Source: Candidatus Zixiibacteriota bacterium (GTDB lineage Bacteria; Zixibacteria; MSB-5A5; GN15; JAAZOE01). Taken from it: a DNA stretch of 64,000 nt. The notes under the pieces are model-generated. The model was not told where the DNA came from, searched no databases, and saw only the letters and a program-made list of their open reading frames with translations. Made by a program: the position numbers and the translations under genes. Numbering within the stretch: the stretch's first letter is position 1; every line of letters begins with the position of its first letter. Location: contig JAZGGI010000048.1 in the NCBI GenBank assembly GCA_036480375.1, positions 1 to 64,000 on the forward strand. The letters are read 5' to 3'. This document shows positions 1-64,000 of the stretch, piece by piece.

Positions 1-2227
1 TATACCGCGATTGATAGTAATAGTCAGGGGAACTCTCAATAAAATGTATTGTGCTGTAATCCTCGGATTGAATAGTTATGTTGCCCCATCTATTGAAAAG
101 TATCACCTTTCCGCCAATCGACTGATAATAATCAATTGCATCCAATATTCCTCCCAAATTTGGCGGAATCCCCAAATCTTCACCACGCCCCGATTCACTT
201 CCTACCACAACTAATTCATAATCCAGAAAATCATATAGATTTAACCTTTCCGATTCAGGTAAATAATTGTAAGCCGTATCTGAGTAATATTCGAAATCAA
301 AGGGAGATAATGATTCCCGCAAATACTCGCCGGTTACAACTTCATTAACAAGTAAGTTGCTGGAAATATTCGATCTATTAACAGCAAGAATTTTCCCTGG
401 CGTCAATGTTGCTACTTTTGCGATTAATGGTTCCACACCAACGGTATCGGAGATATTCCCACCCTGATCCACGGCAACGATATAATATGTATGAAAATCA
501 TCACCCAGAGAATAATCGTTATCAGCAAAAAAAGTCTCGTTAAGTTGAACCGGCAGCCTTTTGCCATCTTTTATAATGGCATAATGACTAAAATCTAATT
601 CAATATCGTTATTTCCCGTCCATTCAATTTCCAGATAGCGCAAGTTTGGTTTAATAATAATATCGCCGGGCCGGCGCGGAAGATAATGCGGAATAAGGGT
701 AATCGTATCTTGAATCGGCGAAGCACCATATTGGTTATGACCGACTATAGAGAATGAATATTCGGCATCCTCATAAAGGTTGATCAGGGTAACGCTGGTA
801 ATGGGGTTTGGCACATCAATTGAATCTGAATGGAATGGCGAGTCTGATTGATAATAAATCCGGTAAAAATTCAATCCAGCCTGAAATTCCCAATTCACCT
901 GAAGAGATTTTCCATCGCCGACGTCCATTCCTGAGAGATTTCTGACCTTTGATGGCAAATGAGCTGTAACATAGGCGGTCGCCAATGAGGCTTTAACCAT
1001 ACGAGTCATATAGTCGAAATTAATATAGACTGCGCTATCGCTGGGCAAATGGACATGTGGAGTAAGGTATTTTTCGATGACCAAGGCGGCATCAAAACCC
1101 AATTCTAAAAAAGGCAGGTGGTCGGAACCAAGAATTTGGGTAGTCAATTCCGCTGAAATACTGGCGTAGGATGCCGCCAATTCCCTCCATATCTCTGAAT
1201 ATGAAGATACCGGACCATGGCATAATTTTGCCTCGTGATTATTTAAATCGCATCCCAGCATATCAAGGCTCATCATGTGAATTATATTATCATTGCGATC
1301 AAGCGCTTTTTCCGCATAGTACCGAGAGCCCGCGCCCATTGTTTCTTCTGAGTCGAAGGCAATAAATATTATTGTGTTTTCCGTATCAATATCTGAAAGA
1401 ATGCGCGAAATTTCCAAAATTGCAGCCACACCGGTTGCATTATCATCGGCTCCGGGACTACCCTCTTGTCCATCATAATGTGCGCCGATTATTATTTGCC
1501 GACCTGGCGAAACCTTGCCCAATTTAGTAACAATAACATTAAAGCAACCTTCCTGAGGTACCAGTTCCCATGATCCATTATTCAAAAACCACCTATATCC
1601 AACGAACTCATCTGCATATAAAGAATCATATCCATAAGAGTTAAACTGTTCAATAATCCAATCTCGGGCAGCGTGACAAGAATCTGAACCGGTCAGGCGA
1701 TCCCCAAGGGCTTCCAATCTTAAAACATGCGACTGCAGTGTATTTTGATTGACCTGATTTATCAATGGCTCCAAATCATATTCGCCCGAAATCCTATTTG
1801 TGCTCAATGAACTTTTTCGACGATACACAATTTTGGGGATTGTATTATAAATGGGGCGCAAATTAGACGACTTACCCAGGCCTTCAATGTTATAATAAAT
1901 CCGTAAATTATCCTGATGAAACAGTAAGGGATAATCTGGACCTATATCAACTCCAGGATGCCAATTCATGGCCAAATCGGTTAAGTTTACCCCCGAAGCT
2001 ACATGGAATAGATTAAAATCCTTGGCGTACATCTTTTCTGCATTTGTTGAGTCAACTAAAATAAGATATCCATCTGACAACATGAAAAGCGGTTGAATAT
2101 CGAGTGAATTCAAATAATCGGCATCATTCTGGCTGGTAACTGATACTTTATATAAGTCAGCAGAAAATACAGGTATTATCAAGACAAAGAAAAAAAATGG
2201 GAATATTGAAAGTAGTCGCGGCGTCAT
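1..2227 (-). CDS. Secreted M28 zinc aminopeptidase with fibronectin-III-like tail (C-terminus outside window)
   Basis: The frame is open from an ATG at 2227 through the left edge, about 742 codons, so the C-terminus is missing. Residues 1-22 (MTPRLLSIFPFFF...) form a signal peptide, so the enzyme should act outside the cytoplasm. The five M28 metal ligands are all visible: H250 (GAHYDG), D261 (GADDNATG), E294/E295 (FDSEETMG), D322 (SLDMLG) and H391/H393 (HVHLPSD). After about residue 420 come two fibronectin-III-like repeats. Family knowledge says M28 enzymes release N-terminal residues from peptides; the substrate is unknown. AGGAG lies 8 bases before this ATG, which I prefer to the out-of-frame ATG four bases upstream. 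Such proteins in FCB bacteria often end in a type IX sorting domain, but that end is not visible. Confidence 0.9.
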   Translation of the reverse strand, partial: MTPRLLSIFPFFFFVLIIPVFSADLYKVSVTSQNDADYLNSLDIQPLFMLSDGYLILVDSTNAEKMYAKDFNLFHVASGVNLTDLAMNWHPGVDIGPDYPLLFHQDNLRIYYNIEGLGKSSNLRPIYNTIPKIVYRRKSSLSTNRISGEYDLEPLINQVNQNTLQSHVLRLEALGDRLTGSDSCHAARDWIIEQFNSYGYDSLYADEFVGYRWFLNNGSWELVPQEGCFNVIVTKLGKVSPGRQIIIGAHYDGQEGSPGADDNATGVAAILEISRILSDIDTENTIIFIAFDSEETMGAGSRYYAEKALDRNDNIIHMMSLDMLGCDLNNHEAKLCHGPVSSYSEIWRELAASYASISAELTTQILGSDHLPFLELGFDAALVIEKYLTPHVHLPSDSAVYINFDYMTRMVKASLATAYVTAHLPSKVRNLSGMDVGDGKSLQVNWEFQAGLNFYRIYYQSDSPFHSDSIDVPNPITSVTLINLYEDAEYSFSIVGHNQYGASPIQDTITLIPHYLPRRPGDIIIKPNLRYLEIEWTGNNDIELDFSHYAIIKDGKRLPVQLNETFFADNDYSLGDDFHTYYIVAVDQGGNISDTVGVEPLIAKVATLTPGKILAVNRSNISSNLLVNEVVTGEYLRESLSPFDFEYYSDTAYNYLPESERLNLYDFLDYELVVVGSESGRGEDLGIPPNLGGILDAIDYYQSIGGKVILFNRWGNITIQSEDYSTIHFIESSPDYYYQSRY

Positions 2228-2319
2228 ACATTACTCCTGACACCCCCTTTGGATGTGTAATCGTTACTAATTCTCGAATCCAAAGAATATAATAGCCGAG
2301 AACTCTATTCTCATAATAG

Positions 2320-2347
2320 AAAATATGTCTATCGCCATTATTGTCAA
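2320..2347 (-). promoter_or_regulatory. Promoter of the M28 peptidase gene
   Basis: Read on the minus strand, TTGACA (2347-2342) is followed after 16 bases by TATTTT (2325-2320). Transcription would start near 2313 and give a leader of about 85 bases carrying the inverted repeat at 2247-2285. The box belongs to the TTGACA-N16/17-TAnnTT set seen elsewhere in the window. Confidence 0.55.
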
Positions 2348-2642
2348 GCAAAATCATTGCGCCGCTATCCCCGGTTATTGGCAGAGACCGGGGCCGCCTT
2401 GCAACCTCCCTTTTGATTCATCTGTATGATTATTTCGCGCAGGATGAATGATACAAAAGTCCCGTCAGTTCCTGGGCGCCAGAGGCGAGTGTGGATTGAT
2501 GGATAAGAACTGCCAGGTTACAATTTCGCTTCGCCAGATCAAGACCTGTCAGAACAGAAACCATATTGATTTCATGGCAGACGGGGACATCCGCCATGCA
2601 CGGATTAATTTACTACATAAATGCCTTGAAACAATAGTGCAT

Positions 2643-2669
2643 TAAAAAACCCTCCCGATTCCGAGAGGG
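2643..2669 (-). terminator. Intrinsic terminator of the chemotaxis receptor gene
   Basis: CCCTC (2650-2654) pairs with GAGGG (2665-2669), extended inward by two more pairs across one mismatch. On the minus strand the hairpin is followed by a run of six T. It lies 30-55 bases past the stop codon of the chemotaxis gene. Confidence 0.75.
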
Positions 2670-2698
2670 CTTTTGATTAAAAGGAGTTACAAAAATTC

Positions 2699-4360
2699 TT
2701 ATACTTTTTGGATAGTAAAGGCGTCCACTATTTCACGGAGTTCTTCGGCCTGGCGATTCATATTTTGGGCTATATTCGAAGATTCGTCGGCTTGCTCGGA
2801 CGTGTCTTTTGAAACATTCGATATCACCTCAATGCGCTTGGTGACCTCGGCGGCCACCTGTGACTGTTGCTCGGCGGCGGTAGCGATTTGCTCAATCATG
2901 CTCATGACATTATGCGACATTTGTTCGATTTCCGACAGGCTGTTTCCAGCTTCATCGGCCAATTGACGACCCTTTTCGACTTCTTTAATTCCCGATTCCA
3001 TGGAACTAACGGCCTCATTGGTCCGGGTTTGAACTTCCTTGATGACTTCCGCTATTTTACCGGTGGCTTTTGCGGTGCGTTCGGCCAGATTGCGAACTTC
3101 GTCGGCAACCACAGCGAATCCGCGACCCTGCTCACCGGCGCGAGCGGCCTCAATAGCGGCGTTGAGAGCGAGCAGGTTTGTTTGGCTGGCGATATCTTCG
3201 ATTACGCTGATAATTTGACCGATTTTATCGGCCGCTTCTGCCAGTTTACCAATTGAGCCGGCCGATTCGGCGACAACATCGGCAACGGAGTTCATCCCCT
3301 GGATTGTCCGGCTGACTATTTCTCCGCCTGAAGTGGCTGTATCTGATTGTTCCCGGGATGCTTCCGAAGCCTGTCCGGCGTTTCTTGACGATTCCATGAT
3401 TGTGGCGGCCATTTCATCGATTGACGAAGCGACCTGATGAATATGTTCCGTTTGGCTGCGGGCACCGTCATTCATTTTGTTTGAGGCATCTGAAATATCA
3501 GTAGCGGCGACGACGAGATTACCGGCGCTGGTTTCCAATTGACGCACCATATCGGTCAGGTTCTCGACCATGGAACGGAACGAATTGCCCAGGGTGTCTT
3601 CGGCCGATTTTGCTTCAACTTTGCAGGTCAGATCACCACTGGCTATCCGTTGTGCCTGTTCCGATAGATATTGGAGATAATCCTGAAGGTTTCTGAACGT
3701 ATCCGCCAAACGGCCCAGCTCATCTTTCGAGCGGTAATTAACCTCAAAATCCACATTTCCTACGGCCAATAATCCGGCGCAATTTTCGAGTTCCTGAATC
3801 GGCCTTGACAGAACCCGCTGAAGATTGAAAGCGATAAAAATACCCACTACGGCGCTTCCCAGAAGTACATATAAGCTGATATTTATAAACCAGAACATGC
3901 GGGCCTGCAGTTTATCGAGGTCGGACCTGATCCAGAGAGTACCGATAACTTCATTTCCGGAACTGATATCGCGTTTGATTATGAAATAATTATCCTCGAA
4001 TAATACACCGTCATCGGGCATATTGGGTAAAGTAGCCGGTGGAGGGGAATCATCGCGGGCATATTTTGCAAATTCAGCGGCATCTGTTGTTTGAATCACG
4101 GACCAGGCGATTTGAGGATCGCGTTTTGCGGATTGCAATATTTCTTCGGCCGAATCGTTGTCCTCAAAAGTTACCGCGCTGGCGCAATTATCAGCCATGA
4201 TTTGGGCCAGGAGTCTCGTGTTTTGGACAAGCTCTTTTTGATAGTTTTCGCGGTCGGTAATAATAAAGGCTATCGATGCCAGTATTAGAGTTATAATGCT
4301 TGTCAGGACGATAACTAAAGTAAGTTTTACGCGAATTGAGAAATCATTGAAACGGGTCAT
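2699..4360 (-). CDS. Methyl-accepting chemotaxis protein with CHASE8-like periplasmic sensor
   Basis: A 553-residue transmembrane receptor. TM1 (about residues 13-35) is followed by a periplasmic segment of about 120 residues ([18 protein letters not shown]..., DPQIAWSVI) that resembles the CHASE8 domain of YfiN/DgcN diguanylate cyclases. Then come TM2 (about 155-175), a HAMP domain, a second HAMP-like segment and a full MCP signalling hairpin with the conserved tip ([20 protein letters not shown], then [16 protein letters not shown]). The C-terminus (DAFTIQKV) lacks the CheR-binding pentapeptide. The start at 4360 is chosen because GGGAGAG stands five bases before it and TM1 follows directly; an upstream start at 4453 would add 31 residues. 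By family knowledge it controls CheA kinase activity. It is divergent from a yfiR homologue, the periplasmic partner expected for a CHASE8 sensor. Confidence 0.93.
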
Positions 4361-4500
4361 CTTTACTCTCCCTATGTTGCCAATTACGGATAACCCCGCC
4401 CCATGGCACCTGTATAGACTACTATACAATATCGACCAAAGTAGGAATCTCATTAATCATGGATTCAAACTGACAGGATTATTGCATATTTGATAACTCA

Positions 4501-4536
4501 TTTACAGACAACAGAGATTTTGATATAATAATCTCT
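4501..4536 (+). promoter_or_regulatory. yfiR promoter with operator-like palindrome over the -10 box
   Basis: TTTACA (4501-4506) is followed after 17 bases by a consensus TATAAT (4524-4529). A perfect inverted repeat, AGAGATT (4513-4519) and AATCTCT (4530-4536), encloses the -10 box with a 10-base centre, the placement expected of a repressor site. Which regulator binds is unknown. Confidence 0.6.
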
Positions 4537-4696
4537 ATGATTATGCCCATTAATTTATTTGTGAGACAGTTTGCTCATTATTTATACAATTCTTGTTGTC
4601 CTGGTGTTTCAGATTCGCAATATTGGTATCGATAAGTTATGCCCTGATTTTCTATGGAACGATTTGAGAGGAAAGGGGTTAATAGTATAGCGGGCT

Positions 4697-4760
4697 GTCC
4701 CGATAGAGTAATATATGGGACGCGGCCTACCCAAAAGTCTTGTGAAGATTTCCGGCAGGC
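4697..4760 (+). promoter_or_regulatory. Possible structured leader of yfiR
   Basis: Within the long leader, GTCCC (4697-4701) can pair with GGGAC (4717-4721). GCCT (4725-4728) can pair with AGGC (4757-4760), enclosing AAGTCTT/AAGATTT (4735-4741 and 4745-4751). I could not match this to a known riboswitch. It may be only chance pairing. Confidence 0.25.
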
Positions 4761-4792
4761 TTCTAATAAATTAGGTAAATGGAGAAAGATAT

Positions 4793-5326
4793 ATGAAGTG
4801 TTTAAGTGTCAGCTTATTTGCTTTGCTTTTTATGTGGGTATTAGTTAGCGCCGACGCTGATAGTGACGCTGAATATAAGTCCAAGTTTATCATAAATCTT
4901 GTCGATTATGTTGAATGGCCGGCCGGAGGCGATACCGATAATAAAGGCACAATCGCGATATCAGTAATAGGCGATTCGCCTCTGTTGCCAAAGCTGAAAG
5001 CCATGGCCGAGGCCAAAACCAAAGACGGCAAAAAAATAGTCATTAAGGAAAAAGTTATAAACGAGCAGAGCTATGATTGCCAGATTCTCTTTTTGGCATC
5101 CAAGGAAACCTCTGATTTGGCGAAGGTATTAAAAAAGGTCAAAGGGAACCCGGTTCTGACCGTTAGCGATTGTGAATATTTCGCCAACTACGGAGTCATG
5201 ATTAATTTTTACAATGAAGAAAATGATGGAAAATCAAAAGTGAAATTTGAAGTCAATAAAGCAACCGTTAGTATGGCCGGGCTAAAAATCAGCTCCAAGC
5301 TGTTGAAGCTGGCAAAAATCATTTAG
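4793..5326 (+). CDS. yfiR: YfiR family (DUF4154) periplasmic protein
   Basis: The 177-residue product begins with a signal peptide (MKCLSVSLFALLFMWVLVSADA) and matches the YfiR/DUF4154 pattern: an early KFIINLVDYVEWP, then ISVIGDSPL, CQILFLA, and a late GVMINFYNEENDGKSKVKFE followed by INKA-like and LKISSKLLKLAK segments. In Pseudomonas, YfiR is a periplasmic repressor of the diguanylate cyclase YfiN and binds its periplasmic sensor. Here the divergent neighbour is a chemotaxis receptor with a similar sensor, so that receptor is the likely partner (inference). The SD GGAGAAAG precedes the ATG by four bases. A terminator follows at 5349. Confidence 0.88.
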   Translation: MKCLSVSLFALLFMWVLVSADADSDAEYKSKFIINLVDYVEWPAGGDTDNKGTIAISVIGDSPLLPKLKAMAEAKTKDGKKIVIKEKVINEQSYDCQILFLASKETSDLAKVLKKVKGNPVLTVSDCEYFANYGVMINFYNEENDGKSKVKFEVNKATVSMAGLKISSKLLKLAKII

Positions 5327-5348
5327 TCAAAATAGTCCTATGATTTAG

Positions 5349-5373
5349 ACCCGTCATCGCTGGCGGGTTTTTT
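5349..5373 (+). terminator. Intrinsic terminator after yfiR
   Basis: ACCCG (5349-5353) pairs with CGGGT (5364-5368) and runs into a T tract. It lies 22 bases after the yfiR stop and overlaps the 3' end of the convergent FlaR-like gene. Confidence 0.7.
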
Positions 5374-5899
5374 ATTGCCTGAGAGTTTCTATAAATTGGT
5401 TCACAGATTTTCTATATTTGAAAATGATACTTCGATCAATCATATTGTATTTTGATATTGTTTCAAGTATCCTCGGGTGGTTAACTTTTTTGAATTCCCA
5501 AATCCATTTTATGAATTCCCAGTCAAATTTTTCAGGACATCCATCGGCCATATCGGGCCGCACCCTGCCGTAGCTTCGAATTATTCTCCCGGTAATATTC
5601 CAGAGACAATTTATAGTCGAAAAATCAAGATAAATAACCGCATCGGCTCGTTCGATTCGTTCCTTAAATGTATCTGTATAGTTTCCATCAATAATCCACT
5701 GGTCGAGTTGGATCAATTCGTTAAGTTTACATCGCCATTGCTCCGGCTCGGGTTCAAGCCACCCGGGATGCCAAAAATATTTATCGAGATGAAACACCGG
5801 AAGCTGTAGGATATCTCCCAGTCGAGCGGCCAGGGTAGACTTACCAGAACCGCCGTTTCCCAGAATTATGATTCGTTTGGCATGAGTTATATCAAACAC
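5372..5899 (-). CDS. P-loop NTPase of the FlaR/topology-modulation (adenylate-kinase-like) family
   Basis: A 175-residue cytosolic protein with an N-terminal Walker A motif, ILGNGGSGKSTLAARL (about residues 11-26), and the family's following block PVFHLDKYFWHPGW. WIIDGNYT and the later RIIRSYGRVRPDMADGCPE lid-like region are also typical of small adenylate-kinase-like proteins annotated as DNA topology modulation protein FlaR. The true substrate of this family is unsettled, so the name implies no established role here. It is a single gene between two terminators and converges with yfiR. Confidence 0.8.
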   Translation of the reverse strand: MFDITHAKRIIILGNGGSGKSTLAARLGDILQLPVFHLDKYFWHPGWLEPEPEQWRCKLNELIQLDQWIIDGNYTDTFKERIERADAVIYLDFSTINCLWNITGRIIRSYGRVRPDMADGCPEKFDWEFIKWIWEFKKVNHPRILETISKYNMIDRSIIFKYRKSVNQFIETLRQ

Positions 5900-5941
5900 G
5901 CGAGATATATACTCGATATTTGAAAAAGACGCAAATCAAAG

Positions 5942-5976
5942 ATAAAAAAAAGACCGACCCAATCGGGTCGATCTTT
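5942..5976 (-). terminator. Terminator of the sigma/anti-sigma operon
   Basis: CGACCC (5955-5960), loop AATC, and GGGTCG (5965-5970) form a hairpin extended by an outer AAGA/TCTT stem, with A-runs on the left that become T-runs on the minus strand. It lies just past the anti-sigma stop at 6003. The dyad could also work in the other direction. Confidence 0.75.
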
Positions 5977-6002
5977 AAGTCATTAAAATTAATTTATTGA
6001 AA

Positions 6003-7283
6003 TTATTTGAGCAAGCTCATCTTTTTGGAAGTTGTAATTTCTCCGGCGGTCAATCGATAAAGGTAAATACCCGAAGCGACTTTTTCGCCGTTAGAATTGG
6101 TGGCATCCCAGGTTACCGAATGCTGACCGGCCGAGAAATATTTGTCAACCAGAGTTTTAACTCTCTGTCCGTTTATATTATAGACTTCCAATAGTACATC
6201 TTCCGCCTCGGGAATAGAGAATTGAATAGTCGTAGTAGGGTTGAATGGGTTGGGATAGTTTTGCTTGAGTTCAAAACCATCAGGTAAGGCGGCATCAATT
6301 GGCTTATGTGAAAAAATCATTTCGGCCTCATGATCAGAATGGGCATTGTCATCCTTGGTGTTAAATTCAATGTGGGGGTCGCCGGTAGCTTTTAGTTTTT
6401 CCCAGAATTCGGGATCGTTCTGATCCAGTTCGTAAAGAACACCCTCGGCGGTAGAGCCTTTCCAGATGATTCTATTATCGTCTTCAGGAGTATCGATATC
6501 ACCACCCTCTGAAATAAAGATGGTAAAAGACCCTTCGTGGAGTCCTTTAAGCATTTCTATTTTTTGAACGGCCTCTTCATGAATACCATCTTCATCCATA
6601 CGTTGCAAATGCATTTCGGAAAAAAATATATGTTTAGCATGTTTCAGAAGAGATACCATTTCGCCATCAGAAATTTCTTTAACTTCCTTTATTACACAAT
6701 TACCGAGCTCATCAAATGTTTCGATAATAAGTTGCATTTCATATTCTGATTTCAGGTCAGTGATCGTCAATTCACAGGTCGCCTCGCAATCGCCAACCTT
6801 GTAATCGACATCACCCAATCCAAGAGCGACAAACAATTCAGTTATTTTATCTTCATCCATAGCCAGATTTTTATCGACTCCGGCGACGGCGACTTCATAC
6901 CCTATAGTTCGGTCGAATTTAAATGGTATCAGGGTTGTGAATAGGAGAAGGATAATGACAGTTCCTAATGAAATACTCAAACGGGGGCGAGCCCGCAATT
7001 GTCTTTTAATAGCGCTCATAATTTTAAACTCCTCAGGTTTTTCGGACTGGCTCATTCCCGCGATTGATTCTATTCTTTTCCGCAGGTTGGCAACAGATAC
7101 TCCGTCATTATCATCGATGGCCGCGACGGTATCCAAATCTCGACTGATTGTTCGCTCGGCCTGAGCGAACAGGGCGCACTCGGGACAGGATTGGATATGC
7201 CGCTTGATATCTTCATCCATTGATCCGGATGAGAGTTTTTGGCTCAGGTCGGCTATTCGTTTACGGGCTTCGTGACAACGCAT
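6003..7283 (-). CDS. Zinc-finger anti-sigma factor with C-terminal FlgD-like/type IX-style domain
   Basis: 426 residues. The N-terminus carries the zinc-binding anti-sigma signature H29-x3-C33-x2-C36 (HIQSCPEC). One membrane helix follows at about residues 101-121 (LGTVIILLLFTTLIPF), then a periplasmic region of about 220 residues. The last 85 residues are a FlgD-like Ig/type IX sorting domain (YPNPFNPTTTIQF, GQRVKTL, GEKVASGIYLYRL, KKMSLLK). By family knowledge the N-terminal domain holds the ECF sigma factor at the membrane until a signal frees it. The gene overlaps the upstream sigma gene by 31 bases. The combination of a membrane-anchored anti-sigma factor with a sorting-type C-terminus is unusual. 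Confidence 0.88.
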   Translation of the reverse strand: MRCHEARKRIADLSQKLSSGSMDEDIKRHIQSCPECALFAQAERTISRDLDTVAAIDDNDGVSVANLRKRIESIAGMSQSEKPEEFKIMSAIKRQLRARPRLSISLGTVIILLLFTTLIPFKFDRTIGYEVAVAGVDKNLAMDEDKITELFVALGLGDVDYKVGDCEATCELTITDLKSEYEMQLIIETFDELGNCVIKEVKEISDGEMVSLLKHAKHIFFSEMHLQRMDEDGIHEEAVQKIEMLKGLHEGSFTIFISEGGDIDTPEDDNRIIWKGSTAEGVLYELDQNDPEFWEKLKATGDPHIEFNTKDDNAHSDHEAEMIFSHKPIDAALPDGFELKQNYPNPFNPTTTIQFSIPEAEDVLLEVYNINGQRVKTLVDKYFSAGQHSVTWDATNSNGEKVASGIYLYRLTAGEITTSKKMSLLK

Positions 7284-7837
7284 ACCTTGTCCTCTTGAAA
7301 TTTAATGTTTTCGTTTCTCGATGAACCGGTCATTTTCAAATGCTTCATTAACGCCTGGCGCATTTTCCGGCGGCAGCGCGATAAACGCATTTTGACGGCG
7401 GATTGCGAAAGGCCTTTCATTTCAGCCAGTTCGGCGATGGTCCAGCCTTGCATTTCAAAGAGCGTAATCAGCGCTCGGTCAACCGGCTCGACGGCGCGAA
7501 ACGCAATTTCAAGTCTGCGTCGGGCGGTATAAAGCGAGGTCGGGTCCTCTCCGGATACCGATTCAAGAAAATCCGGTGTCGAAGGAAGAACTTTCTTCCA
7601 CCAGGGACTCTTGACGCGGTTCCGAAAAGAATTGACTATTATTCGATATAGCCAGGGTCGAAATGAATCGGTCGACTCCAGCCGCTCGAATTGTGTCAAC
7701 GCCTTGACCAGAGAATCCTGATACAAATCGTCGCCGTCATCCCGGTTGTTAGTCAGCTTGCGACAAAACGCTCGCGCCTTGACATGTTCCGGTTCAACTA
7801 ATTTCCAGAATAGGTCCCTATGTCGGTTCATCTGCAC
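7253..7837 (-). CDS. ECF-type RNA polymerase sigma factor
   Basis: 194 residues with region 2 (RDDGDDLYQDSLVKALTQFERLE...FRPWLYRIIVNSFRNR) and region 4 (FEMQGWTIAELAEMKGLSQSAVKMRLSRCRRKMRQAL), and no region 1 or 3, as in extracytoplasmic-function sigma factors. The frame opens with GTG at 7837; an in-frame ATG at 7831 is equally possible, with only a weak AGGTG nearby. It overlaps the anti-sigma gene by 31 bases, so the pair is probably co-translated. Downstream targets cannot be told from the sequence. The tail after residue 165 is longer than usual. Confidence 0.9.
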   Translation of the reverse strand: MQMNRHRDLFWKLVEPEHVKARAFCRKLTNNRDDGDDLYQDSLVKALTQFERLESTDSFRPWLYRIIVNSFRNRVKSPWWKKVLPSTPDFLESVSGEDPTSLYTARRRLEIAFRAVEPVDRALITLFEMQGWTIAELAEMKGLSQSAVKMRLSRCRRKMRQALMKHLKMTGSSRNENIKFQEDKVCVVTKPVNE

Positions 7838-7915
7838 CTAAGACAGTTTAATCTTATGAAAAGTAACCGATAATTAAATCTTTTTACGCACTAAACACTA
7901 TAATTGTTCTCCAAA

Positions 7916-7940
7916 TAAAAATCCCGAATCGATATCCGGG
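7916..7940 (-). terminator. Terminator after the ankyrin gene
   Basis: CCCG (7923-7926) and CGGG (7937-7940) flank an AT-rich partly self-complementary loop. An A5 run at 7916-7921 becomes a T tract on the minus strand. It separates the BlaI/M56/ankyrin operon from the sigma gene. Confidence 0.6.
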
Positions 7941-7975
7941 GTTATTTTAATATACTTTGAGGGGATGTATATTTT

Positions 7976-9697
7976 TTACCGATCCTTCGTGTAAACGAAA
8001 TTATCTCCAGGAAATTCAGGATAAAATATTTCGCCCCAGTATCCGGATTGCGAAATTTCACCGGCTTTTTGTCGGCAGATTGAATATCGTTTGTCAATAT
8101 CATAAAGGACTACCGATTTTGGTTTTAGTTTATCAAGGACGTACTGAATTTCATCGTTGGGTTCATCCGGGCCGGGGACAACAATAAATGCCAGATCAAT
8201 TGATTCCTGATTTTGGGCCAGACTATCGATTTCAATCTTGAAGTTATCGAAATTTTCGGGACGGAATCCGGCAAAATAAATTGTCAAATCGTCAACCGTT
8301 ATCATATATCCGAGAGAAGTCATGCTTTCTGTCACCGGAATGGTTTTGATTCTCAATTCACCCAATTCGAAATTAGTTCCCGGTTCGAGATAGAACGAAT
8401 TTTTGCAACCACGCCAGCGGTCGCCGGAATTATGGATATAGGTAATATTATCAAGAGTGTCTTCCAGTTGATGAATGTAGGCAGGCTCGCCGGGAAGACC
8501 ATGATAGCAGGAATACAGAGCATAGATATTTTCATTTTCAATTTCTTCCGGAGTCAAAAAACCGTTTGCCAGTGAAGGTTCAGTCGGTCGAATTGCGGAA
8601 AATTCCTCAGCATCAAAAATAAGCATGGCATTTTTGGTTTTCACGGCCCAGCCGCGGTTGTTCAATTGCCAGGTTATAAGTTGACCTTCGGGTAATTCAG
8701 ATTCCAAATAAGGAGACCTCTCGGAATTATCTGAAAAATCACCGGGTGTTCCGGATCCCCGCTCAATTAGAAGGTGAGAGATTTGTCCATGTCCGTATTT
8801 GCCCGCAAAATATCGGGGAGAATGATTCTCATTGTCTAATTCGTCAATATTGTCAATAAGAGGGAGGATTTTCGTGACAAGGTCCTTTATTCCCGCGATG
8901 CAGGCCAGATGAAGAAGATTACGGCCGGTTGAAGTGTCAATAAAATCAGTTTTGGCGCCGCTTTGAATCAGTAAATTGACAATATCCAATTTCCCCCGTT
9001 CAACCGCCCATTTTATAGCGGGGATACTGTTTGGACCAAGAGCGTTGATATCGGCTCCGTTTTCAAGCAAAAATTTCACAATATTTGTTTTCCCTCGTTG
9101 GGCGGCATCAGCCAGTGGCATCAAACCGTCGGGTCGATGACTGCGATTGACATCCAATCCGTGTTCTAATAATAATTGAACACCTTCAGAGGAACCAAAC
9201 GAAATGGCGCTCATCAAATCGGTAAATCCATTTGGAGCCCTGTAATGAGGATCAAAATCTTGATCTAAAGAGATAATATACCGGGCAATTTCCAAATTGC
9301 CGCTCCGGACGCCAATAGAAAAGGCAAGATGGCGAGGTGACATACCGGCGCCGGAATTAGAGTTGCTGATTGAAGCGCCTTTTTCTATCAGATATTTAAC
9401 CGTCTCAAAATTTCTACTGAAAATGGCATAGATAAGCGGAGTCATTCCCCGGCCGTTAACGGCTTCGATAGCCGCACCTTTTTCTACGAGTAATCGCACC
9501 AGGTCCGGATTTCCGTAATAACAGGCTATGTGTAATGGCGTATTCGATCTTTCATTAGTCGCTTGCAGGACGTTTTTATCCTGAGCAATAATTTGCTCAA
9601 TGGTATTGATGTCGCCGGATTTGATGGCTTCAAATATATCCGCGGAATAAACGGTTGAGGCGAACAATATCATTATGATTAAAATTTTCTTCATCAT
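7976..9697 (-). CDS. Secreted ankyrin-repeat protein with degenerate metallo-beta-lactamase-fold domain
   Basis: 573 residues with an N-terminal signal peptide (MMKKILIIMILFASTVYSA). Residues about 20-330 are eight or nine ankyrin repeats (NTPLHIACYYGNPDLVRLLV, TPLIYAIFSRNFETVKYLI and so on). The last 230 residues resemble MBL-fold hydrolases: GWAVKTKNAMLIFD, RPTEPSLANGFLTPEEI and a late LTIYFAG strand. Where the family has HxHxDH this protein has CYHGLPGE, and the later metal aspartate position reads GFRPEN, so metal catalysis is probably lost. SD AGGAGG lies seven bases upstream. It is the third gene after a BlaI-type repressor and an M56 peptidase, 54 bases downstream and without an intervening terminator, so it is the likely regulated output. 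Confidence 0.8.
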   Translation of the reverse strand: MMKKILIIMILFASTVYSADIFEAIKSGDINTIEQIIAQDKNVLQATNERSNTPLHIACYYGNPDLVRLLVEKGAAIEAVNGRGMTPLIYAIFSRNFETVKYLIEKGASISNSNSGAGMSPRHLAFSIGVRSGNLEIARYIISLDQDFDPHYRAPNGFTDLMSAISFGSSEGVQLLLEHGLDVNRSHRPDGLMPLADAAQRGKTNIVKFLLENGADINALGPNSIPAIKWAVERGKLDIVNLLIQSGAKTDFIDTSTGRNLLHLACIAGIKDLVTKILPLIDNIDELDNENHSPRYFAGKYGHGQISHLLIERGSGTPGDFSDNSERSPYLESELPEGQLITWQLNNRGWAVKTKNAMLIFDAEEFSAIRPTEPSLANGFLTPEEIENENIYALYSCYHGLPGEPAYIHQLEDTLDNITYIHNSGDRWRGCKNSFYLEPGTNFELGELRIKTIPVTESMTSLGYMITVDDLTIYFAGFRPENFDNFKIEIDSLAQNQESIDLAFIVVPGPDEPNDEIQYVLDKLKPKSVVLYDIDKRYSICRQKAGEISQSGYWGEIFYPEFPGDNFVYTKDR

Positions 9698-9751
9698 TTT
9701 ATACCTCCTTTGTCTCCTTCTCTCTCCAAAAGAAATTCCGGTGAGCTTTGC

Positions 9752-11542
9752 TTATGTTTCGTTAATTATTTTTGACTTGTCATATTCGCCGGAGGGTGGT
9801 TCGGGAATTTTCTGATTTGATTTATTGCCTGATTGCCCGCCCGAATCGGGCCCCACGGCCGGAAGCAAGTCGGGATCATTTCGGGCCAATTCGCGGGCCA
9901 GGGCCGCTTGAATGCCCCGGGTCATAATTAACACATTACCGTGTACGAATTTGAAATGCTTAAACAGCATCGGTCCGTGCGGCGTAACATCTCCCCAATC
10001 ATCAATAGTCGTTAAAAAGATGGGCCCATAAGGACTATTCACATCCATGCATTTAATCTGAAGAGGTCCTTCAATTGAGCTGACCAGTAACGTGTCATTT
10101 TGCCTGGCGAATTTTATTGTAATATCAGACGGGCGCACCAAAGTATCAACGCGGCTATCCGATCCCATGGATGCAGCGGTAATGGCCCCATGTAATCGCA
10201 AATAATATATATCCCCCTCTTTTCCATAATCGGCAACTATGAATTGAGGATCAAGGCTCCTATAAATCCCGGTTGTGAGGGCACGGATGGTGTTATCGAA
10301 ATATGCTCGGCTTTCGCCTTTCGGCAGGTTTTCCATTGTCAGCCAGGGATCATCGAAGAAGTCGGGCGTTAAAAACGAACTTTTAACCGATTCGAAATCG
10401 TATTCATAGTTTACAAAATCATAAAAAAGATTAATCGTCGATAGCATTTCGATATATTCATCCCTGCTTATTTTTTCGGACTGAGAGGGGTCAGCGAAAG
10501 TCGTAATAGCGCCTAAAACAACAAGAAAAACAAAGGCAATTGTAATTGCCAATCCAATTTTCAGGGCTTTCAGGCGCGGTCGCAAGCGAGATTTTTCCAT
10601 AATAGACCGCAATCGCTTTTCAAGGCGGGAATTGCAGGCCATGGCTACCATGGATACGATTGGGGTTCGATTGCGCCTTAATTGATAGGCGACTTCAATT
10701 AATGAACGAGCATAGGTATCTGCTGAAATTCCCGCTTCAAGAACGGAATCATCGGCGGCCTGCTCCCGGTCAATATACAACCGGCGACGCACCAACCAGA
10801 ATAAAGGGTTGACCCAATATAGCACGAGCGCCGCCTGGGATAATAAGGTCGAAAGCACATCAAGTCTTTTCAGGTGAATTAATTCGTGGGTCAAGATTAT
10901 CCGTTGCTTTTCTTTTGACCAGTTAAAAAATTGCGTGGGAAGATAAACGGCGGGCCGCAATAGTCCCGATGCAAAGGGTACCGGGATTTTCGCGCCCATA
11001 TACAATTGGATTCGGGATTTTATCTCAAGCTCATTTCGGCATTGATTAAATAAGGATTGAATGTGATTATCCATGACCAATGTGGCCTGATTTTTGAAAT
11101 ATCGCGCGCAACAAAAGCCGAAAAGAATTTTTATGATTATGGCGATTGTCCCGATAAACCATGCCAGGCCGATATAGTATTTCCAATCGAATTTTGAAAC
11201 TTCTGTCGGCGAAGATGGCCCCGCGGCTGTATTTTGAATGTCCGTCGCAGAAACGGTATGAGCCGCGAATTCGGGAAGCGGCAAATTGATTCGCGTTAAC
11301 GGGATACTATCGGGGAGAGTAATCAAATTTTGCAGGGGAGCCAGAAAATATATTATCGGCAACAGCAGAACGGTAATAACAGCCAAACTCAGAATAAAAT
11401 GACGCAGAGAGGCTGAAGTCCGGGAGCGAAACAACCCGATGAGAAGCGCAATCAGTAAAACCAATCCCGTTTTGAGAAAAATATCCAGAGCGTCCTTGAA
11501 CTCAACCATTTCAAATACCGAATTTAGACTCGCGCTAATCAT
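9752..11542 (-). CDS. BlaR1-like M56 family membrane metallopeptidase
   Basis: 596 residues. Two N-terminal helices (about 25-38 and 50-68), a third near 122-145 and one near 330-350 frame the zinc peptidase domain with H219-E220-x2-H223 (THELIHLKRLD) and a downstream acidic ligand in DREQAADD (E261). In BlaR1/MecR1 this domain starts the signal that ends in cleavage of the BlaI/MecI repressor. The sensor domain differs: instead of a penicillin-binding domain, the roughly 240 residues after the last helix form a soluble domain I do not recognise, ending in a low-complexity tail (GPDSGGQSGNKSNQK). The signal is therefore probably not a beta-lactam. The start overlaps the upstream blaI-type gene by four bases. 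Confidence 0.88.
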   Translation of the reverse strand: MISASLNSVFEMVEFKDALDIFLKTGLVLLIALLIGLFRSRTSASLRHFILSLAVITVLLLPIIYFLAPLQNLITLPDSIPLTRINLPLPEFAAHTVSATDIQNTAAGPSSPTEVSKFDWKYYIGLAWFIGTIAIIIKILFGFCCARYFKNQATLVMDNHIQSLFNQCRNELEIKSRIQLYMGAKIPVPFASGLLRPAVYLPTQFFNWSKEKQRIILTHELIHLKRLDVLSTLLSQAALVLYWVNPLFWLVRRRLYIDREQAADDSVLEAGISADTYARSLIEVAYQLRRNRTPIVSMVAMACNSRLEKRLRSIMEKSRLRPRLKALKIGLAITIAFVFLVVLGAITTFADPSQSEKISRDEYIEMLSTINLFYDFVNYEYDFESVKSSFLTPDFFDDPWLTMENLPKGESRAYFDNTIRALTTGIYRSLDPQFIVADYGKEGDIYYLRLHGAITAASMGSDSRVDTLVRPSDITIKFARQNDTLLVSSIEGPLQIKCMDVNSPYGPIFLTTIDDWGDVTPHGPMLFKHFKFVHGNVLIMTRGIQAALARELARNDPDLLPAVGPDSGGQSGNKSNQKIPEPPSGEYDKSKIINET

Positions 11543-11928
11543 TTTTCCTCAGTCCGTGCCTTTTCTATAAGATGTAATAAACGATTGTAATCATCCTCAG
11601 CCATTTTATTACCCCGCATATTAATCAACGCGGATATGACATTTTCAGCTGAATTATTAAAAAAGGTAGTCATCAAATCTTTGAGAGCCAAAGTCCGAGC
11701 TTTTTCTTTAGGTATTTTCGGAAAATAGATATACCGCGGACCCTGCTGCTCATGATAAATAACATTTTTCTCCTCAAGGATACGGAGTTGAGCCCGAACC
11801 GACGAATAGCTGGGAGGGTCGGGTAATGATTTATGAATTTGCCCGGCGGTGGCCGATCCCTGACGAAACATGATCTCCATGATTTGTCTTTCACGACGGC
11901 TTAGATTTTTCAGTTTTTTTTCTTTCAT
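11539..11928 (-). CDS. BlaI/MecI-type transcriptional repressor
   Basis: About 129 residues with the winged-helix core of the BlaI/MecI family (LSRRERQIMEIMFRQGSATAGQIHKSL, then SYSSVRAQLRILEEKNVIYH) and a helical dimerisation tail. I place the start at 11928 (MKEKKLKNLS), where GGGAG lies six bases upstream; a longer frame from 11949 has no such site. Family members bind palindromes in their own promoter and are inactivated by proteolysis through a linked M56 protein, which is the next gene here with a four-base overlap. Confidence 0.9.
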   Translation of the reverse strand: MKEKKLKNLSRRERQIMEIMFRQGSATAGQIHKSLPDPPSYSSVRAQLRILEEKNVIYHEQQGPRYIYFPKIPKEKARTLALKDLMTTFFNNSAENVISALINMRGNKMAEDDYNRLLHLIEKARTEEK

Positions 11929-11992
11929 TTCAACTCCCGGTTGACTCATTATACGCTGGTTTGACGAAAAAGATGCTAATATTTTACCATAC

Positions 11993-12027
11993 TGCTAAAA
12001 AAATAGCACAATTTTGGCATTTGTCAA
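11993..12027 (-). promoter_or_regulatory. Promoter and candidate operator of the BlaI-type operon
   Basis: On the minus strand TTGACA (12027-12022) is followed after 16 bases by TATTTT (12005-12000). The palindrome TGCTA-N6-TAGCA (11993-12008) covers the -10 box, as expected for autorepression by the encoded BlaI-type protein. The promoter and dyad are seen directly; binding is inference. Confidence 0.6.
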
Positions 12028-12100
12028 GTGAATAAATGTTAAGAATTGAAAAAAATCACATTTGAGGATATTTTTCCCGATTTTGGGGATTTTCAGAGAT

Positions 12101-12529
12101 TCAATCGCCTTTCAGTATTTTCCGTCTCAATAACCGCTCAGGCTTATCCAGCAATTCGTATCCATACCGGGCATAGAGCCCATGAGCGTCTTTGGTAGCC
12201 AGAATCCAGATATGTACGGTTTGCAGGTCAGGATGATCGTGAATCGTCTCCATTAACCATTTCCCCAATCCCTTACCCTTATATTCATCAAGAATAAAGA
12301 CATCGGCCAACCAGGCAAAAGTCGCGTAATCGGTGACAAACCGGGCGAAACCGATCTGCTTGTCATTGTCATAAACACCAAAGCATAAAGAATTTTCGAT
12401 TGACTTTTTTATCACATCCATTGATCGCCCTTTGGCCCAATAGCTGGATCGCAGGAATTTGGCAATGACTTCCAGAGCCAGTTTTTCCTTATCGGTACTA
12501 ATTAAAAAACTGTCTTTTATGATTTCCAT
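12101..12529 (-). CDS. GNAT family N-acetyltransferase
   Basis: About 142 residues from ATG 12529 (MEIIKDSF). The acetyl-CoA site is clear: ADVFILDEYKGKGLGKWLMETI with the Q/RxxGxG/A-type loop as YKGKGLGKWL, followed by the late strand VHIWILATKDAHGLYARYGYEL. A longer frame from 12670 would overlap the previous gene and has no family similarity in its extra part. The acceptor is unknown. The gene follows the Wzi-like gene by about 100 bases on the same strand but is probably not part of polysaccharide assembly. Confidence 0.85.
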   Translation of the reverse strand: MEIIKDSFLISTDKEKLALEVIAKFLRSSYWAKGRSMDVIKKSIENSLCFGVYDNDKQIGFARFVTDYATFAWLADVFILDEYKGKGLGKWLMETIHDHPDLQTVHIWILATKDAHGLYARYGYELLDKPERLLRRKILKGD

Positions 12530-12633
12530 GTTTTTTATCCCACATTTTTCGGTCAGGCATTTCACTCTTTTGGAAAATCCAATATAGCAAATGTAACTGG
12601 CAAGAAGATTATTATTCCGGATTGCGCAGTGAT

Positions 12634-14175
12634 TTATTCGGCGATATTTAATTTGGTAAATCCCAGCCAACTGAGACTTATGTGAAAATACGATGTAGTT
12701 TTATTGATACCCGATTGATTTTGATAATTCTCAATGTCAGCCAGTCCCGCGTCAAGTAAGATAAATAAATGGTTTTTCGTATAAGATGAAAAGGGTAAAT
12801 ACCCCTGAGCCCGAACGGCTATCAAACCGGATTTTTCGACAATGTCGGTTGGGAACGGTTCGGAGTAATCCCCTTCAGCATCAAGCCAGGGTTCATCCCA
12901 TGGTGTAAAGATAGAGCCTTCGCCCCGGCGGCGATAAGCGGTCTCAATTTCGGCAAAGAAATTATTTGAGGGCCAGAATCTGATTTTAATCGAAATTGAA
13001 TCGGCGTCGGGACCCAGAGGGTGGCCTAATAGTTTATTGCGGAATAGGTAGCGATTTTTGGGATCGCGTTGGTGATAAGTTCGATTGGTGATGCGGACAT
13101 ATTCAGCTTTTATATCGGGATTAATAGAGCCGGTTTGGCCCGCTCGAAACAGACCGGCCATGAGGCCGATTTCATTCGGTTCCTGGTCGCCTTGAGATTT
13201 ATCGTCAATCTGGAAATCATCAATCAATAACTGACCGTAAACACTAAATCCTTTACCGGGCAGGAAAGTAAAATCTCCTCCGATAATAGTATTGTCGTCG
13301 GAGTCCTCGTTTAACTGGGCCGAATGAAAAAACTGAAGCGGGTTCAGATAATACAATTCCGGGGGTCGGCCTTCCCCGCCATAAAGAACTGTCTCGAATA
13401 ATCCCACTCTCAGCCGTTTGTGCAACCGGATATCTAATCTATGTCCGGCGAGATAACGATTATCTTCAAACGTCCGGTCGGGCAAACGCATAATATCGAC
13501 ACTATCGGGAGAACTGCCGTCGAGGCGGGCGAATAAGAATTGAAAATTAATTCGCCCCCGGCGGTATCCCGCCAAAAGCAAATCGATCGGTTCGGCCGTG
13601 CTCGATAATAGCAGATTTATTCTTTGCGGTCCCCAGAAAAGACGGGTGCGGCCGAGGATGGCGATTACATTTTCGTTTTCAAAACTCAAAACCGCCGTTT
13701 CCAGATTCCCGGCCAAACCCCGGTATTTCTTTCCGGTATAATCAGGATCCAAAGCCTTGACGCGGTCGAGGACAAAATGAGAAACAAGACCAAAGTTTTT
13801 ACCCGGACGATGCGTGAATCCGCCCATGATATAGGGCAGGGCTTGCCCGTGTTCTGATTTATTAGCTTGATATCGTTCACCGCCGATGGCAAAGAAATTA
13901 ATTTCGTTTTCATCGACGACATTCAAAGCCTGGATCGCACCGCTTGATAAAGAAGACGATTGTGTAAAATCTCTGATTGTGAAAGGTCCCGAGGGGGGAA
14001 GAAGATTCCAGTTATTTTGAATAATGCCGGTTCGATATTGTCTTAGATAATCAAAATCAAAAATACTATTTCCAGGCGGAAATATAATTTGACCGATTGA
14101 AATCGCGGAAAGCAGCAGCAACAAGCCAAAAATCAAGCATATAGTCTTCAAAATCATCCTGATATCTTTCAGCAT
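12634..14175 (-). CDS. Wzi-like capsule assembly outer-membrane protein
   Basis: About 513 residues beginning with a signal peptide (MILKTICLIFGLLLLLSAIS). Alternating aromatic strands throughout indicate an outer-membrane beta-barrel. Blocks such as GRTRLFWGPQRINLLLSS, PPELYYLNPLQFFHSAQ and GGDFTFLPGKGFSVYGQLLIDDFQID match the Wzi/capsule assembly family, in which the barrel anchors group 1 capsule at the surface. It lies last in the polysaccharide operon, directly after the initiating sugar transferase. The start is uncertain: TTG 14199, ATG 14175 and ATG 14157 are all in frame and none has a strong ribosome site. Confidence 0.8.
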   Translation of the reverse strand: MLKDIRMILKTICLIFGLLLLLSAISIGQIIFPPGNSIFDFDYLRQYRTGIIQNNWNLLPPSGPFTIRDFTQSSSLSSGAIQALNVVDENEINFFAIGGERYQANKSEHGQALPYIMGGFTHRPGKNFGLVSHFVLDRVKALDPDYTGKKYRGLAGNLETAVLSFENENVIAILGRTRLFWGPQRINLLLSSTAEPIDLLLAGYRRGRINFQFLFARLDGSSPDSVDIMRLPDRTFEDNRYLAGHRLDIRLHKRLRVGLFETVLYGGEGRPPELYYLNPLQFFHSAQLNEDSDDNTIIGGDFTFLPGKGFSVYGQLLIDDFQIDDKSQGDQEPNEIGLMAGLFRAGQTGSINPDIKAEYVRITNRTYHQRDPKNRYLFRNKLLGHPLGPDADSISIKIRFWPSNNFFAEIETAYRRRGEGSIFTPWDEPWLDAEGDYSEPFPTDIVEKSGLIAVRAQGYLPFSSYTKNHLFILLDAGLADIENYQNQSGINKTTSYFHISLSWLGFTKLNIAE

Positions 14176-14204
14176 CCATCCTATGGACGCAAAGACCAAA
14201 TTAT

Positions 14205-15593
14205 TTATGACGCTCCGTTGCCTTTCAGCACGACCGGAACGGTTTTCATCAATATTTTCGTATCAAGCCAGAGCGACCAGTTATCGATATATTCAAGATC
14301 AAGCTTCATCCAGTCTTCAAAATCTATTTGATTGCGGCCGTTGACTTGCCAGAGGCACGTTAGACCCGGTTTGACCGACAGTTTCCGCCGCTGCCAGCGA
14401 TCATATTTGACTACTTCGCTCGGCAGAGGCGGTCTCGGCCCAACCAGCGACATATCTCCCCTAAGGATATTTATAAATTGAGGCAATTCATCTATGGATG
14501 TTTTTCTCAGAAAACTCCCGACCCGGGTGATGCGGGGGTCATTCTTCATCTTAAAGACCGGCCCCGACATTTCATTCCGGGCCATAAGGTCTTTTTTGAG
14601 TTGTTCCGCGTTGGGAACCATTGTGCGGAATTTGTATAGCGTAAACTGTTTGCCATTTTTCCCGGAACGCGTTTGTTTGAAAAATATCGGTCCGCCGTCT
14701 TCGAGTTTAATTGACACTATCGCCAGAATCGCAGCGGGAAGGGACAATAAAATTCCAACCAAGCCTCCCAGAAAATCAATACCCCCCTTGAGTGTCAGCT
14801 GTGCCCGGGCCGCCGGAACTGAAGAATATATGACCGCCGGGAAATCAAGGAAGCTCGTGGATGACGCTTTGGAGATAGGATGATAATAGAAATCAGACAG
14901 GAGACAGACAGTAACGCCCATCTCTTCGCCAACGGCGAAAGCGTGCCGCGTTAAGGGCAGATCGCCGTTTTCGGAAGCGATGATTATATAGTCAACCTGG
15001 TTATTGCTGATAACTTCGGCCAATCCATCAGGATGCCCGATAAGAGGAATATCGCGATAACTCCATAAGCTCTGGCGCTCATAATCCATAAAGCCCATGA
15101 CATGTATGCCCCAATGGCTGTTTTCGCGGATTTTGTCGGTGACTTGACGGGCCCGGTCGCCGGTTCCGATTATCAAAACATTGCGATTGGATTTGCCTCG
15201 CCGGCGATAATTGTAGAGAAAGGCTATCAGGGAAAACCTGAATAATGTCAGCATAATCGCGTTGAGTACGAAAAAACTAATAACCATTTGAGCCGGAAAA
15301 TTAAGTCCGGAGAAAAATAAAGCGGCCGTAAAAGCGAGATAGGAACGGCCCAGGGCCCAAAACAATTCTCGCATGATTTGACCGTACGATTTCATCCGAT
15401 AAAAATACGAACCGGCCGGGCCGTATAAAGAGATTGCCCAAATCAACAACGTGAGAGTATAAAGCAGACTCGATATAGCGGCGTCATTTTCAATCTTGAA
15501 AAAAACGTTTGTGGCATAAAGAGCGACGTAAGTCAAAATCAGATCGCCCAGCAGATTTAATCGTCTCCAATGATTCTGTTTTTCCCGGAGCAT
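14205..15593 (-). CDS. Polyprenyl-phosphate sugar phosphotransferase (initiating enzyme, WbaP/CpsE type)
   Basis: 462 residues. Four N-terminal membrane helices are followed by a CoA-binding-like Rossmann segment (VLIIGTGDRARQVTDKI) and one further helix (GGLVGILLSLPAAILAIVS). The C-terminal bacterial sugar transferase domain has KFRTMVPNAE, DELPQFINILRGDMSLVGPRPP and KPGLTCLWQVNGRN. It moves a sugar phosphate onto undecaprenyl phosphate, the first step of the repeat unit. The ribosome site is a G8 tract (15600-15607), shared with the end of a small upstream reading frame that is in the same frame and separated only by a TGA and one sense codon. Confidence 0.95.
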   Translation of the reverse strand: MLREKQNHWRRLNLLGDLILTYVALYATNVFFKIENDAAISSLLYTLTLLIWAISLYGPAGSYFYRMKSYGQIMRELFWALGRSYLAFTAALFFSGLNFPAQMVISFFVLNAIMLTLFRFSLIAFLYNYRRRGKSNRNVLIIGTGDRARQVTDKIRENSHWGIHVMGFMDYERQSLWSYRDIPLIGHPDGLAEVISNNQVDYIIIASENGDLPLTRHAFAVGEEMGVTVCLLSDFYYHPISKASSTSFLDFPAVIYSSVPAARAQLTLKGGIDFLGGLVGILLSLPAAILAIVSIKLEDGGPIFFKQTRSGKNGKQFTLYKFRTMVPNAEQLKKDLMARNEMSGPVFKMKNDPRITRVGSFLRKTSIDELPQFINILRGDMSLVGPRPPLPSEVVKYDRWQRRKLSVKPGLTCLWQVNGRNQIDFEDWMKLDLEYIDNWSLWLDTKILMKTVPVVLKGNGAS

Positions 15594-15596
15594 TAA

Positions 15597-15710
15597 TCAC
15601 CCCCCCCAGATCATCGTCTTGGAAATATAATCAGTATTTAGGGGAGCACTGTTTGCGATCTCCGATTCTTTTGACCCGAAACGACGATAATTTTTTCGGA
15701 TTATTTTCAT
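15597..15710 (-). CDS. Possible 37-residue small protein before the sugar transferase
   Basis: A short frame with product MKIIRKNYRRFGSKESEIAN... and end SKTMIWGG. Its ATG overlaps the stop of the preceding small frame (ATGA), and its TGA stands three bases before the sugar-transferase ATG, in the same frame. The N-terminus is basic and there is no hydrophobic segment. No family is recognised. The tight chaining argues for translation, but the frame is short enough to be chance. Confidence 0.3.
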   Translation of the reverse strand: MKIIRKNYRRFGSKESEIANSAPLNTDYISKTMIWGG

Positions 15711-15817
15711 TTATGCCCCTGGAGTCCCCAATAACTCCCACTGTTTGGCGCCCTCATACATTCGAGCGCTCCTGTTTCAAGTTTATCGGTAATCTTTGTA
15801 ATTTGTTTAGCATCCAT
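15707..15817 (-). CDS. Possible 36-residue small protein downstream of the DegT-like fragment
   Basis: The product starts MDAKQITKITDKLETGALEC and ends YWGLQGHK. It begins 13 bases after the stop of the DegT-like gene, with GGGGC upstream, and ends in an ATGA overlap with the next small frame. I recognise no family. It could be a real coupled peptide or non-coding spacer. Confidence 0.3.
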   Translation of the reverse strand: MDAKQITKITDKLETGALECMRAPNSGSYWGLQGHK

Positions 15818-15830
15818 CAGTAACGCCCCG

Positions 15831-16352
15831 TTAATAATCAATCCATTGTTCAAAAAACGTATCAAATTGGCGGACAATGTATTGCAAGTCCGGGATAGTC
15901 AGAAACTGATGGCATGGAATACAGAATCGGTTCGAATAATTATCATTTGCCAAAGACATACGAATATTACCATCCGCCTGCGATAAATCATTGGGGTTAG
16001 GCAAAAATCCAAAATTACTCCGAATTTCAATACCGGATTTGGATAAGTGATTAGTCAATTCAACTTTTTCAAACGGGGCGTCTTCTCTTATCCGAATTGA
16101 AAGAGCCAAATATAGAACATCGTCGATCACCCGGGGCAACTCGAGATATTCGGCGTATTTAGTTAAATGCCTGGTTAGGAAGCGAACGTTTTCCCGGCAT
16201 GATATAACCAGTTTTTCCGCCTGCTGGGCGACCGGATCGAAAGCATCATAATCGTTAACCGATATTTTTATTCTCTGCCTGTCAAGGCATTGTGAAACGG
16301 CTTCGGCGTTGAGGTTTAATTCCAGTCCCGGTTGGTGCATCTGCATCATCAC
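15831..16352 (-). CDS. Orphan C-terminal domain of a DegT/DnrJ/EryC1 aminotransferase
   Basis: 173 residues that align by pattern with only the small C-terminal domain of DegT-family sugar aminotransferases: SCRENVRFLTRHL, then LALSIRIREDAPFEKVELTNHLSKSGIEIRS, and the closing FCIPCHQFLTIPDLQYIVRQFDTFF. The large domain with the PLP lysine is absent, and upstream lies a complete gmd, so the protein cannot be a normal transaminase. The start overlaps the gmd stop as ATGA, which suggests it is still translated. It may be a remnant of a perosamine-synthase-like enzyme using the GMD product, or a repurposed domain. Both ideas are inference. Confidence 0.65.
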   Translation of the reverse strand: MMMQMHQPGLELNLNAEAVSQCLDRQRIKISVNDYDAFDPVAQQAEKLVISCRENVRFLTRHLTKYAEYLELPRVIDDVLYLALSIRIREDAPFEKVELTNHLSKSGIEIRSNFGFLPNPNDLSQADGNIRMSLANDNYSNRFCIPCHQFLTIPDLQYIVRQFDTFFEQWIDY

Positions 16353-17356
16353 GTAGGTACCTCACTGTTAGAATTTGAAAGAAATTCGGTCGGTATTTGA
16401 TATTTGGGTGAAAGGCGTTCCAGTTCGGAGTCAACCATCAATTGAACAATTTGATTGAAAGAAACTTCCGGCTCCCAGAGAAGTTTGCGGTGGGCGTGAG
16501 ATGCGTCGCCTATTCTCTGCTTCGGATTAACGCGCAAAATGAGAGAATCTCTGACGGTAAGGTAATCCTGCCAGTCGAGATCGACAGCGGCAAAAGCGGT
16601 CTGACAAAAATCTTCCAGAGAGCGTAATTTTCCGGTCGCGATAATAAAATTATCCGGACGGGGATGCTGAATCATCATCCAGAAAGCGCGAACGTAATCT
16701 CCCGCATAACCCCAATCCTTCTGAATGTCGATAGTATCGAGAACCAGGCGATCCTGTAGGCCGAGTTTAATTTTGGCCGCGCCTCTGGTAATTTGCCTGG
16801 TTAAATAGCGCGGGTTGCGGCGGGGCGATTCATGGTCGAACAAAATGCCGCACGACGTTATCAGGTTATATTTTTCCCGGTACATGACCGTCATCTGATG
16901 GGCGCAAAACTTGGAGATCGCGTAAGCCGACGTCGGATCAAAAGGCGAGTTCTCGGTTATCAACTCATCCGAGGGGGCAAAAATCTCCGATGTCGATGCC
17001 TGGAAAAATTTTATTTGGGGGTCAATCATTCTGATCGCTTCCAGCAATTTTACCGGTCCGATAGCATTGGTTTGTCCGCCCATTTCGAATTGATGAGCTT
17101 TGCCGAGATCGCATGACATACCGACAAGATTATAAATCTCATTTGGCTTAATCTCTTCGAGGAGATGTAATATCTCCATTTGGTCAAGAATATCAACCTG
17201 ATGAAGCTGAAGACGGTCAATGATGTGATTTATGCGTCCGGTGTGACTGGAAGATGCAGGACGGATAATTCCGTGAACTTTATATCCGCGCGATAAAAGA
17301 AACTCCGCCAAATATGAACCGTCCTGCCCGGTAATTCCTGTTATAAGTGCCTTCAT
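16349..17356 (-). CDS. gmd: GDP-mannose 4,6-dehydratase
   Basis: 335 residues of an extended short-chain dehydrogenase. The NAD(P) loop is TGITGQDGSYLAEFL. The catalytic S/T-Y-K set is visible as QASTSEIF and SAYAISKFCAHQM, and GILFDHESPRR with RYLTRQI and KDWGYAGDYVRA are GMD signatures. It converts GDP-D-mannose to GDP-4-keto-6-deoxy-D-mannose, the precursor of fucose, rhamnose or perosamine nucleotides. No GMER, RMD or complete perosamine synthase is adjacent, only the truncated DegT-like gene, so the fate of the product must be decided elsewhere. It lies in the polysaccharide locus. Confidence 0.92.
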   Translation of the reverse strand: MKALITGITGQDGSYLAEFLLSRGYKVHGIIRPASSSHTGRINHIIDRLQLHQVDILDQMEILHLLEEIKPNEIYNLVGMSCDLGKAHQFEMGGQTNAIGPVKLLEAIRMIDPQIKFFQASTSEIFAPSDELITENSPFDPTSAYAISKFCAHQMTVMYREKYNLITSCGILFDHESPRRNPRYLTRQITRGAAKIKLGLQDRLVLDTIDIQKDWGYAGDYVRAFWMMIQHPRPDNFIIATGKLRSLEDFCQTAFAAVDLDWQDYLTVRDSLILRVNPKQRIGDASHAHRKLLWEPEVSFNQIVQLMVDSELERLSPKYQIPTEFLSNSNSEVPT

Positions 17357-17657
17357 GTCAAACGCCTCACTTGGTTATGACTGCTTATTTGCCTGATAAT
17401 TAGCAAGGTCAATGCCAATGTGTACAAAAAATGAACATATTTATGTTGTTGATATGCAACGAGTTGCATTGCACCGACAAGCTGAATTTGGATTTCATCG
17501 CATCACTGAAGAAAAGCCGGTTTTTTATTCCATTTGGGTTGGAATTGTTTTCCAATTCTTTTCGAGAAAGTAAATGTTGGGCCTAAAAAAGGAGGCGGAT
17601 ATCCGCTCAGAACAGATATCCGCCTTCAATGAGAAAGTTAATTGCTCACCGGTTGGA
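17357..17657. other. Intergenic region with palindrome and terminator
   Basis: No gene. It contains the near-perfect palindrome ATGCAAC-GA-GTTGCAT (17453-17468), about 100 bases upstream of the gmd start, and the strong terminator of the upstream wzz gene (17586-17625). I saw no convincing -35/-10 pair for gmd. Confidence 0.6.
17586..17625 (-). terminator. Strong terminator after the Wzz-like gene
   Basis: AGGCGGATATC (17593-17603) pairs perfectly with GATATCCGCCT (17615-17625), 11 base pairs. On the minus strand it is followed shortly by a T6 run. It ends the wzz transcript 30 bases past its stop and separates it from gmd. Confidence 0.85.
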
Positions 17658-18782
17658 TTACACCACCTCAGTAGATTCCTCTTGAGATTTTTTTATCCTG
17701 GAAATCATTCGATTTGTTCGAGGAAAGGCGATTTTTATTTCGCTTTTGAAATTACCGAATTCGTGTTTATTTTTGCCCCCGGTAGCTTTTATGAAAATAT
17801 CCCAGAGAACAATGCCGAAGCAGATTAATCCGCAGGATAATAACCCCGTCAGGAGAATGATATTCCGCCGAAAGGGACCTGACTTTTGAGTCGGGAGAGA
17901 GGGAGCATCAAGGATTCTGGTAATGGGAACGTCTTTTTTGGCGACAAATTTGGCCATTTCGTACTGCTGGGTCAGCATCAAATAAGTTCCGGACGCGATT
18001 TCAACTTCGCGTTTGAGCCGCATCAATTCTTTTAGTATTTCGGGGCTGTCAGTCATGGCCCAGTTTTGGTTGGCCAACTGAAAAGTCTCCAGCTTATTTT
18101 CGGCGGCGGTTAACTTGACTTTGGTTTTTTCAATTTGACGAGCGAGGTATTTTTCATTATCGGTGGCTGAAGTGCGCCTTTTATACAGGTTAAATTCTTC
18201 CAGTTGCGCGATATATTTAGTTAACACAGCCTGCGAAAATTCCGGAAACTCCGTCTCGACTCCCATAGCTATTTCGCCGGTTTTTTGAGACATTTTGATA
18301 GTCGTGATAGTCATCATTGAGCGACGTAATTTATCCGGATCAGTCTGATCGAAATACTCCGGCAGGGTTAACTTTTTGGACTCCGAATTATGTTCAAATT
18401 CATATTCTTTGGCCAGAACCGCTTTGGCCACCAGTTGCGAATTCAATATGACAGGGAACAGGGCCGATGAATTCTCATCCGATATTGCTGCCGGAATGCC
18501 AAGCCCGACAAGGCTTTTTAGATACGCCGACATACCGGCACCTGATTTTCCGGAGGGAAGAATCGTCGCCGTGGAGGTATATAAATTCGGTAAAGTAAAC
18601 AGGTATCCGGTCGTAAGCAACATGATACTCAGAGTTAAGATAGAGATCAGTTTCTTTTTACGGAGAATCAAACGGGCCATCTCGAACATGCTTATCTCGA
18701 AATTGAAAGAATTGCCCGTAGCCGTGTCATTGTTCAAACTATTATCCGGCGATTTTTCTCTAAACGTTATTTTTCTGGACAT
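17658..18782 (-). CDS. Wzz-type chain length determinant / polysaccharide co-polymerase
   Basis: 374 residues with the Wzz topology: a helix at about 40-60 (LISILTLSIMLLTTGYLF), a long periplasmic part rich in coiled coil (TDNEKYLARQIEKTKVKLTAAENKLETFQ), a proline-rich PTQKSGPFRR and a second helix near 310-330 (NIILLTGLLSCGLICFGIVLW). By family knowledge it sets polymer length together with Wzy. No BY-kinase domain is fused to it. Its first 23 bases overlap the end of the upstream glycosyltransferase gene. Confidence 0.88.
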   Translation of the reverse strand: MSRKITFREKSPDNSLNNDTATGNSFNFEISMFEMARLILRKKKLISILTLSIMLLTTGYLFTLPNLYTSTATILPSGKSGAGMSAYLKSLVGLGIPAAISDENSSALFPVILNSQLVAKAVLAKEYEFEHNSESKKLTLPEYFDQTDPDKLRRSMMTITTIKMSQKTGEIAMGVETEFPEFSQAVLTKYIAQLEEFNLYKRRTSATDNEKYLARQIEKTKVKLTAAENKLETFQLANQNWAMTDSPEILKELMRLKREVEIASGTYLMLTQQYEMAKFVAKKDVPITRILDAPSLPTQKSGPFRRNIILLTGLLSCGLICFGIVLWDIFIKATGGKNKHEFGNFKSEIKIAFPRTNRMISRIKKSQEESTEVV

Positions 18783-20052
18783 TTACTCTCTCCAAACCCG
18801 CCATTCTGTTTTTAATCGAGGGATAAATTTCATTGACAGCTTCATTCACAACTTGACTTCCAAATCGATCCTGAACTTTCCGGCGCACGAAGTCAAAAAA
18901 TTGATTTTTAAATCTATCGGTTGAAAATCTCAGCGAATTTTGCCTGATTATTTCCGGTTCAAACGAAGTTTGCTCGTTTTCAAATCTTTCAACGGCCTCG
19001 ATTAGTCCCTCAGGTGTCTGTTTTCTGAAGAGAATTCCATTCTCGCCGTCGGTCACTATCTCGGGCGCCGCACCTTTGCCGAAGGCGATGACCGGCGTTC
19101 CGCAGGCATGAGCCTCGACGACGGCAATTCCGAAAGGTTCAACCGATGAAAAGAGGAAGGCTTTGGCGCGTTTGACAAAATCATTGACGATATCCCGGCC
19201 CTGGAAACCCAAAAACTGGATATTTTTCGACGCCCGAGCTTTTAGCTTGTCCATGTCGGGACCGTCACCCAGGATGACGAGATTTTTATTAGGCATTTTA
19301 TTGAAGGCGTCGACGATTAAATCGATTCGTTTAAAGGGAACCAGTCTCGATACGACGACATAAAAATCATCTTTTTTGGCATGAAACGAAAATTTATCGG
19401 TCTCGACCGGAGGATAAATGACGCTCGATTCGCGGCCATAGATTTTATTTATCCGCCGCGCCATGTATCTCGAATTGGCTATGTATTCATCAACGCGATG
19501 TGATGAAGCGGCGTCCCACATGCGGATATAATGCATGATGCCTTTGGCCAGAAGACCGGAAAAACCTTTATTCAATTTGGCTCCGGCCAGGTAATGATGG
19601 TATAAATCCCAGGCATAGACCATGGTGTTATTGATATAGCTAATATGTAATTGTTCGGCGTTGGTCACAATCCCGTGCGCCACGGCGTGCGATGACGAAA
19701 TTATCAAATCATAATCCGACAAATCAAACTGCTCGACGGCATAAGGCATAAACGGCAGATACGAGCGGTATTTCTTTCGGGCGAATGGGAATTTTTGCAG
19801 GCAGGATGTGGTTACCTGTTTGTCGAGAAAATACCCTCGCTTTCCCTCCGGTGTGAAATCATAAAGCGCGAATAAATCCGCCTGAGGAAAAATCGAAAGA
19901 ATTTGTTCGAGAACTCGTTCGGCCCCGCCATATGTAATCAGCCAATCATGAACGACGGCAATTTTTAAATCATCGATAACGGCATCACGATATTCAACCG
20001 GGCGATCATCGGTTGTTTCGATTCGATTCTTGATAATTAATTTTTTTTGCAT
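18760..20052 (-). CDS. Family 4 glycosyltransferase
   Basis: 430 residues in a GT-B fold. The donor-binding half shows VVSRLVPFKRIDLIVDAF and the E-x7-E block EPFGIAVVEAHACGTPVIAFGKG, and the N-terminal acceptor half starts KIAVVHDWLITYGGAERVLEQIL. It should add one sugar of the lipid-linked repeat unit on the cytoplasmic side. The start at 20052 gives about 28 extra residues before the GT core. The gene overlaps wzz by 23 bases and is preceded by a 185-base gap. Confidence 0.9.
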   Translation of the reverse strand: MQKKLIIKNRIETTDDRPVEYRDAVIDDLKIAVVHDWLITYGGAERVLEQILSIFPQADLFALYDFTPEGKRGYFLDKQVTTSCLQKFPFARKKYRSYLPFMPYAVEQFDLSDYDLIISSSHAVAHGIVTNAEQLHISYINNTMVYAWDLYHHYLAGAKLNKGFSGLLAKGIMHYIRMWDAASSHRVDEYIANSRYMARRINKIYGRESSVIYPPVETDKFSFHAKKDDFYVVVSRLVPFKRIDLIVDAFNKMPNKNLVILGDGPDMDKLKARASKNIQFLGFQGRDIVNDFVKRAKAFLFSSVEPFGIAVVEAHACGTPVIAFGKGAAPEIVTDGENGILFRKQTPEGLIEAVERFENEQTSFEPEIIRQNSLRFSTDRFKNQFFDFVRRKVQDRFGSQVVNEAVNEIYPSIKNRMAGLERVNVQKNNV

Positions 20053-20237
20053 AAACCTGTCCTATTTACTCTTCCGCTGTGATACAAATCAAAAAATGTG
20101 CCAAAAGAAAATTTTTCCAATAATTTGTAAGCGGCTGACATACAATGCGATAGCCATCGTAAATAATGCGAGTATATTTATCTCTGCAGATTAAGGAATA
20201 CTATTCCCGCTTGGGCCGGAATTATATTCAGGGTCGA

Positions 20238-21485
20238 TTATTTGCCGAAATTCGACAGGATTTTATGGTATGCCTTAATCAAATGCTCAATGTGATTATC
20301 GAGCGTCGGAGGATTTGACCAAAAATTATCATAGGCATTCCGGCCAATGCGATTGAGCATTTCGCTATTTTTTAATAAAGCGATTTTATCGGCCAGATCA
20401 TGGCTGTTTCCACCGGTGAACCAATGGCCGGTCTCGCCGTTTATTATCATATCGCAAGCGGCGCAGGTATCGGGAACAATTGCCGGAATTCCCAGTGCGG
20501 CCGCTTCGGCAACGACCAGCCCCTGGGTTTCGTACCAGAGCGACGGCAAAATCAGGGCTCGCGCGGATTTGACGCATTCGACAACCGCCTCGCGATCAAG
20601 CCATCCGGTTATTTCAAATTCCGGATATGATTTGGCCAGATTTTCTTTTAATTCCCCATCACCGACAAATTTCAAATTCACGTGCGCTTCACGAGCTGCT
20701 TCAGCCGCCAAAAATAATCCTTTTTCCGGAGAAAGACGTCCTACGATTACAAAATAGTCGTTATTTCCCGGAACGGCGCAATCCTGCCTCTCAATAAAAA
20801 TCGGATTTGGAACCGACATAATTTGGGCGTCGGAAGGCAAATAATTATTAAGAATATCTTTGCTAAAATCGGAAATTGAAATGAAATGTTTGATGGCATT
20901 CGGCGTCAGTCCCAATCTTTTTTGAATCATTTGCCTGATGACTCGATATAATTTTTGCGCGTAGCCGTATTTGTCACAATTGGAAAAAACACAGGATGGC
21001 GACATGGCCTTCAGATTGCAAATTTCATTTTTGGGATAATTAAAAAATCCACCGTTGGGGCAGACCGTGAAATAATCATGAAGGCTGATTACGATCGGAT
21101 AGTTTTTTTTGATAGCCGCCCGAATAACGCTCGATGACAGGCTCTTAGTCCATCCGTGGACATGGACGATTGTTTTTTGGGGCTCATAATGATTCAAAAG
21201 CTCTTTCATTTTGCGGGCCGCGCGTCGGTTCCACAGGCCTTGCCGCGCGGCGCGAAAGCGATTGGGATCGGTCAGGATTTCTTTTTGTCCGGTACAGACA
21301 ACTTCGACGTCTGACGCCGCCAGATCGGGATCGATCGGTTTCACCGCTGCCAACAAAACGACTTTATATCCTCGGGAAGCCAGGGCCCGCGCCGAAGACA
21401 AAGCGACTAAAGCCGCGCCGCCGTTGATATGAGCAAAATCATTAACAATGATGACGCTGCGATCCTGGCTTTGATTGGCCGGCAT
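20238..21485 (-). CDS. Family 4 glycosyltransferase
   Basis: 415 residues in a GT-B fold. The N-terminal half opens SVIIVNDFAHINGGAALVALSSARAL; the donor half has IVGRLSPEKGLFLAAEAA and the nucleotide-sugar block ETQGLVVAEAAALGIPAIV. A cysteine-containing insert (CNLKAMSPSCVFSNCDKYG) in the middle is shared by many GT4 enzymes that act on lipid-linked acceptors. Donor and acceptor cannot be assigned. Its start is three bases from the upstream acetyltransferase stop, so the two genes are coupled. Confidence 0.9.
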   Translation of the reverse strand: MPANQSQDRSVIIVNDFAHINGGAALVALSSARALASRGYKVVLLAAVKPIDPDLAASDVEVVCTGQKEILTDPNRFRAARQGLWNRRAARKMKELLNHYEPQKTIVHVHGWTKSLSSSVIRAAIKKNYPIVISLHDYFTVCPNGGFFNYPKNEICNLKAMSPSCVFSNCDKYGYAQKLYRVIRQMIQKRLGLTPNAIKHFISISDFSKDILNNYLPSDAQIMSVPNPIFIERQDCAVPGNNDYFVIVGRLSPEKGLFLAAEAAREAHVNLKFVGDGELKENLAKSYPEFEITGWLDREAVVECVKSARALILPSLWYETQGLVVAEAAALGIPAIVPDTCAACDMIINGETGHWFTGGNSHDLADKIALLKNSEMLNRIGRNAYDNFWSNPPTLDNHIEHLIKAYHKILSNFGK

Positions 21486-21488
21486 GAT

Positions 21489-22028
21489 TTAATCCCGGAT
21501 TGATTCTTTGGGCATATCTTGCGGGTCGAGATACTTAATTATTTTGGCCGGATTGCCGACCACGACAGCATTGTCAGGAACGTCTTTCACGACAACGCTC
21601 CCGGCCCCGATTTTGACGTTATTGCCGATATTGATGCCGCCAATGATGCACGAGTTGGCGCCGATCTCAACATTATCGCCAAAGACCGGACTGGGCCCCT
21701 GGGAACCGTCCGACAACATCTTACAGCCAATTGTGACGCAATGGCGAATATGGAAATTTTTGCCGATGACGGTGCTGTCGTTGATGACCATACCATAACC
21801 GTGCTCGATTTTGAGACCGGGGCCGATTTGAGTTGACGTCCGCAATTCGACGCACAGTATATATTCGACCACGACGCGATAGATTACCATCAAAGGGATT
21901 CCGATGAACCATAAGAATGATTTTTTGCGGCCGGTGAAAATATTGATCAAACGGAAAAACGTCACGATAAATATAATTTTGACCTGGCCTCTGTTACGTG
22001 AGTAATCCTGAAACAAATATTTAATCAT
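21489..22028 (-). CDS. Left-handed beta-helix acetyltransferase (serine acetyltransferase-like)
   Basis: 179 residues. A hydrophobic, basic N-terminal third is followed by hexapeptide repeats (GPGLKIEHGYGMVIND, IGKNFHIRHCVTIG, IGANSCIIGGINIGNNVKIGAGSVVVKDVP) and the closing AVVVGNPAKII. The fold is that of CysE-like and colanic-acid-type O-acetyltransferases. From its place between glycosyltransferase genes it more likely O-acetylates the polysaccharide than makes O-acetylserine (inference). Confidence 0.85.
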   Translation of the reverse strand: MIKYLFQDYSRNRGQVKIIFIVTFFRLINIFTGRKKSFLWFIGIPLMVIYRVVVEYILCVELRTSTQIGPGLKIEHGYGMVINDSTVIGKNFHIRHCVTIGCKMLSDGSQGPSPVFGDNVEIGANSCIIGGINIGNNVKIGAGSVVVKDVPDNAVVVGNPAKIIKYLDPQDMPKESIRD

Positions 22029-22140
22029 GCGTTCCGCTCCCCAAACATCAATTCCCTGATTCTGTTACGCAATCCGACATTTTTTTCCAAAATTATCTTA
22101 TCGCCTCCCCAATTAACTAAACCGGCAGCCTTTATATCAA

Positions 22141-23748
22141 CTATAATCCAATCCGCTTCTTTAGATGTTTTATCAATCCGGCCCTGTTATCTGAGTCCGC
22201 GTTTAAATATTGAGCTTCTTGCTGAACTCCCCGGATGACTTCCGTTAGTATGATATACGATAGACTATCTATATCGTTTCTGAGATAAACACCGAGGTAA
22301 TAATCGGGAAACCACTTTATATATCCAATTTCATCGTACGGGGAAAGCCTTGGATGAGGCTCGAATCCGAACTGGTATGAATCGATATATGTACCGTTTT
22401 CGGAATAAAGAATAAGAAGAGTCGGTTTTTTCCCCATAATAAAATCCGATTTATCAGAGGGATTGTGAGCGACATATTCATCATTGAGTCCGACAAAATC
22501 ATATGAAACCCATTCCGAATAATAAGGAATCGCCCCGGCATCACCCACCGCCAGCGTTTTCAGTTCTTGCGGCAAATGAACTTGCTTGAGCTCGTTGGCC
22601 AGTTTGATATGAGCATTATTCAGGTGTGATTCATAGAGCGCCATATGAGCTGTCTCGGTCTTATCTCTGTGCAGCAGTGGAAACGTGCATATAATCACAA
22701 TCGCAAAAATATATCCACACGACACCGGAACCGAAGATTTATTGTTGCTGTCATTACTGAATATTGTGTGCAACTCCAGCGCGAGGATCAAAAAGACAAC
22801 AGGAAGGATATGGAATAGAAAACGATTCATGTAATTCATCATTAAATTACTCGCACTATAGGCAAGAATCGCCATTATTAAGAAGACGAAATAATACAGA
22901 GGCGTGATTATCTTCTTTTGTTCGGTGTGCCGTCCGGTTGCGTAAGATAAAATCGCTATAATGATGATACCTGCGAGTGAACCGAATGATTTAGCCAGCC
23001 ATTCGATACCATTGAAAGGCTGACCGAATTTTACATAAAATGTATTGGGCAACAGCCAACCGAAATAAGTCACTCTCCAGATAAAATAAATCAGCCCGGG
23101 GAGAAATAATAAGAAAAATGATAATCGCAAAAGCTGTTTGCGATGTACTCTTCTCGTTCCGTAATAAATTACCAATAGTGCGATAAGACCGGGCAGGAGC
23201 CCTTCGGGTCTGGTCATTCCCGCCAAAAGAACCAGCGCCGGAGCAGCGGCGATTTGCCAGGCAGTTGGTTTTTTCGCGCTTGTGATAATTTCGTATCCGG
23301 AAATAAACACCAGTAGGAGAATAAAATCATACAATATTGTTTCCATTCCCGATATGGTATGAAAATAGGTTGATGGAAGAATGATCAATGGTACTGTCGC
23401 CAGGCATCCCCAAAATGAACTACCGGTTTTGAAGCGCGTGTATTGGTAGAGAGTTAGCCCGCATCCGCAATAACAAAGCAGTCCGATGATTTTTGAAAAA
23501 ATTATTGGCGACCATCCAAGAAAATGAGGGATAGTCATAATAATCATCCACAAAAAATTGGTATATCCCTCAACCGGATTTGAATCTCCGGGATTAAATA
23601 CAAGACCCCTGCCCTCGGAAAGATGTTTTGAATACCGGAATGTGATGTAGGAATCATCCGCGGTAAAATCCCATGCGACAAAAAAACCTGTCAGGATGAT
23701 TAAAGAGAAAAGAGCGGAGATAAAAATTTTACCAAATTTACGGCTCAT
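22141..23748 (-). CDS. GT-C type membrane glycosyltransferase (AftB-like family)
   Basis: 535 residues with about ten membrane helices. The first periplasmic loop carries TADDSYITFRYSKHLSEGRGLVFNPG followed by VEGYTNFLW, a paired-aspartate signature of GT-C enzymes related to mycobacterial AftB and many unnamed bacterial proteins. The C-terminal 170 residues are a soluble domain. By analogy it would transfer a sugar from a polyprenyl-phosphate donor outside the cytoplasmic membrane, perhaps decorating the polymer. The assignment to the GT-C fold is good; the reaction is unknown. Confidence 0.75.
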   Translation of the reverse strand: MSRKFGKIFISALFSLIILTGFFVAWDFTADDSYITFRYSKHLSEGRGLVFNPGDSNPVEGYTNFLWMIIMTIPHFLGWSPIIFSKIIGLLCYCGCGLTLYQYTRFKTGSSFWGCLATVPLIILPSTYFHTISGMETILYDFILLLVFISGYEIITSAKKPTAWQIAAAPALVLLAGMTRPEGLLPGLIALLVIYYGTRRVHRKQLLRLSFFLLFLPGLIYFIWRVTYFGWLLPNTFYVKFGQPFNGIEWLAKSFGSLAGIIIIAILSYATGRHTEQKKIITPLYYFVFLIMAILAYSASNLMMNYMNRFLFHILPVVFLILALELHTIFSNDSNNKSSVPVSCGYIFAIVIICTFPLLHRDKTETAHMALYESHLNNAHIKLANELKQVHLPQELKTLAVGDAGAIPYYSEWVSYDFVGLNDEYVAHNPSDKSDFIMGKKPTLLILYSENGTYIDSYQFGFEPHPRLSPYDEIGYIKWFPDYYLGVYLRNDIDSLSYIILTEVIRGVQQEAQYLNADSDNRAGLIKHLKKRIGL

Positions 23749-23829
23749 GATGCAATGTTCTTCGCTTTTGCGCTTGTCATATCGAACTCCAACAAAAACG
23801 CCCCATAAGTTTCTTCGAGCGATATTATA

Positions 23830-25128
23830 TTAGACGGGCCTGCTTTGAGTTTTCGCTCCCCCCAATTCTAAGATTGCCAAAATAAGAGCTTTAATAAGTA
23901 TTCCCAAAGTGAAGAAAACCGTTAGATTCCCGGTCACCAGAACCACCGTCAGCGGCAGAAGAATAGTCAGAGTTATAATGGAGCGAAATAGGTGAGTATA
24001 TATTATCGAGTAATACAAATAATAGAGGACAATAAAAAAGATAAAACCTGCAAAAAATTGAATGAAAATTACAATCCAATAGGGAAACATGGCAATCAAA
24101 ATGGCCGGATAAGTCATCGTATATAGATAGCCTCTTTCTATGATAGGGTACGCTTTTTCCGGCCCCAGGATTCTTATCATCAAATACTTCATACCGACAT
24201 CTGTGGTCGATACGTCTCGCCGTGAAAGAATTGCTTTGAGCTCGATTTGCCAGTGCTTGTTATCGTATAAATTACCATTATGATACTCATAGTCGGCCGC
24301 CCACCACATTTCGCCCTGAAATGCCAGTACTCGGTTCTTTAAGTACAATGATGCGAATTCGCTATCATTATCATCAGTTGCATATTTGTAGGTTGTAAAC
24401 GCAAAGGCCACTGTCAGGATAATTATAAGAAGGGCAATGAGGACATTTCTGGTGTTTAGAAGTTTCACGTCCGGTTTTTGATTATAATGTTTTGCAAATA
24501 TTGGCGCGTAATAATAGGTCACCATTGAAATCAAGGATGAAAATTTGTTTCCCGTCAAAATCAAAAAGGCTAAATAGATTATCAGTATGATACTGTTCAA
24601 TGAATATTTTTTGCCTGTTGGACGAAAATAACCGAGGATAAACGCGAACAGAAAGCCATAGAGTAATAAGATTTTCTCCAGGCGGCCGGTTTCCTCAAAA
24701 TACCCTAATCTACCAAACCCGGAAAAAACGGGAATGCCGCCGGTCATGAAATTATGTGCGATATAGACAATAACAAGGCCAACGCAACCGTAAACGGCAA
24801 TTTTTATGCCGCCCAGTTGTAACGTTTCGCGGGTAATCCGATAATCAACCCGGGCCGGAAAAGAATTTTGAAAAGTTCGCATGGCAGCCAAAAATCCGAG
24901 ATTGAATACGACATAGAGCATCGCCAATCTAAACGTGGCATAGGTGGGTTCCGTAAAGCGGAACAGCTCTATATTGTATATTCCCAAATCATTATAAAAG
25001 CATGAAACCAACGCCCAGATTTGAGAGAAGGCCAGAAACGCGAAAAAGACAAAAATCCTTTTATCTTTTCTGATGATGTAAATGCAGGAAGCGATATACA
25101 ATATGACGGCCGCAGCGTTAATCGGCAT
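23830..25128 (-). CDS. O-antigen polymerase-like protein (Wzy)
   Basis: 432 residues, strongly hydrophobic with about eleven membrane helices and a long soluble loop in the second half (NRVLAFQGEMWWAADYEYHNGNLYDNKHWQIELKAIL). This topology and length are those of Wzy-type oligosaccharide repeat unit polymerases, whose sequences are poorly conserved. With a Wzx flippase and a Wzz co-polymerase in the same locus the role is credible. It overlaps the upstream transferase gene by 11 bases. Confidence 0.75.
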   Translation of the reverse strand: MPINAAAVILYIASCIYIIRKDKRIFVFFAFLAFSQIWALVSCFYNDLGIYNIELFRFTEPTYATFRLAMLYVVFNLGFLAAMRTFQNSFPARVDYRITRETLQLGGIKIAVYGCVGLVIVYIAHNFMTGGIPVFSGFGRLGYFEETGRLEKILLLYGFLFAFILGYFRPTGKKYSLNSIILIIYLAFLILTGNKFSSLISMVTYYYAPIFAKHYNQKPDVKLLNTRNVLIALLIIILTVAFAFTTYKYATDDNDSEFASLYLKNRVLAFQGEMWWAADYEYHNGNLYDNKHWQIELKAILSRRDVSTTDVGMKYLMIRILGPEKAYPIIERGYLYTMTYPAILIAMFPYWIVIFIQFFAGFIFFIVLYYLYYSIIYTHLFRSIITLTILLPLTVVLVTGNLTVFFTLGILIKALILAILELGGAKTQSRPV

Positions 25129-26521
25129 TGCGGTTCACCACTTCAAGAAAAGCCTCTCGTAATTTGCGGATATTGTCCGGGTCTAAGACTTCAGGGTATA
25201 AATTCGGATCGGTCCAGAAGCCGGGATATGAATTTCCCACCATCTCTTTCATATACTCGCAATCGGCCTCATAGTCGCGCTCGAATGAGTTCAGCAGTTT
25301 ATCGACCAATTCCTGCAACAGCGTCAAATCGGTGCAGGTGTGAACCGACGAAAGGCCGTCGAAGTATATGGGGCAAAACATGACTACCGGGATCCCCAGC
25401 ATTCCGCCTTCGTAACCGGTAGTACCGGAAACGGTAAAGATTATAGAAGCCCGTTTATAGATTTCAAATGTCGATATGTCATGGCGAACAAGAACGACAT
25501 TGGGGATGCGTTTCAGTTTGCGAAAAAAGTCGATGCTCTTGATCCCCAGGAAATTGGGATGCTCCTTGACAACCAGCGTAACATCAAATGGCAGCGCACG
25601 GCGAATATCTTTGATAAGTTTTAATTGATCGCTAAAGTATGAGCCCAAAACATCGATTGATGATTCCGGTTGAACGTGGAGGCCGTAAAAGGCAATTTTA
25701 CTCTCAATTTTACTCAGATCATCATAGTGCCAAATCCAGCGCATATATTGTCCATTGATCGTTCGCCGCATTGATAATTTGATTCGCCCGGAGAGGTTGT
25801 GATGAGTCAAGCCTCGGCCACTGTCAGTTTGATATCTTTTGATACGATTGCCGATTGACCAGACTATTTTCCGGGGATCAAGCGTTTTGGTCTTGTTGTG
25901 CTTGGCAAAATAATAAGGCGCCGGTTTGCGGGTGGCAAAATCCTCAATTAATTTCCTGCCATCGATACCATCGCCATTATTATTCCTAATTAGTGGTTTT
26001 TCCTGATGATATGAATCGAATAAGAGCAGGCGATCAGACGGATAGCGGATATGCCGGGGTGAAATAAATTTAATACCCAGTTCACGGCAGACCATATAAG
26101 CGATCATTTCATTGCTGTTGGTCGGTTCGGCAATTATATGGGTTGCGCTTTTATCGTTTAGAAATTGCTTAATATCGCGGTAATACAAGAGCATATATTC
26201 GCTGATATCAGGCTTTTGTTTTTGCTCGATGAATTGATCCATGAGCATACTTTGATTTATGGTCAGAGATGCATTGGATTCACTTTTGACAATTTGTTCA
26301 ATTAGCTGTCGCCGATCTGAATCGTTGATGAAATCGGATTTATCATAAACCAATTGCTTGATATCTTCGGGCGCGACGCCTTGATCGATCAGCCATCGAG
26401 TCCAGATTTCGTTTGTAGTAATCCAGAAGACTTCATGGCCATGCTCAATAAGTCCTTTGGAAATCTCGAAGAAAAGACGGGTCAGATCAAAAATGGAGAT
26501 AAAGACTATTCTTTTACTCAT
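25118..26521 (-). CDS. Capsule polysaccharide biosynthesis-type transferase
   Basis: 467 residues with no membrane helix. The C-terminal half (FYGLHVQPESSIDVLGSYFSD, VVKEHPNFLGIKS, VSGTTGYEGGMLGIPVVMFCP) follows the pattern of the capsule polysaccharide biosynthesis/KpsC-KpsS-like family, which have GT-B folds. The N-terminus begins IVFISIFDLTRLFFEISKGLIEHGHEVFW, a typical acceptor-domain start. The sugar is unknown. It is the first gene of the block running to wzz and has its own promoter candidate upstream. Confidence 0.8.
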   Translation of the reverse strand: MSKRIVFISIFDLTRLFFEISKGLIEHGHEVFWITTNEIWTRWLIDQGVAPEDIKQLVYDKSDFINDSDRRQLIEQIVKSESNASLTINQSMLMDQFIEQKQKPDISEYMLLYYRDIKQFLNDKSATHIIAEPTNSNEMIAYMVCRELGIKFISPRHIRYPSDRLLLFDSYHQEKPLIRNNNGDGIDGRKLIEDFATRKPAPYYFAKHNKTKTLDPRKIVWSIGNRIKRYQTDSGRGLTHHNLSGRIKLSMRRTINGQYMRWIWHYDDLSKIESKIAFYGLHVQPESSIDVLGSYFSDQLKLIKDIRRALPFDVTLVVKEHPNFLGIKSIDFFRKLKRIPNVVLVRHDISTFEIYKRASIIFTVSGTTGYEGGMLGIPVVMFCPIYFDGLSSVHTCTDLTLLQELVDKLLNSFERDYEADCEYMKEMVGNSYPGFWTDPNLYPEVLDPDNIRKLREAFLEVVNRNAD

Positions 26522-26594
26522 TGCGTCGCATCCATGCTGAATTTCTCAAGAACCCGGTTTTTCCGGTTAATAAACGCCCGGTATATATCAGACA

Positions 26595-26622
26595 ATTATT
26601 ACCTTTATATAGGCTGTGTCAA
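26595..26622 (-). promoter_or_regulatory. Candidate promoter of the capsule transferase-wzy block
   Basis: On the minus strand TTGACA (26622-26617) is followed after 16 bases by AATAAT (26600-26595), 73 bases before the ATG of the capsule transferase gene. Confidence 0.45.
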
Positions 26623-26693
26623 GATTTATTACGGAGGGCATCTAATTAAAAATAGACATAAAAAAGTCTGTGGCTTTATCTTTATATTCGAGC

Positions 26694-27896
26694 TTAAGGA
26701 TTATCCAGAATAAATACCTGAATGCGTCCGTTATGGCCGTCGGCCACATATAGAGTATCCCCGTGCAAACGAGCATCGTACGGCGCGAGAAACATTCCCG
26801 GAGCGTCGCCGCCGGGACCTGATTGGCCGGAAGTCTCCCAACCGGTAGTAACGGTACTATCCGGTTTACCTCCGAGCCATCCGATAAAATGCCCATCAAT
26901 ATCGAATTTCTGAATGCGATGATTGGTATTGTCGGTTATTATCATCAGTTCATCATTAACAAGTTGCAAAGATACCGGAGCGCTGAAACCACCCGGCAAA
27001 TCTGACGCGACCGATTCGCCCGTGGTTTCCCAGCCGTCCGTCAATCCACCGCCGGAACGGGCGCCTATCCATCCCAAGAACCGACCGGACGAATCGAATT
27101 TCTGGACACGATGGTTTCCCGTTTCAACGATATAAATGTTGCCCTGCTCATCGCATTGAACCATGTGCGGTTTATAAAGCCCGCCGTTGATATAAGAAAT
27201 TTTGGCCTGGCCGGTATCGGCAAATCCCGATGTCAGGCCGCCCGATTCATATTCGCCCATCCAACCAATTAGACTCCCGTCAGGGCCAAATTTGAAAACT
27301 CGATGAGCGTTGAAATCACTGACCCAGAGATTAAAATCACGATCAAAGTTACCGTTGGCGCAACCGTCAAATGCCAGTTCCGGTCGCGACGGCGGATCAA
27401 AAAACAATCCCAGAAATTGCCCCTGTGGAGAATATTTATGAATTCGGCCGTTGAGATAATCGGCAATAAAGATATTACCCCGGGCGTCAAAATCAACCGA
27501 ATGAGCCATATTGAACATGCCCGTTTCGGTTCCCCGGACCGGTGTTCCGGAGATATGCCAACCTGATGCCGAATTCGAATTGCTGTCGTTCATCCCCAGC
27601 CATCCGGTATATCGAAAATTCCGGTTAAACCGGACAACCCGACCTTCTTTGAGGTCAGAGACGTAAATATTTCCGTCAGACGCGACAGTTATGCCATAGG
27701 GTCCGATAAAACCGTCAAGAACTAATAATTTTCCCCCATTATACGGAGATTCCGAAATATCCCATTGAGATTCGAGAGGCGAATTAGTCATATTGTCATC
27801 TTCATTGCCGCATGAAAGAATAAATAAAATCGTCGCACCCGTGAAAAATAGCCAGAATCTGCCTTGTAATCTTTTGATAGGCACATGCAAACCCAT
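26694..27896 (-). CDS. NHL-repeat lipoprotein
   Basis: 400 residues. The N-terminal hydrophobic segment ends in a lipobox-like ILFILSCG, so a lipid anchor is likely. The rest is a series of about six NHL repeats forming a beta-propeller (GPYGITVASDGNIYVSDLKEGRVVRF, MAHSVDFDARGNIFIADYLNGRIHKY, PHMVQCDEQGNIYIVETGNHRVQKF, ending DGHNGRIQVFILD). Between repeats a GWLG/GW-TxG motif recurs. NHL propellers bind proteins, RNA or sugars; no activity can be assigned. It lies inside the polysaccharide locus, divergent from the amidotransferase gene. Confidence 0.85.
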   Translation of the reverse strand: MGLHVPIKRLQGRFWLFFTGATILFILSCGNEDDNMTNSPLESQWDISESPYNGGKLLVLDGFIGPYGITVASDGNIYVSDLKEGRVVRFNRNFRYTGWLGMNDSNSNSASGWHISGTPVRGTETGMFNMAHSVDFDARGNIFIADYLNGRIHKYSPQGQFLGLFFDPPSRPELAFDGCANGNFDRDFNLWVSDFNAHRVFKFGPDGSLIGWMGEYESGGLTSGFADTGQAKISYINGGLYKPHMVQCDEQGNIYIVETGNHRVQKFDSSGRFLGWIGARSGGGLTDGWETTGESVASDLPGGFSAPVSLQLVNDELMIITDNTNHRIQKFDIDGHFIGWLGGKPDSTVTTGWETSGQSGPGGDAPGMFLAPYDARLHGDTLYVADGHNGRIQVFILDNP

Positions 27897-28010
27897 GTAA
27901 TTAAGGTTGCCAGTATATATATGAAAGTCAGTGGCCCGGTTAATGTCAACTATTTTTCATTAGATATCATTGTGACTATACTCAAATAGAAAAGGTGCCG
28001 ATAAATATGG

Positions 28011-28038
28011 TTGACAGGATTAACCATGGGGGTTTAAT
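28011..28038 (+). promoter_or_regulatory. Promoter of the amidotransferase-hisH-hisF operon
   Basis: TTGACA (28011-28016) is followed after 16 bases by TTTAAT (28033-28038). The ATG is at 28065, with AAGGA about ten bases before it. This gives the only plus-strand operon of the polysaccharide locus its own control. Confidence 0.55.
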
Positions 28039-28064
28039 TCTCATCGTACAAGGATGAACATTCT

Positions 28065-29315
28065 ATGAGTGAAGAAACACAAGGAGGGGTGACTATCAAG
28101 ACTCAAGTTACCATTCGCAAAGGACGCATGACCGGGGATGATGCTCGAAAAAATAAGCACATCCGATATTGTAATCGCTGCGTTATGCCGGAAACCAAAC
28201 CGGATTTGTATATTGATGAAGAGGGGGTCTGTAACGCTTGCCGCAGTTACGAAAACCGCGCGGCCGTGGACTGGGATGCCCGCAAGACTGAACTTCGGGA
28301 GATTCTCGAAAAGTATCGCAACAAAAACAACACCAATTATGATTGTATTGTCCCGGTAAGCGGAGGAAAGGACAGCACTTTTCAGGCAGTCAAACTTCTG
28401 GAAATGGGCATGAATCCGTTGTGCGTGACGTCAACGACATGTAAACTGTCGGAAATTGGAAGGAAAAACATTGAAAATTTAAAAATGCGCGGGGTAGATT
28501 ATATTGAATTTACCACCAATCCTCTGGTCCGGCGCAAAATTAATCGTATTGGTTTACGCCAAATAGGCGATATTTCATGGCCGGAGCATTTGACGATTTT
28601 CACGATTCCGGTTCGCTTGGCGGTACAAATGAACATCCCCCTCCTGGTCTGGGGTGAAAATTCGCAGAATGAGTATGGCGGCCCGGCGGCCAATGCCGAA
28701 AGCAATATTCTCGACCGGAGATGGCTGGAAGAATTTGGCGGTCTTCTCGGTTTGCGGGTGACCGATTTAATCGGACAGGAGGACATCAAAACCAGTCACC
28801 TTGTCAGTTATACTTATCCGACAGATAAAGAATTGAAAAAGGTTGGAGTCACCGGATTGTTCCTCGGATATTATTTTCCATGGGACGGTTATGCCAACGC
28901 TCTCTTCGCACAGGGCCATGGCATGCAGACGTATCCGACCGCGATTGAAGGCTCATTGGTCAACTATGAAAACCTGGATAATCTGCAAACGGGCATTCAT
29001 GATTATTTCAAATTTATTAAGTATGGTTTCGGGCGCACGACCGATTTTTGCTGCCTCCATCTAAGGCGGGGCCGGTTGACACGCGAGGATGCTCTTGAGC
29101 TGGTCAAAATGCGCGACGGCAAATTCCCCTGGACATATCTGGGAGTTTCCATCGAAGAAATTCTGAAAGATATAGATGTTTCGATCGATGAATTCGTATC
29201 GATTTGTGATCGTTTTACCAATAAACGTCTTTTCAAATGCGATGCCCGCGGCAATCTCATCAAAGACCGCAACGGCAATCTGACCAAGATTAACTATGAC
29301 AACATGGAAGAGTAA
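28065..29315 (+). CDS. pseA: N-acetyl sugar amidotransferase (WbpG/PseA family)
   Basis: 416 residues. An N-terminal zinc-ribbon-like block, YCNRCVMPETKPDLYIDEEG followed by VCNACRSYE, precedes the PP-loop ATP site IVPVSGGKDSTFQAV, and WGENSQNEYGG lies in the middle. This is the arrangement of WbpG, WbuX and PseA. With ammonia from HisH these enzymes turn a sugar N-acetyl group into an acetamidino group. The gene shares one base with hisH (TAATG), and pse genes occupy the same locus, so an acetamidino derivative of pseudaminic acid is the likely product; a modified 2,3-diacetamido sugar is the alternative. Confidence 0.88.
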   Translation: MSEETQGGVTIKTQVTIRKGRMTGDDARKNKHIRYCNRCVMPETKPDLYIDEEGVCNACRSYENRAAVDWDARKTELREILEKYRNKNNTNYDCIVPVSGGKDSTFQAVKLLEMGMNPLCVTSTTCKLSEIGRKNIENLKMRGVDYIEFTTNPLVRRKINRIGLRQIGDISWPEHLTIFTIPVRLAVQMNIPLLVWGENSQNEYGGPAANAESNILDRRWLEEFGGLLGLRVTDLIGQEDIKTSHLVSYTYPTDKELKKVGVTGLFLGYYFPWDGYANALFAQGHGMQTYPTAIEGSLVNYENLDNLQTGIHDYFKFIKYGFGRTTDFCCLHLRRGRLTREDALELVKMRDGKFPWTYLGVSIEEILKDIDVSIDEFVSICDRFTNKRLFKCDARGNLIKDRNGNLTKINYDNMEE

Positions 29316-29932
29316 TGAGTGAAGTTGCCATAGTTGATTATGGAATGTGTAATCTTGATTCGATTGGGCGGGCCGTTGAAGAATGCGGCGGCCGCCCGCT
29401 TGTCACCGAAAATCCCGATGATTTGAAAACGGCTTCCCATATCATCCTGCCCGGCGTGGGAGCCTTTCCCGACGGTATGAAAAACCTGGTTGAACGAGGC
29501 TTTGACAAGGTTCTCAATAAAGAAGTTATCGACAACAGTGTTCCGTTTCTCGGCATTTGCCTGGGGATGCAACTCATGGCCCGCAAAAGTCACGAGGGTG
29601 GTTCAACCGAAGGATTGGGCTGGATTGACGGTGAAGTCGTCAAGCTGGAGCCATACGGCGAGGATACTCGCATTCCTCATATTGCCTGGAATGAAGTCTA
29701 TCCGGAAGGGCAACCAGTTTTATTTGAAAATATCGAACCGGGCAAAGATTTTTATTTTGTTCATAGTTATCACCTGGTGTGCGATAATGAAAATCAGATA
29801 TTGGCTACCACGCCGTATGCGGCCGGATTTGTGTCGGCCGTCGGATATGATAATATTTTTGGAGTTCAATTTCATCCCGAAAAAAGCCAAAAGGTCGGTT
29901 TTCAGGTTCTCCGCAATTTTCTATCACTGTAG
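29315..29932 (+). CDS. hisH: HisH-type glutamine amidotransferase for sugar amidation
   Basis: 205 residues of a class I glutamine amidotransferase. The nucleophile elbow is GICLGMQLMA and the His-Glu pair is FHPEKSQ. It hydrolyses glutamine and passes ammonia to a partner. No other histidine gene is nearby, and it sits between the sugar amidotransferase and a HisF-like gene, so it belongs to the sugar pathway, like HisH2 of Pseudomonas O-antigen loci, not to histidine synthesis. It overlaps the upstream stop by one base. Confidence 0.9.
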   Translation: MSEVAIVDYGMCNLDSIGRAVEECGGRPLVTENPDDLKTASHIILPGVGAFPDGMKNLVERGFDKVLNKEVIDNSVPFLGICLGMQLMARKSHEGGSTEGLGWIDGEVVKLEPYGEDTRIPHIAWNEVYPEGQPVLFENIEPGKDFYFVHSYHLVCDNENQILATTPYAAGFVSAVGYDNIFGVQFHPEKSQKVGFQVLRNFLSL

Positions 29933-29941
29933 CGAGGTCAA

Positions 29942-30703
29942 ATGTCGGTTAAAATTCGAGTCATGCCAACTTTGCTGTATAAGGACCTCGGTTTGGTCAA
30001 AGGCAAGGGGTTTGATTCCTGGCGGCGTTTCGGCGGCGTGATGCAGGCGGTTAAGGTATATAATATGCGCGAAGTCGATGAGCTTGTATTCGTCGATGTT
30101 ACGGCAACCGATCAGGGGCGCGAACCCGATTATGAGATCATTGATGAGATCGCCGATGAATGCTTTATGCCATTAACCGTGGGAGGCGGAATAAAATCTG
30201 TGGAGCATGTTCGCCAGCTTCTGATAGTCGGAGCGGATAAGATTGCGATAAATTCCGAGATAGTCGAAAATCCGGAATTAATCCGGCAGGTGGCCCGCAA
30301 ATTCGGTTCACAATGCATGGTCGCCTCAATAGATTTCAGATGTCACGATAACGGCAAATATGAAGTGTTCACCGAATCGGGAACAAAGCCGACCGGCCTC
30401 GACCCAGTCGAGTGGGCAAAAACGGTCGAGGAATACGAAGCCGGAGAAATCCTTCTAACATCGGTTGAACGCGACGGGACTATGATCGGATATGACGTGG
30501 AAATAACCCGAAAAGTCACAGATGCTGTTTCAATACCTGTCATCGCTTCCGGGGGGGCCGGAGAATATGAACATATGGCCCAGGTATTGGGCGAAGGCAA
30601 AGCATCAGCTGTTGCTGCCGGTGCTATCTATCATTACACGCAGCACACCCCCCTCGAAGCCAAAAAATATCTCAAAGACCACGGCTTTAACGTTCGTATC
30701 TAA
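29942..30703 (+). CDS. hisF: HisF-like partner for sugar amidation
   Basis: 253 residues of a (beta/alpha)8 barrel with two phosphate-site motifs (LTVGGGIKSVEHV and VIASGGAGEYEHM). The first catalytic aspartate of true HisF (in CLDVKDG) is replaced: the strand reads MPTLLYKDLGLVKG. The second aspartate survives in VASIDFRCHD. This fits the divergent HisF group that only channels ammonia from HisH to a WbpG-type enzyme. SD GAGG stands four bases before the ATG. The gene converges with the wzx gene with a 14-base gap and no clear terminator. Confidence 0.88.
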   Translation: MSVKIRVMPTLLYKDLGLVKGKGFDSWRRFGGVMQAVKVYNMREVDELVFVDVTATDQGREPDYEIIDEIADECFMPLTVGGGIKSVEHVRQLLIVGADKIAINSEIVENPELIRQVARKFGSQCMVASIDFRCHDNGKYEVFTESGTKPTGLDPVEWAKTVEEYEAGEILLTSVERDGTMIGYDVEITRKVTDAVSIPVIASGGAGEYEHMAQVLGEGKASAVAAGAIYHYTQHTPLEAKKYLKDHGFNVRI

Positions 30704-30717
30704 AATAGCCATAAAAT

Positions 30718-32247
30718 TTAAGCGCCGTTTGGTTTATTCATTCTATTTTTCAGGGCGGCCAATCTACCCCGGAGAAAATTCCTTTCTTCTCCGCTGAGGA
30801 GGTATTTGTAATTTACCAGATAGTTGGCGAACAGTGTAACCGCCACGCATGAGATTATTGGAATTGTCTGTCCTTTGAATACGTATCTCAGCGCGAAATG
30901 CATCAACATGAAGAATACGCTGGCAAAGGCTATCGGAAAGAGGGGTTTGATGGCGTCGCCAAGATTGAACTTTAGAAATTTTTTCATCGCCAGAAGATAC
31001 GGAATTAGCCCAAAGGCTTCTCCACAAAAAGCCCCGATCATGAGGCCGGGCAAGCCGATAAATTGAAGAAGACTAAGACTTAATCCTACATTTATTATTG
31101 TCGATACAATCCCGATCCAGATTGTCTGCTTGACTTTTTCCAGACCAACGACCATTGTCGAGGCTACCGAAGGAATCGGCAAAACTATATAGACTGCCAG
31201 CAATATAATAGCCATGAACGAATAGGGCACGAATTCTTCCCCGACCCAGAGGCGCAACAGGTCATTTATGTACACGCCCATGACGGCGACTATCGGAAGA
31301 ATTATCAGATACGCATAACGAGTCAGATTAATGAACAAACCGCTGATTGATTTCAGGTCTTTGAGCTGGTGCAGGCGGGCCACTTCCGGGACAATCGCTG
31401 AATTAAGAATGCTCATAACCAACCTCAAAAGGTTGGCTGGTCGTGAAACAACATCAAATATAGTCAAGCTGGAAACAGTCAAATATAACCAGATTAAAAA
31501 TTTGGGAGCCTGATTGCATATCAGGCCGATGATGCGGTTGATAAACAGAATTGAGCTATAATTAAACAGAGTCTTGAGTAGTTTCCAGTCAAAACGAACA
31601 CGCATCTTTTTAAAATACGCCAGATTGAAGGTGAAAATATATAGCAGGACGACCAGCATTATAAAAGTCAGGCCGGAAATTATCGCGAACGCGTAGTCGA
31701 TGCGATGATACTTGATGGCGATAAATATTATCAGTAGATAGCGGGCGGTGGTAATAATCGAGCTTAATGATTTGGTAATCACAAAGCGCCGTAAACCCTG
31801 TAAAATGGCCATGAAAGGAACCGACAGAAATTGCAGAAAAATGTTTATCGAAATAAACGAAATCGCTCTGCGAACACTGTCCAGGCTTATCGTGCCGTTT
31901 TCTTCAATTAATCTCCCGGCAATTATGTCGCCTGCCAGATGAATCCCTACACCCAGAGCTAAACCCAAAAAAGTGTAGTATAATACCGATGCCGACAATG
32001 TATTCTGCAATTTGCCCTTATCTTTGTCAGCCTCAAAACGGGCCACATAATTCATCAGCGCCCCTTCCATTCCAAAATCAAAAAATGAAAGAGCTCCGTA
32101 AATACTGAATATGCTGAGGAACACAAAAGCGCCGTATCCGTCAACGCCGAAATGCTTAATCAGTATGGGTGTCGCCAATAAATTGAGGACAATCAGGACA
32201 AAATAATCAATTGACGTAAAAACGGTATTTTTAAATAATCTTTTCAT
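30718..32247 (-). CDS. Wzx-type polysaccharide flippase (MATE/MOP superfamily)
   Basis: 509 residues with about fourteen membrane helices, starting MKRLFKNTVFTSIDYFVLIVLNLLATPILIKHFGVDGYGAF, the usual opening of Wzx/RfbX proteins. It should flip lipid-linked repeat units to the periplasmic face for Wzy. The C-terminus is a short basic tail. Start and upstream stop overlap as ATGA, coupling it to the transferase gene before it. Substrate preference for a pseudaminic-acid-containing unit is inference from the neighbours. Confidence 0.9.
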   Translation of the reverse strand: MKRLFKNTVFTSIDYFVLIVLNLLATPILIKHFGVDGYGAFVFLSIFSIYGALSFFDFGMEGALMNYVARFEADKDKGKLQNTLSASVLYYTFLGLALGVGIHLAGDIIAGRLIEENGTISLDSVRRAISFISINIFLQFLSVPFMAILQGLRRFVITKSLSSIITTARYLLIIFIAIKYHRIDYAFAIISGLTFIMLVVLLYIFTFNLAYFKKMRVRFDWKLLKTLFNYSSILFINRIIGLICNQAPKFLIWLYLTVSSLTIFDVVSRPANLLRLVMSILNSAIVPEVARLHQLKDLKSISGLFINLTRYAYLIILPIVAVMGVYINDLLRLWVGEEFVPYSFMAIILLAVYIVLPIPSVASTMVVGLEKVKQTIWIGIVSTIINVGLSLSLLQFIGLPGLMIGAFCGEAFGLIPYLLAMKKFLKFNLGDAIKPLFPIAFASVFFMLMHFALRYVFKGQTIPIISCVAVTLFANYLVNYKYLLSGEERNFLRGRLAALKNRMNKPNGA

Positions 32248-33497
32248 TGGATCATCGTGTCGATAGCCCCAAAAAACCGCAAGCTAACATTTCCATCAGG
32301 TTTGTATAGATATTTATTAATGAATTCGTCGCGTTGTTTTATCTCCTCTTCCGAAAAGTTGAAATCTGTTTCGTCTTGATTAAAGAATCGTCGGCATATC
32401 TGCTTAAAATCTTCAAAAGATTTTGTCACAGCGATTCCGGGCGCATCGTGAAAAGGAAGCACATCATTTATTAAATCTTGATAATTATCGTCCCAGCAAG
32501 GATAAATCACTTTTTTATTCATAAACATTGCTTCGATGACGCCCGTTGTTTGAAAGGCGATGATTAATTCCGAGCGTTGAATAAGCTCGTTGGCGACCGC
32601 CGCGCCGCCAATTACGGCCAGATTGTCCCGCTGATATTTTTCACGCAATAAAGTCAGATCAGATTGTTGAGGATGCGTTTTGATTACAAAATTATATTCC
32701 GGATTGTTTTTGGCCAAATCAAAAACATAATCATGAGTTTCGGTTTTCATTGCTTTCCAACTAATTCCTTGCCGAGCCAGATACGGAGGAACATAGGCTG
32801 TGTCTTCGTATGAAAACAAAGTTACCAATGGTTGGGAGCAATTGAAATATCTATCGATCGCTTTATTTTGTTCGCAATGAAATAAATCTGAACGGGGTTG
32901 ACCCAGAACTGTGATTTTGTTTTCGGAAGCCCCGATTTTTTGCCAGTATTGTTTTTGCCGATCACTCCAGACAAAAATATGATCGGAAATAAAAGGCACT
33001 CGCTCGCGTATCCGCTTTGCCTCGGCATTAAAATCAAAAGGAGAAATCAATCCTTCTTTATCTACCACGAATGTTTTGATATCATTATCATGCCCGACTG
33101 CAATAAATTCCCGTATCCACCAGAAAATATCGGAAGGAGTAATTATTATGTCGATTTTGTATCGACCCAGGAATTTATAGATATGCTGACATTCCATCTT
33201 CCATGCCCGACGATTAGCTTCACTTTCATCTGTATAGGGAGCATCTATTTGAATAACATCGTTCGAAAAAAATAGTTTACCGCCCCGCACCAGGCGGGGT
33301 GCGTCAACGATAATAAAATTATATTTTTTATTCGCTCGAGCCAGCGCACGAAGATCCTGATCATAAAAATGATTTAATGCCAGAATTGTCTTTTTGGTCG
33401 GATCATATTCCGGATTTAGTCCGTAAATATATTTCCCGACCAGATATCGGTAGATGATTTTTTTGATGTTGCGAATCAAATTGTTCGATCGCTCCAT
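32244..33497 (-). CDS. CDP-glycerol/capsule-type transferase, possible pseudaminic acid transferase
   Basis: 417 residues, soluble, with a GT-B-like C-terminal half: FVWSDRQKQYWQKIGASENKITVLGQPRSDLF, FVIKTHPQQSDL, IIAFQTTGVIEAMFMNKKVIYP. These motifs belong to the CDP-glycerol glycerophosphotransferase and related capsule enzymes. Its position, coupled to wzx and directly after pseI, makes it a candidate for the transferase that uses CMP-pseudaminic acid, but the sequence does not prove this. Confidence 0.65.
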   Translation of the reverse strand: MERSNNLIRNIKKIIYRYLVGKYIYGLNPEYDPTKKTILALNHFYDQDLRALARANKKYNFIIVDAPRLVRGGKLFFSNDVIQIDAPYTDESEANRRAWKMECQHIYKFLGRYKIDIIITPSDIFWWIREFIAVGHDNDIKTFVVDKEGLISPFDFNAEAKRIRERVPFISDHIFVWSDRQKQYWQKIGASENKITVLGQPRSDLFHCEQNKAIDRYFNCSQPLVTLFSYEDTAYVPPYLARQGISWKAMKTETHDYVFDLAKNNPEYNFVIKTHPQQSDLTLLREKYQRDNLAVIGGAAVANELIQRSELIIAFQTTGVIEAMFMNKKVIYPCWDDNYQDLINDVLPFHDAPGIAVTKSFEDFKQICRRFFNQDETDFNFSEEEIKQRDEFINKYLYKPDGNVSLRFFGAIDTMIQ

Positions 33498-33536
33498 GCT
33501 GTCATAAACATCGTCCCTGATGTTTTGGTTTAGTCC

Positions 33537-34589
33537 TTACCCTACCAGATCCCAATCAACTGGCGTGCCCTTTTTAACATCGCGATTTACATGTTTTCCC
33601 ATTAAACGTTCAATATGTTTGGGGGGAAGTCCCATGCCGGGTCTGATGGCTCGTAGGTTTCGAGGATTAAACTTCTCACCCGCCTTCATATCTTCCACGA
33701 CGTATATGGATCTTCTGAATTGGAGCGATTTCTTTTCCTTTTCGGTCGGTCCGTAACGGATATGCCCCAGAGCCTGCCAGGCTCGCTCACTTTCAGATAC
33801 CAGCGCCTTGAATTCCTCCGGTTCCAGAGAAAAAGCCGAATCGACGCCACCATCGGCACGGGCAAGAGTAAAATGTTTTTCCACCACTGCTGCACCCAGG
33901 GCAATCGCCGCCAGGGGAACACCTATTCCCAGGGTGTGATCGGACAGCCCCACCTGTACATCGAAGAGATCCCGCATGTGAGGGATGGTTCGCAAATTTG
34001 TATTTTGGGGCGTTGCTGGATATGAACTGGTACATTTCAATAAAATTATATCATCGCACCCATTTAATCGCGCAGTGCGTATGGTTTCATCGAGTTCGGA
34101 AATTTGAGCCATGCCGGTCGATATAATCATCGGTTTTCCTGTCGCGGCGATACGCTTGATTAGCGGTAAATCGGTGTTTTCAAATGAAGCTACTTTATAG
34201 CAGGAGACATCCAACTCCTCCAGAAAATCTACGGCGCTGTCGTCAAATGGAGTGCTGAAAGGAATCATGCCATGCTCTCGAACGCGGTCAAAAATCTTCG
34301 CGTGCCACTCCCATGGAGTGTAGGCTTCGTTATAGAGTTTATGCAATGATTTACCGGCCCAGAGACTGTTTTTATCCTCAATGCGAAATTCTCCTTCGTC
34401 AAGATCAATCGTCATCGTATCGGCCGTATAAGTTTGGATTTTTAATGCGTTCGCCCCGCTTTGCGCCGCGGCATCGACAATCTTCAGGGCCCGTTCCAAT
34501 GACTGGTTATGATTACCTGACATTTCGGCGATTACAAAAGGCGGATGATCCGGGCCTATTAACTTATCAGCGATTTTTATATCCCGCAT
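33537..34589 (-). CDS. pseI: Pseudaminic acid synthase (PseI)
   Basis: 350 residues: a NeuB-type TIM barrel (FVIAEMSGNHNQSLERALKIVDAAAQSGANALKIQTY, YKVASFENTDLPLIKRIAATGKPMIISTGMA, VGLSDHTLGIGVPLAAIALGAAVVEKHFT) and a C-terminal SAF antifreeze-like domain (RRSIYVVEDMKAGEKF, NLRAIRPGMGLPP). AEMSGNHNQ is the form found in PseI rather than NeuB or LegI. It condenses 2,4-diacetamido-2,4,6-trideoxy-L-altrose with phosphoenolpyruvate. It is two bases downstream of pseH. Confidence 0.93.
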   Translation of the reverse strand: MRDIKIADKLIGPDHPPFVIAEMSGNHNQSLERALKIVDAAAQSGANALKIQTYTADTMTIDLDEGEFRIEDKNSLWAGKSLHKLYNEAYTPWEWHAKIFDRVREHGMIPFSTPFDDSAVDFLEELDVSCYKVASFENTDLPLIKRIAATGKPMIISTGMAQISELDETIRTARLNGCDDIILLKCTSSYPATPQNTNLRTIPHMRDLFDVQVGLSDHTLGIGVPLAAIALGAAVVEKHFTLARADGGVDSAFSLEPEEFKALVSESERAWQALGHIRYGPTEKEKKSLQFRRSIYVVEDMKAGEKFNPRNLRAIRPGMGLPPKHIERLMGKHVNRDVKKGTPVDWDLVG

Positions 34590-34591
34590 AT

Positions 34592-35152
34592 TTAACCATC
34601 CCTTTCAAAGAATTTTTTAATCAATGACGGTTTTATTTCGCGCCACCTGTCTTCAAGTATGGCCAGCGTTACGATATCCTCATATTTCTCATCTTTTATA
34701 ACGTAATCATAAAACACGCCTTCCTCGATAAATCCCAGTCGTTTATGATATTTGACGCTATCGGCATTAAAGGCGAACGCCTCGCCAACGACGCGGTGGA
34801 ATCCGAGTTTTTCAAAGAGATGCTCCAGGGCAAAAAATCCCATTGCCGATCCGCATCCCTGAGGAGCATTTTCCGCGCCTATATAAAAACCCCAGACGCA
34901 TTTTTTATTATCATTATCAATATTGGTTATATTGACAACCCCCAGAGGAATGTTATCCACTTCAAAAATGAAATGCAATGTTTTATTCTCAGTACTAATT
35001 TTTTCGAACCATTTCAGATGTTCGTCAAAGGAGATGACATGCGAAGTATACATATTTTCACGGATGCGATCACTATTACGCCATTTCAAGACGAGTTCCA
35101 AATCCCTGCGTTCGATAGGCCTAAATAGATATTTATCATGCCAGTGCATCAT
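34592..35152 (-). CDS. pseH: UDP-4-amino-4,6-dideoxy-N-acetyl-L-altrosamine N-acetyltransferase (PseH)
   Basis: 186 residues of a GNAT fold: FRPIERRDLELVLKWRNSDRIRENMY at the N-terminus, acetyl-CoA loop APQGCGSAMGFFALEHLF and AFNADSVKYHKRLGFIEEG. The R-x-x-D-L-x-x-x-L-x-W-R-N opening is typical of PseH and related nucleotide-sugar acetyltransferases. It acetylates the 4-amino group made by PseC. It overlaps pseG by 17 bases. PseH-type enzymes of legionaminic pathways look similar; the surrounding pseBCGI genes decide the assignment. Confidence 0.88.
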   Translation of the reverse strand: MMHWHDKYLFRPIERRDLELVLKWRNSDRIRENMYTSHVISFDEHLKWFEKISTENKTLHFIFEVDNIPLGVVNITNIDNDNKKCVWGFYIGAENAPQGCGSAMGFFALEHLFEKLGFHRVVGEAFAFNADSVKYHKRLGFIEEGVFYDYVIKDEKYEDIVTLAILEDRWREIKPSLIKKFFERDG

Positions 35153-36245
35153 GCACTTCCTTCATGGCGTCATAGACTTTTTCGACTCCCGGACGAGGAT
35201 CATCACCGAGCAGGTTTAAGGCTCGTTTGCTCATGGCTATTGTCTCATTGGGATTTGCGACGGCAAATTCAATGGCGCTTCTGATTTTCGCCGACGTGAC
35301 ATCGGTATGAAAACCGAGATTCCAGGCCGCTCCCGCCCGGTGCAAAGCCTCGGCCCCACTTTTTTGATTTTCGGCCAGCACTACGACTATTGACGGCATA
35401 CCCAGCCAGGTGCGTTCCCACGACGTTGTCCCGGCCGCGCCGATTGCCAGGTCGGCTCGCGCCATCAGTTCTGCCATGTTATTAACATTCCGATAAATCT
35501 CGCATGATTTCAGATTATTACAGATTTCCCTTATTTCTTCATAATACGAGTTGTTCATTCCGACGATGACATCAACATGCAAATCCTTCGAATCGCATTG
35601 TGTGACCGCTTCGATAGCTCTGGCTGTCAGATTATCGTTATCCACGCCGCCAAGAAAGATTAGTATATTTTTTATGGAGCCATCATGTTCTTTTAATAAT
35701 CTTTTTACGTCGCTAAATTCCGGCCGCAAGAGCGCGAACTCGGGTCCGATTAATCTGATACATTTTTCGGATACCAATTCCCCATACCTGCCGTTCATAT
35801 TTCCATTGAGGTTTTGATCCAGGATTAAATCGCAATCATATTTTCTATTGGCCAGGTCGTCGATGACCATTATTTTTTTACTATATTGCCTGACGGCCTT
35901 ATGCCAGCTTTCATCCAGCGCGTAATGATCGACGACCAGCCAGTCAATCCGGGAATACTTTGAGAGAATTTGTGAAGTCTGCTCCGAGTCAAACTCAGTC
36001 GATACCGTCAGCCATTTTTCATAACCGCCTAATTTTACCAAATCCTTTTCATATTCAGGTGCGGAAAGAACTTCCACCGCATATTTTTTCCGTTCAATAT
36101 ATTCAATCATATTATCCGGATGATCCCGACAAATAAAACTAACTGAGTTACTTCGAGAATGAAGAAAATCAGCCAGTGTCAGGCAACGCATGACATGCCC
36201 GCTGCCGATTTGATTTGACGCGTCAGTCCGAATAAAAACATTCAC
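35136..36245 (-). CDS. pseG: UDP-2,4-diacetamido-2,4,6-trideoxy-L-altropyranose hydrolase (PseG)
   Basis: 369 residues with a GT-B fold used for hydrolysis. The glycine-rich N-terminal loop with its catalytic histidine is IGSGHVMRCLTLADFL, followed by DWLVVDHYALDESW, IDDLANRKYDCDLILDQN, and in the C-terminal half IFLGGVDNDN and AIGAAGTTSWERTWLGMPS. It releases UDP from the sugar before PseI acts. Translation starts at GTG 36245, with GGAGG ten bases upstream; the nearby ATG is out of frame. A terminator precedes the gene, so it probably has its own promoter. Confidence 0.92.
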   Translation of the reverse strand: MNVFIRTDASNQIGSGHVMRCLTLADFLHSRSNSVSFICRDHPDNMIEYIERKKYAVEVLSAPEYEKDLVKLGGYEKWLTVSTEFDSEQTSQILSKYSRIDWLVVDHYALDESWHKAVRQYSKKIMVIDDLANRKYDCDLILDQNLNGNMNGRYGELVSEKCIRLIGPEFALLRPEFSDVKRLLKEHDGSIKNILIFLGGVDNDNLTARAIEAVTQCDSKDLHVDVIVGMNNSYYEEIREICNNLKSCEIYRNVNNMAELMARADLAIGAAGTTSWERTWLGMPSIVVVLAENQKSGAEALHRAGAAWNLGFHTDVTSAKIRSAIEFAVANPNETIAMSKRALNLLGDDPRPGVEKVYDAMKEVHDALA

Positions 36246-36331
36246 TGCGAATAATCCTCCAATATGCAGATTATTGAGGTGCTCACAGGTTGTCCACTAA
36301 AATCTATTTATCTCTTTAATAAGACAGGCAT

Positions 36332-36359
36332 AAAAAAAGGCCGGGATTTTGCCCGGCCT
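36332..36359 (-). terminator. Terminator inside the pseudaminic acid gene cluster
   Basis: AGGCCGGG (36338-36345), loop ATTTTG and CCCGGCCT (36352-36359) form an 8-bp GC-rich hairpin, followed on the minus strand by a T7 run. It lies after the cytidylyltransferase gene and before pseG, splitting the pathway into two transcripts. Confidence 0.85.
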
Positions 36360-36409
36360 AACCATAGTAACGTGTCAAGAAGAGAAATTATTTATTTTTC
36401 AAAGCCCCC

Positions 36410-37213
36410 TTAAGATTTAATTAGTTGTTTTTCCAGATATTTTTTATCCTCCCGGATTGATTTTTCATACCCGGCCCCATGGATAATGTCATAATTTATG
36501 CTCATAAGATGTGGATTTTGCTCCAGTAATCTCAATACATCCCCGGTCTTGAAAGTCGGATTGTCCGGATATAATGATTCGAATACCCTCAGAACAAATT
36601 CAAAGTCCTGAGGTTCATCAACCGTCCAGCGATGATGCGATAAGTCAATGTCATTTGTAAATTGTCCGATTGAAAATAATTCAGGATGATTGCGGAAATA
36701 CGGGGTGACATGTTCTCGCTCGGATGGCAGGACCGCATTTTCCCAGGCTTTTTTAAGATGGTGTGAGTGAAATATCTCAAAATCGAGACCTATCGGAAAA
36801 GTCCTCTCGACGGTATTGCTGAGATAATCGAAATCACTATATGCGAAGTATTCAATCCCCTGGTCAATCACGTTGGAATCGGCCAGAGGACAGTCGCCTG
36901 TTAAACGGACTATTATATCCGACGGAAACTCAAGGCTGGCCCGGTAGAAACGATCAAGAACGTCAACCAGGCTGCCGCAATAGTATTCCACTCCGAGATT
37001 ATCGCATAGTTCGCAGATGGGAGTATCGTCCTGCTGGTCGCTGGCGGCGACAATAAGTTTATCAATTTTAAGTGACCGCGCCAATCGCTCGATATGATAC
37101 TCCAGCACGGGACGGCCCATTATCGGCCGCAATACTTTCCCCGGCAATCGGGATGAGGACATGCGCGCCTGTAAAATCGCCAGAACGCCATATGATGATT
37201 TTTCTTCCATCAT
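36410..37213 (-). CDS. pseF: SpsF-type cytidylyltransferase, probable CMP-pseudaminic acid synthetase
   Basis: 267 residues of the SpsF/CMP-Kdo-synthetase-like family: ILQARMSSSRLPGKVLRPI holds the nucleotide-binding loop, DIIVRLTGDCPLADSNVID the metal aspartate, and RWTVDEPQDFEFV the late signature. It is of SpsF type (as in the Bacillus sps operon) rather than the NeuA-like type of Campylobacter PseF. From its place beside pseC it should activate pseudaminic acid with CTP. It abuts pseC with no gap. Confidence 0.85.
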   Translation of the reverse strand: MMEEKSSYGVLAILQARMSSSRLPGKVLRPIMGRPVLEYHIERLARSLKIDKLIVAASDQQDDTPICELCDNLGVEYYCGSLVDVLDRFYRASLEFPSDIIVRLTGDCPLADSNVIDQGIEYFAYSDFDYLSNTVERTFPIGLDFEIFHSHHLKKAWENAVLPSEREHVTPYFRNHPELFSIGQFTNDIDLSHHRWTVDEPQDFEFVLRVFESLYPDNPTFKTGDVLRLLEQNPHLMSINYDIIHGAGYEKSIREDKKYLEKQLIKS

Positions 37214-38452
37214 CTATACCGTATATTTTTTTTCATGACTTTTCATTAATACCGCGACCAATTCATCGACGACGCGTTTGATATCATCGTCGGCTAAATT
37301 CGGATACATCGGCAGGCTCAAGGCTTTTTCGTAATACGCTTCGGCGTTGGGGCAATCGCCCGGCTTGGTGCCGCAGTTTCGCTGATAATAAGGTTGGAGA
37401 TGAACCGGAATATAATGCACCTGAGTCCCGATGCCTTTAGCTCGAAGCTGATTCATTACGGCCGCCCGGGATACACCCAGTTTTTCAAAATCAATCTGAA
37501 TGACAAACAGGTGATAGGCATTTTCTACCTCGGTCTTATTTATCAAAGGCCGAACTTCGCCGTTAGTAAATTCTTCTTGTATCAGGCGGCAATAAATACC
37601 GGCCAGCTCACGGCGTTTTTCCAATGACCATTCCAACCGCTTCAACTGTTGAATACCGAGCGTGGCCTGGATATCGGTCAGCCGGTAATTGAATCCCAAT
37701 TCGACCATTTCATAATACCAGGGATTGGGCATTCCTTCCGAGTTGAGAGCCATATCTTCATTAATTTTTGATTCGCGTGAGATTCCGTGACTCCGAAAAA
37801 GCCTGAGCCGATCGGCTGTTTCGGGTAAATTGGTTGTAATCGCGCCGCCTTCACCCATAGCGACATGTTTAACCGGGTGAAACGAGAATACGGTCATATC
37901 ACTATGAGGATTATTTCCGATTCGGTATGTTTGTCCTTCATAGTTATAAGTTGCCCCGATGGCATGACAAGCGTCATCGACGACCCAGGCGCCATGCTTT
38001 TTGGCCAGGTCATTTATAGCCGGTAAATCGGCCGGCTGGCCGGCAAAATGTACCGGAATAATCGCCTTAATTTTCTTCGCGGTATCCTTTTTTAATATGC
38101 GGGCGATACTATCTGGTTCAATCAAACCATTCTCGGGATCAATATCGGCGAAATATACATCGGTTCCGACAAATCGGGCGCAGTTGGCTGAGGCGGCAAA
38201 AGTGTTGGGGGTCGTAATCACGGCGTCACCGGGACCTATCCCCAGGGCCAGCATTGACAGATGCAAGGCGGCAGTACCGCTGGAGCAGGCGACCGTTTCC
38301 TGAACTCCCAGTCTGTCAGCCAGGGCGTGCTCGAAATCAACAATCGCCGGCCCCTGAGTCAGCCAGTCCGATTTAAGAACTTCGCATACGGCGGCAATAT
38401 CGGCTTCGGTAACATGCTGACGACCATAAGGCAGAAACTTTAGCTTATCCAT
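37214..38452 (-). CDS. pseC: UDP-4-keto-6-deoxy-N-acetyl-L-altrosamine aminotransferase (PseC)
   Basis: 412 residues of the DegT/DnrJ family, complete: YGRQHVTEADIAAVCEVLKSDWLTQGP at the start, VACSSGTAALHLSMLALGIGPGD, VDDACHAIGATY and the PLP lysine in SFHPVKHVAMGEGG. The opening YGRQ-x6-D-I and the FHPVK block are typical of PseC. It transfers an amino group from glutamate to C4 of the keto sugar made by PseB. It is 12 bases downstream of pseB. Confidence 0.94.
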   Translation of the reverse strand: MDKLKFLPYGRQHVTEADIAAVCEVLKSDWLTQGPAIVDFEHALADRLGVQETVACSSGTAALHLSMLALGIGPGDAVITTPNTFAASANCARFVGTDVYFADIDPENGLIEPDSIARILKKDTAKKIKAIIPVHFAGQPADLPAINDLAKKHGAWVVDDACHAIGATYNYEGQTYRIGNNPHSDMTVFSFHPVKHVAMGEGGAITTNLPETADRLRLFRSHGISRESKINEDMALNSEGMPNPWYYEMVELGFNYRLTDIQATLGIQQLKRLEWSLEKRRELAGIYCRLIQEEFTNGEVRPLINKTEVENAYHLFVIQIDFEKLGVSRAAVMNQLRAKGIGTQVHYIPVHLQPYYQRNCGTKPGDCPNAEAYYEKALSLPMYPNLADDDIKRVVDELVAVLMKSHEKKYTV

Positions 38453-38464
38453 ATCACTGACCCT

Positions 38465-39601
<1,137 letters not shown>

Positions 39602-39647
39602 TTATGAGTTTTTCTCATAGCTTTCATATTCTCATTTTCTCATTCAA

Positions 39648-42032
39648 TTACAGGCGATCAATGATCAAAATCGACGTCGCGACACCGGTTAAAATCGATA
39701 GACTGGTTGAGATGAATTTGAACCAGTCCTTTTCCTTTTTGATTTCCGCCGGAACCACGATAACATCACCCAAATCGACTTTTTTCTTGAGGACGCCGCC
39801 GGAAGCGTATACGTGGCCGTTGGCCTTAATCAAACGAGTTTCCCCCTTGTCGGCTCGCTTGGTGAATCCACCCGCCTTTTTGAGGTATTCCTTAACCCGC
39901 ATCCCGCCCTGATACTTGATCGTACCGTTGGCGCAGACTTCTCCCAAAACCGGTATCCCGGTTGGTATTTCGGGGATATGGATGTAGTCACCGGCCTGCA
40001 ATTTAAAGTCACCCTGAGAGCCATTTGTTTCGAGCAATAAATCCATGTCGAGAATGATGCGGTCCATGCTGTTTGGTCTTAGGGCCATAATCTTCTGTTG
40101 GCGGATTTCACCGGATGAATCGACGACCAGGGGTTGTGAATTGTTAATAATGCCTTCAATATCTTTGCGGCGCAGGTCTTCCATAATTGCCGGGCGTTTG
40201 CATATCGTCCCAATCGGAAAAGCCTTGTCGGTGAATCCTCCGGCCCGTATAAGCAATTCCCAAAAAGTCTCATTACGGTGTGTCAGGGTATAAACCCCGG
40301 GAAATTGCACTTCACCTTCAATCGATATCGTCCGGTGTAACTGGTAGCCGGGAATTTTGCGAATGAACAGGTGATCGTTTTCATGAAGCCGAAATTGTTT
40401 ATGGGAGTCGTTATGAAGCTGAATATTGAGTATTTCCGTGTTGCCCAAACTGTCAATGCGAGCCAGTTCCGCCTCAAGCATATAGGCGCTGGCATCAAGA
40501 TTTCCGGCATGAAAAATTAAATCAGAAATCGTCATGTTTTTATAAAGCGGGTAACGCCCCTGATTTTGTACCAGCCCCTCAATATGGACAAATTTCTTAC
40601 GCTCGATATCGGTGACATCAAACACTTCCAGTGAATCAAGATCGGCCAGTTGAATATTCGCGGCGGCATCGCCTTCCATAACCGCTCGAAGATTAACGGC
40701 GATAATCTCGCGCTGTCCATTCTGAGTGCGGCGATACAAATCGGCTCTGTCCAAAAACACATTGTTCGGACAGAGCTGGCATTTTTCGATCAAATCCGAT
40801 ATTCTCATAAAGTCGGTGCGCTCATAAGTCCCCGGATGCTTAACCATCCCGGTAATCCAGATCAGATTTTGCCGCATTTTATAAATACTAAATACCGATA
40901 AATCGTCGCCAGCGGCGAGCAATAAATCATCCTTATTTTCATCGGTGAAATTTATATCCATGATTTTACGGGAATCATCTTTGGAGACTCGGTCGAGCAT
41001 CAACCTTTCCATGAAGGCGTGAGCGGTCGGGCCTCCGGCGAGAGCTAATAAATCGGAGATGCGCTCATTATTAACTAATTCATATATGGCCGGACGTTTG
41101 ACTTCGCCTCGAATTGTAACCTGGGGACCGACCAGCGGTACGAAGATAACATCCCCGGATAACAAAGGTGTGTCACAACTCTTGTCACCCCTGACCAGAA
41201 AATCATAGAGGTCAATATTCTTTTGTTTTTTATCACGAATTAGCTTTATCTGTCGGAGGGACCCGTTAGCGGTTGGTCCTCCGGCTTTATATAAAGCGTT
41301 GAAGAGTGTCGACAGGGCCGAGACTGCATAACCTCCGGGAGAATTTACCTCGCCGTAAACAAAGACTTTTATGGTGCGAATTTTGCCTATCGTGACTTTG
41401 CGCTTGAAACCGGTATAAACTTTCGCGATTCCGTTATCAAGCTGCTCCTCGAACTCGGTCAGAGTTAATCCCCAGGCGGTGATTTCGCCAACCTTGGGGA
41501 TGAATACTTTGCCCTGGCGATCAACCGTGAGATTCCATTCCTGCTGAACCCGTCCCCAGAGATTGATGATTATATTATCGCCCGGGCCTAAAAGATAATC
41601 ATCCGGGATCGAGGCGTTATATATTTCACCTACCCTGGTATTGGTAAACAGATCGTAGCCGAAACACCGTATTTGGTTTGTATCCGGAAAGATTAATTGC
41701 TCATCCGGATTGTCGGATATAATCCTTGTCGTATCTTCCCCCCCGGCGGCCTCATCCTTACGAGCATCCTGAACTTTCTTTTTCTCCTCTTCCTGAATTC
41801 TCTGAATTTCTTTCAGAATATCCTCATCAGACTTTGCATCACTTTCTTCAAATATCGTTGGTGATTTGTAAGTCTTATTGCGCGATTGAACGGACTGAGG
41901 ATTTTTCTTCATTAACTCCTGATATGCCTTAATTTGCTCAGGAGTAAGATCATCCTGCGCGAAGCCCTGCTTGAGCCAGTTTATGCATATCAGTATAATA
42001 ACTAATGCAGCTATAAACAGATTTCTCTTCAT
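39648..42032 (-). CDS. Wza-like SLBB-domain polysaccharide export protein
   Basis: 794 residues. After a signal peptide (MKRNLFIAALVIILICINWLKQGFA) and a charged linker comes the polysaccharide export domain (IPDDYLLGPGDNIIINLWGRVQQEWNL, GKVFIPKVGEITAWGLTLTEFEEQL). At least five SLBB repeats follow (VFVYGEVNSPGGYAVSALSTLFNALY, ITGMVKHPGTYERTDFMRISDLI and others). A C-terminal helix (FISTSLSILTGVATSILII) could cross the outer membrane. The start at 42032 has GGAAGGTG nearby; the ATG five codons upstream does not. It is the probable exit pore for the polymer and heads the pse operon. Confidence 0.9.
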   Translation of the reverse strand: MKRNLFIAALVIILICINWLKQGFAQDDLTPEQIKAYQELMKKNPQSVQSRNKTYKSPTIFEESDAKSDEDILKEIQRIQEEEKKKVQDARKDEAAGGEDTTRIISDNPDEQLIFPDTNQIRCFGYDLFTNTRVGEIYNASIPDDYLLGPGDNIIINLWGRVQQEWNLTVDRQGKVFIPKVGEITAWGLTLTEFEEQLDNGIAKVYTGFKRKVTIGKIRTIKVFVYGEVNSPGGYAVSALSTLFNALYKAGGPTANGSLRQIKLIRDKKQKNIDLYDFLVRGDKSCDTPLLSGDVIFVPLVGPQVTIRGEVKRPAIYELVNNERISDLLALAGGPTAHAFMERLMLDRVSKDDSRKIMDINFTDENKDDLLLAAGDDLSVFSIYKMRQNLIWITGMVKHPGTYERTDFMRISDLIEKCQLCPNNVFLDRADLYRRTQNGQREIIAVNLRAVMEGDAAANIQLADLDSLEVFDVTDIERKKFVHIEGLVQNQGRYPLYKNMTISDLIFHAGNLDASAYMLEAELARIDSLGNTEILNIQLHNDSHKQFRLHENDHLFIRKIPGYQLHRTISIEGEVQFPGVYTLTHRNETFWELLIRAGGFTDKAFPIGTICKRPAIMEDLRRKDIEGIINNSQPLVVDSSGEIRQQKIMALRPNSMDRIILDMDLLLETNGSQGDFKLQAGDYIHIPEIPTGIPVLGEVCANGTIKYQGGMRVKEYLKKAGGFTKRADKGETRLIKANGHVYASGGVLKKKVDLGDVIVVPAEIKKEKDWFKFISTSLSILTGVATSILIIDRL

Positions 42033-42416
42033 AACGTCACCTTCCATGGTTTGCGTTTGGATATGCAGGTGTTATGCCGGAATGCGAAGTTTTCAGTAAC
42101 CGCTTATTCACCAATGACATAAGTGATGTTTTTAGACAGTATTTTGGCCTGTAAATAGTATGCGATGGAAAAAAACGGCATATTCGCGGGAAAAATATTC
42201 CCCTTGATTGAGAAAAATGAGGGTCACGTACGTCATAATCTCATAAGATGTTGTAATGTTGTAAAAAAAGATCACATGGACTTGACAAAAATCGGCTGAT
42301 ATTGTACCTTTTCAATTCGTTTCTCCGGCAGACTTGTCAAATGAAGAGTTGTGTCGAGTTGCGATAAGTATGTGAGATGGGATAATATTTTGTCATCAAT
42401 AGAGTTGGAGTAGAGG
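42033..42416. other. Divergent promoter region between the export gene and the OmpP1 gene
   Basis: No gene is present. It contains the plus-strand promoter at 42282-42310. For the minus-strand export gene I see TTGACA at 42340-42335, but no good -10 box at the right distance. Confidence 0.55.
42282..42310 (+). promoter_or_regulatory. Promoter of the OmpP1/FadL gene
   Basis: TTGACA (42282-42287) is followed after exactly 17 bases by TACCTT (42305-42310). The leader would be about 100 bases. It fits the TTGACA-N16/17-TAnnTT pattern of this window. Confidence 0.55.
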
Positions 42417-43895
42417 ATGAGAAGAGCAACGGTCATTTTTTTCTTTTGCGTTTGGATAGCCTTATTTTCGGCATCATCGGTTTTTGCCGGTGGCATGGGA
42501 GTATTGGGTGTCGGCGCCAAAGCCAGTGCAATGGGCGGAGCCTTTCGCGCTATTGCTGATGACTGGTCGGCGGCTTATTACAATCCGGCCGGTCTGTTTT
42601 ACATGACTGAAAACGAGCTGACAATTAATGAAGTGTTTTCCAATTATCAGCTCAAGTATGAACCCCACATTAATTACGGCGGTTATCCGGTTGGTTTTTA
42701 TCAGGGCGAGATTTACAATCGCTATGAAATATTTACCAACCCAACCCTGGGGGGATATTTTAAGTTCCCGGTTTCCGGACGAGATATTGTAGCAGGATTG
42801 GCGATCTTCCAGCCCTTCGATCAGAACCTTTCCTGGGAGGTGTTCGGACCATTAAACAATGACGCTTCGTTGCCGGGCCAGCAGATCGAACATAATTTTG
42901 ATGCGGTCGCGTTCAATGCGGTGATTGCGATTGAATTGATGGAAAACAAATTGAGCTTTGGATTATCCGGCGGTTTATTAAAGGGTGATTTAATTTACGG
43001 CGGCTTTTTCCTGCGGGAGAATCCGGCCGACCCCAACGCGCCATATTATGATCGCGTTGCCAGTCGCCCCAATGATTTAATTACCCAATGGCAGCATTCC
43101 GATGGATATGGTGTAGGTTTTAATCTGCGTTCCGGACTTCTTTTCAAACCAACGGAAAAGCTGAATGTGGGATTAACCTATGCTCTGCCGACTTCGGTGA
43201 CCATCGACGGCGATAGCTATTTCTATTACTATATGCCGGATAATCCCTATTACCAGCTTGATGACGATGTCTTGTTCCCGAACTCGGCCAATTATATACT
43301 ATCTTACGGCGCCGTCTATGAGGCCGAAGGAACTTTTGAAACGGAGGTGAAACTCCCGGGTCAACTTGCGGGCGGTATCGCCTATCAGGTTAACGATAAA
43401 CTCCTCGTCGCCGGAGATATGGAATTAACATTCTGGTCAGGTTTCGAGGGCTACGCTTTTGATTACCAGTTTAGCGATAGCAGCATTTCCTATAATGATG
43501 AGATTAATGCCTGGATGGTTGAAGATATGACATTACCGGTTGATTGGAAAAATACCATCAGCGGTTCATTGGGACTTCAATACGCCTATACCGAAAAAAT
43601 ATTCCTGCGGGCCGGTTACGCCGCCGATCAATCGCCATTCGAACCGGGAACCTTGCACCCCGCGTTTTTTGATTCGGGGCTCAAGCATAGCGCGACTTTG
43701 GGATTAGGATTAGTATTCGAGAATGTCCGCCTCGATTTTTCAACGAAATATACCAAATATCCGGAATCAATCGAAACCGGTAATATTGACGTGGAAGACA
43801 GCGATGGTGTAAAAGACACTATCTTTGATAATTTGCCGGGAACCTACTCTGGTTCGGCATTTGAATCGATTGCTCAATTCACGGTACGGTTTTAA
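42417..43895 (+). CDS. OmpP1/FadL/TodX family outer-membrane protein
   Basis: 492 residues with a signal peptide (MRRATVIFFFCVWIALFSASSVFAG). Immediately after it comes the family's hatch-domain signature GVGAKASAMGGAFRAIADDWSAAYYNPAGL. The remainder is aromatic-rich beta-strand, ending ...SAFESIAQFTVRF with a terminal phenylalanine as in barrels inserted by Bam. FadL-type channels import long-chain fatty acids and other hydrophobic compounds. GGAG lies nine bases before the ATG. It is 11 bases upstream of an esterase-like lipoprotein, suggesting the two work together at the envelope. Confidence 0.92.
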   Translation: MRRATVIFFFCVWIALFSASSVFAGGMGVLGVGAKASAMGGAFRAIADDWSAAYYNPAGLFYMTENELTINEVFSNYQLKYEPHINYGGYPVGFYQGEIYNRYEIFTNPTLGGYFKFPVSGRDIVAGLAIFQPFDQNLSWEVFGPLNNDASLPGQQIEHNFDAVAFNAVIAIELMENKLSFGLSGGLLKGDLIYGGFFLRENPADPNAPYYDRVASRPNDLITQWQHSDGYGVGFNLRSGLLFKPTEKLNVGLTYALPTSVTIDGDSYFYYYMPDNPYYQLDDDVLFPNSANYILSYGAVYEAEGTFETEVKLPGQLAGGIAYQVNDKLLVAGDMELTFWSGFEGYAFDYQFSDSSISYNDEINAWMVEDMTLPVDWKNTISGSLGLQYAYTEKIFLRAGYAADQSPFEPGTLHPAFFDSGLKHSATLGLGLVFENVRLDFSTKYTKYPESIETGNIDVEDSDGVKDTIFDNLPGTYSGSAFESIAQFTVRF

Positions 43896-43906
43896 GGGAG
43901 GATGAG

Positions 43907-45202
43907 ATGAGATTAAGATTTTTGGCAATAGTTTTTGGCGTTATACTCACCGTCGTTTTCCTTGCCGGATGTACCGATAAAACGAAAGATAATCCATCCC
44001 GGTCGTTTGTCACGGAAAAAGGTTTGCTCTGGAAATGGCCGATGCAGTTCGAAAGCATCCTGACCTCGACCATATTCGATGCGACGACTGAAAATCCGAG
44101 CGTTCGCGGCGTTCATATTTATACTCCCCCGGGTTATAATTGGCAGGGTCAGGGGCGGCCGTATCCGGTGTTATACCTTCTGTCTCCTTTCCGGGCCAAT
44201 GATCTCTACTATAGCGAACATGGACTGGTGGAAATCGCCGATCGTTTGCTTAGCGAAGGCAAGATTCAACCGATGATAATCGTTTGCTTCGACGGGCGTT
44301 CTCTCCTGGGCGGTTCGTTCTATACCAATTCCATCAGGCAGGGCAATTACTTTACGGCCTTGTTCCGCGATACCTCATATATGGATATAGAATGGCAGGC
44401 TCTTAATGATACCTTTACGGTTGATATTTTCAGCAACGGAATGGTTAACCGGGTTGATCAGGCGTATTCGACGATACAAGATAAAGGCGCCCGAGCCATT
44501 GGCGGTGTTGGAATGGGCGGCTACGGAGCCTTTTCCGCCGCGATCCAGACCGACCTATTCAGCTCCGTTTCGGCCGTTAACGCTCCTCTTGATTTTGACG
44601 GTGACGACGGCGAGAGTGGGTTTAGAACGCTTATTGATAATGATATATCATCTGTGTGGCCAATCGATACTTCCTTTGCCGATCCCGCGACATCATTGAT
44701 AGTTTCCGCTTCATCGGCCTTTTCGCCACATGTGACTGTAATTGACAGTATCTATTATTTCACCAGCCAGGTTTCAATGGCGCGTACTTTTGGATATTTT
44801 GTGGGAGATACTCTGACCGATGATTTGAAATCATATCTGCCTAAGCACCAATCGCACGCACCAATAGATTCAACCGGAGCCATTGATAATTTCATCTGGG
44901 GTCTGTGGATGGCTCATAATATCGACTCGCTCTATGTCAATGATCCGGAAGGATTCGCGACCCAATTCAATGATATGCCTAAACTTCTGATTTCTTCCGA
45001 CGAAGCGAAATTCCATTATGACGACCAGATGACGGCTTTCCTGAATTTTCTAAATAGCAACGGTATGGGCACGACCATTCAGCATCTGACATTTGAAGGC
45101 AACAGTGAAATGCCGGCGACGGCTGATAGCTACCTCTATGATCTTCTTGAGGATATCCTGATATTCCATTCTGAAAATTTCGATATCCCTGAAGATTTGT
45201 AA
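43907..45202 (+). CDS. Esterase-like lipoprotein lacking the serine nucleophile
   Basis: 431 residues. A lipoprotein signal ends in VFLAGC (C22). The body resembles the esterase-D/antigen-85-like alpha/beta hydrolases: VHIYTPPGYN and YPVLYLLSPF, then MIIVCFDG, then the nucleophile elbow region RAIGGVGMGGYGAFSAAI. The family has GxSxGG here, but this protein reads G-V-G-M-G-G, so the serine is glycine (codon GGA at about 44512). It is thus probably a non-catalytic carbohydrate- or protein-binding relative, or uses another residue. It is cotranscribed with the porin; a terminator follows at 45235. Confidence 0.75.
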   Translation: MRLRFLAIVFGVILTVVFLAGCTDKTKDNPSRSFVTEKGLLWKWPMQFESILTSTIFDATTENPSVRGVHIYTPPGYNWQGQGRPYPVLYLLSPFRANDLYYSEHGLVEIADRLLSEGKIQPMIIVCFDGRSLLGGSFYTNSIRQGNYFTALFRDTSYMDIEWQALNDTFTVDIFSNGMVNRVDQAYSTIQDKGARAIGGVGMGGYGAFSAAIQTDLFSSVSAVNAPLDFDGDDGESGFRTLIDNDISSVWPIDTSFADPATSLIVSASSAFSPHVTVIDSIYYFTSQVSMARTFGYFVGDTLTDDLKSYLPKHQSHAPIDSTGAIDNFIWGLWMAHNIDSLYVNDPEGFATQFNDMPKLLISSDEAKFHYDDQMTAFLNFLNSNGMGTTIQHLTFEGNSEMPATADSYLYDLLEDILIFHSENFDIPEDL

Positions 45203-45234
45203 AACTGATTATTAGTTTTTGAAAATTAAGGGTT

Positions 45235-45266
45235 GGGCCGGAAAGATTATTCTTTTCGGCCCTTTT
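45235..45266 (+). terminator. Terminator after the esterase-like gene
   Basis: GGGCCG (45235-45240) pairs with CGGCCC (45257-45262), with an additional GAAAGA/TCTTTT stem inside, and runs into TTTTT. It lies directly before the bshB1-like start. Confidence 0.85.
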
Positions 45267-45273
45267 TCTTGAG

Positions 45274-45987
45274 ATGAAAGAATATGATGTAATTTCCATA
45301 GGCGCCCATCCCGATGACGTTGAGGTCGGGACGGGAGGCGTAATTATTAAACTGGCTGAGCAAAATTACAGGATTGGCATAATCTACTTAACCGCCGGTG
45401 AAATGGGTACCGGCGGTGAAGCCGAAGAGCGAAGCCGCGAAGCCGAAGATGCGGCCCGATTGATGGGCGCCGATTTGCTCAAAACCTACGATTGGGGTGA
45501 TGCGTCACTCGCCGACAGTTATGACAAACGTTTGGCTTTGGCCCGCGATATCCGAAACTATAAGCCTTCGGCAATTTTATGTCCGGCGCCCCGGAAAGGC
45601 CACGGCCGCAGGCAATCGCATTCGGACCATGTTGCCTGTGGAGAAATAAGTATCAATGCCGCCAATCTGGCGTCGCTCAAAAAGGTTCCAGTTGAGGGTA
45701 AGCCGTATCAGGTTAACCGGATCTTTTATTATTTTTTGCCCCCGGGTATGAATCCGGATTTTGTCGTTGACATCAGCGATCAATTTGATAAGTGGCTGGA
45801 GGCTTTGAAATGTCACAAAAGCCAGTTTCTCAATCCTGAAAAATCACGCGATTATATTTGGACGCTTGAGAGTCTGGCGCGTCATTACGGTTTGATGGCC
45901 GGTGTGAAATACGGCCAGGGCTTTAAGGGCGACCAAACGCTTTTAATAAATAATATAATGGATTTGGCCAAAGGACACCGATTCTAA
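45274..45987 (+). CDS. bshB1: BshB1-type N-acetylglucosaminyl-malate deacetylase (PIG-L/LmbE family)
   Basis: 237 residues. The zinc site is visible as SIGAHPDDVEVGTGG (the AHPDD motif) and HSDHVACGE, and TAGEMGTGG is typical of the bacillithiol branch BshB1. It removes the acetyl group from GlcNAc-malate during bacillithiol synthesis. The partner genes bshA and bshC are not in the window, so other LmbE deacetylase roles remain possible. The gene starts ten bases after the preceding terminator; no strong SD was seen. Confidence 0.85.
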   Translation: MKEYDVISIGAHPDDVEVGTGGVIIKLAEQNYRIGIIYLTAGEMGTGGEAEERSREAEDAARLMGADLLKTYDWGDASLADSYDKRLALARDIRNYKPSAILCPAPRKGHGRRQSHSDHVACGEISINAANLASLKKVPVEGKPYQVNRIFYYFLPPGMNPDFVVDISDQFDKWLEALKCHKSQFLNPEKSRDYIWTLESLARHYGLMAGVKYGQGFKGDQTLLINNIMDLAKGHRF

Positions 45988-46129
45988 CTGATACTACGAA
46001 GCATAAATTTATGGTATGGAAGCAAAACTGAAAATTCCGGCCCTCAATACTATCTAAAATTGATTAAAATGCGGTTGGCCGGTGAATGTAATTTATTGTT
46101 TTGCAAAGAGTTAAGGGCATAGAAATTGC

Positions 46130-46169
46130 TTGACAGATGTGAACCAATTGCTTAGCTTAATAGGCTATG
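46130..46169 (+). promoter_or_regulatory. Promoter of the yceD-rpmF-fatty-acid operon, apparently leaderless
   Basis: TTGACA (46130-46135), 17 bases, TAGCTT (46153-46158). The ATG begins at 46167, eight bases after the -10 box, which is where transcription should start. There is no ribosome-binding site before the ATG. Together these suggest a leaderless mRNA. Confidence 0.55.
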
Positions 46170-46700
46170 AAACTGACTTTGAACAACATAAATGACTTCC
46201 CCGCCCATTTGGTCCTGGAAGGGAAAGCCAATGATTTGAGACTGGAATATAGGGGGTTGGTTGAAGCACATTCCTTGCAGGTCGAAATGGATATTATCCT
46301 GAGCGATAATATCTATTATTGTCAAGGTCAGGTCAAATGTGACGCTAAGTTGGAATGTTCCCGATGCCTGGAACCGTATTCTGAGTCACTAAACGGCAGG
46401 ATTGATTTTTCAATTCAGGAACTTTCCGATAAACATCCGGTTGATACAGATGAAGTCCCGGAAAACGAAATATTGCTGACTTCCGTAACTAAAGAGATAG
46501 ATATCAGTCAGCCGATTCGTGAAGCCTTAATTCTGGAGATACCATTAAAGCCGATTTGCGCCGAATCCTGCCGGGGTTTATGCTCCCTTTGCGGCGGTAA
46601 TAAAAATGTCCAACAATGCGATTGCCGGATAGAAAACGCCGATTCGAGATGGGACAATTTAAAAGATTTACTAATAGATCAACAAAGCCCGGATAAATAA
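46167..46700 (+). CDS. yceD: YceD (DUF177) family protein
   Basis: 177 residues with the DUF177 zinc-like pattern: CDAKLECSRCLEPYSESLNG in the middle and CAESCRGLCSLCGGN near the end, with an acidic central part. YceD homologues lie upstream of rpmF in most bacteria and have been linked to 23S rRNA and ribosome synthesis. Here too rpmF follows after 13 bases and plsX and fab genes come next. The ATG appears to sit at the transcription start. Confidence 0.92.
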   Translation: MKLTLNNINDFPAHLVLEGKANDLRLEYRGLVEAHSLQVEMDIILSDNIYYCQGQVKCDAKLECSRCLEPYSESLNGRIDFSIQELSDKHPVDTDEVPENEILLTSVTKEIDISQPIREALILEIPLKPICAESCRGLCSLCGGNKNVQQCDCRIENADSRWDNLKDLLIDQQSPDK

Positions 46701-46713
46701 TTGAGGAGATATC

Positions 46714-46890
46714 ATGGCATTACCAAAAAGGAGACACTCACGAGCTCGAGGCCGTAAACGCCGGACACACTGGAAATTGAAACCGCCGACAATCGTCGAT
46801 TGCCCGCAGTGTCACCAACCCAAATTGTCGCATCATATATGTCCCAATTGTGGCTTTTATAAGGGTGAAGAAGTTCTTGAAGTCAAATAA
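46714..46890 (+). CDS. rpmF: 50S ribosomal protein L32
   Basis: 58 residues, MALPKRRHSRARGRKRRTHW at the N-terminus, then the zinc ribbon CPQCHQP...CPNCGFYKG with both C-x2-C pairs present. This is the zinc-binding (C+) form of bL32. GAGGAG lies before the ATG. It stands in its standard place between yceD and plsX. Confidence 0.96.
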   Translation: MALPKRRHSRARGRKRRTHWKLKPPTIVDCPQCHQPKLSHHICPNCGFYKGEEVLEVK

Positions 46891-46916
46891 TCCGGCAAAT
46901 AATCAGACTTATTATC

Positions 46917-48002
46917 ATGCCTGAAAAAACGGGAATTACAATAGCGCTTGATATCATGGGCACCGACAACGGTCCCGGGAATATTATTGCCGGAGGTGTT
47001 GTGGCGGCGCGCCAGTTCGGTCCGAATGTAAAGATTGTTTTGGTCGGTCAGCAAGACGCAATCAGCGGCGAGTTGAAAAAACTACGCGACGTTCCGGCTA
47101 ATATCGATATTCACCACGCCGAAGGTGTCGTCACCATGGAGGATTCTCCGGCTGACGCCGTGCGTCGCCAGGGAACATCAATCGCCGAGGCGTTCCGACT
47201 CCAAAAGGAAGGCCAGGTCAACGCCGTAGTTTCCCCGGGCAATACCGGCGCCATTATGGGAACCGCCGTTTTGAGGTTAGGTCGTTTGCGGGAAGTTCGC
47301 CGTCCGGCTATCGCGTCGTTTTTTCCATCGATTCATAGCAGCCAGACCCTCGTATTGGATGTCGGAGCCAACTCCACCTGCAAGCCGATCCATTTGTATC
47401 AGTTCGCCATTATGGGTACGATTGTGGCCAAGTCGATGATGCAGAAGAAAAATCCCCGCGTGGGTTTGCTCTCCATCGGCAAGGAGAAAAGTAAGGGTAA
47501 TGAACTGATTGTCAGTACCCATCCGCTTTTGAAAAATAATAAAGCCTTGAATTTTATAGGCAATATTGAAGGCCGTGATATCCTGATGGGCAATGCCGAC
47601 GTTGTTGTTACGGACGGTTTTGTGGGTAACATTGTTCTTAAATTCGCCGAATCGGTTGAAGGTTTTTTAACAACTTCATTGCGCCGACAGGTTTCAACTA
47701 ATATCTTTTCCCGATGCGGCGCGATACTGATGTACCCGTTTTTACGACGCCTGCGCAACACCTTCGATTACGCCGAATATGGCGGAGCGCCCTTGCTGGG
47801 TGTTAACGGCGTCTGTTTGATTTGCCACGGTGAATCATCAGGTAAGGCGATATTAAGCGCCTTAATGGTCGCCCGGGACATGGTGTCGTTTCAGGTAAAT
47901 AAAAAAATAGAGGCTGTCTTGATGCCCGGACAAAACGGAGATGAAGAAGCCGTCGATTATAATATAAACGGCGTTTCGCTATCTGAAAAGTGGCAAAATT
48001 AA
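46917..48002 (+). CDS. plsX: Phosphate acyltransferase PlsX
   Basis: 361 residues. Family blocks include ALDIMGTDNGPGNIIAGGVVA, MEDSPADAVRRQGTSIAEAF, VSPGNTGAIMGTAVLRLGRL, VVTDGFVGNIVLKFAESVEG and YGGAPLLGVNGVCLICHGES. It makes acyl-phosphate from acyl-ACP for phospholipid synthesis. The gene lies between rpmF and fabH, the common bacterial order. The length is slightly above the usual 330-350 residues because of a C-terminal extension. Confidence 0.96.
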   Translation: MPEKTGITIALDIMGTDNGPGNIIAGGVVAARQFGPNVKIVLVGQQDAISGELKKLRDVPANIDIHHAEGVVTMEDSPADAVRRQGTSIAEAFRLQKEGQVNAVVSPGNTGAIMGTAVLRLGRLREVRRPAIASFFPSIHSSQTLVLDVGANSTCKPIHLYQFAIMGTIVAKSMMQKKNPRVGLLSIGKEKSKGNELIVSTHPLLKNNKALNFIGNIEGRDILMGNADVVVTDGFVGNIVLKFAESVEGFLTTSLRRQVSTNIFSRCGAILMYPFLRRLRNTFDYAEYGGAPLLGVNGVCLICHGESSGKAILSALMVARDMVSFQVNKKIEAVLMPGQNGDEEAVDYNINGVSLSEKWQN

Positions 48003-48020
48003 ATTAGGTGATATAAACTG

Positions 48021-49004
48021 ATGTTAAGAGCAAAAATAATCGGAACCGGGTCATATACGCCGGAAAAGATATTGACCAATCAGGATTTGGAAAAAATGGT
48101 TGATACTTCCGATGAATGGATAAAGAGCCGGACGGGAATTACCGAACGGCGCGTGGTTGTTAAGGGTCAGGTAACTTCAGATCTCTGTGTCGCTTCGGCC
48201 AAAAATGCCCTCGAAATGGCCGGTATCGGCCCCGATGATATCGATTTACTCCTTATTGGGACGGTAACTCCGGATTTTAAATTGCCTTCATTGGCTTGTA
48301 TTGTTCAGAAAAAACTGGGTTTGAAAAATGCGGCCACAATGGATATTGTAGCGGCCTGTTCCGGGTTTATTTATGGTTTATCAATTGCCCGAGCCCATAT
48401 CATTTCCGGAATTTACAAAAATATTATGGTCATCGGCGCCGAGATGCTCAGTTCGGTGACCAACTATGAAGACCGCAATACCTGCGTTTTATTCGGTGAT
48501 GCAGCGGGGGCGGCCATTTTGACTGCGACTGAAGAGGATACCGGAATTCTTTCAACATTCATGAAATCAGATGGAAATCTGGCGGAGTTATTATGTATTC
48601 CCGCCGGCGGGACTCAAAATCCCTTCAGCCGCAATGGCGATACGCCCTGGTCCGATTACTTCATTCAAATGCGCGGTAATGAAGTCTTTAAGCACGCCGT
48701 ACGACACATGGGCAACGCCGCCGAAAGGGTAATCTCTGATGCCGGGCTGACTCATGATCAAATCGACTGGTTGATTCCGCATCAGGCGAATATCAGGATT
48801 ATCAAGGCTACGGCCGATCGCATCGGATTACCGATGGAAAAAGTTTTTATGAATATAGAAAAATACGGCAACACATCGGCCGCTTCGGTGCCGCTGGCGC
48901 TGGATGAAGCGATCCGAACCGGCCTGATTAAGACCGGAGATAACATTGTTAGTGTTGCCTTCGGGGGCGGTTTAACATGGGGAGCGGTTCTATTCCGCTG
49001 GTAG
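48021..49004 (+). CDS. fabH: 3-oxoacyl-ACP synthase III
   Basis: 327 residues. The catalytic Cys is in VAACSGFIYGL, the His in IPHQANIRII and the Asn in KYGNTSAASVP; the substrate-specificity start SDEWIKSRTGITER is normal. It condenses acetyl- or branched-chain acyl-CoA with malonyl-ACP to begin fatty acid synthesis. It is 18 bases after plsX and six before fabD. Confidence 0.97.
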   Translation: MLRAKIIGTGSYTPEKILTNQDLEKMVDTSDEWIKSRTGITERRVVVKGQVTSDLCVASAKNALEMAGIGPDDIDLLLIGTVTPDFKLPSLACIVQKKLGLKNAATMDIVAACSGFIYGLSIARAHIISGIYKNIMVIGAEMLSSVTNYEDRNTCVLFGDAAGAAILTATEEDTGILSTFMKSDGNLAELLCIPAGGTQNPFSRNGDTPWSDYFIQMRGNEVFKHAVRHMGNAAERVISDAGLTHDQIDWLIPHQANIRIIKATADRIGLPMEKVFMNIEKYGNTSAASVPLALDEAIRTGLIKTGDNIVSVAFGGGLTWGAVLFRW

Positions 49005-49010
49005 GAAAAC

Positions 49011-49946
49011 GTGAGTAAAACGGCATATTTATTTCCCGGACAAGCATCCCAATACGTCGGTATGGGACAGGAACTATATGAGAAGTCGGATCGCGTCAAG
49101 CAATTTTATCGACAGGCATCCGATTTACTCGGTGATGATTTAGCCCGCATCTCGTTTGAGGGACCGGCTGAAAAATTAAAACAAACGATATTTACGCAAC
49201 CGGCCATTTTGATTCATTCTCTGGCGATATTGGAAATCGCCGGTGATAATCTGGACGCGCCGTCCTTTGCCGCCGGTCATAGCCTGGGCGAATACGGCGC
49301 TTTGGTTTGTTGCGGAGCAATAAGCAATGAAGACGCCATTACGGCCGTGTGCACTCGAGCCAAACTGATGGAGCAGGCCTGCGTGGATAATCCGGGAACG
49401 ATGGCGGCGATTCTGGCTCTCGATGATGAAAAACTAAATGAGGTCATTAGCGAAGCTTCAACCAAAGGCATTATAACGGCGGCCAATATCAACTCCGCTA
49501 TTCAGGTTGCCGTCTCCGGCGATGTCCCGGGCGTTGAAGAAGCCTGCCGACTGGCCAAAGAGAAGGGCGCCAAACGAGCGGTCATGCTCGAAGTCGGAGG
49601 AGCCTTCCATTCGCCTTTGATGAACTCAGCCTCTGAAGGTATGGCGAAATGTCTGGATGAGATCGATATCAGGGATGCTTCGATATCGGTTATTGCCAAT
49701 GTAACAGCTCAGCCGGTAACTAAGGCGGACGATATTCGCCGTCTTTTGGTCGAACAGATTACATCACCGGTCAGGTGGCGCGATACGATGGCCTATTTCA
49801 TCGAGGAGAATGTGGAAACGGTCGTAGAAATCGGACCCGGCAAAGTACTAAGCGGTTTGGCCAAAAGAGATATGCGCGGCGTAAACCTATATAATATCGA
49901 TACCTTGGCTGATGTGGACGCATTTATCAAACAGCCCGTATATTAA
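49011..49946 (+). CDS. fabD: Malonyl-CoA:ACP transacylase
   Basis: 311 residues starting at GTG 49011. YLFPGQASQYVGMGQEL opens the protein, the serine nucleophile is in AGHSLGEYGALVC, and the histidine in GGAFHSPLMN. It loads malonyl groups on ACP. The spacing to fabH is six bases and to fabG nine, so the operon is tight. Confidence 0.97.
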   Translation: MSKTAYLFPGQASQYVGMGQELYEKSDRVKQFYRQASDLLGDDLARISFEGPAEKLKQTIFTQPAILIHSLAILEIAGDNLDAPSFAAGHSLGEYGALVCCGAISNEDAITAVCTRAKLMEQACVDNPGTMAAILALDDEKLNEVISEASTKGIITAANINSAIQVAVSGDVPGVEEACRLAKEKGAKRAVMLEVGGAFHSPLMNSASEGMAKCLDEIDIRDASISVIANVTAQPVTKADDIRRLLVEQITSPVRWRDTMAYFIEENVETVVEIGPGKVLSGLAKRDMRGVNLYNIDTLADVDAFIKQPVY

Positions 49947-49955
49947 GGATAATTT

Positions 49956-50699
49956 ATGAAGCCATTGGAAGGTAAAACGGCGTTAGTAACTGGCTCGGCC
50001 AGAGGGATTGGAAAAGCCATCGCCGACAAATTGGGAAGTCTGGGAGCGAAGTTGATAATTTCTGATGTAATGGAAGAGATGGCCATACAAACAGCCTCCG
50101 AATTCTCTGGGAAGGGATATGTGGCGCATGCTATCAGTTGCAATGTCAGCGATCCTGATAGCGTCAAAGATTTGATTAATAAGGTCATAGATAAATTCGA
50201 TTCCATTGACATACTCGTCAATAACGCCGGTATCACCCGTGACGGACTTTTGATTCGTCAAACATTAGAGGGGTGGGATCAGGTTATGGATGTCAATCTT
50301 AAGGGGGCTTTTTTGACAATTAAGGCCGTTTCGCGGGTGATGATGAAAGCCCGCTGCGGCAAAATCATAAATATCAGTTCTGTGGTTGGTTTGATGGGCA
50401 ACCCCGGACAGGCAAATTACGCCGCTTCCAAAGCGGGCCTGATAGGTTTAACCAAATCACTGGCCAAAGAACTGGCCGGACGAGGAATTACCGTAAATGC
50501 CGTGGCGCCGGGTTACATCGCGACTCACATGACCGAGGAATTGCCCGAGGCCGCCCGCGACGCGTTTTTAAATATCATTCCGCTGAAACGACCGGGAACG
50601 GCCCAAGATGTTGCCTCGGCGGTAGCGTTTTTGGCGTCCCCAGAATCTGATTATATTACCGGTCAGGTTTTGCAGGTCGACGGCGGCATGCTGATGTAA
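49956..50699 (+). CDS. fabG: 3-oxoacyl-ACP reductase
   Basis: 247 residues of a classical SDR: NADP loop TGSARGIGKAIA, NNAG at about residue 88, and the catalytic Ser-Tyr-Lys in NISSVVGLMGNPGQANYAASKAG. The end DYITGQVLQVDGGM is standard. It reduces the 3-oxo intermediate. It is followed by acpP after 44 bases. Confidence 0.97.
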   Translation: MKPLEGKTALVTGSARGIGKAIADKLGSLGAKLIISDVMEEMAIQTASEFSGKGYVAHAISCNVSDPDSVKDLINKVIDKFDSIDILVNNAGITRDGLLIRQTLEGWDQVMDVNLKGAFLTIKAVSRVMMKARCGKIINISSVVGLMGNPGQANYAASKAGLIGLTKSLAKELAGRGITVNAVAPGYIATHMTEELPEAARDAFLNIIPLKRPGTAQDVASAVAFLASPESDYITGQVLQVDGGMLM

Positions 50700-50743
50700 A
50701 CAAATTTTGAAATAACAGGACAACATTATCAAAGGAGATTGGG

Positions 50744-50986
50744 ATGTCTGTTGAAGTAAAAGAAAAAGTAGAAGAAATCGTCATGGACAAGTTGAATGTT
50801 ACCGCTGAGCAAGTAACCCCTGAAGCATCTTTTGCCGAGGATCTTGGCGCAGATTCTCTGGATCAGGCCGAATTGGTTCTGGCGCTGGAAGATGAGTTCG
50901 GGATGCAGATTTCGGATAAGGACAGCGAGAATCTGACCACCGTCGGCTCGGCGATTGAATACATTAATAAGCATACAAACAAGTAA
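50744..50986 (+). CDS. acpP: Acyl carrier protein
   Basis: 80 residues, acidic, with the phosphopantetheine attachment serine in [28 protein letters not shown] precedes the ATG by seven bases. It carries the growing acyl chain and lies between fabG and fabF. Confidence 0.97.
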
Positions 50987-51015
50987 ATTAAAAAGTATAA
51001 GGAAGTTCACCTCGT

Positions 51016-52260
51016 ATGAAAACGAGAGTTGTAATTACCGGACTTGGGGCTGTCACTCCTCTGGCTAATACGTTTAACGAAACCTGGGAGAAACTGCTTG
51101 AAGGGAAATCGGGAGTCGATACCGTTACCTCTTTTTCTACCGAAGGATTGCCGACGACTATTGCCGCTGAAATTAAAGGTTTGGAGGCGGAGCGATATAT
51201 CGATAAAAAAGCTTTGCGCCGCATGGATCCCAATGAGCGGTACGCTATTGTTGCCTCCCAGATGGCCTACGACGATGCCGGATTGAGTAACGATGGCGAG
51301 GGATTGGACCTCAATCGGTGCGGAGTCGTGATCGGTTCGGGAATAGGCGGTATCCAAACTCTGGAAGCCCAGCATCTGGCCCTGAATGATCGCGGTCCCA
51401 AGCGGGTGTCACCGTTTTTTATTCCCATGATGATTATTGATATGAGCGCCGGGATGGCGGCCATGCGATTCAATTTCCGCGGTCCTAATTATTCTACGGT
51501 ATCAGCCTGCGCTTCAGCTGCCCACGCCATTGCCGATTCCTATCGAATCATACAGCGAGGTGAAGCGGATGTGATGATAACCGGTGGAACCGAAGCGGCA
51601 ATCACTCGTTTATCCATGGCGGGATTCTGTTCAGCCAGGGCGTTGTCATCAAGAAACGATGAACCCCCGCGAGCCAGCCGCCCCTTTGACAAAGACCGCG
51701 ACGGTTTTGTTATGGGGGAGGGTTCCGGAATTATGGTTATCGAATCGCTTGAGTCTGCCAAAGCCCGAGGAGCTCGGATTTATGCCGAAATAATCGGCGC
51801 CGGTATGACTTGCGACGCCCATCACATGACCGCGCCACCTCCCGATGGAGGCGGGGCAGCTCGGGCTATGCAACTGGCGCTTAATGACGCCGGCATCAAC
51901 CTCGATAAAGTTGACTATGTCAATAGTCACGGTACTTCGACCGGTTTGGGCGATATCGCGGAAGTCAAGGCTCTGAAAACCGTATTCGGTGAATACGCTT
52001 ATAAATTGGTGATCAATTCCACAAAATCGATGATTGGACATTTGCTGGGAGCGGCCGGGGGGGTCGAAACGGCTGTAACCGCCAAATCAATCAAAGAACA
52101 AATGGTGCATCCGACCGCGAATATTGATAATCAGGATGAGGAATGCGATCTTGATTTTGCGGCGGACGGGAAACGCTCAATGAAAATCAGGAATGCTATC
52201 ACTAATTCATTCGGTTTTGGCGGACATAACGTCAGTATTGTCCTGTCCGCTCATGATTAG
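51016..52260 (+). CDS. fabF: 3-oxoacyl-ACP synthase II
   Basis: 414 residues. The catalytic cysteine is in VSACASAAHAIADSYR, the histidines in VNSHGTSTGLGD and MIGHLLGAAGGVE, and the end reads TNSFGFGGHNVSIVL. It elongates acyl-ACP chains. It lies 29 bases after acpP and 11 before rnc. Confidence 0.97.
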   Translation: MKTRVVITGLGAVTPLANTFNETWEKLLEGKSGVDTVTSFSTEGLPTTIAAEIKGLEAERYIDKKALRRMDPNERYAIVASQMAYDDAGLSNDGEGLDLNRCGVVIGSGIGGIQTLEAQHLALNDRGPKRVSPFFIPMMIIDMSAGMAAMRFNFRGPNYSTVSACASAAHAIADSYRIIQRGEADVMITGGTEAAITRLSMAGFCSARALSSRNDEPPRASRPFDKDRDGFVMGEGSGIMVIESLESAKARGARIYAEIIGAGMTCDAHHMTAPPPDGGGAARAMQLALNDAGINLDKVDYVNSHGTSTGLGDIAEVKALKTVFGEYAYKLVINSTKSMIGHLLGAAGGVETAVTAKSIKEQMVHPTANIDNQDEECDLDFAADGKRSMKIRNAITNSFGFGGHNVSIVLSAHD

Positions 52261-52271
52261 AATAAATTAAG

Positions 52272-53027
52272 ATGGGCATCTGGGAATCGATTAAAGAACT
52301 GTTTGGAGCCGGGAGGGCCGTCGAGAATCAAAAATTATTGGTCAGGTTTCAGAAAAAAATAGAATACTCATTCAAAGATGATAACCTGCTCCATGTAGCC
52401 TTGACTCATCGCTCCTTCGCAAAGTTGGGCGAAAAAGACTGGCTGCCCTCCAACGAACGGCTGGAATTTCTGGGTGATTCTGTGCTCGGTCTCGTCGCCG
52501 CAGATTATCTTTTTAACAAATATCCCGAAAAGCCCGAGGGTGATTTAACGAAATTTAAGGCTTTGCTCGTTAATGAAACCACTCTGGCCCGACAATCCGC
52601 TAAGTTCAATTTGGGCGATTTTATTCTACTTTCTACCGAAGAGGAGAAAGCGGGCGGACGTGAAAGAGCATCCATTTTGGCCGATGCTTTTGAAGCCGTT
52701 ATCGGGGCGATATTCATTGACGGCGGATTATCGCCGGTCAGATCGTTTATCGAAAGGACTATTTTAGTCTACTCCGATGAAATTGCCGCCGACAAAACCT
52801 ACATCAATTATAAAGGGGAACTGCTCGAATACCTTCAAGCCCGCAGCGAAGGAATGCCTCGATATGAAGTCGTCAGCGAAGAAGGGCCGGACCATCACAA
52901 AACATTTACAATCGAAGTAATCGCCAACGGCAATGTTATCAGCAACGGCGTCGGCTCATCCAAGAAAGACGCCGAACAAAAGGCGGCCGCCGCCGCTTTG
53001 AGAAAATTAATAGAGGGAGACAAGTAG
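52272..53027 (+). CDS. rnc: Ribonuclease III
   Basis: 251 residues. The catalytic signature is NERLEFLGDSVLGLVAAD with the second acidic cluster in ILADAFEAVIGAIFIDGG. The double-stranded-RNA-binding domain follows (YKGELLEYLQARSEGMPRYE, IEVIANGNVISNGVGSSKKDAEQKAAAAAL). It processes rRNA precursors and other duplex RNAs. The fab-rnc arrangement is common. The N-terminal 25 residues form an extension. Confidence 0.96.
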   Translation: MGIWESIKELFGAGRAVENQKLLVRFQKKIEYSFKDDNLLHVALTHRSFAKLGEKDWLPSNERLEFLGDSVLGLVAADYLFNKYPEKPEGDLTKFKALLVNETTLARQSAKFNLGDFILLSTEEEKAGGRERASILADAFEAVIGAIFIDGGLSPVRSFIERTILVYSDEIAADKTYINYKGELLEYLQARSEGMPRYEVVSEEGPDHHKTFTIEVIANGNVISNGVGSSKKDAEQKAAAAALRKLIEGDK

Positions 53028-53039
53028 CCGCGGATAGAT

Positions 53040-53116
53040 TTGACACGGGGGTACACGAGCATTAGATTCATAAATGAAAAGTAATGCCGGTAATCATGCG
53101 CGTTTTAATAACGCGC
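53040..53116 (+). promoter_or_regulatory. Promoter and leader hairpin of the etfB gene
   Basis: TTGACA (53040-53045), 17 bases, TAGATT (53063-53068). In the leader, GCGCGTT (53098-53104) and AACGCGC (53110-53116) form a perfect seven-pair hairpin. There is no T-run, so it does not look like a terminator and may protect or regulate the mRNA. Confidence 0.5.
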
Positions 53117-53144
53117 GAGATTAAATGATATAATGGAGGTTTGA

Positions 53145-53930
53145 ATGAATATTGTCGTTATCATAAAACAGGTTCCTGAAATTGAATTGGTCCGCGTTGA
53201 CGACGCATCCGGAGAGGTCAATCTTCCTTCGGGTCCCGGGGTTGTTAATCCCTTCGATGAATACGCCATCGAAGAAGCGCTTAAAATAAAAGGATCCAAC
53301 GGGGGCAAGGTTACGGTCCTTACAGTCGGCAGCGATAGAGCCGAATCGGCCCTGCGTCAGGCGTTATCGGTCGGAGCCGATGAAGCGATTCTCGTTACCG
53401 ATCCGGCCTTTGAAAATTCCGACGGAATGGCAACCGCCAAAATATTGGCTGCCGCCATAAATAAAATTGGCGATGTCAATCTCGTTCTGGCCGGTAAGCA
53501 GGCGATCGATGACGATGCTGCCGTTGTCCCGGCTGCCCTGGCCGCTAATCTCGACTGGCCCCAGATTTTATTCGCACGCAAAACTGAAAGTATAGCAGGT
53601 AGCGAAGCGGTCTTCCAGCGGACGACTGAAGAAGGATACGATACCGTAAGCACATCGCTCCCCGCGGTGGTATCGGTCGTCAAGGAAATTAACGAACCTC
53701 GGTTGCCTTCATTGAAGGGGAAAATGGCCGCCAGGAAAGCACCCATCACAAAATGGGCCGCATCCGATATTGGTATCGACGCCTTGAGTGTGGGCGCCAA
53801 TTCCCCGACCAAATCGATTAAAGCCGCATCGCCTCCTCTGCGCCAAAAAGGAGAAATGATCGAGGGAGAAACTCCCGAAGAAATTGCCGATAAGCTGGTA
53901 AAAAAACTTCGTGATAATCAGGTTCTGTAG
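53145..53930 (+). CDS. etfB: Electron transfer flavoprotein beta subunit
   Basis: 261 residues. It starts MNIVVIIKQVPEIELVRVD, with NPFDEYAIEEALKIK, VGSDRAESALRQALSVGADEAILV, LVLAGKQAIDDDAAVVPAALAANLDWPQ and LPAVVSVVKEINEPRLPSLKGKMAARK, the full EtfB pattern including the AMP-binding region. EtfA, its obligate partner, is normally the next gene but is not found here; the next frame is a small zinc-ribbon protein. SD GGAGG stands six bases before the ATG. Confidence 0.93.
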   Translation: MNIVVIIKQVPEIELVRVDDASGEVNLPSGPGVVNPFDEYAIEEALKIKGSNGGKVTVLTVGSDRAESALRQALSVGADEAILVTDPAFENSDGMATAKILAAAINKIGDVNLVLAGKQAIDDDAAVVPAALAANLDWPQILFARKTESIAGSEAVFQRTTEEGYDTVSTSLPAVVSVVKEINEPRLPSLKGKMAARKAPITKWAASDIGIDALSVGANSPTKSIKAASPPLRQKGEMIEGETPEEIADKLVKKLRDNQVL

Positions 53931-54051
53931 GCTGATTTTACATATCTTTAGACTTAATTTTTTAAAAAAAAGAGCTTGATTTTCGTATAGCTATTTATTA
54001 ATTCCATTTTGTAAAACGGCTACCAGGATACATCTCGATTGAGGTTTATTT

Positions 54052-54306
54052 ATGCGTTGCGATTTTTGCGGCGATAATATAGAAGGCGTCCCGTTCCAGA
54101 AAGACGGGATGACCTTTTGTACGCTGGAATGCTCCGATGCACTGGAGACGGGCGAAGCGATTCCTCTGGGCGAAGAAATGCTCGACGATTCCGAAGACAG
54201 TGATGACGATGATTATGATCTGAACGATGAAGAAGAAGATGATTACGAGGATGACAATTACGCCGACGGGGACTTGATTGAAGATCCGAAGTCGGAAGAC
54301 TTGTGA
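54052..54306 (+). CDS. Small zinc-ribbon-like protein with acidic tail
   Basis: 84 residues. The first 40 hold two cysteine pairs, MRCDFCGDNIEG (C-x2-C) and FCTLECSDAL (C-x3-C), suggesting one bound zinc. Residues 45-80 are almost entirely Asp, Glu and polar (DDSEDSDDDDYDLNDEEEDD). No family name is known to me. It lies alone between etfB and the DUF2953 gene. The acidic tail could mimic nucleic acid or bind basic proteins, but this is speculation. Confidence 0.65.
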   Translation: MRCDFCGDNIEGVPFQKDGMTFCTLECSDALETGEAIPLGEEMLDDSEDSDDDDYDLNDEEEDDYEDDNYADGDLIEDPKSEDL

Positions 54307-54373
54307 TAGTTTGTGATATTTTTTTCGTATAGATAATTTATATCTGTCCGTATAACCCGATATACTCAATAAA

Positions 54374-54410
54374 GCGGCGGCCTGAATTTCAAACCTCCGC
54401 CGCCGGGGTC
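54374..54410 (+). other. GC-rich hairpin covering the ribosome site of the DUF2953 gene
   Basis: GCGGCGG (54374-54380) pairs with CCGCCGC (54397-54403). The only candidate ribosome site, GGGG, follows directly at 54405-54408, five bases before the ATG at 54413. No T tract follows. Confidence 0.35.
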
Positions 54411-54412
54411 TT

Positions 54413-55057
54413 ATGCTGATTACATTATATATATTTTTGACGATTATTTGTATGGCGGTATTGATTATCGTTCTATCCAAAACTGTTTTCGATATTTCAT
54501 TTCAAAGAAAACAGTTCAGCCTGCTTGTGTCCGTATTGCGCTGTGGTCTTTTTTTTGATTTCCCCGATAAACGAATTGGTTTTTATTTGAACGGATTTAA
54601 AAAACTATCATTCGCGATTAAAAGCAGCGACAAGGCGAAAAAAGAGAAAGCCCTCTCCAAAAAAGAAAAGATCAAAAAAGATAAAAAGATAAAAAAAGAA
54701 AAAAAGCGGTTTCCGCTGAGTTTAGGAATAAGACTTGCCCGGGCCGGATTTCTTTTCGTCTGCCGGTTTTTCTCGCGCGTACAATATGATACCGGGCAGT
54801 TAGTCTATGAACCGGTGATGGTCAATCCGGCCGTGGCCGGAATGGCCTACGGATGGAGCAAAGCTATTATGGGAATGTTTCCCGGACCGGGCGGGTCGCT
54901 TCAATTTTTGCCCCGCTTCGAAGGCGGCCAAAGCCGGATATCGGGACGGCTGACACTCTCTGTTAATAACCGCGAGGTCATGTATATACTCTTTCAATTA
55001 CTGGGCGATTTGCCGATAAGACAATTAGTGAAACATTTTATAGGAAGGCGAGGATAA
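54413..55057 (+). CDS. DUF2953-like membrane-associated protein
   Basis: 214 residues. An N-terminal helix (LYIFLTIICMAVLIIVLSKTVF) is followed by a lysine-rich charged segment (KKEKIKKDKKIKKEKKRF) and a C-terminal part with NPAVAGMAYGWSKAIMG and PRFEGGQSRISGRLTLSVNN. This plan and the neighbouring YtfJ-type gene match the DUF2953 (YtfI) family, paired with ytfJ in Bacillus and other bacteria. The function is not known. The match is by pattern and context, so moderate. Confidence 0.6.
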   Translation: MLITLYIFLTIICMAVLIIVLSKTVFDISFQRKQFSLLVSVLRCGLFFDFPDKRIGFYLNGFKKLSFAIKSSDKAKKEKALSKKEKIKKDKKIKKEKKRFPLSLGIRLARAGFLFVCRFFSRVQYDTGQLVYEPVMVNPAVAGMAYGWSKAIMGMFPGPGGSLQFLPRFEGGQSRISGRLTLSVNNREVMYILFQLLGDLPIRQLVKHFIGRRG

Positions 55058-55058
55058 T

Positions 55059-55463
55059 ATGCCTAATAACGTCATGGAAGTCATCTCCGGCATCGTCGGA
55101 GAACTAAAACAGATCGCCAGCGCCGAATCGATCATCGGCGAAGCGGTCACGGTCGGAGACAAAACCGTTATTCCAATCGTCAAAGTATCGGTCGGTTTCG
55201 GAGCCGGCGGGGGCGAAGGCGAAAAGGAAAAAACCGGCGGCGGATACGGAGCCGGTGGCGGCGGCGGATGTATCATCGAACCGGCCGCGTTTATTATTAT
55301 GGATGAAACCGGCATTTCCCTGCTTCCTGCAAAACCGGGTAAAATCGATTCCATCGTCGAAGCCATCCCCGGAGTCGTCAACAAAATTATGAAGCTCAAG
55401 AATAAACTCAAAAAATCGGATGACGGCGATTCGGGCGAAGACGCGGAGAGCGCCGACGAATAA
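55059..55463 (+). CDS. GerW/YtfJ family protein
   Basis: 134 residues: VMEVISGIVGELKQIASAESIIGEAVTVGDKTVIPIVKVSVGFGAGGG, a glycine-rich stretch (GGGYGAGGGGGCIIEPAAFI), and IDSIVEAIPGVVNKI. This is the GerW/YtfJ spore-protein family. The family also occurs in many organisms that do not sporulate, where its role is unknown. It begins one base after the DUF2953 stop, so the pair is an operon. Confidence 0.9.
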   Translation: MPNNVMEVISGIVGELKQIASAESIIGEAVTVGDKTVIPIVKVSVGFGAGGGEGEKEKTGGGYGAGGGGGCIIEPAAFIIMDETGISLLPAKPGKIDSIVEAIPGVVNKIMKLKNKLKKSDDGDSGEDAESADE

Positions 55464-55477
55464 ATTATATATTGTCT

Positions 55478-55622
55478 CGGGTCAGATACGGTCATCTGAC
55501 CCGCACAGGCAAAAACCTGTTTTCGGCTGTCGCGTAGCTAATCTAAATTTGGATTATTTTAACAATCCCTGCTACAAGTCGAACGATTGTTTCTTTGCGT
55601 AACGACAACCCTCGGGTTGTCG
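55478..55622. repeat. Intergenic cluster of three perfect hairpins
   Basis: CGGGTCAGAT/ATCTGACCCG (55478-55487 and 55494-55503, 10 pairs), ACAGG/CCTGT (55505-55520) followed by TTTT, and CGACAACCC/GGGTTGTCG (55603-55611 and 55614-55622, 9 pairs). The region between the genes has no coding potential. The first two may terminate the gerW transcript; the third has the look of a dispersed intergenic repeat, but no second copy was noticed in this window. Confidence 0.5.
55505..55523 (+). terminator. Probable terminator of the DUF2953-gerW operon
   Basis: ACAGG-CAAAAA-CCTGT (55505-55520) runs into TTTC. It is 42 bases past the gerW stop and directly follows the 10-pair hairpin at 55478-55503. The T-run is short, so it may be weak. 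Confidence 0.45.
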
Positions 55623-55674
55623 CTGTGTCAAAACCGCAAACCTGACATACCGGGACGCTAAAATTTTATTTATC

Positions 55675-55959
55675 ATGTGTGAAGAAAATCAGGACAGCAT
55701 CAAATATCCCATCGACGGCACGCTCGATTTGCATCAGTTCCAACCCAAAGACATCGCCGATGTCGTCAAAGAATATATTAAATGTTGTCTGGAGAAAAAG
55801 ATTTACACCCTGCGCATCATTCACGGTAAGGGTATCGGAGTTCAGCGAGAAATCGTCAAATCAATATTGAAGAAGCATCCGGCCGTCGTGTCGTTCCGAC
55901 ATGAAAGCGGTTCCGGCGGCGGCTGGGGCGCGACGGTAGTCGATTTGAAAAGTGATTGA
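55675..55959 (+). CDS. Smr domain protein
   Basis: 94 residues, essentially one Smr domain: DGTLDLHQFQPKDIADVVKEYI, RIIHGKGIGVQREIVKSIL (the HGKGIG nuclease signature) and a final GGGWGATVVDL. The domain is the C-terminal nuclease of MutS2 and occurs alone in many bacteria, acting on DNA or RNA structures or collided ribosomes. Its stop directly abuts the end of the convergent gene at 55960. Confidence 0.9.
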   Translation: MCEENQDSIKYPIDGTLDLHQFQPKDIADVVKEYIKCCLEKKIYTLRIIHGKGIGVQREIVKSILKKHPAVVSFRHESGSGGGWGATVVDLKSD

Positions 55960-56478
55960 TTAAAAGCTGAAATTAAATCCAAAATAAATTGTCTGAGAAT
56001 TCTCCGAATTATTTCCACCCTTTCTCATTGCTATATACAAATCATTCAAATCGATCGGCTGATCGGAATGAATCGCCGAGCCTGCAGCATAACCCAAAGC
56101 CCCCAACAGTATTGAATTAATTCCGAGATTGATGCCAAAATTTTTCTTTGACCTATCAGTATATTCAGGTGTTAAGGTAACCAATATGCCAAGAACCGAA
56201 CCGGCCACAAATCCTTCCTGAGCGTACGATTTGCGGCGGTAGGATGAAGCGATGTCATCACGGTCGATAAGTATATATTTCCCGGTCCTGAGCTGAATAC
56301 TTATAGCATGGTCGTTAGCCGTTTCATATTTGCCTATATGCTCGACACCGTTCTTAGTGACGATTTTCAATTTTATCCCCGGCAGGATTTCTTTGGCGGA
56401 AATGAGAGGCGATAAAACAACAATAAATAAAGAAAAACAAAATAGATAGCGGACGATTGATGAATATGAATGATCCAT
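55960..56478 (-). CDS. Small envelope protein, paralogue of the next gene
   Basis: 172 residues with a signal peptide or membrane anchor (YLFCFSLFIVVLSPLISA). KLKIVTKNGVEHIGKYETANDHAISIQLRTGKYILIDRDDIASSYRRK looks like a small beta-barrel that depends on a turn-rich KTKNG-x-x-x-x-G motif, followed by one or two glycine-rich hydrophobic segments (GFVAGSVLGILVTL and ILLGALGYAAGSAI). It ends FNFSF. The next upstream gene has the same plan. No known family is recognised. Confidence 0.6.
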   Translation of the reverse strand: MDHSYSSIVRYLFCFSLFIVVLSPLISAKEILPGIKLKIVTKNGVEHIGKYETANDHAISIQLRTGKYILIDRDDIASSYRRKSYAQEGFVAGSVLGILVTLTPEYTDRSKKNFGINLGINSILLGALGYAAGSAIHSDQPIDLNDLYIAMRKGGNNSENSQTIYFGFNFSF

Positions 56479-56507
56479 ATAGTATTTTCCTTTAGGAAAT
56501 TATCTTC

Positions 56508-57014
56508 CTAAAAATTCCATGCCAGGTTAATAAAAATCCCGTCGTCCCGCACTGTATACTTACCGACTTTTGTAAGACTGAAATCATCAATATCCGCAGT
56601 ATTATAAAAATTAAAATGAGATCCTACATAACCAGTAAAAATGCCACAAGCAACTCCAAAAGCAAATAACCGTGATACAAAGATGATATCTTTAGCTGAT
56701 GATTTTGAACCTAATGCCCTGCCGATGAAAACTCCGGAAAAAAATCCAACGACAAATCCCCGCCTGGACAGCTTTTCCTTTTTATATACTTCTGAAATAT
56801 CAGACCTGGACAGTGAAATATATTCACCGGTGAATTTTTTTAATGTTAAGGAATCAGCGGTGCCCGATTCATACCAGCCCTTGATTTCAAGACTGTTCTT
56901 GGTGATGATTTTAACGGCGTTGTGAATCAGGATTTCTCCGGCAGTAGAATTTGAAATTGAAAAGAATATGACAACCGTTAAAATCGATAAGAAATAAATA
57001 ATACGTTTCCCCAA
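56508..57014 (-). CDS. Small envelope protein, tandem paralogue
   Basis: 168 residues with a signal segment (IIYFLSILTVVIFFSISNSTAG). VKIITKNSLEIKGWYESGTADSLTLKKFTGEYISLSRSDISEVYKKEKLSRRGFVVG aligns by eye with the downstream gene, as do the glycine-rich helices after it (GFFSGVFIGRALG, ACGIFTGYVGSHF) and the terminal INLAWNF. The two genes are 29 bases apart on one strand, consistent with a tandem duplication. Confidence 0.6.
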   Translation of the reverse strand: MGKRIIYFLSILTVVIFFSISNSTAGEILIHNAVKIITKNSLEIKGWYESGTADSLTLKKFTGEYISLSRSDISEVYKKEKLSRRGFVVGFFSGVFIGRALGSKSSAKDIIFVSRLFAFGVACGIFTGYVGSHFNFYNTADIDDFSLTKVGKYTVRDDGIFINLAWNF

Positions 57015-57085
57015 AATTTCCTCCTCGCCCCCAGGAATTCAAATCATGGTATAATAATGATACCTACAAATATCGCATCATGCAA

Positions 57086-57116
57086 ACAAAAAGCCGTTAT
57101 TTTAATCAATAACGGC
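57086..57116 (-). terminator. Terminator of the subtilase gene
   Basis: GCCGTTATT (57093-57101), loop TTAATC, AATAACGGC (57108-57116), a nine-pair stem, with TTTTTGT after it on the minus strand. It lies 26 bases past the subtilase stop. Confidence 0.85.
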
Positions 57117-57141
57117 CAATTCATACTCTCTTTAACATTCA

Positions 57142-60090
57142 TCACTTCAAAAGTACCATCTTGCGCGTCAGGCTGGTGTTATCATGCGATACTCGGTACA
57201 GATAAATTCCGCTGGCAACAGCTTGACCGCTCCCGTCCATACCATCCCAGACAACCTCATGACGACCGGCGGGATATTTCTTATTATCCAGAGTTTTTAC
57301 AACTCGTCCCAAAATATCAAACACCTCGATTTTTACATTGCCTGATTTGGGCAGAGAAAATGAAATCGTAGTCGCCGGATTAAACGGATTGGGGAAATTC
57401 TGATATAGCGCGAACGTCCCTGGCAATATCGGATTATCGTCATCGACGTCGGTCGGCAGCAAATCATACACAACTTGCGCTCGCTGAGCGTTGGCAATAA
57501 AATCATCCCAGGCATCGCCGCCGACAATAGCGAAGGCGGCCGTATCCGATTGTCCCGGACTCAGAGAAAACGGGCCGGTCGAAGTTATATGCGCTGCGTC
57601 AACTACTCCGTTATAAAATGGCCGAAAATCGGTCGCCAGTCCGCGAAATTTCAATCCTTCATGGAAAAAGCTGCCGTAGGTTTCGACCGGACTTATCAAA
57701 ATTTCATGATTGAACATCCCCTCCGGATTAAGAATCCTCACGCCCCGGAAGTCGGATGAATCGGAAGCTGAGGCCCAGCAAACATATCCCATATCTTCGC
57801 TATCGACCGGACGGCCGTGATTCTGGCTGAAGACGTTGATATCCCAGTCGAAATAAAGTCCGGCATACAATCCGGTTATATCAGTGATGTTGTTGTTGGT
57901 GATGATATATTCGAGGATAATAAACTTATCATCCGGAGCCGAATTCCAGGCGTAGCTTTTCTGAACGATGGAAATCCCCAGAGGATTTTCGGCATAACTA
58001 TCATCAAATGACGAAACCGTTTCCTGATCGGCATAAATACCCGATGTCGTCGATTGAATCGTCCCACCCCCGGTTACAAAGAAATCGCTGTCGAGTTCCT
58101 GGGCGACATTGTGAGCGCCATCCGAGACGTGGGCCGAATCGGTTCCGATTAAAAAGGCACCCTCATACATATCATTGATGGCACTGCCGAATTGAAAACC
58201 GGAATATCCCAGTGGAGTATATGAATTGTCATTGAACCCAAACACGCCATAATTGGAGATAGTAAAGGCGATGGTTTCATTTTGATGATCATAATATGAC
58301 CGTTCGCCGCGCGAACAGACATAGAATTTCAGCGTTTGCACTTTGCTGTACCCACCGTCGGCGGTAATAAGCATATCAACAATATAGTAGCGATTGATTT
58401 CAATCGAATTATCAAAAGAAATCATGAGGAGCGATCCTCCTGTAGCGGAACCATTACGGCCGATTGCCCCGAAACTTATCTGGCTGGTTATAAGATTTAC
58501 ACCCGACTCGGGATTTGAAAAATCAGCGGTGACATTGAAAGCATCGGCGCCGATATTCTTGATCGTCATGGTCAAGTCAAGTTGATCACCGGGGTTAATA
58601 TGAGGGATATCAAATCCTTTGACCTGCAATGACGGAGTGGTCAACATCGTAAGTTCTTCGAGAGCTTTAACAATATCAATCAGGCCCCATCCGTAAGTAT
58701 TATCCGGTCCCGCCGTCCCCAGATCATGAGCCGAATTTAATAAAGCCGTCTTGATTTCATCAACTGTCGCGTCAGGATTTTTCTGGCGTAAAATAGCCAC
58801 CGCTCCCGATACATGCGGAGCCGCCGCCGAAGTTCCGCTGCGGATAGCGTAAACGTTATTCGGCTCGCATGAACGCACCGACTGTCCCGGAGCGACCACG
58901 TTCGGTTTGATGGAAACTCCATCACAGTTTGACGGTCCTCGTGACGAAGCGGACCAGATCGATGAATCGGGCGCGTAAACCGCGCCGATAGCGAAATTAG
59001 TAATCGAATCCTCAGCCCGATTGGCAGGGCTGCGAATAGCGTTGGCAGTAGTTCCTTCATTGCCCGCCGAAAAGACATTGACAATACCCAGACCGTCTTC
59101 GAGGTTGTCAATTACACCCCAGAATAATTCGCTGCATCCGATATCTTTTATGCCGTAGCTGTGATTGATGACGTCAGGAATATCGGTCACGGTATTGGGA
59201 TTACCGTCCGGGTCAGCCGCCCATTGAAAAGCGTCGAAAATCGAAGCTCCGGGAACGTCAATGGCCAGCGCGGCAATCCAGTCCGCGCCGGGCGCGACGC
59301 CGATTGTATCGCCGGTGGCGTCATCATGGCCGACCATAATTCCGGTTGTGTTCGTTCCATGCGCCCGCGATGATCCGGCTTCGGGAAAATCATGAGGATA
59401 GGTGGAAGTATCGATTCCGGGATACCAGCATTCCCGCGCCGAATAGCCTTTATTACCACGATAATTACTCGATAACGCCGGATGGTCTCCGTCAACCCCG
59501 CTGTCAAAACTGCATACAATCCGTCCGCTTCCATCATAACCCAAAGCCCAGGCCGAATCAGCGTTAATTGCAGAAAGATTGATCTCAACCCCGACCGATG
59601 TAGACAGAGATTCAATCCCGCTTTTCGGAGCCGGGACAGGTTCAATTTCAGGATAAGCCTCAATAGATTTAATAAATGAGTTATTTGCCAGAATTTTCAA
59701 TTTATCGGACCGAATCTCGGCCTCGATTAAATTATCAATCCAAAAATATTTTATATTTCTTGCCTGTCCGTTATTCACGAAGCTATTCAGGATGCTTTTA
59801 AGCGGCTGTTGGGACTTTTCGGCGTTTTCTTTCAATTGTTCTATGGCCGCCCGGCGGCGATCAGATAACTTCTTGAAATTTGCGTTCAAGGATGATTTAA
59901 ATGCGGCTTGATTATGCTCAGATTTCGGGACGATAACAACCCGAATCATTGCGTTTGTCTTATTCGTTTGAATTTTACTCTCAAGCCCGGAAGATATTTC
60001 TCCCGCCAATACCGCCGAAGCAAAAAGCGCGCAGGCAAAAGCAAAGGCCAGAAATCCGATTAGATGATATATTGCCGAACGTATAGTCAT
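57142..60090 (-). CDS. Secreted subtilisin-like (S8) serine protease with C-terminal sorting domain
   Basis: 982 residues. A signal peptide (FLAFAFACALFASAVLA) and a propeptide of about 120 residues precede the S8 domain. The catalytic residues are D196 (VCSFDSGVDGDHPAL), H244 (SRAHGTNTTG), N344 (FSAGNEG) and S421 (RSGTSAAAPHVSGA). A CARDB-like adhesive domain follows at about 480-590, then an uncharacterised beta-rich region and the final FlgD-like/type IX-style domain (NFPNPFNPATTISF, GRVVKTLDN, ASGIYLYRV, RKMVLLK). It is probably exported and then carried to the surface. The start at 60090 has GGAG five bases upstream; the longer frame from 60105 does not. Confidence 0.93.
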   Translation of the reverse strand: MTIRSAIYHLIGFLAFAFACALFASAVLAGEISSGLESKIQTNKTNAMIRVVIVPKSEHNQAAFKSSLNANFKKLSDRRRAAIEQLKENAEKSQQPLKSILNSFVNNGQARNIKYFWIDNLIEAEIRSDKLKILANNSFIKSIEAYPEIEPVPAPKSGIESLSTSVGVEINLSAINADSAWALGYDGSGRIVCSFDSGVDGDHPALSSNYRGNKGYSARECWYPGIDTSTYPHDFPEAGSSRAHGTNTTGIMVGHDDATGDTIGVAPGADWIAALAIDVPGASIFDAFQWAADPDGNPNTVTDIPDVINHSYGIKDIGCSELFWGVIDNLEDGLGIVNVFSAGNEGTTANAIRSPANRAEDSITNFAIGAVYAPDSSIWSASSRGPSNCDGVSIKPNVVAPGQSVRSCEPNNVYAIRSGTSAAAPHVSGAVAILRQKNPDATVDEIKTALLNSAHDLGTAGPDNTYGWGLIDIVKALEELTMLTTPSLQVKGFDIPHINPGDQLDLTMTIKNIGADAFNVTADFSNPESGVNLITSQISFGAIGRNGSATGGSLLMISFDNSIEINRYYIVDMLITADGGYSKVQTLKFYVCSRGERSYYDHQNETIAFTISNYGVFGFNDNSYTPLGYSGFQFGSAINDMYEGAFLIGTDSAHVSDGAHNVAQELDSDFFVTGGGTIQSTTSGIYADQETVSSFDDSYAENPLGISIVQKSYAWNSAPDDKFIILEYIITNNNITDITGLYAGLYFDWDINVFSQNHGRPVDSEDMGYVCWASASDSSDFRGVRILNPEGMFNHEILISPVETYGSFFHEGLKFRGLATDFRPFYNGVVDAAHITSTGPFSLSPGQSDTAAFAIVGGDAWDDFIANAQRAQVVYDLLPTDVDDDNPILPGTFALYQNFPNPFNPATTISFSLPKSGNVKIEVFDILGRVVKTLDNKKYPAGRHEVVWDGMDGSGQAVASGIYLYRVSHDNTSLTRKMVLLK

Positions 60091-60270
60091 GTTATCTCCA
60101 AACACAATATTACCTACCTCTCCAGAGCGAAGAATATGCCAGAAGACAAAAGAATTGAATATTTTTTACCTCAAGGCAAATAACAAGTTACTACCCGTAA
60201 AACAGTAAAAACTGCCTGAGTCTGCAAAATAATTACACATTTATGCCAGTTTTCTTCACGCCAAAACATG

Positions 60271-60582
60271 TTACATTTTTACGGCCGTACCGGATACCGC
60301 CACCATCAGCATCCCTTCACGGATGACTTCATAATCGAGATCGATACCGACTATGGCGTCGCCGCCTATACCTCGCGCCTCGACTATCATCTCGTCAATA
60401 GCGATTTTGCGGGCTCTTTGCAATTCCTTTTCATAAGTTCCCGACCGTCCGCCGACGATATCGGTAATCGAGGCGAATAAGTCTTTGAAAACGTTGGCGC
60501 CCATAATAGCTTCCCCGGTGACAACGCCCAGGTATTCCCGGATTTCCTTGCCCTGAATTGTTGGGGTTGTAGTGATAATCAT
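60271..60582 (-). CDS. YbjQ family (UPF0145) protein
   Basis: 103 residues, full length for the family: [28 protein letters not shown], the core [19 protein letters not shown] and a final [14 protein letters not shown]. The family forms small ring-like pentamers and has been called a heavy-metal-binding domain, but its function is not known. It lies ten bases after the membrane protein gene on the same strand. GGAG lies nine bases before the ATG. Confidence 0.92.
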
Positions 60583-60592
60583 TTTTATTCTC

Positions 60593-61015
60593 CTAATCTT
60601 TATCGATAATTCCGCGGCCCAGAAGGAATCCCGCGACCGCGCCGATAATACCGTAAATTAAAAAATCTATTACGATTTCAAAAAGCAGCCAGTTGGATAG
60701 ATTGAGGACAATTTGTCTTTTAATAATCCACACCGGCGATGAAGCGACCCAAATTATAAGTCCTGATTTTATTCCTACTCGCCAATCCGGCTCATCGAGA
60801 AATTTCAGCAACAGAGCTGACAGGTAGGCGATTGCCACACCCACGATCAAATTTAATACTAAATAGTAAAATCCGACGAGATGGGTAGAGTCGCGGACAA
60901 TATCGGGATTGGCCAGATAAAATCTGTCAAATATCAGAAATGCCGCAGTTCCCTGAAAGATATGGCACAAAACTCCGGCAGCCGCACCCGCCAGTATGAT
61001 TCGTTTGACCGGCAT
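60593..61015 (-). CDS. Small four-helix membrane protein
   Basis: 140 residues with four hydrophobic helices ([61 protein letters not shown] and [22 protein letters not shown]). No named family is known to me. The ATG at 61015 stands six bases after a TATTTT box, so translation is probably leaderless. It is followed by ybjQ. Confidence 0.7.
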
Positions 61016-61021
61016 GGATTG

Positions 61022-61050
61022 AAAATACTAATCTTAGGCGCAAATTCCAA
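61022..61050 (-). promoter_or_regulatory. Leaderless promoter of the membrane protein-ybjQ operon
   Basis: On the minus strand TTGGAA (61050-61045), 17 bases, TATTTT (61027-61022). The ATG starts six bases later at 61015, matching the expected transcription start. No ribosome site is present. Confidence 0.5.
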
Positions 61051-61113
61051 AAATTTACTTTGAAATACGGGGAAAATTGTTTAGAGTCCAAAAGTTAATA
61101 AACGGATGACATA

Positions 61114-61680
61114 ATGACTTTTTTGGAAATATTAATGATAGCTATAGCCCTGGCAATGGATGCCTTTACCGTTGCCATGGCCATCGGTCTGCACCTTTCA
61201 GTCAGGGGCAATATTCATCCCCGACAATATTTTCGGCTTGGATTTCATTTTGGACTGTTTCAGTTTTTCATGCCGATTTTAGGCTGGCTGGCCGGATCGA
61301 CAATCAGTTCATACATAAAAGCGTTTGACCATTGGATTGCCATGATCTTACTGACATATATCGGTGTTAAATTAATTCGCGAGGGCGGCAAATCAGAAGA
61401 ATACGCCCGGCCCGATCCAACCAAAGGCGTATCGCTGGTCGTTCTTTCGATAGCGACTTCGATTGACGCCCTGGCCATGGGTCTATCTCTGGCGCTTCTT
61501 GGAACTACCATTATTTACCCATCTATGATTATTGGTGTTGTGGCGTTGCTCTTTACCCTGGCCGGTTTATCGCTGGGCAATAAAATCGGTCTCAAATGGA
61601 GACAAAAAATAGCCTGGTTGGGGGGCTTGATTCTCATTGGCATCGGTCTTAAAATTCTTATCGAGCATATGTTTAGCTAA
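61114..61680 (+). CDS. mntP: Manganese efflux pump MntP
   Basis: 188 residues with six membrane helices. The two family motifs are AIALAMDAFTVAMAIGL near the N-terminus and SIATSIDALAMGLSLALLG in the fourth helix, each with the conserved aspartate. MntP exports Mn2+. I looked for a yybP-ykoY riboswitch in the 98 bases upstream and saw none. Confidence 0.93.
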   Translation: MTFLEILMIAIALAMDAFTVAMAIGLHLSVRGNIHPRQYFRLGFHFGLFQFFMPILGWLAGSTISSYIKAFDHWIAMILLTYIGVKLIREGGKSEEYARPDPTKGVSLVVLSIATSIDALAMGLSLALLGTTIIYPSMIIGVVALLFTLAGLSLGNKIGLKWRQKIAWLGGLILIGIGLKILIEHMFS

Positions 61681-61818
61681 AATAATATCTATATCGCGAA
61701 ACAATGGCGTCAGTGACTTGTCCTATTAAATAGCCTTGCTCGAAACAAAGAGCCTTAAAATACCGTAAGTATAACTCAGGTAGACAAAGGCGCATTAGCA
61801 AAGCGGATGGAGTGAATA

Positions 61819-62910
61819 ATGTTCAAAAAAATTATAATTATCGCTGTCAGTGTTACTATTCTGGGAGTATCATTGTTCTTTTTAGTCAGGAATGGAAACG
61901 CTTCCAAAGAAAATAATTTTAATACCGTGGCGTGCACCAAAGGTGATATCATCGATAAAGCCCTGGCGGTAGGAACGATTGTGCCCCGCGAAGAAATCGC
62001 CGTCAAATCCAACATTTCCGGAATCGTCAAGAAGCTGCATGTGGATATCGGCGATGTCGTGAAAATAGGCGATCCTCTTCTTGATATCGCCCCCGACCCG
62101 ACACCGCTCGAATATGCCGAAACTAAACGCCAGGTTGAAATCAGCGAAGTTACTTACGAAAATTCGAAGCGCGAGCTCGACCGCGTCAAGGCTCTGACGG
62201 ATAAAAATCTAATCGCCAAACAGGAGTATGAAACGGCCAAGTCAAAATTCGATGAGATGGAGTTGCGGTTGAACCTGGCGCAAGAAAAACTGGCCCTGAT
62301 TGAAAGCGGTCAGACAAAGATTGCTGGACGCGTCATTGAAAACGTGATTAAATCATCAATTGATGGTACGGTCCTGACCCGAAACGTCAATGTCGGCGAT
62401 CCGATAGTGCCGTTGACCAGTTTCCAGGCCGGAACCGAATTGATGCTCATGGCCGATATGACCGATTTGATGTTCAAAGGCCGGGTTGATGAAATTGACG
62501 TCGGTAAATTGTATGAAGGAATGCCGGTCGAAATAAAAATCGGAGCCCTCCCGGAAGCTAAAGTATTGGGTACGCTGACCAAAGTATCTCCCAAGGCGCA
62601 TCAGGATCAGGGATCGACGGTTTTTGCCATTGAAATTGTATTAATGGAAGTCGAAAACACGGAACTACGCGCCGGGTATTCGGCCAATGCCGATATTATC
62701 ATCACCAAAAAAGAAGATATCCTGCTCATCCCGGAAAGGTTAATTAATTTTGCAAACGATACCGCTTATGTTGAAATTCAGGATAGTCTCGGCATGCCCC
62801 TTAAAATCGTTCTGGAGGTAGGACTCTCCGATGGAATCAATATTGAAGTTGTTGATGGATTATCCGAAGAACAATTGGTCGTTGAACGACCGCCTAAAGA
62901 GATCGAATAA
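61819..62910 (+). CDS. HlyD/MacA-type periplasmic adaptor of an efflux transporter
   Basis: 363 residues. An N-terminal signal anchor (IIIIAVSVTILGVSLFFLV) is followed by the lipoyl-like half VAVGTIVPREEIAVKSNISGIVKKLHVDIGDVVKIGDPLLDI, a helical hairpin (ISEVTYENSKRELDRVKALTDKNLIAKQEYETAKSKFDEM...) and the beta-barrel and membrane-proximal parts. It would join an inner-membrane ABC permease to an outer-membrane channel. The next gene, 20 bases away, is a MacB-like permease. Confidence 0.93.
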   Translation: MFKKIIIIAVSVTILGVSLFFLVRNGNASKENNFNTVACTKGDIIDKALAVGTIVPREEIAVKSNISGIVKKLHVDIGDVVKIGDPLLDIAPDPTPLEYAETKRQVEISEVTYENSKRELDRVKALTDKNLIAKQEYETAKSKFDEMELRLNLAQEKLALIESGQTKIAGRVIENVIKSSIDGTVLTRNVNVGDPIVPLTSFQAGTELMLMADMTDLMFKGRVDEIDVGKLYEGMPVEIKIGALPEAKVLGTLTKVSPKAHQDQGSTVFAIEIVLMEVENTELRAGYSANADIIITKKEDILLIPERLINFANDTAYVEIQDSLGMPLKIVLEVGLSDGINIEVVDGLSEEQLVVERPPKEIE

Positions 62911-62930
62911 CTTTACGGGAGTGAACGCAG

Positions 62931-64000
62931 ATGTTACCGCTGTTATCTATCAAGCAATTTCTTCAGGATTTGCGTAATCAAAAACTGCGTACGCTTATGA
63001 CCATGTTTGGCATTCTGTGGGGAACGGTATCAATCATTCTCCTTATGGCCTTCGGCACCGGAATGTCCGAATATCATATGCGAAAGGCGCGGGGTTTGGG
63101 TGAAAATATCGCTATAATCTGGCCCGGTATCACATCCGAACCCTGGAAAGGCTTGCCCCGGGGCAGAAGAATTCCGTTCACCTCAGAAGATGTCGCCCGT
63201 ATCAAAGAATCCAATCCGCTTGTAAAACTTATTTCTCCCGAATTTCCGGCCCATAACGTGATGCTAAAATCGCATCGCAATAATATGCGGGCCCAGGTTA
63301 TTGGCGTCTGGCCGGAATTCCATGAAATGCGGAATATCTTCCCTCAAGCCGGAGGTCGCTTCATAAATGATCGGGACGTAAGCGAAAAACGTCGCGTGGT
63401 TTTTATCGGAGATGAACTGGCCGAAAAATTGTATCCTGGCGAAGATCCTATCGGACAGACGATGCAGATTCGAGGCACTCCGTTCGTTATCATCGGCGTC
63501 ATGCAAACCAAAGAACAAAACAGCAGCTACGGCGGACGAGACAAGCGCATGGCCTATATTCCCTCGACGACTTTCCACACTATGTTCTCTCGCCGTTATC
63601 CAAATAACATGGTTCTTGAGGCTATTGATGACAAATCAATCGAGGGCGCTGTAAGCGGCGTCTATCGCTATTTGGCGGCCAAATATAATTTCAACCCGGA
63701 CGACACCGAAGCTCTTTCAGTTTGGGACGTAACCGAAGGATTCAAATTTTTGAATACGTTCTTTCTCGCTTTTCGCCTTTTTTTAGTCGGTACCGGATGC
63801 CTGACTTTGATAACCGGTGGTATCGGCGTAACCAACATCATGAATGTCGTTCTTGAAGAACGTACCAAAGAGATTGGCATAAAGATGGCTCTGGGAGCAA
63901 AAAAGCGGACGATTATGTCACAGTTTATTTTCGAGACAATTCTCCTGACCGGTTTGGGTGGAGCCATTGGATTTGGAATTGCATACGGCATCGTCACAGC
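62931..64000 (+). CDS. MacB-like ABC transporter permease (cut by right edge)
   Basis: The frame is open from ATG 62931 to the window end, about 356 residues seen. It begins KQFLQDLRNQKLRTLMTMFGILWGTVSIILLMAFGTGM (first membrane helix), has the large periplasmic MacB core with GEDPIGQTMQIRGTPFVIIGVM, and reaches the second helix with the family block GGIGVTNIMNVVLEERTKEIGIKMALGAKKR. No ATPase domain precedes it, so it is the separate-permease type. GGGAG lies nine bases before the ATG. The ATPase gene is probably beyond the window. Confidence 0.92.
   Translation, partial: MLPLLSIKQFLQDLRNQKLRTLMTMFGILWGTVSIILLMAFGTGMSEYHMRKARGLGENIAIIWPGITSEPWKGLPRGRRIPFTSEDVARIKESNPLVKLISPEFPAHNVMLKSHRNNMRAQVIGVWPEFHEMRNIFPQAGGRFINDRDVSEKRRVVFIGDELAEKLYPGEDPIGQTMQIRGTPFVIIGVMQTKEQNSSYGGRDKRMAYIPSTTFHTMFSRRYPNNMVLEAIDDKSIEGAVSGVYRYLAAKYNFNPDDTEALSVWDVTEGFKFLNTFFLAFRLFLVGTGCLTLITGGIGVTNIMNVVLEERTKEIGIKMALGAKKRTIMSQFIFETILLTGLGGAIGFGIAYGIVT

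Follow-up and report, generated by a model that had tools for sequence, protein, structure and literature searches.

A YfiR homologue and a CHASE8 chemotaxis receptor encoded side by side: a probable route from the periplasm to the flagellar motor

We found a yfiR homologue next to the gene for a chemotaxis receptor with a CHASE8 periplasmic sensor in the window, the 64,000-nucleotide stretch of DNA analysed here. The two proteins very probably form one signalling unit that feeds chemotaxis, because the residues proposed for YfiR-sensor contact are conserved, the genome encodes a single CheA, the gene pair recurs in related genomes and the trees of both partners agree. The explanation that we consider probable in its full form is a periplasm-to-chemotaxis unit in which YfiR binds an exposed SAVTF patch of the sensor and the receptor acts through CheA on the flagellar motor.

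Results

Architecture of the gene pair

The receptor gene (2699-4360, reverse strand) encodes 553 amino acids; its reading frame is open upstream to a first start at 4453, and we set the start at the ATG at 4360, from which its relatives align. The protein begins with a transmembrane helix (residues 13-35, 4256-4324, from hydropathy and sequence), followed by the CHASE8 domain (residues 41-144, 3929-4240), a second transmembrane helix (residues 157-180, 3821-3892, from hydropathy), two HAMP domains in tandem (about residues 182-282, 3515-3817, the second boundary being placed by eye) and an MCP signalling hairpin (2813-3367), all on the reverse strand. In the Pfam search, CHASE8 (PF17152) scored 58.2 bits (E 1e-15, cut-off 27), HAMP (PF00672) matched in two stretches and MCPsignal (PF00015) scored 161.5 bits, all above the curated cut-offs; a genome-wide CHASE8 search gave the sensor 60.9 bits. 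The CheA/CheW-contacting tip, located from its sequence at 3113-3187, is canonical. Pfam detected no GGDEF output domain in the receptor, which carries MCPsignal instead.

The divergent yfiR homologue (4793-5326, forward strand, 432 bp from the receptor gene) encodes a DUF4154 protein of 177 amino acids with a signal-peptide-like N-terminus, matching Pfam PF13689 'YfiR/HmsC-like' with 118.4 bits (cut-off 24.9). Its nearest solved structures by sequence are those of Pseudomonas aeruginosa YfiR (E = 5e-6). The sequence-only reading of this DNA had described just such a couple, a YfiR homologue beside a divergent receptor with a CHASE8-like sensor and an MCP hairpin as output, and the positions, profile matches, canonical tip and conserved YfiR-contact motif (see below) bear out each part of this description.

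The identification of the sensor as CHASE8 is based on sequence profiles, and the single-sequence AlphaFold2 models of sensor and YfiR (pLDDT 50.7 and 36.6) were too poor to use. In NCBIfam, the N-terminal half of the receptor scored 149 bits against NF053592 'HK_near_YfiR_like' (cut-off 194) and its sensor half 57.7 bits against DgcN/YfiN, below the equivalog cut-off, as one would expect of a family member whose output differs. The small protein likewise stayed below the cut-offs, with 108.5 bits against NF053591 'YfiR_like_TOL0243' (cut-off 125) and 43.7 bits against YfiR.

A pattern scan placed a promoter-like site toward yfiR at 4501-4529 on the forward strand (hexamers TTTACA and TATAAT spaced by 17 nucleotides, the latter preceded by TG; 11 of 12 positions matching), a match to consensus only. 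Terminator-like hairpins lie 3' of the receptor gene (2650-2667, reverse strand) and 3' of yfiR (5347-5370, forward strand), the total number of such hairpins not exceeding that in shuffled sequence. Beyond yfiR, the region 5372-7837 encodes an AAA-like protein, a FlgD_ig protein and a sigma factor; a Pfam scan of these neighbours revealed no gene for a YfiB OmpA-like lipoprotein. Within this region (6003-7837), the Sigma-70-like (ECF-type) factor gene overlaps the gene for the protein that joins a zinc-finger-like N-terminus to a FlgD_ig/Por_Secre_tail C-terminus.

Conservation and co-inheritance of the pair

A survey of genomes for yfiR next to MCP genes, which the sequence-only reading had suggested, confirmed that the gene pair is conserved: of the 132 genomes surveyed in the phylum, 12 contain such neighbours, 13 pairs in all. 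Five pairs are divergent and eight are co-directional, and for pairs with assigned starts the gaps measure 13 to 443 bp. Seven of these pairs, including that of the window, have a sensor with a Pfam-level CHASE8 match (type A); one further pair contains the second receptor of genome G074, which is more divergent and still a Pfam-level CHASE8 protein; and in five (type B) the sensor lies below the Pfam cut-off and was matched by a purpose-built profile at 91-136 bits. The ninth Pfam-level CHASE8-MCP, in G039, has its YfiR on a different contig. Each of the nine genomes that carry a Pfam-level CHASE8-MCP thus encodes YfiR, compared with 55 of 132 overall, a coincidence of about 0.00025 by simple draws (calculated by hand and ignoring relatedness). 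Given its recurrence in 12 genomes, the pairing far exceeds chance.

Both partners also appear to have been inherited together. For 35 YfiRs and the sensors beside them, the distance matrices correlate with r = 0.87 (Mantel), the best of 5000 permutations reaching 0.31, and type A alone gives r = 0.79 (exact p = 0.0006), species kinship being ignored in both cases. In the sensor tree, types A and B form one group each. Among the YfiRs, type B clusters as a single group that includes an orphan, and type A is scattered across several branches within one large part of the tree, interspersed with orphans. The partner type switches at least three times on both trees, which have long branches and low support; this fits, tentatively, a repeated exchange of outputs. 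The tree of signalling domains is too poorly resolved to separate the origins of types A and B. We consider it possible, if rather less probable than not, that chemotaxis receptors of this phylum were fused with the YfiR-CHASE8 module on more than one occasion (type A, type B and the second receptor of G074), and that YfiR acts as a general periplasmic adaptor through which the flagellar motor can be informed of envelope state or of a bound ligand without a c-di-GMP step.

Two other phyla, those of a Desulfofervidaceae relative (395 genomes) and of a Nitrospinota relative (77 genomes), yielded 106 CHASE8 proteins, of which 84 adjoin yfiR and none is an MCP. Adjacency of YfiR and CHASE8 is therefore the rule, and an MCP output is rare in the genomes surveyed. 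A search of contigs with the receptor returned only two unrelated MCPs, and plasmid records gave weak matches, one to YfiR and three to the sensor.

Conserved residues at the proposed contact site

Malone et al. (2012, PMC3375315) proposed that YfiR, through a hydrophobic C-terminal patch, binds the PAS domain of YfiN at an exposed AAVVF motif. Alignment with E. coli DgcN/YfiN and a motif count place SAVTF (residues 61-65; 4166-4180, reverse strand) at this site of the window receptor, and A62, V63 and F65 are invariant over the aligned type-A relatives and E. coli DgcN. The pattern A-[VILM]-x-F occurs there in 7 of the 13 MCP-paired sensors, namely the adjacent type-A CHASE8-MCPs, compared with none of 18 CHASE8-like histidine kinases from the same phylum that lack a neighbouring yfiR and have G in place of A; Phe at the F65 position does not discriminate by itself. 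On the YfiR side, the P. aeruginosa contacts F162, E163 and L183 align with F152, E153 and L173 of the window protein, and F152, N155 and L171 do not vary in the alignment, which includes E. coli YfiR, while L173 is almost invariant. Type-B pairs have largely lost both the AAVVF-type motif and the F/E contacts of YfiR.

Elsewhere in the genome, contig C16 carries a second YfiR system (about 98106-103661, L123), which consists of a TonB-dependent receptor, a YfiR and a hybrid histidine kinase; the sensor of this kinase has an sCache_4 match and a weak CHASE8 match. In many relatives, the same upstream position is taken by a gene of about 700 amino acids, the TonB-dependent receptor of C16 being the sole one scanned.

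With a second YfiR-linked receptor in the genome, and with CHASE8 belonging to a Cache-like clan of cell-surface sensor domains (PMC8846402), the window receptor could instead sense a small molecule directly through its Cache-type domain, and the adjoining yfiR could mainly serve another partner such as the C16 kinase. We regard this as unlikely: that kinase has its own adjacent yfiR, each of the two trees places the YfiR/sensor pairs apart, the genes stay adjacent whether divergent or co-directional, and the contact motif is retained.

Chemotaxis machinery of the genome

The genome (3.6 Mb in 50 contigs, 97% complete) has only three MCPs above the Pfam cut-off and a single CheA, which is encoded on contig C3 in a cluster with FliF-, FliE-, FlgC- and FlgB-like proteins, MotB, MotA, CheB, CheZ, CheY and CheR; all of these except CheA and CheZ were named by eye from their sequences. 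Among pair-bearing genomes with a completeness of 90% or more, all ten encode CheA; the three without a match are 70-87% complete. The earlier suggestion that periplasmic sensing feeds a CheA pathway is thus supported by the profile match, the contact motif, the conserved and co-inherited pair and the complete flagellar che operon.

From the tip residue Glu410 to the conserved end at Phe548, the receptor spans 138 residues by hand count, as does a dCache receptor of the same genome; from comparison with Tsr, this presumably places it in the 40-heptad class. Equal tip-to-end lengths would allow mixed receptor arrays. Scanning the receptor for CheR-type methylation motifs yielded no strict and four relaxed matches.

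A CheA-dependent output other than swimming, such as surface sensing or c-di-GMP control of the Wsp type, would be in keeping with the control of biofilm formation by YfiR systems elsewhere (PMC3375315) and with several CheW-like genes that lie away from the che cluster. That the sole CheA sits among motA/motB, flagellar rod and cheB/cheR/cheY/cheZ genes, with no second chemosensory operon seen in the genome, makes such an output improbable, marginally more so than direct sensing by the receptor. A 25-bit 'MCP' candidate on contig C33 was rejected, as it is a CheW-domain protein (L131:5431-6504) with an MCP-like tail; its C-terminal part weakly resembles the second half of the MCP signalling domain (23.3 bits, below the cut-off).

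Discussion

Proposed mechanism and nature of the stimulus

In the signalling unit that we favour, YfiR would be exported to the periplasm and would bind the receptor's CHASE8 domain at the exposed SAVTF patch, much as has been proposed for YfiR and YfiN. Bound and free YfiR, or YfiR changed by a ligand, would favour different receptor states, which could be passed through the second transmembrane helix and the two HAMP domains to the MCP hairpin. The hairpin would then set the activity of the genome's only CheA and, by way of CheY-P, presumably the flagellar motor. The result would be a two-part receptor, in which soluble YfiR carries the stimulus, the CHASE8-MCP transduces it and CheA provides the output. 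That YfiR restrains its partner cannot be carried over from YfiBNR to this receptor, and its effect may be to excite or to silence.

P. aeruginosa YfiR has two cysteine pairs (Cys71-Cys110 and Cys145-Cys152), which are a feature of that protein and not of the Pfam family. The window YfiR does not keep them: position 110 alone is matched by a cysteine, C96, and A131 and N138 stand at positions 145 and 152. A cysteine at the position of C110 occurs in 4 of the 13 MCP-paired YfiRs. Owing to the absence of these pairs, we rejected a redox switch that works by way of the known disulfides as unlikely. Since there is also no yfiB nearby and the YfiR fold is related to substrate-binding domains, solute sensing by way of a bound ligand and envelope sensing are equally plausible.

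YfiR could accordingly act as a solute-binding protein that docks on the receptor when loaded with its ligand and reports a nutrient or metabolite, in the manner of maltose-binding protein and Tar, rather than exerting restraint like the repressor of YfiBNR. This variant of the favoured explanation, with which its likelihood overlaps, is a serious possibility at somewhat less than even chances. YfiR resembles the domains with which ABC transporters bind their substrates (PMC4655355), the P. aeruginosa protein has a weak affinity for vitamin B6 or L-Trp (PMC4887326), and the second yfiR of the genome follows a TonB-dependent receptor gene; the missing redox-sensing cysteine pairs and the lack of a YfiB-like gene among the scanned neighbours at 5372-7837 point the same way. 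The yfiR of the window, however, is adjoined by no transporter or TonB gene.

Relation to known systems

Some chemoreceptors perceive a stimulus by way of a periplasmic binding protein, as Tar does with maltose-binding protein. The window pair resembles this type in that the presumed stimulus of the MCP is a soluble periplasmic protein, and differs in that YfiR is not a classical solute-binding protein. With YfiBNR of P. aeruginosa and E. coli (AwsXRO, TpbB/DgcN) it shares a DUF4154 YfiR adjoining a CHASE8-HAMP receptor and the conserved contact residues, whereas it has an MCP hairpin in place of GGDEF, two HAMP domains, divergent genes, no yfiB seen nearby and neither cysteine pair. The YfiR-linked sensor kinases (NF053592 with NF053591) are likewise close in their sensor half, at the above 149 bits, and in their yfiR-like neighbour, but the receptor stays under the family cut-off and has an MCP hairpin in place of the kinase output.

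The idea of a YfiR-MCP couple is already known, in passing: in one clause of their Discussion, based on an in silico survey, Malone et al. (2012, PMC3375315) list MCP domains among the outputs of the YfiR-YfiN[PAS] core module; in the literature searched, no other paper mentions both YfiN and an MCP domain. The window pair corresponds to that module in the idea of a YfiR-bound sensor with exchanged outputs, MCP included, and adds a member from another lineage, for which pair conservation, co-inheritance and chemotaxis context were measured here. New in our study are the rarity of the arrangement, its conservation in the phylum, its possibly repeated acquisition and its chemotaxis context; our literature search found no experimental work on such a YfiR-MCP couple.

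The known role of YfiR systems is that of a switch which raises c-di-GMP and so causes bacteria to settle. If this periplasmic signal also steers swimming, one envelope-sensing module would serve both choices, and a chemotaxis read-out would provide a fast assay for the YfiR stimulus. The natural MCP version furthermore marks where the sensor can be cut and fused to a different output.

Other YfiR and CHASE8 proteins of the phylum

More than 20 YfiRs close to that of the window stand alone, with no adjoining CHASE8 gene (L075, L082, L084, L086, L089-L105), and their neighbours are conserved within small groups only. Because such solitary members of the same subtype exist, some of them in genomes devoid of MCPs (G025, G026, G027, G078), the subtype can, judging from these gene contexts, have other work. 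Weak CHASE8 matches in proteins of about 560 amino acids were considered as further MCPs and rejected, since those scanned are histidine kinases and none matches the MCP profile; these kinases (L137-L155) have SGVLF at the motif site and almost no yfiR neighbours, and are widespread in the phylum. In G058 (L122:4925-8983), one type-B receptor and a further gene are flanked by two yfiR genes, a possible duplication of the periplasmic partner.

Follow-up and report, generated by a model that had tools for sequence, protein, structure and literature searches.

A predicted T9SS sorting domain at the C-terminus of a zinc-binding anti-sigma factor in Candidatus Zixiibacteriota

The sigma and anti-sigma gene pair

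The window analysed here is the whole 64,000-nucleotide stretch at positions 1 to 64,000 of contig JAZGGI010000048.1 (assembly GCA_036480375.1), which belongs to a Candidatus Zixiibacteriota bacterium with a genome of 3.59 Mb in 50 contigs. On the minus strand of this window, an ECF sigma factor gene is followed by an overlapping open reading frame of 426 aa (6003-7283), whose coordinates had been given exactly by the initial annotation. The features of the locus are the following:

5949..5976, minus strand: terminator-like hairpin with a 12-pair stem, directly 3' of the anti-sigma stop codon
6003..7283, minus strand: predicted anti-sigma factor with a C-terminal T9SS sorting domain, 426 aa, its start overlapping the sigma gene by 31 bp
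6006..6284, minus strand: predicted type A T9SS sorting domain (CTD), residues 334-426, ending SKKMSLLK
6285..6668, minus strand: variable linker, residues 206-333, mostly of low pLDDT
6672..6902, minus strand: predicted periplasmic middle domain, residues 128-204, ferredoxin-like (beta-alpha-beta-beta-alpha-beta) in the predicted structure
6924..6983, minus strand: predicted transmembrane helix, a hydrophobic stretch at residues ~101-120
7146..7283, minus strand: predicted zinc-binding anti-sigma domain, residues 1-46, with C3, H29, C33 and C36
7253..7831, minus strand: ECF sigma factor gene with Sigma70_r2, Sigma70_r4_2 and TIGR02937 matches
7838..7867, minus strand: predicted autoregulatory ECF promoter GTTAC-N18-GTCTTAG, an exact motif match ending directly before the sigma gene

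The sigma factor, taken over its full frame (7253-7837), is recognised in Pfam by Sigma70_r2 (48 bits, 1.1e-12) and Sigma70_r4_2 (33.8 bits), and by TIGR02937 with 70.3 bits against a cut-off of 42.9. The ATG at 7831 is preferred over the GTG at 7837 as its probable start because of the spacing between promoter and ATG in the orthologues. Besides the hairpin after the anti-sigma stop codon, a second, weaker one precedes the sigma promoter (the region holds five in total, against a mean of 2.4 in shuffles), and with hairpins flanking them on both sides the two genes have the appearance of an operon. A comparison of 21 neighbourhood regions, including an ABC transporter site without a fusion locus (L188), revealed no third gene family accompanying the pair: only the sigma and anti-sigma genes recur, in 20 of the 21, and no T9SS gene is conserved beside them.

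Elsewhere in the window, positions 7976-9697 encode ankyrin repeats (Pfam) and, in the C-terminal half, a sequence that resembles a metallo-beta-lactamase-type domain but has no Pfam name. Positions 9752-11949 hold a BlaI/BlaR1-like pair (Penicillinase_R, Peptidase_M56), a second membrane-to-transcription system located two genes from the sigma operon.

Architecture of the anti-sigma factor and its sorting domain

The cysteine and histidine residues of the N-terminal domain, C3 and H29-x3-C33-x2-C36, are invariant in all 24 aligned homologues (alignment A1). The Pfam model zf-HC2 scores 13.4 bits for the window protein, below its cut-off of 22.2, and matches 10 of the 24 aligned members at E<=0.5, the best at 2.3e-4. 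A PDB search gave weak matches, the first and fourth of the five rows being RsiW (E 0.1) and RsrA (E 1.2). With zf-HC2 sub-threshold, it is the zinc site, the ECF gene next to it and the weak PDB matches that mark the protein as a predicted class I zinc-binding anti-sigma factor. The RsgI N-terminal domain and the FecR domain, sought under these names, gave no Pfam match at E<=0.1 in the window protein.

Summed over 22 orthologues, the 15 residues before the transmembrane helix contain 84 K or R and the 15 residues after it 24. This distribution predicts an N-in/C-out topology that would place the C-terminus in the periplasm. The helix does not qualify as an N-terminal Sec signal peptide, as it is preceded by about 100 residues comprising the zinc domain and a K/R-rich end. 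A signal-peptidase site at a conserved AxAG that follows the helix was dropped by judgement, since charged residues separate the helix from the motif, the stretch forms a beta strand in the model and some relatives have no AxAG (L038).

The middle domain is modelled with a pLDDT of 84-90 in the full-length protein. Modelled alone it is poor (pLDDT 58), and its matches are to generic ferredoxin-like folds, with E values no better than 0.003. Two of its cysteines, C166 and C170, are near-invariant (at least 90% of aligned rows), and the domain is also present in relatives without the CTD. Among the genomes sampled, it was seen within one phylum only. The linker that follows varies in length from 119 to 278 aa across the 22 orthologues.

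The C-terminal segment is better conserved than the linker: mean pairwise identity among the 22 orthologues amounts to 58% in the CTD, compared to 43% in the middle domain, 39% in the helix, 37% in the zinc domain and 20% in the linker, which makes the CTD the best-conserved segment of the anti-sigma factor. Residues 343-422 of 426 match FlgD_ig (45.8 bits, cut-off 27), PF18962 Por_Secre_tail (38.9, cut-off 27) and TIGR04183 (43.5, cut-off 23). The last of these models is also passed by six of eight further members; the decayed L112 scores 19.0 (<23), and L109, which has no CTD, gives no match. In the predicted structure the CTD has a pLDDT of mostly 96-98, and its best PDB match is PorU, both by sequence (the C-terminal domain, E 2.7e-5) and by fold (E 6.6e-5). 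The fold matches that follow are PorZ, FlgD and the D chains of SprA complexes, which are 75-76 residues long and derive from complexes with RemZ or RemA-CTD. In VIA-align, PorU (Z 10.5), PorZ (9.1) and the mirolase CTD (8.7) score well, and so do many unrelated Ig-like domains, among which the RsgI4 sensor domain (7cg5) reaches Z 9.0. Because unrelated Ig-like domains attain a similar Z, the fold does not name the CTD family; the sequence profiles do.

The last residue is K, position -6 is K and the PNPF motif is present in all 22 intact fusions. In Porphyromonas gingivalis, the C-terminus and loop b3b4 of CTDs are described as needed for T9SS function (PMC11285876), and for Flavobacterium johnsoniae a single conserved Lys of type A CTDs is described as contacting PorV inside the translocon (PMC10994853). 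That this PorV-contacting Lys (RemZ Lys1110) might correspond to K(-6) of the anti-sigma CTD is a guess. Scored with a profile built from the cargo CTDs of the host genome, the 22 fusions obtain 110.8-136.2 bits, the window protein being the highest (136.2), and the cargo CTDs themselves, compared by leave-one-out, have a median of 119 with quartiles at 114 and 126 (n=43). The CTD of the window protein is thereby confirmed as a canonical type A sorting domain and predicted T9SS signal, and its pattern of conservation indicates that it is kept as such a signal rather than just as a fold. The zinc site, the helix, the ECF neighbour and the TIGR04183 score together bear out the initial annotation, which had read the protein as an inner-membrane zinc anti-sigma factor ending in a FlgD-like sorting domain.

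The host genome contains 46 FlgD_ig matches, of which two lie in the window, namely the anti-sigma factor and an S8 protease (57142-60105). Among the other 44 proteins, 37 have a signal-peptide-like stretch within their first 60 residues and one is FlgD; the remainder comprises two 5'-open frames, one protein whose hydrophobic stretch lies at residue 82 and three frames, short or irregular, that lack any such stretch. A cytoplasmic N-terminal domain was seen in the anti-sigma factor and FlgD only. Apart from these few ambiguous frames, the domain is therefore not spread over many inner-membrane proteins of the host genome; it was such a spread that the initial annotation had named as refuting its reading.

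The secretion machinery is encoded nearly throughout the phylum, with SprA (TIGR04189) in 129 and Peptidase_C25 (PorU class) in 131 of 132 genomes, so its co-occurrence with the fusion is non-discriminating and merely permits a T9SS-related reading. The host genome encodes SprA, a PorU-like C25 protein and nine PorV-family matches above cut-off; at the C25 place on contig C10 there is a CTD match with the same frame size of 1306 aa. The one motor model tried, TIGR03517, is silent and likewise so in the controls, which makes it uninformative. An M50 (site-2 type) protease scores above cut-off in the host genome, as it does in 14 of 14 control genomes.

A sorting signal at the end of an anti-sigma factor could also serve for clearance. 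The periplasmic half might be cut within the linker by normal anti-sigma proteolysis and then be exported by the T9SS as cargo, the CTD clearing or displaying the fragment and sensing nothing. This agrees with a CTD that is indistinguishable from cargo CTDs and keeps its terminal motif, and a long, variable linker of low model confidence is a plausible cleavage region. However, the released part would lack a recognisable effector domain (Pfam over residues 118-333 of the window protein gives nothing above cut-off), no cleavage site is evident in the linker alignment among the rows listed, and it is not obvious why a tag for disposal should be the best-conserved part of the protein. We regard such shedding as quite unlikely.

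Distribution of the fusion and the promoter motif

The 132 genomes of the phylum were searched with residues 1-335, leaving out the CTD, and homologues were found in 61 of them. The open reading frames at the listed matches give 88 anti-sigma rows (including the duplicate L156 and a second frame in L118), of which 22 carry a CTD of at least 105 bits, three have a decayed CTD, one (L104) is cut within the CTD at a contig end and the others are CTD-less. The 22 loci with an intact fusion are thus distributed over 21 of the 132 genomes, G066 holding two. An ECF sigma gene adjoins all 22, with an overlap of exactly 31 bp in 19 cases, or in 20 if the second start codon of L024 is used. Because numerous genomes of the set are fragmented into many contigs, assembly could locally be wrong, and two genes might have been joined by such an error or by faulty gene prediction; yet the same open-frame fusion is present in 21 genomes, including the single-contig G023, G025 and G027, which renders an artefact extremely improbable.

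In the sample outside the phylum, seven genomes match the anti-sigma profile, at most over profile positions 1 to 126, and none of the eight anti-sigma-like frames from this sample has a CTD; independent fusions may nonetheless occur elsewhere. A single contig search returned 13 loci, all of them aligned with the C-terminal end of the query alone (at most residues 287-426) and none with the anti-sigma part. The search proposed by the initial annotation, for the same fusion beside ECF genes in other FCB genomes, covered one phylum, where the fusion recurs, and a sample of other phyla, where it was not seen.

In the phylogenetic tree, from which nine of the 88 rows were omitted (the duplicate L156; L020, L113 and L129, cut at contig ends; and five below 140 bits), all CTD-bearing rows fall into one clade of 46 rows (support 100/99) that spans families f1, f2, f3, f4 and f9. 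This clade also contains CTD-less sub-clades of 13 and 7 rows, and the other 33 rows of the tree are all CTD-less. The change counts on the tree compare intact with decayed CTDs, and the placement of CTD-less rows was read from the drawn tree. The topology fits an old fusion followed by later losses of the CTD. Given the CTD-less relatives within the clade and the three decayed CTDs, the predicted signal is, judging from these sequences, dispensable in some lineages.

The decayed CTDs of L035, L112 and L114 are still recognisable (62.5, 69.0 and 38.1 bits) and represent natural examples of signal loss. Members of the 33-row clade (e.g. L109, L116, L133) are about 345 aa long and have a differing C-terminal region that often ends K/E-rich and beta-like. 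The host genome itself holds a CTD-less paralogue (G000:C10:413-1628, L156) without the zinc finger, in which the helix and the middle domain are retained.

These losses bear on whether the T9SS is involved at all. The CTD could have been taken from cargo as a stable Ig-like module that binds another envelope ligand. Ig-like folds do sense in other anti-sigma factors, for example in RsgI4 (7cg5), the CTD is decayed or absent in relatives, and neither the promoters nor the neighbourhood link the pair to the T9SS. Against such structural reuse, all 22 intact fusions retain K(-6) and the extreme C-terminal residues, beyond the needs of a mere fold, and in the three decayed copies some of these same residues have disappeared along with the profile score. 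We consider this explanation rather unlikely.

Upstream of the sigma gene, the motif G[TC][AT]AC-N15-20-GTC is present at 20 of 25 loci (22 intact and three decayed). A strict pattern, GTWAC-N17-18-GTCTWAG, gave 13 matches in eight genomes (G103 among them) against 53 for the reversed pattern, and a relaxed scan of the host genome gave six (C48, C10:413, C16, C21, C25 and C49) against 12 in the reversed control, so that only the position of the matches is informative and not their number. Eight of the 13 strict matches sit 0-7 nt before sigma genes of the family, CTD-bearing and CTD-less alike, including the sigma gene of the CTD-less paralogue on C10 of the host genome. Predicted autoregulation of the sigma operon is well supported by these positions, and cross-talk between the sigma paralogues is possible.

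No T9SS component gene was found at a motif match in the host-genome, 21-genome and 8-genome scans, where exact patterns may miss weaker promoters or targets. This bears on a feedback circuit in which the sigma factor would raise T9SS component genes when capacity is spare or blocked. A precedent exists in P. gingivalis, where the CTD protein PorA is described as affecting PorXY-SigP control of T9SS genes (PMC7712824). Nevertheless, none of the SprA, C25 and PorV-family places in the host genome has the motif, and the stricter scans agree, which makes such feedback very improbable.

Two motif matches lie near other genes. A strict match at G014:C290:1471-1500 (L158, L188) has the ATG of a very short frame about 6 nt downstream and an ABC transporter ATPase gene about 275 bp downstream, which may be another target of the sigma factor. 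A relaxed match at G000:C16:48955-48982 (L164) precedes a putative small outer-membrane barrel gene by 38 bp and may be due to chance.

A possible sensor of export and its relation to known systems

That an inner-membrane anti-sigma factor strictly keeps a T9SS signal is most simply accounted for if the signal still meets the T9SS, and because the anti-sigma factor is anchored, such a meeting can serve as a sensor. We therefore tentatively favour, at slightly less than an even chance, a reading in which an inner-membrane anti-sigma factor presents a T9SS signal on a flexible tether and senses export by docking. What the sequences show is which parts there are and how they follow one another, that the signal is conserved, that machinery genes are present and that the promoter motif stands at the operon. 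The zinc-finger domain would hold the sigma factor at the inner membrane, and the periplasmic part would consist of the ferredoxin-like domain, the flexible tether of 119-278 residues and the C-terminal type A signal. The signal would dock on the outer-membrane machinery (PorV/SprA) as cargo does, the protein itself remaining anchored in the inner membrane. The fate of the anti-sigma factor in regulated proteolysis would then depend on the state of export: whether capacity is free, the machine is jammed, the tail is being pulled or a PorU-like sortase cuts it. The middle domain could become unfolded or exposed through docking, pulling or sortase cleavage, and this could set off intramembrane proteolysis. 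We infer the topology, the docking, the proteolysis, the direction of the response and its targets.

In a narrower form of this proposal, which we rate as possible but somewhat unlikely, the protein is a tethered pseudo-cargo: pulling by the motor or cleavage by the PorU-like sortase would trigger release of the sigma factor, and the cell would read its secretion state through a substrate that cannot be fully exported. Docking-based sensing is opposed by the lack of motif matches at T9SS genes and of conserved T9SS genes nearby and by the loss of the CTD in some lineages, and the inner-membrane tether should hinder export. The suggestion of the initial annotation that the sigma system monitors type IX-like secretion is partly supported: it has the conserved signal and the encoded machinery in its favour, but no T9SS gene lies at the motif matches or is conserved beside the pair.

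How T9SS bacteria sense load or failure of the machine is an open question on which the fusion may bear; in P. gingivalis, the activator of PorY is described as still to be determined (PMC7712824). If the proposed reading is correct, export at the outer membrane would be linked directly to transcription in bacteria outside Bacteroidota, and the fusion would offer a simple reporter of T9SS function. Class I anti-sigma factors with modular sensors are already known (PMC7406223). In the literature covered, from which most subscription journals and bioRxiv are absent, no anti-sigma factor carrying a T9SS domain was seen.

The protein resembles class I zinc anti-sigma factors such as RsiW in its Hx3Cx2C site, single transmembrane helix, gene position after an ECF sigma factor and autoregulated promoter motif, but differs from the RsiW type in that its periplasmic end is a T9SS sorting domain preceded by a ferredoxin-like middle domain, which is restricted to the phylum among the genomes sampled. 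It equals type A cargo (TIGR04183/PF18962) in the sequence, fold, terminal residues and scores of its CTD, whereas it has no N-terminal signal peptide and places about 100 predicted cytoplasmic residues before the helix. In FecR-type TonB-dependent control, an outer-membrane machine signals to an inner-membrane anti-sigma factor, and the receptor carries the signalling domain. The machine-to-anti-sigma logic is alike, but here the anti-sigma factor would carry the ligand of the machine, and no FecR domain was found.

RsgI has an anti-sigma domain that differs from the zinc-binding class I type. As described for Clostridium thermocellum, RsgI likewise sits in the inner membrane and has a modular sensor outside the cytoplasm, and it is subject to proteolysis by RseP and then ClpXP (PMC12203970). 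Its sensors, however, bind substrates outside the Gram-positive cell and have no secretion signal. PorA-PorXY-SigP of P. gingivalis also ties a CTD protein to an ECF sigma factor; in that account PorA is a separate protein, secreted to the surface, and SigP is driven by the two-component system, whereas here the CTD lies within the anti-sigma factor (PMC7712824). Anti-sigma factors with modular sensors and a CTD protein feeding a sigma pathway are thus known, while the new element would be that the anti-sigma factor itself contains the predicted T9SS sorting signal.
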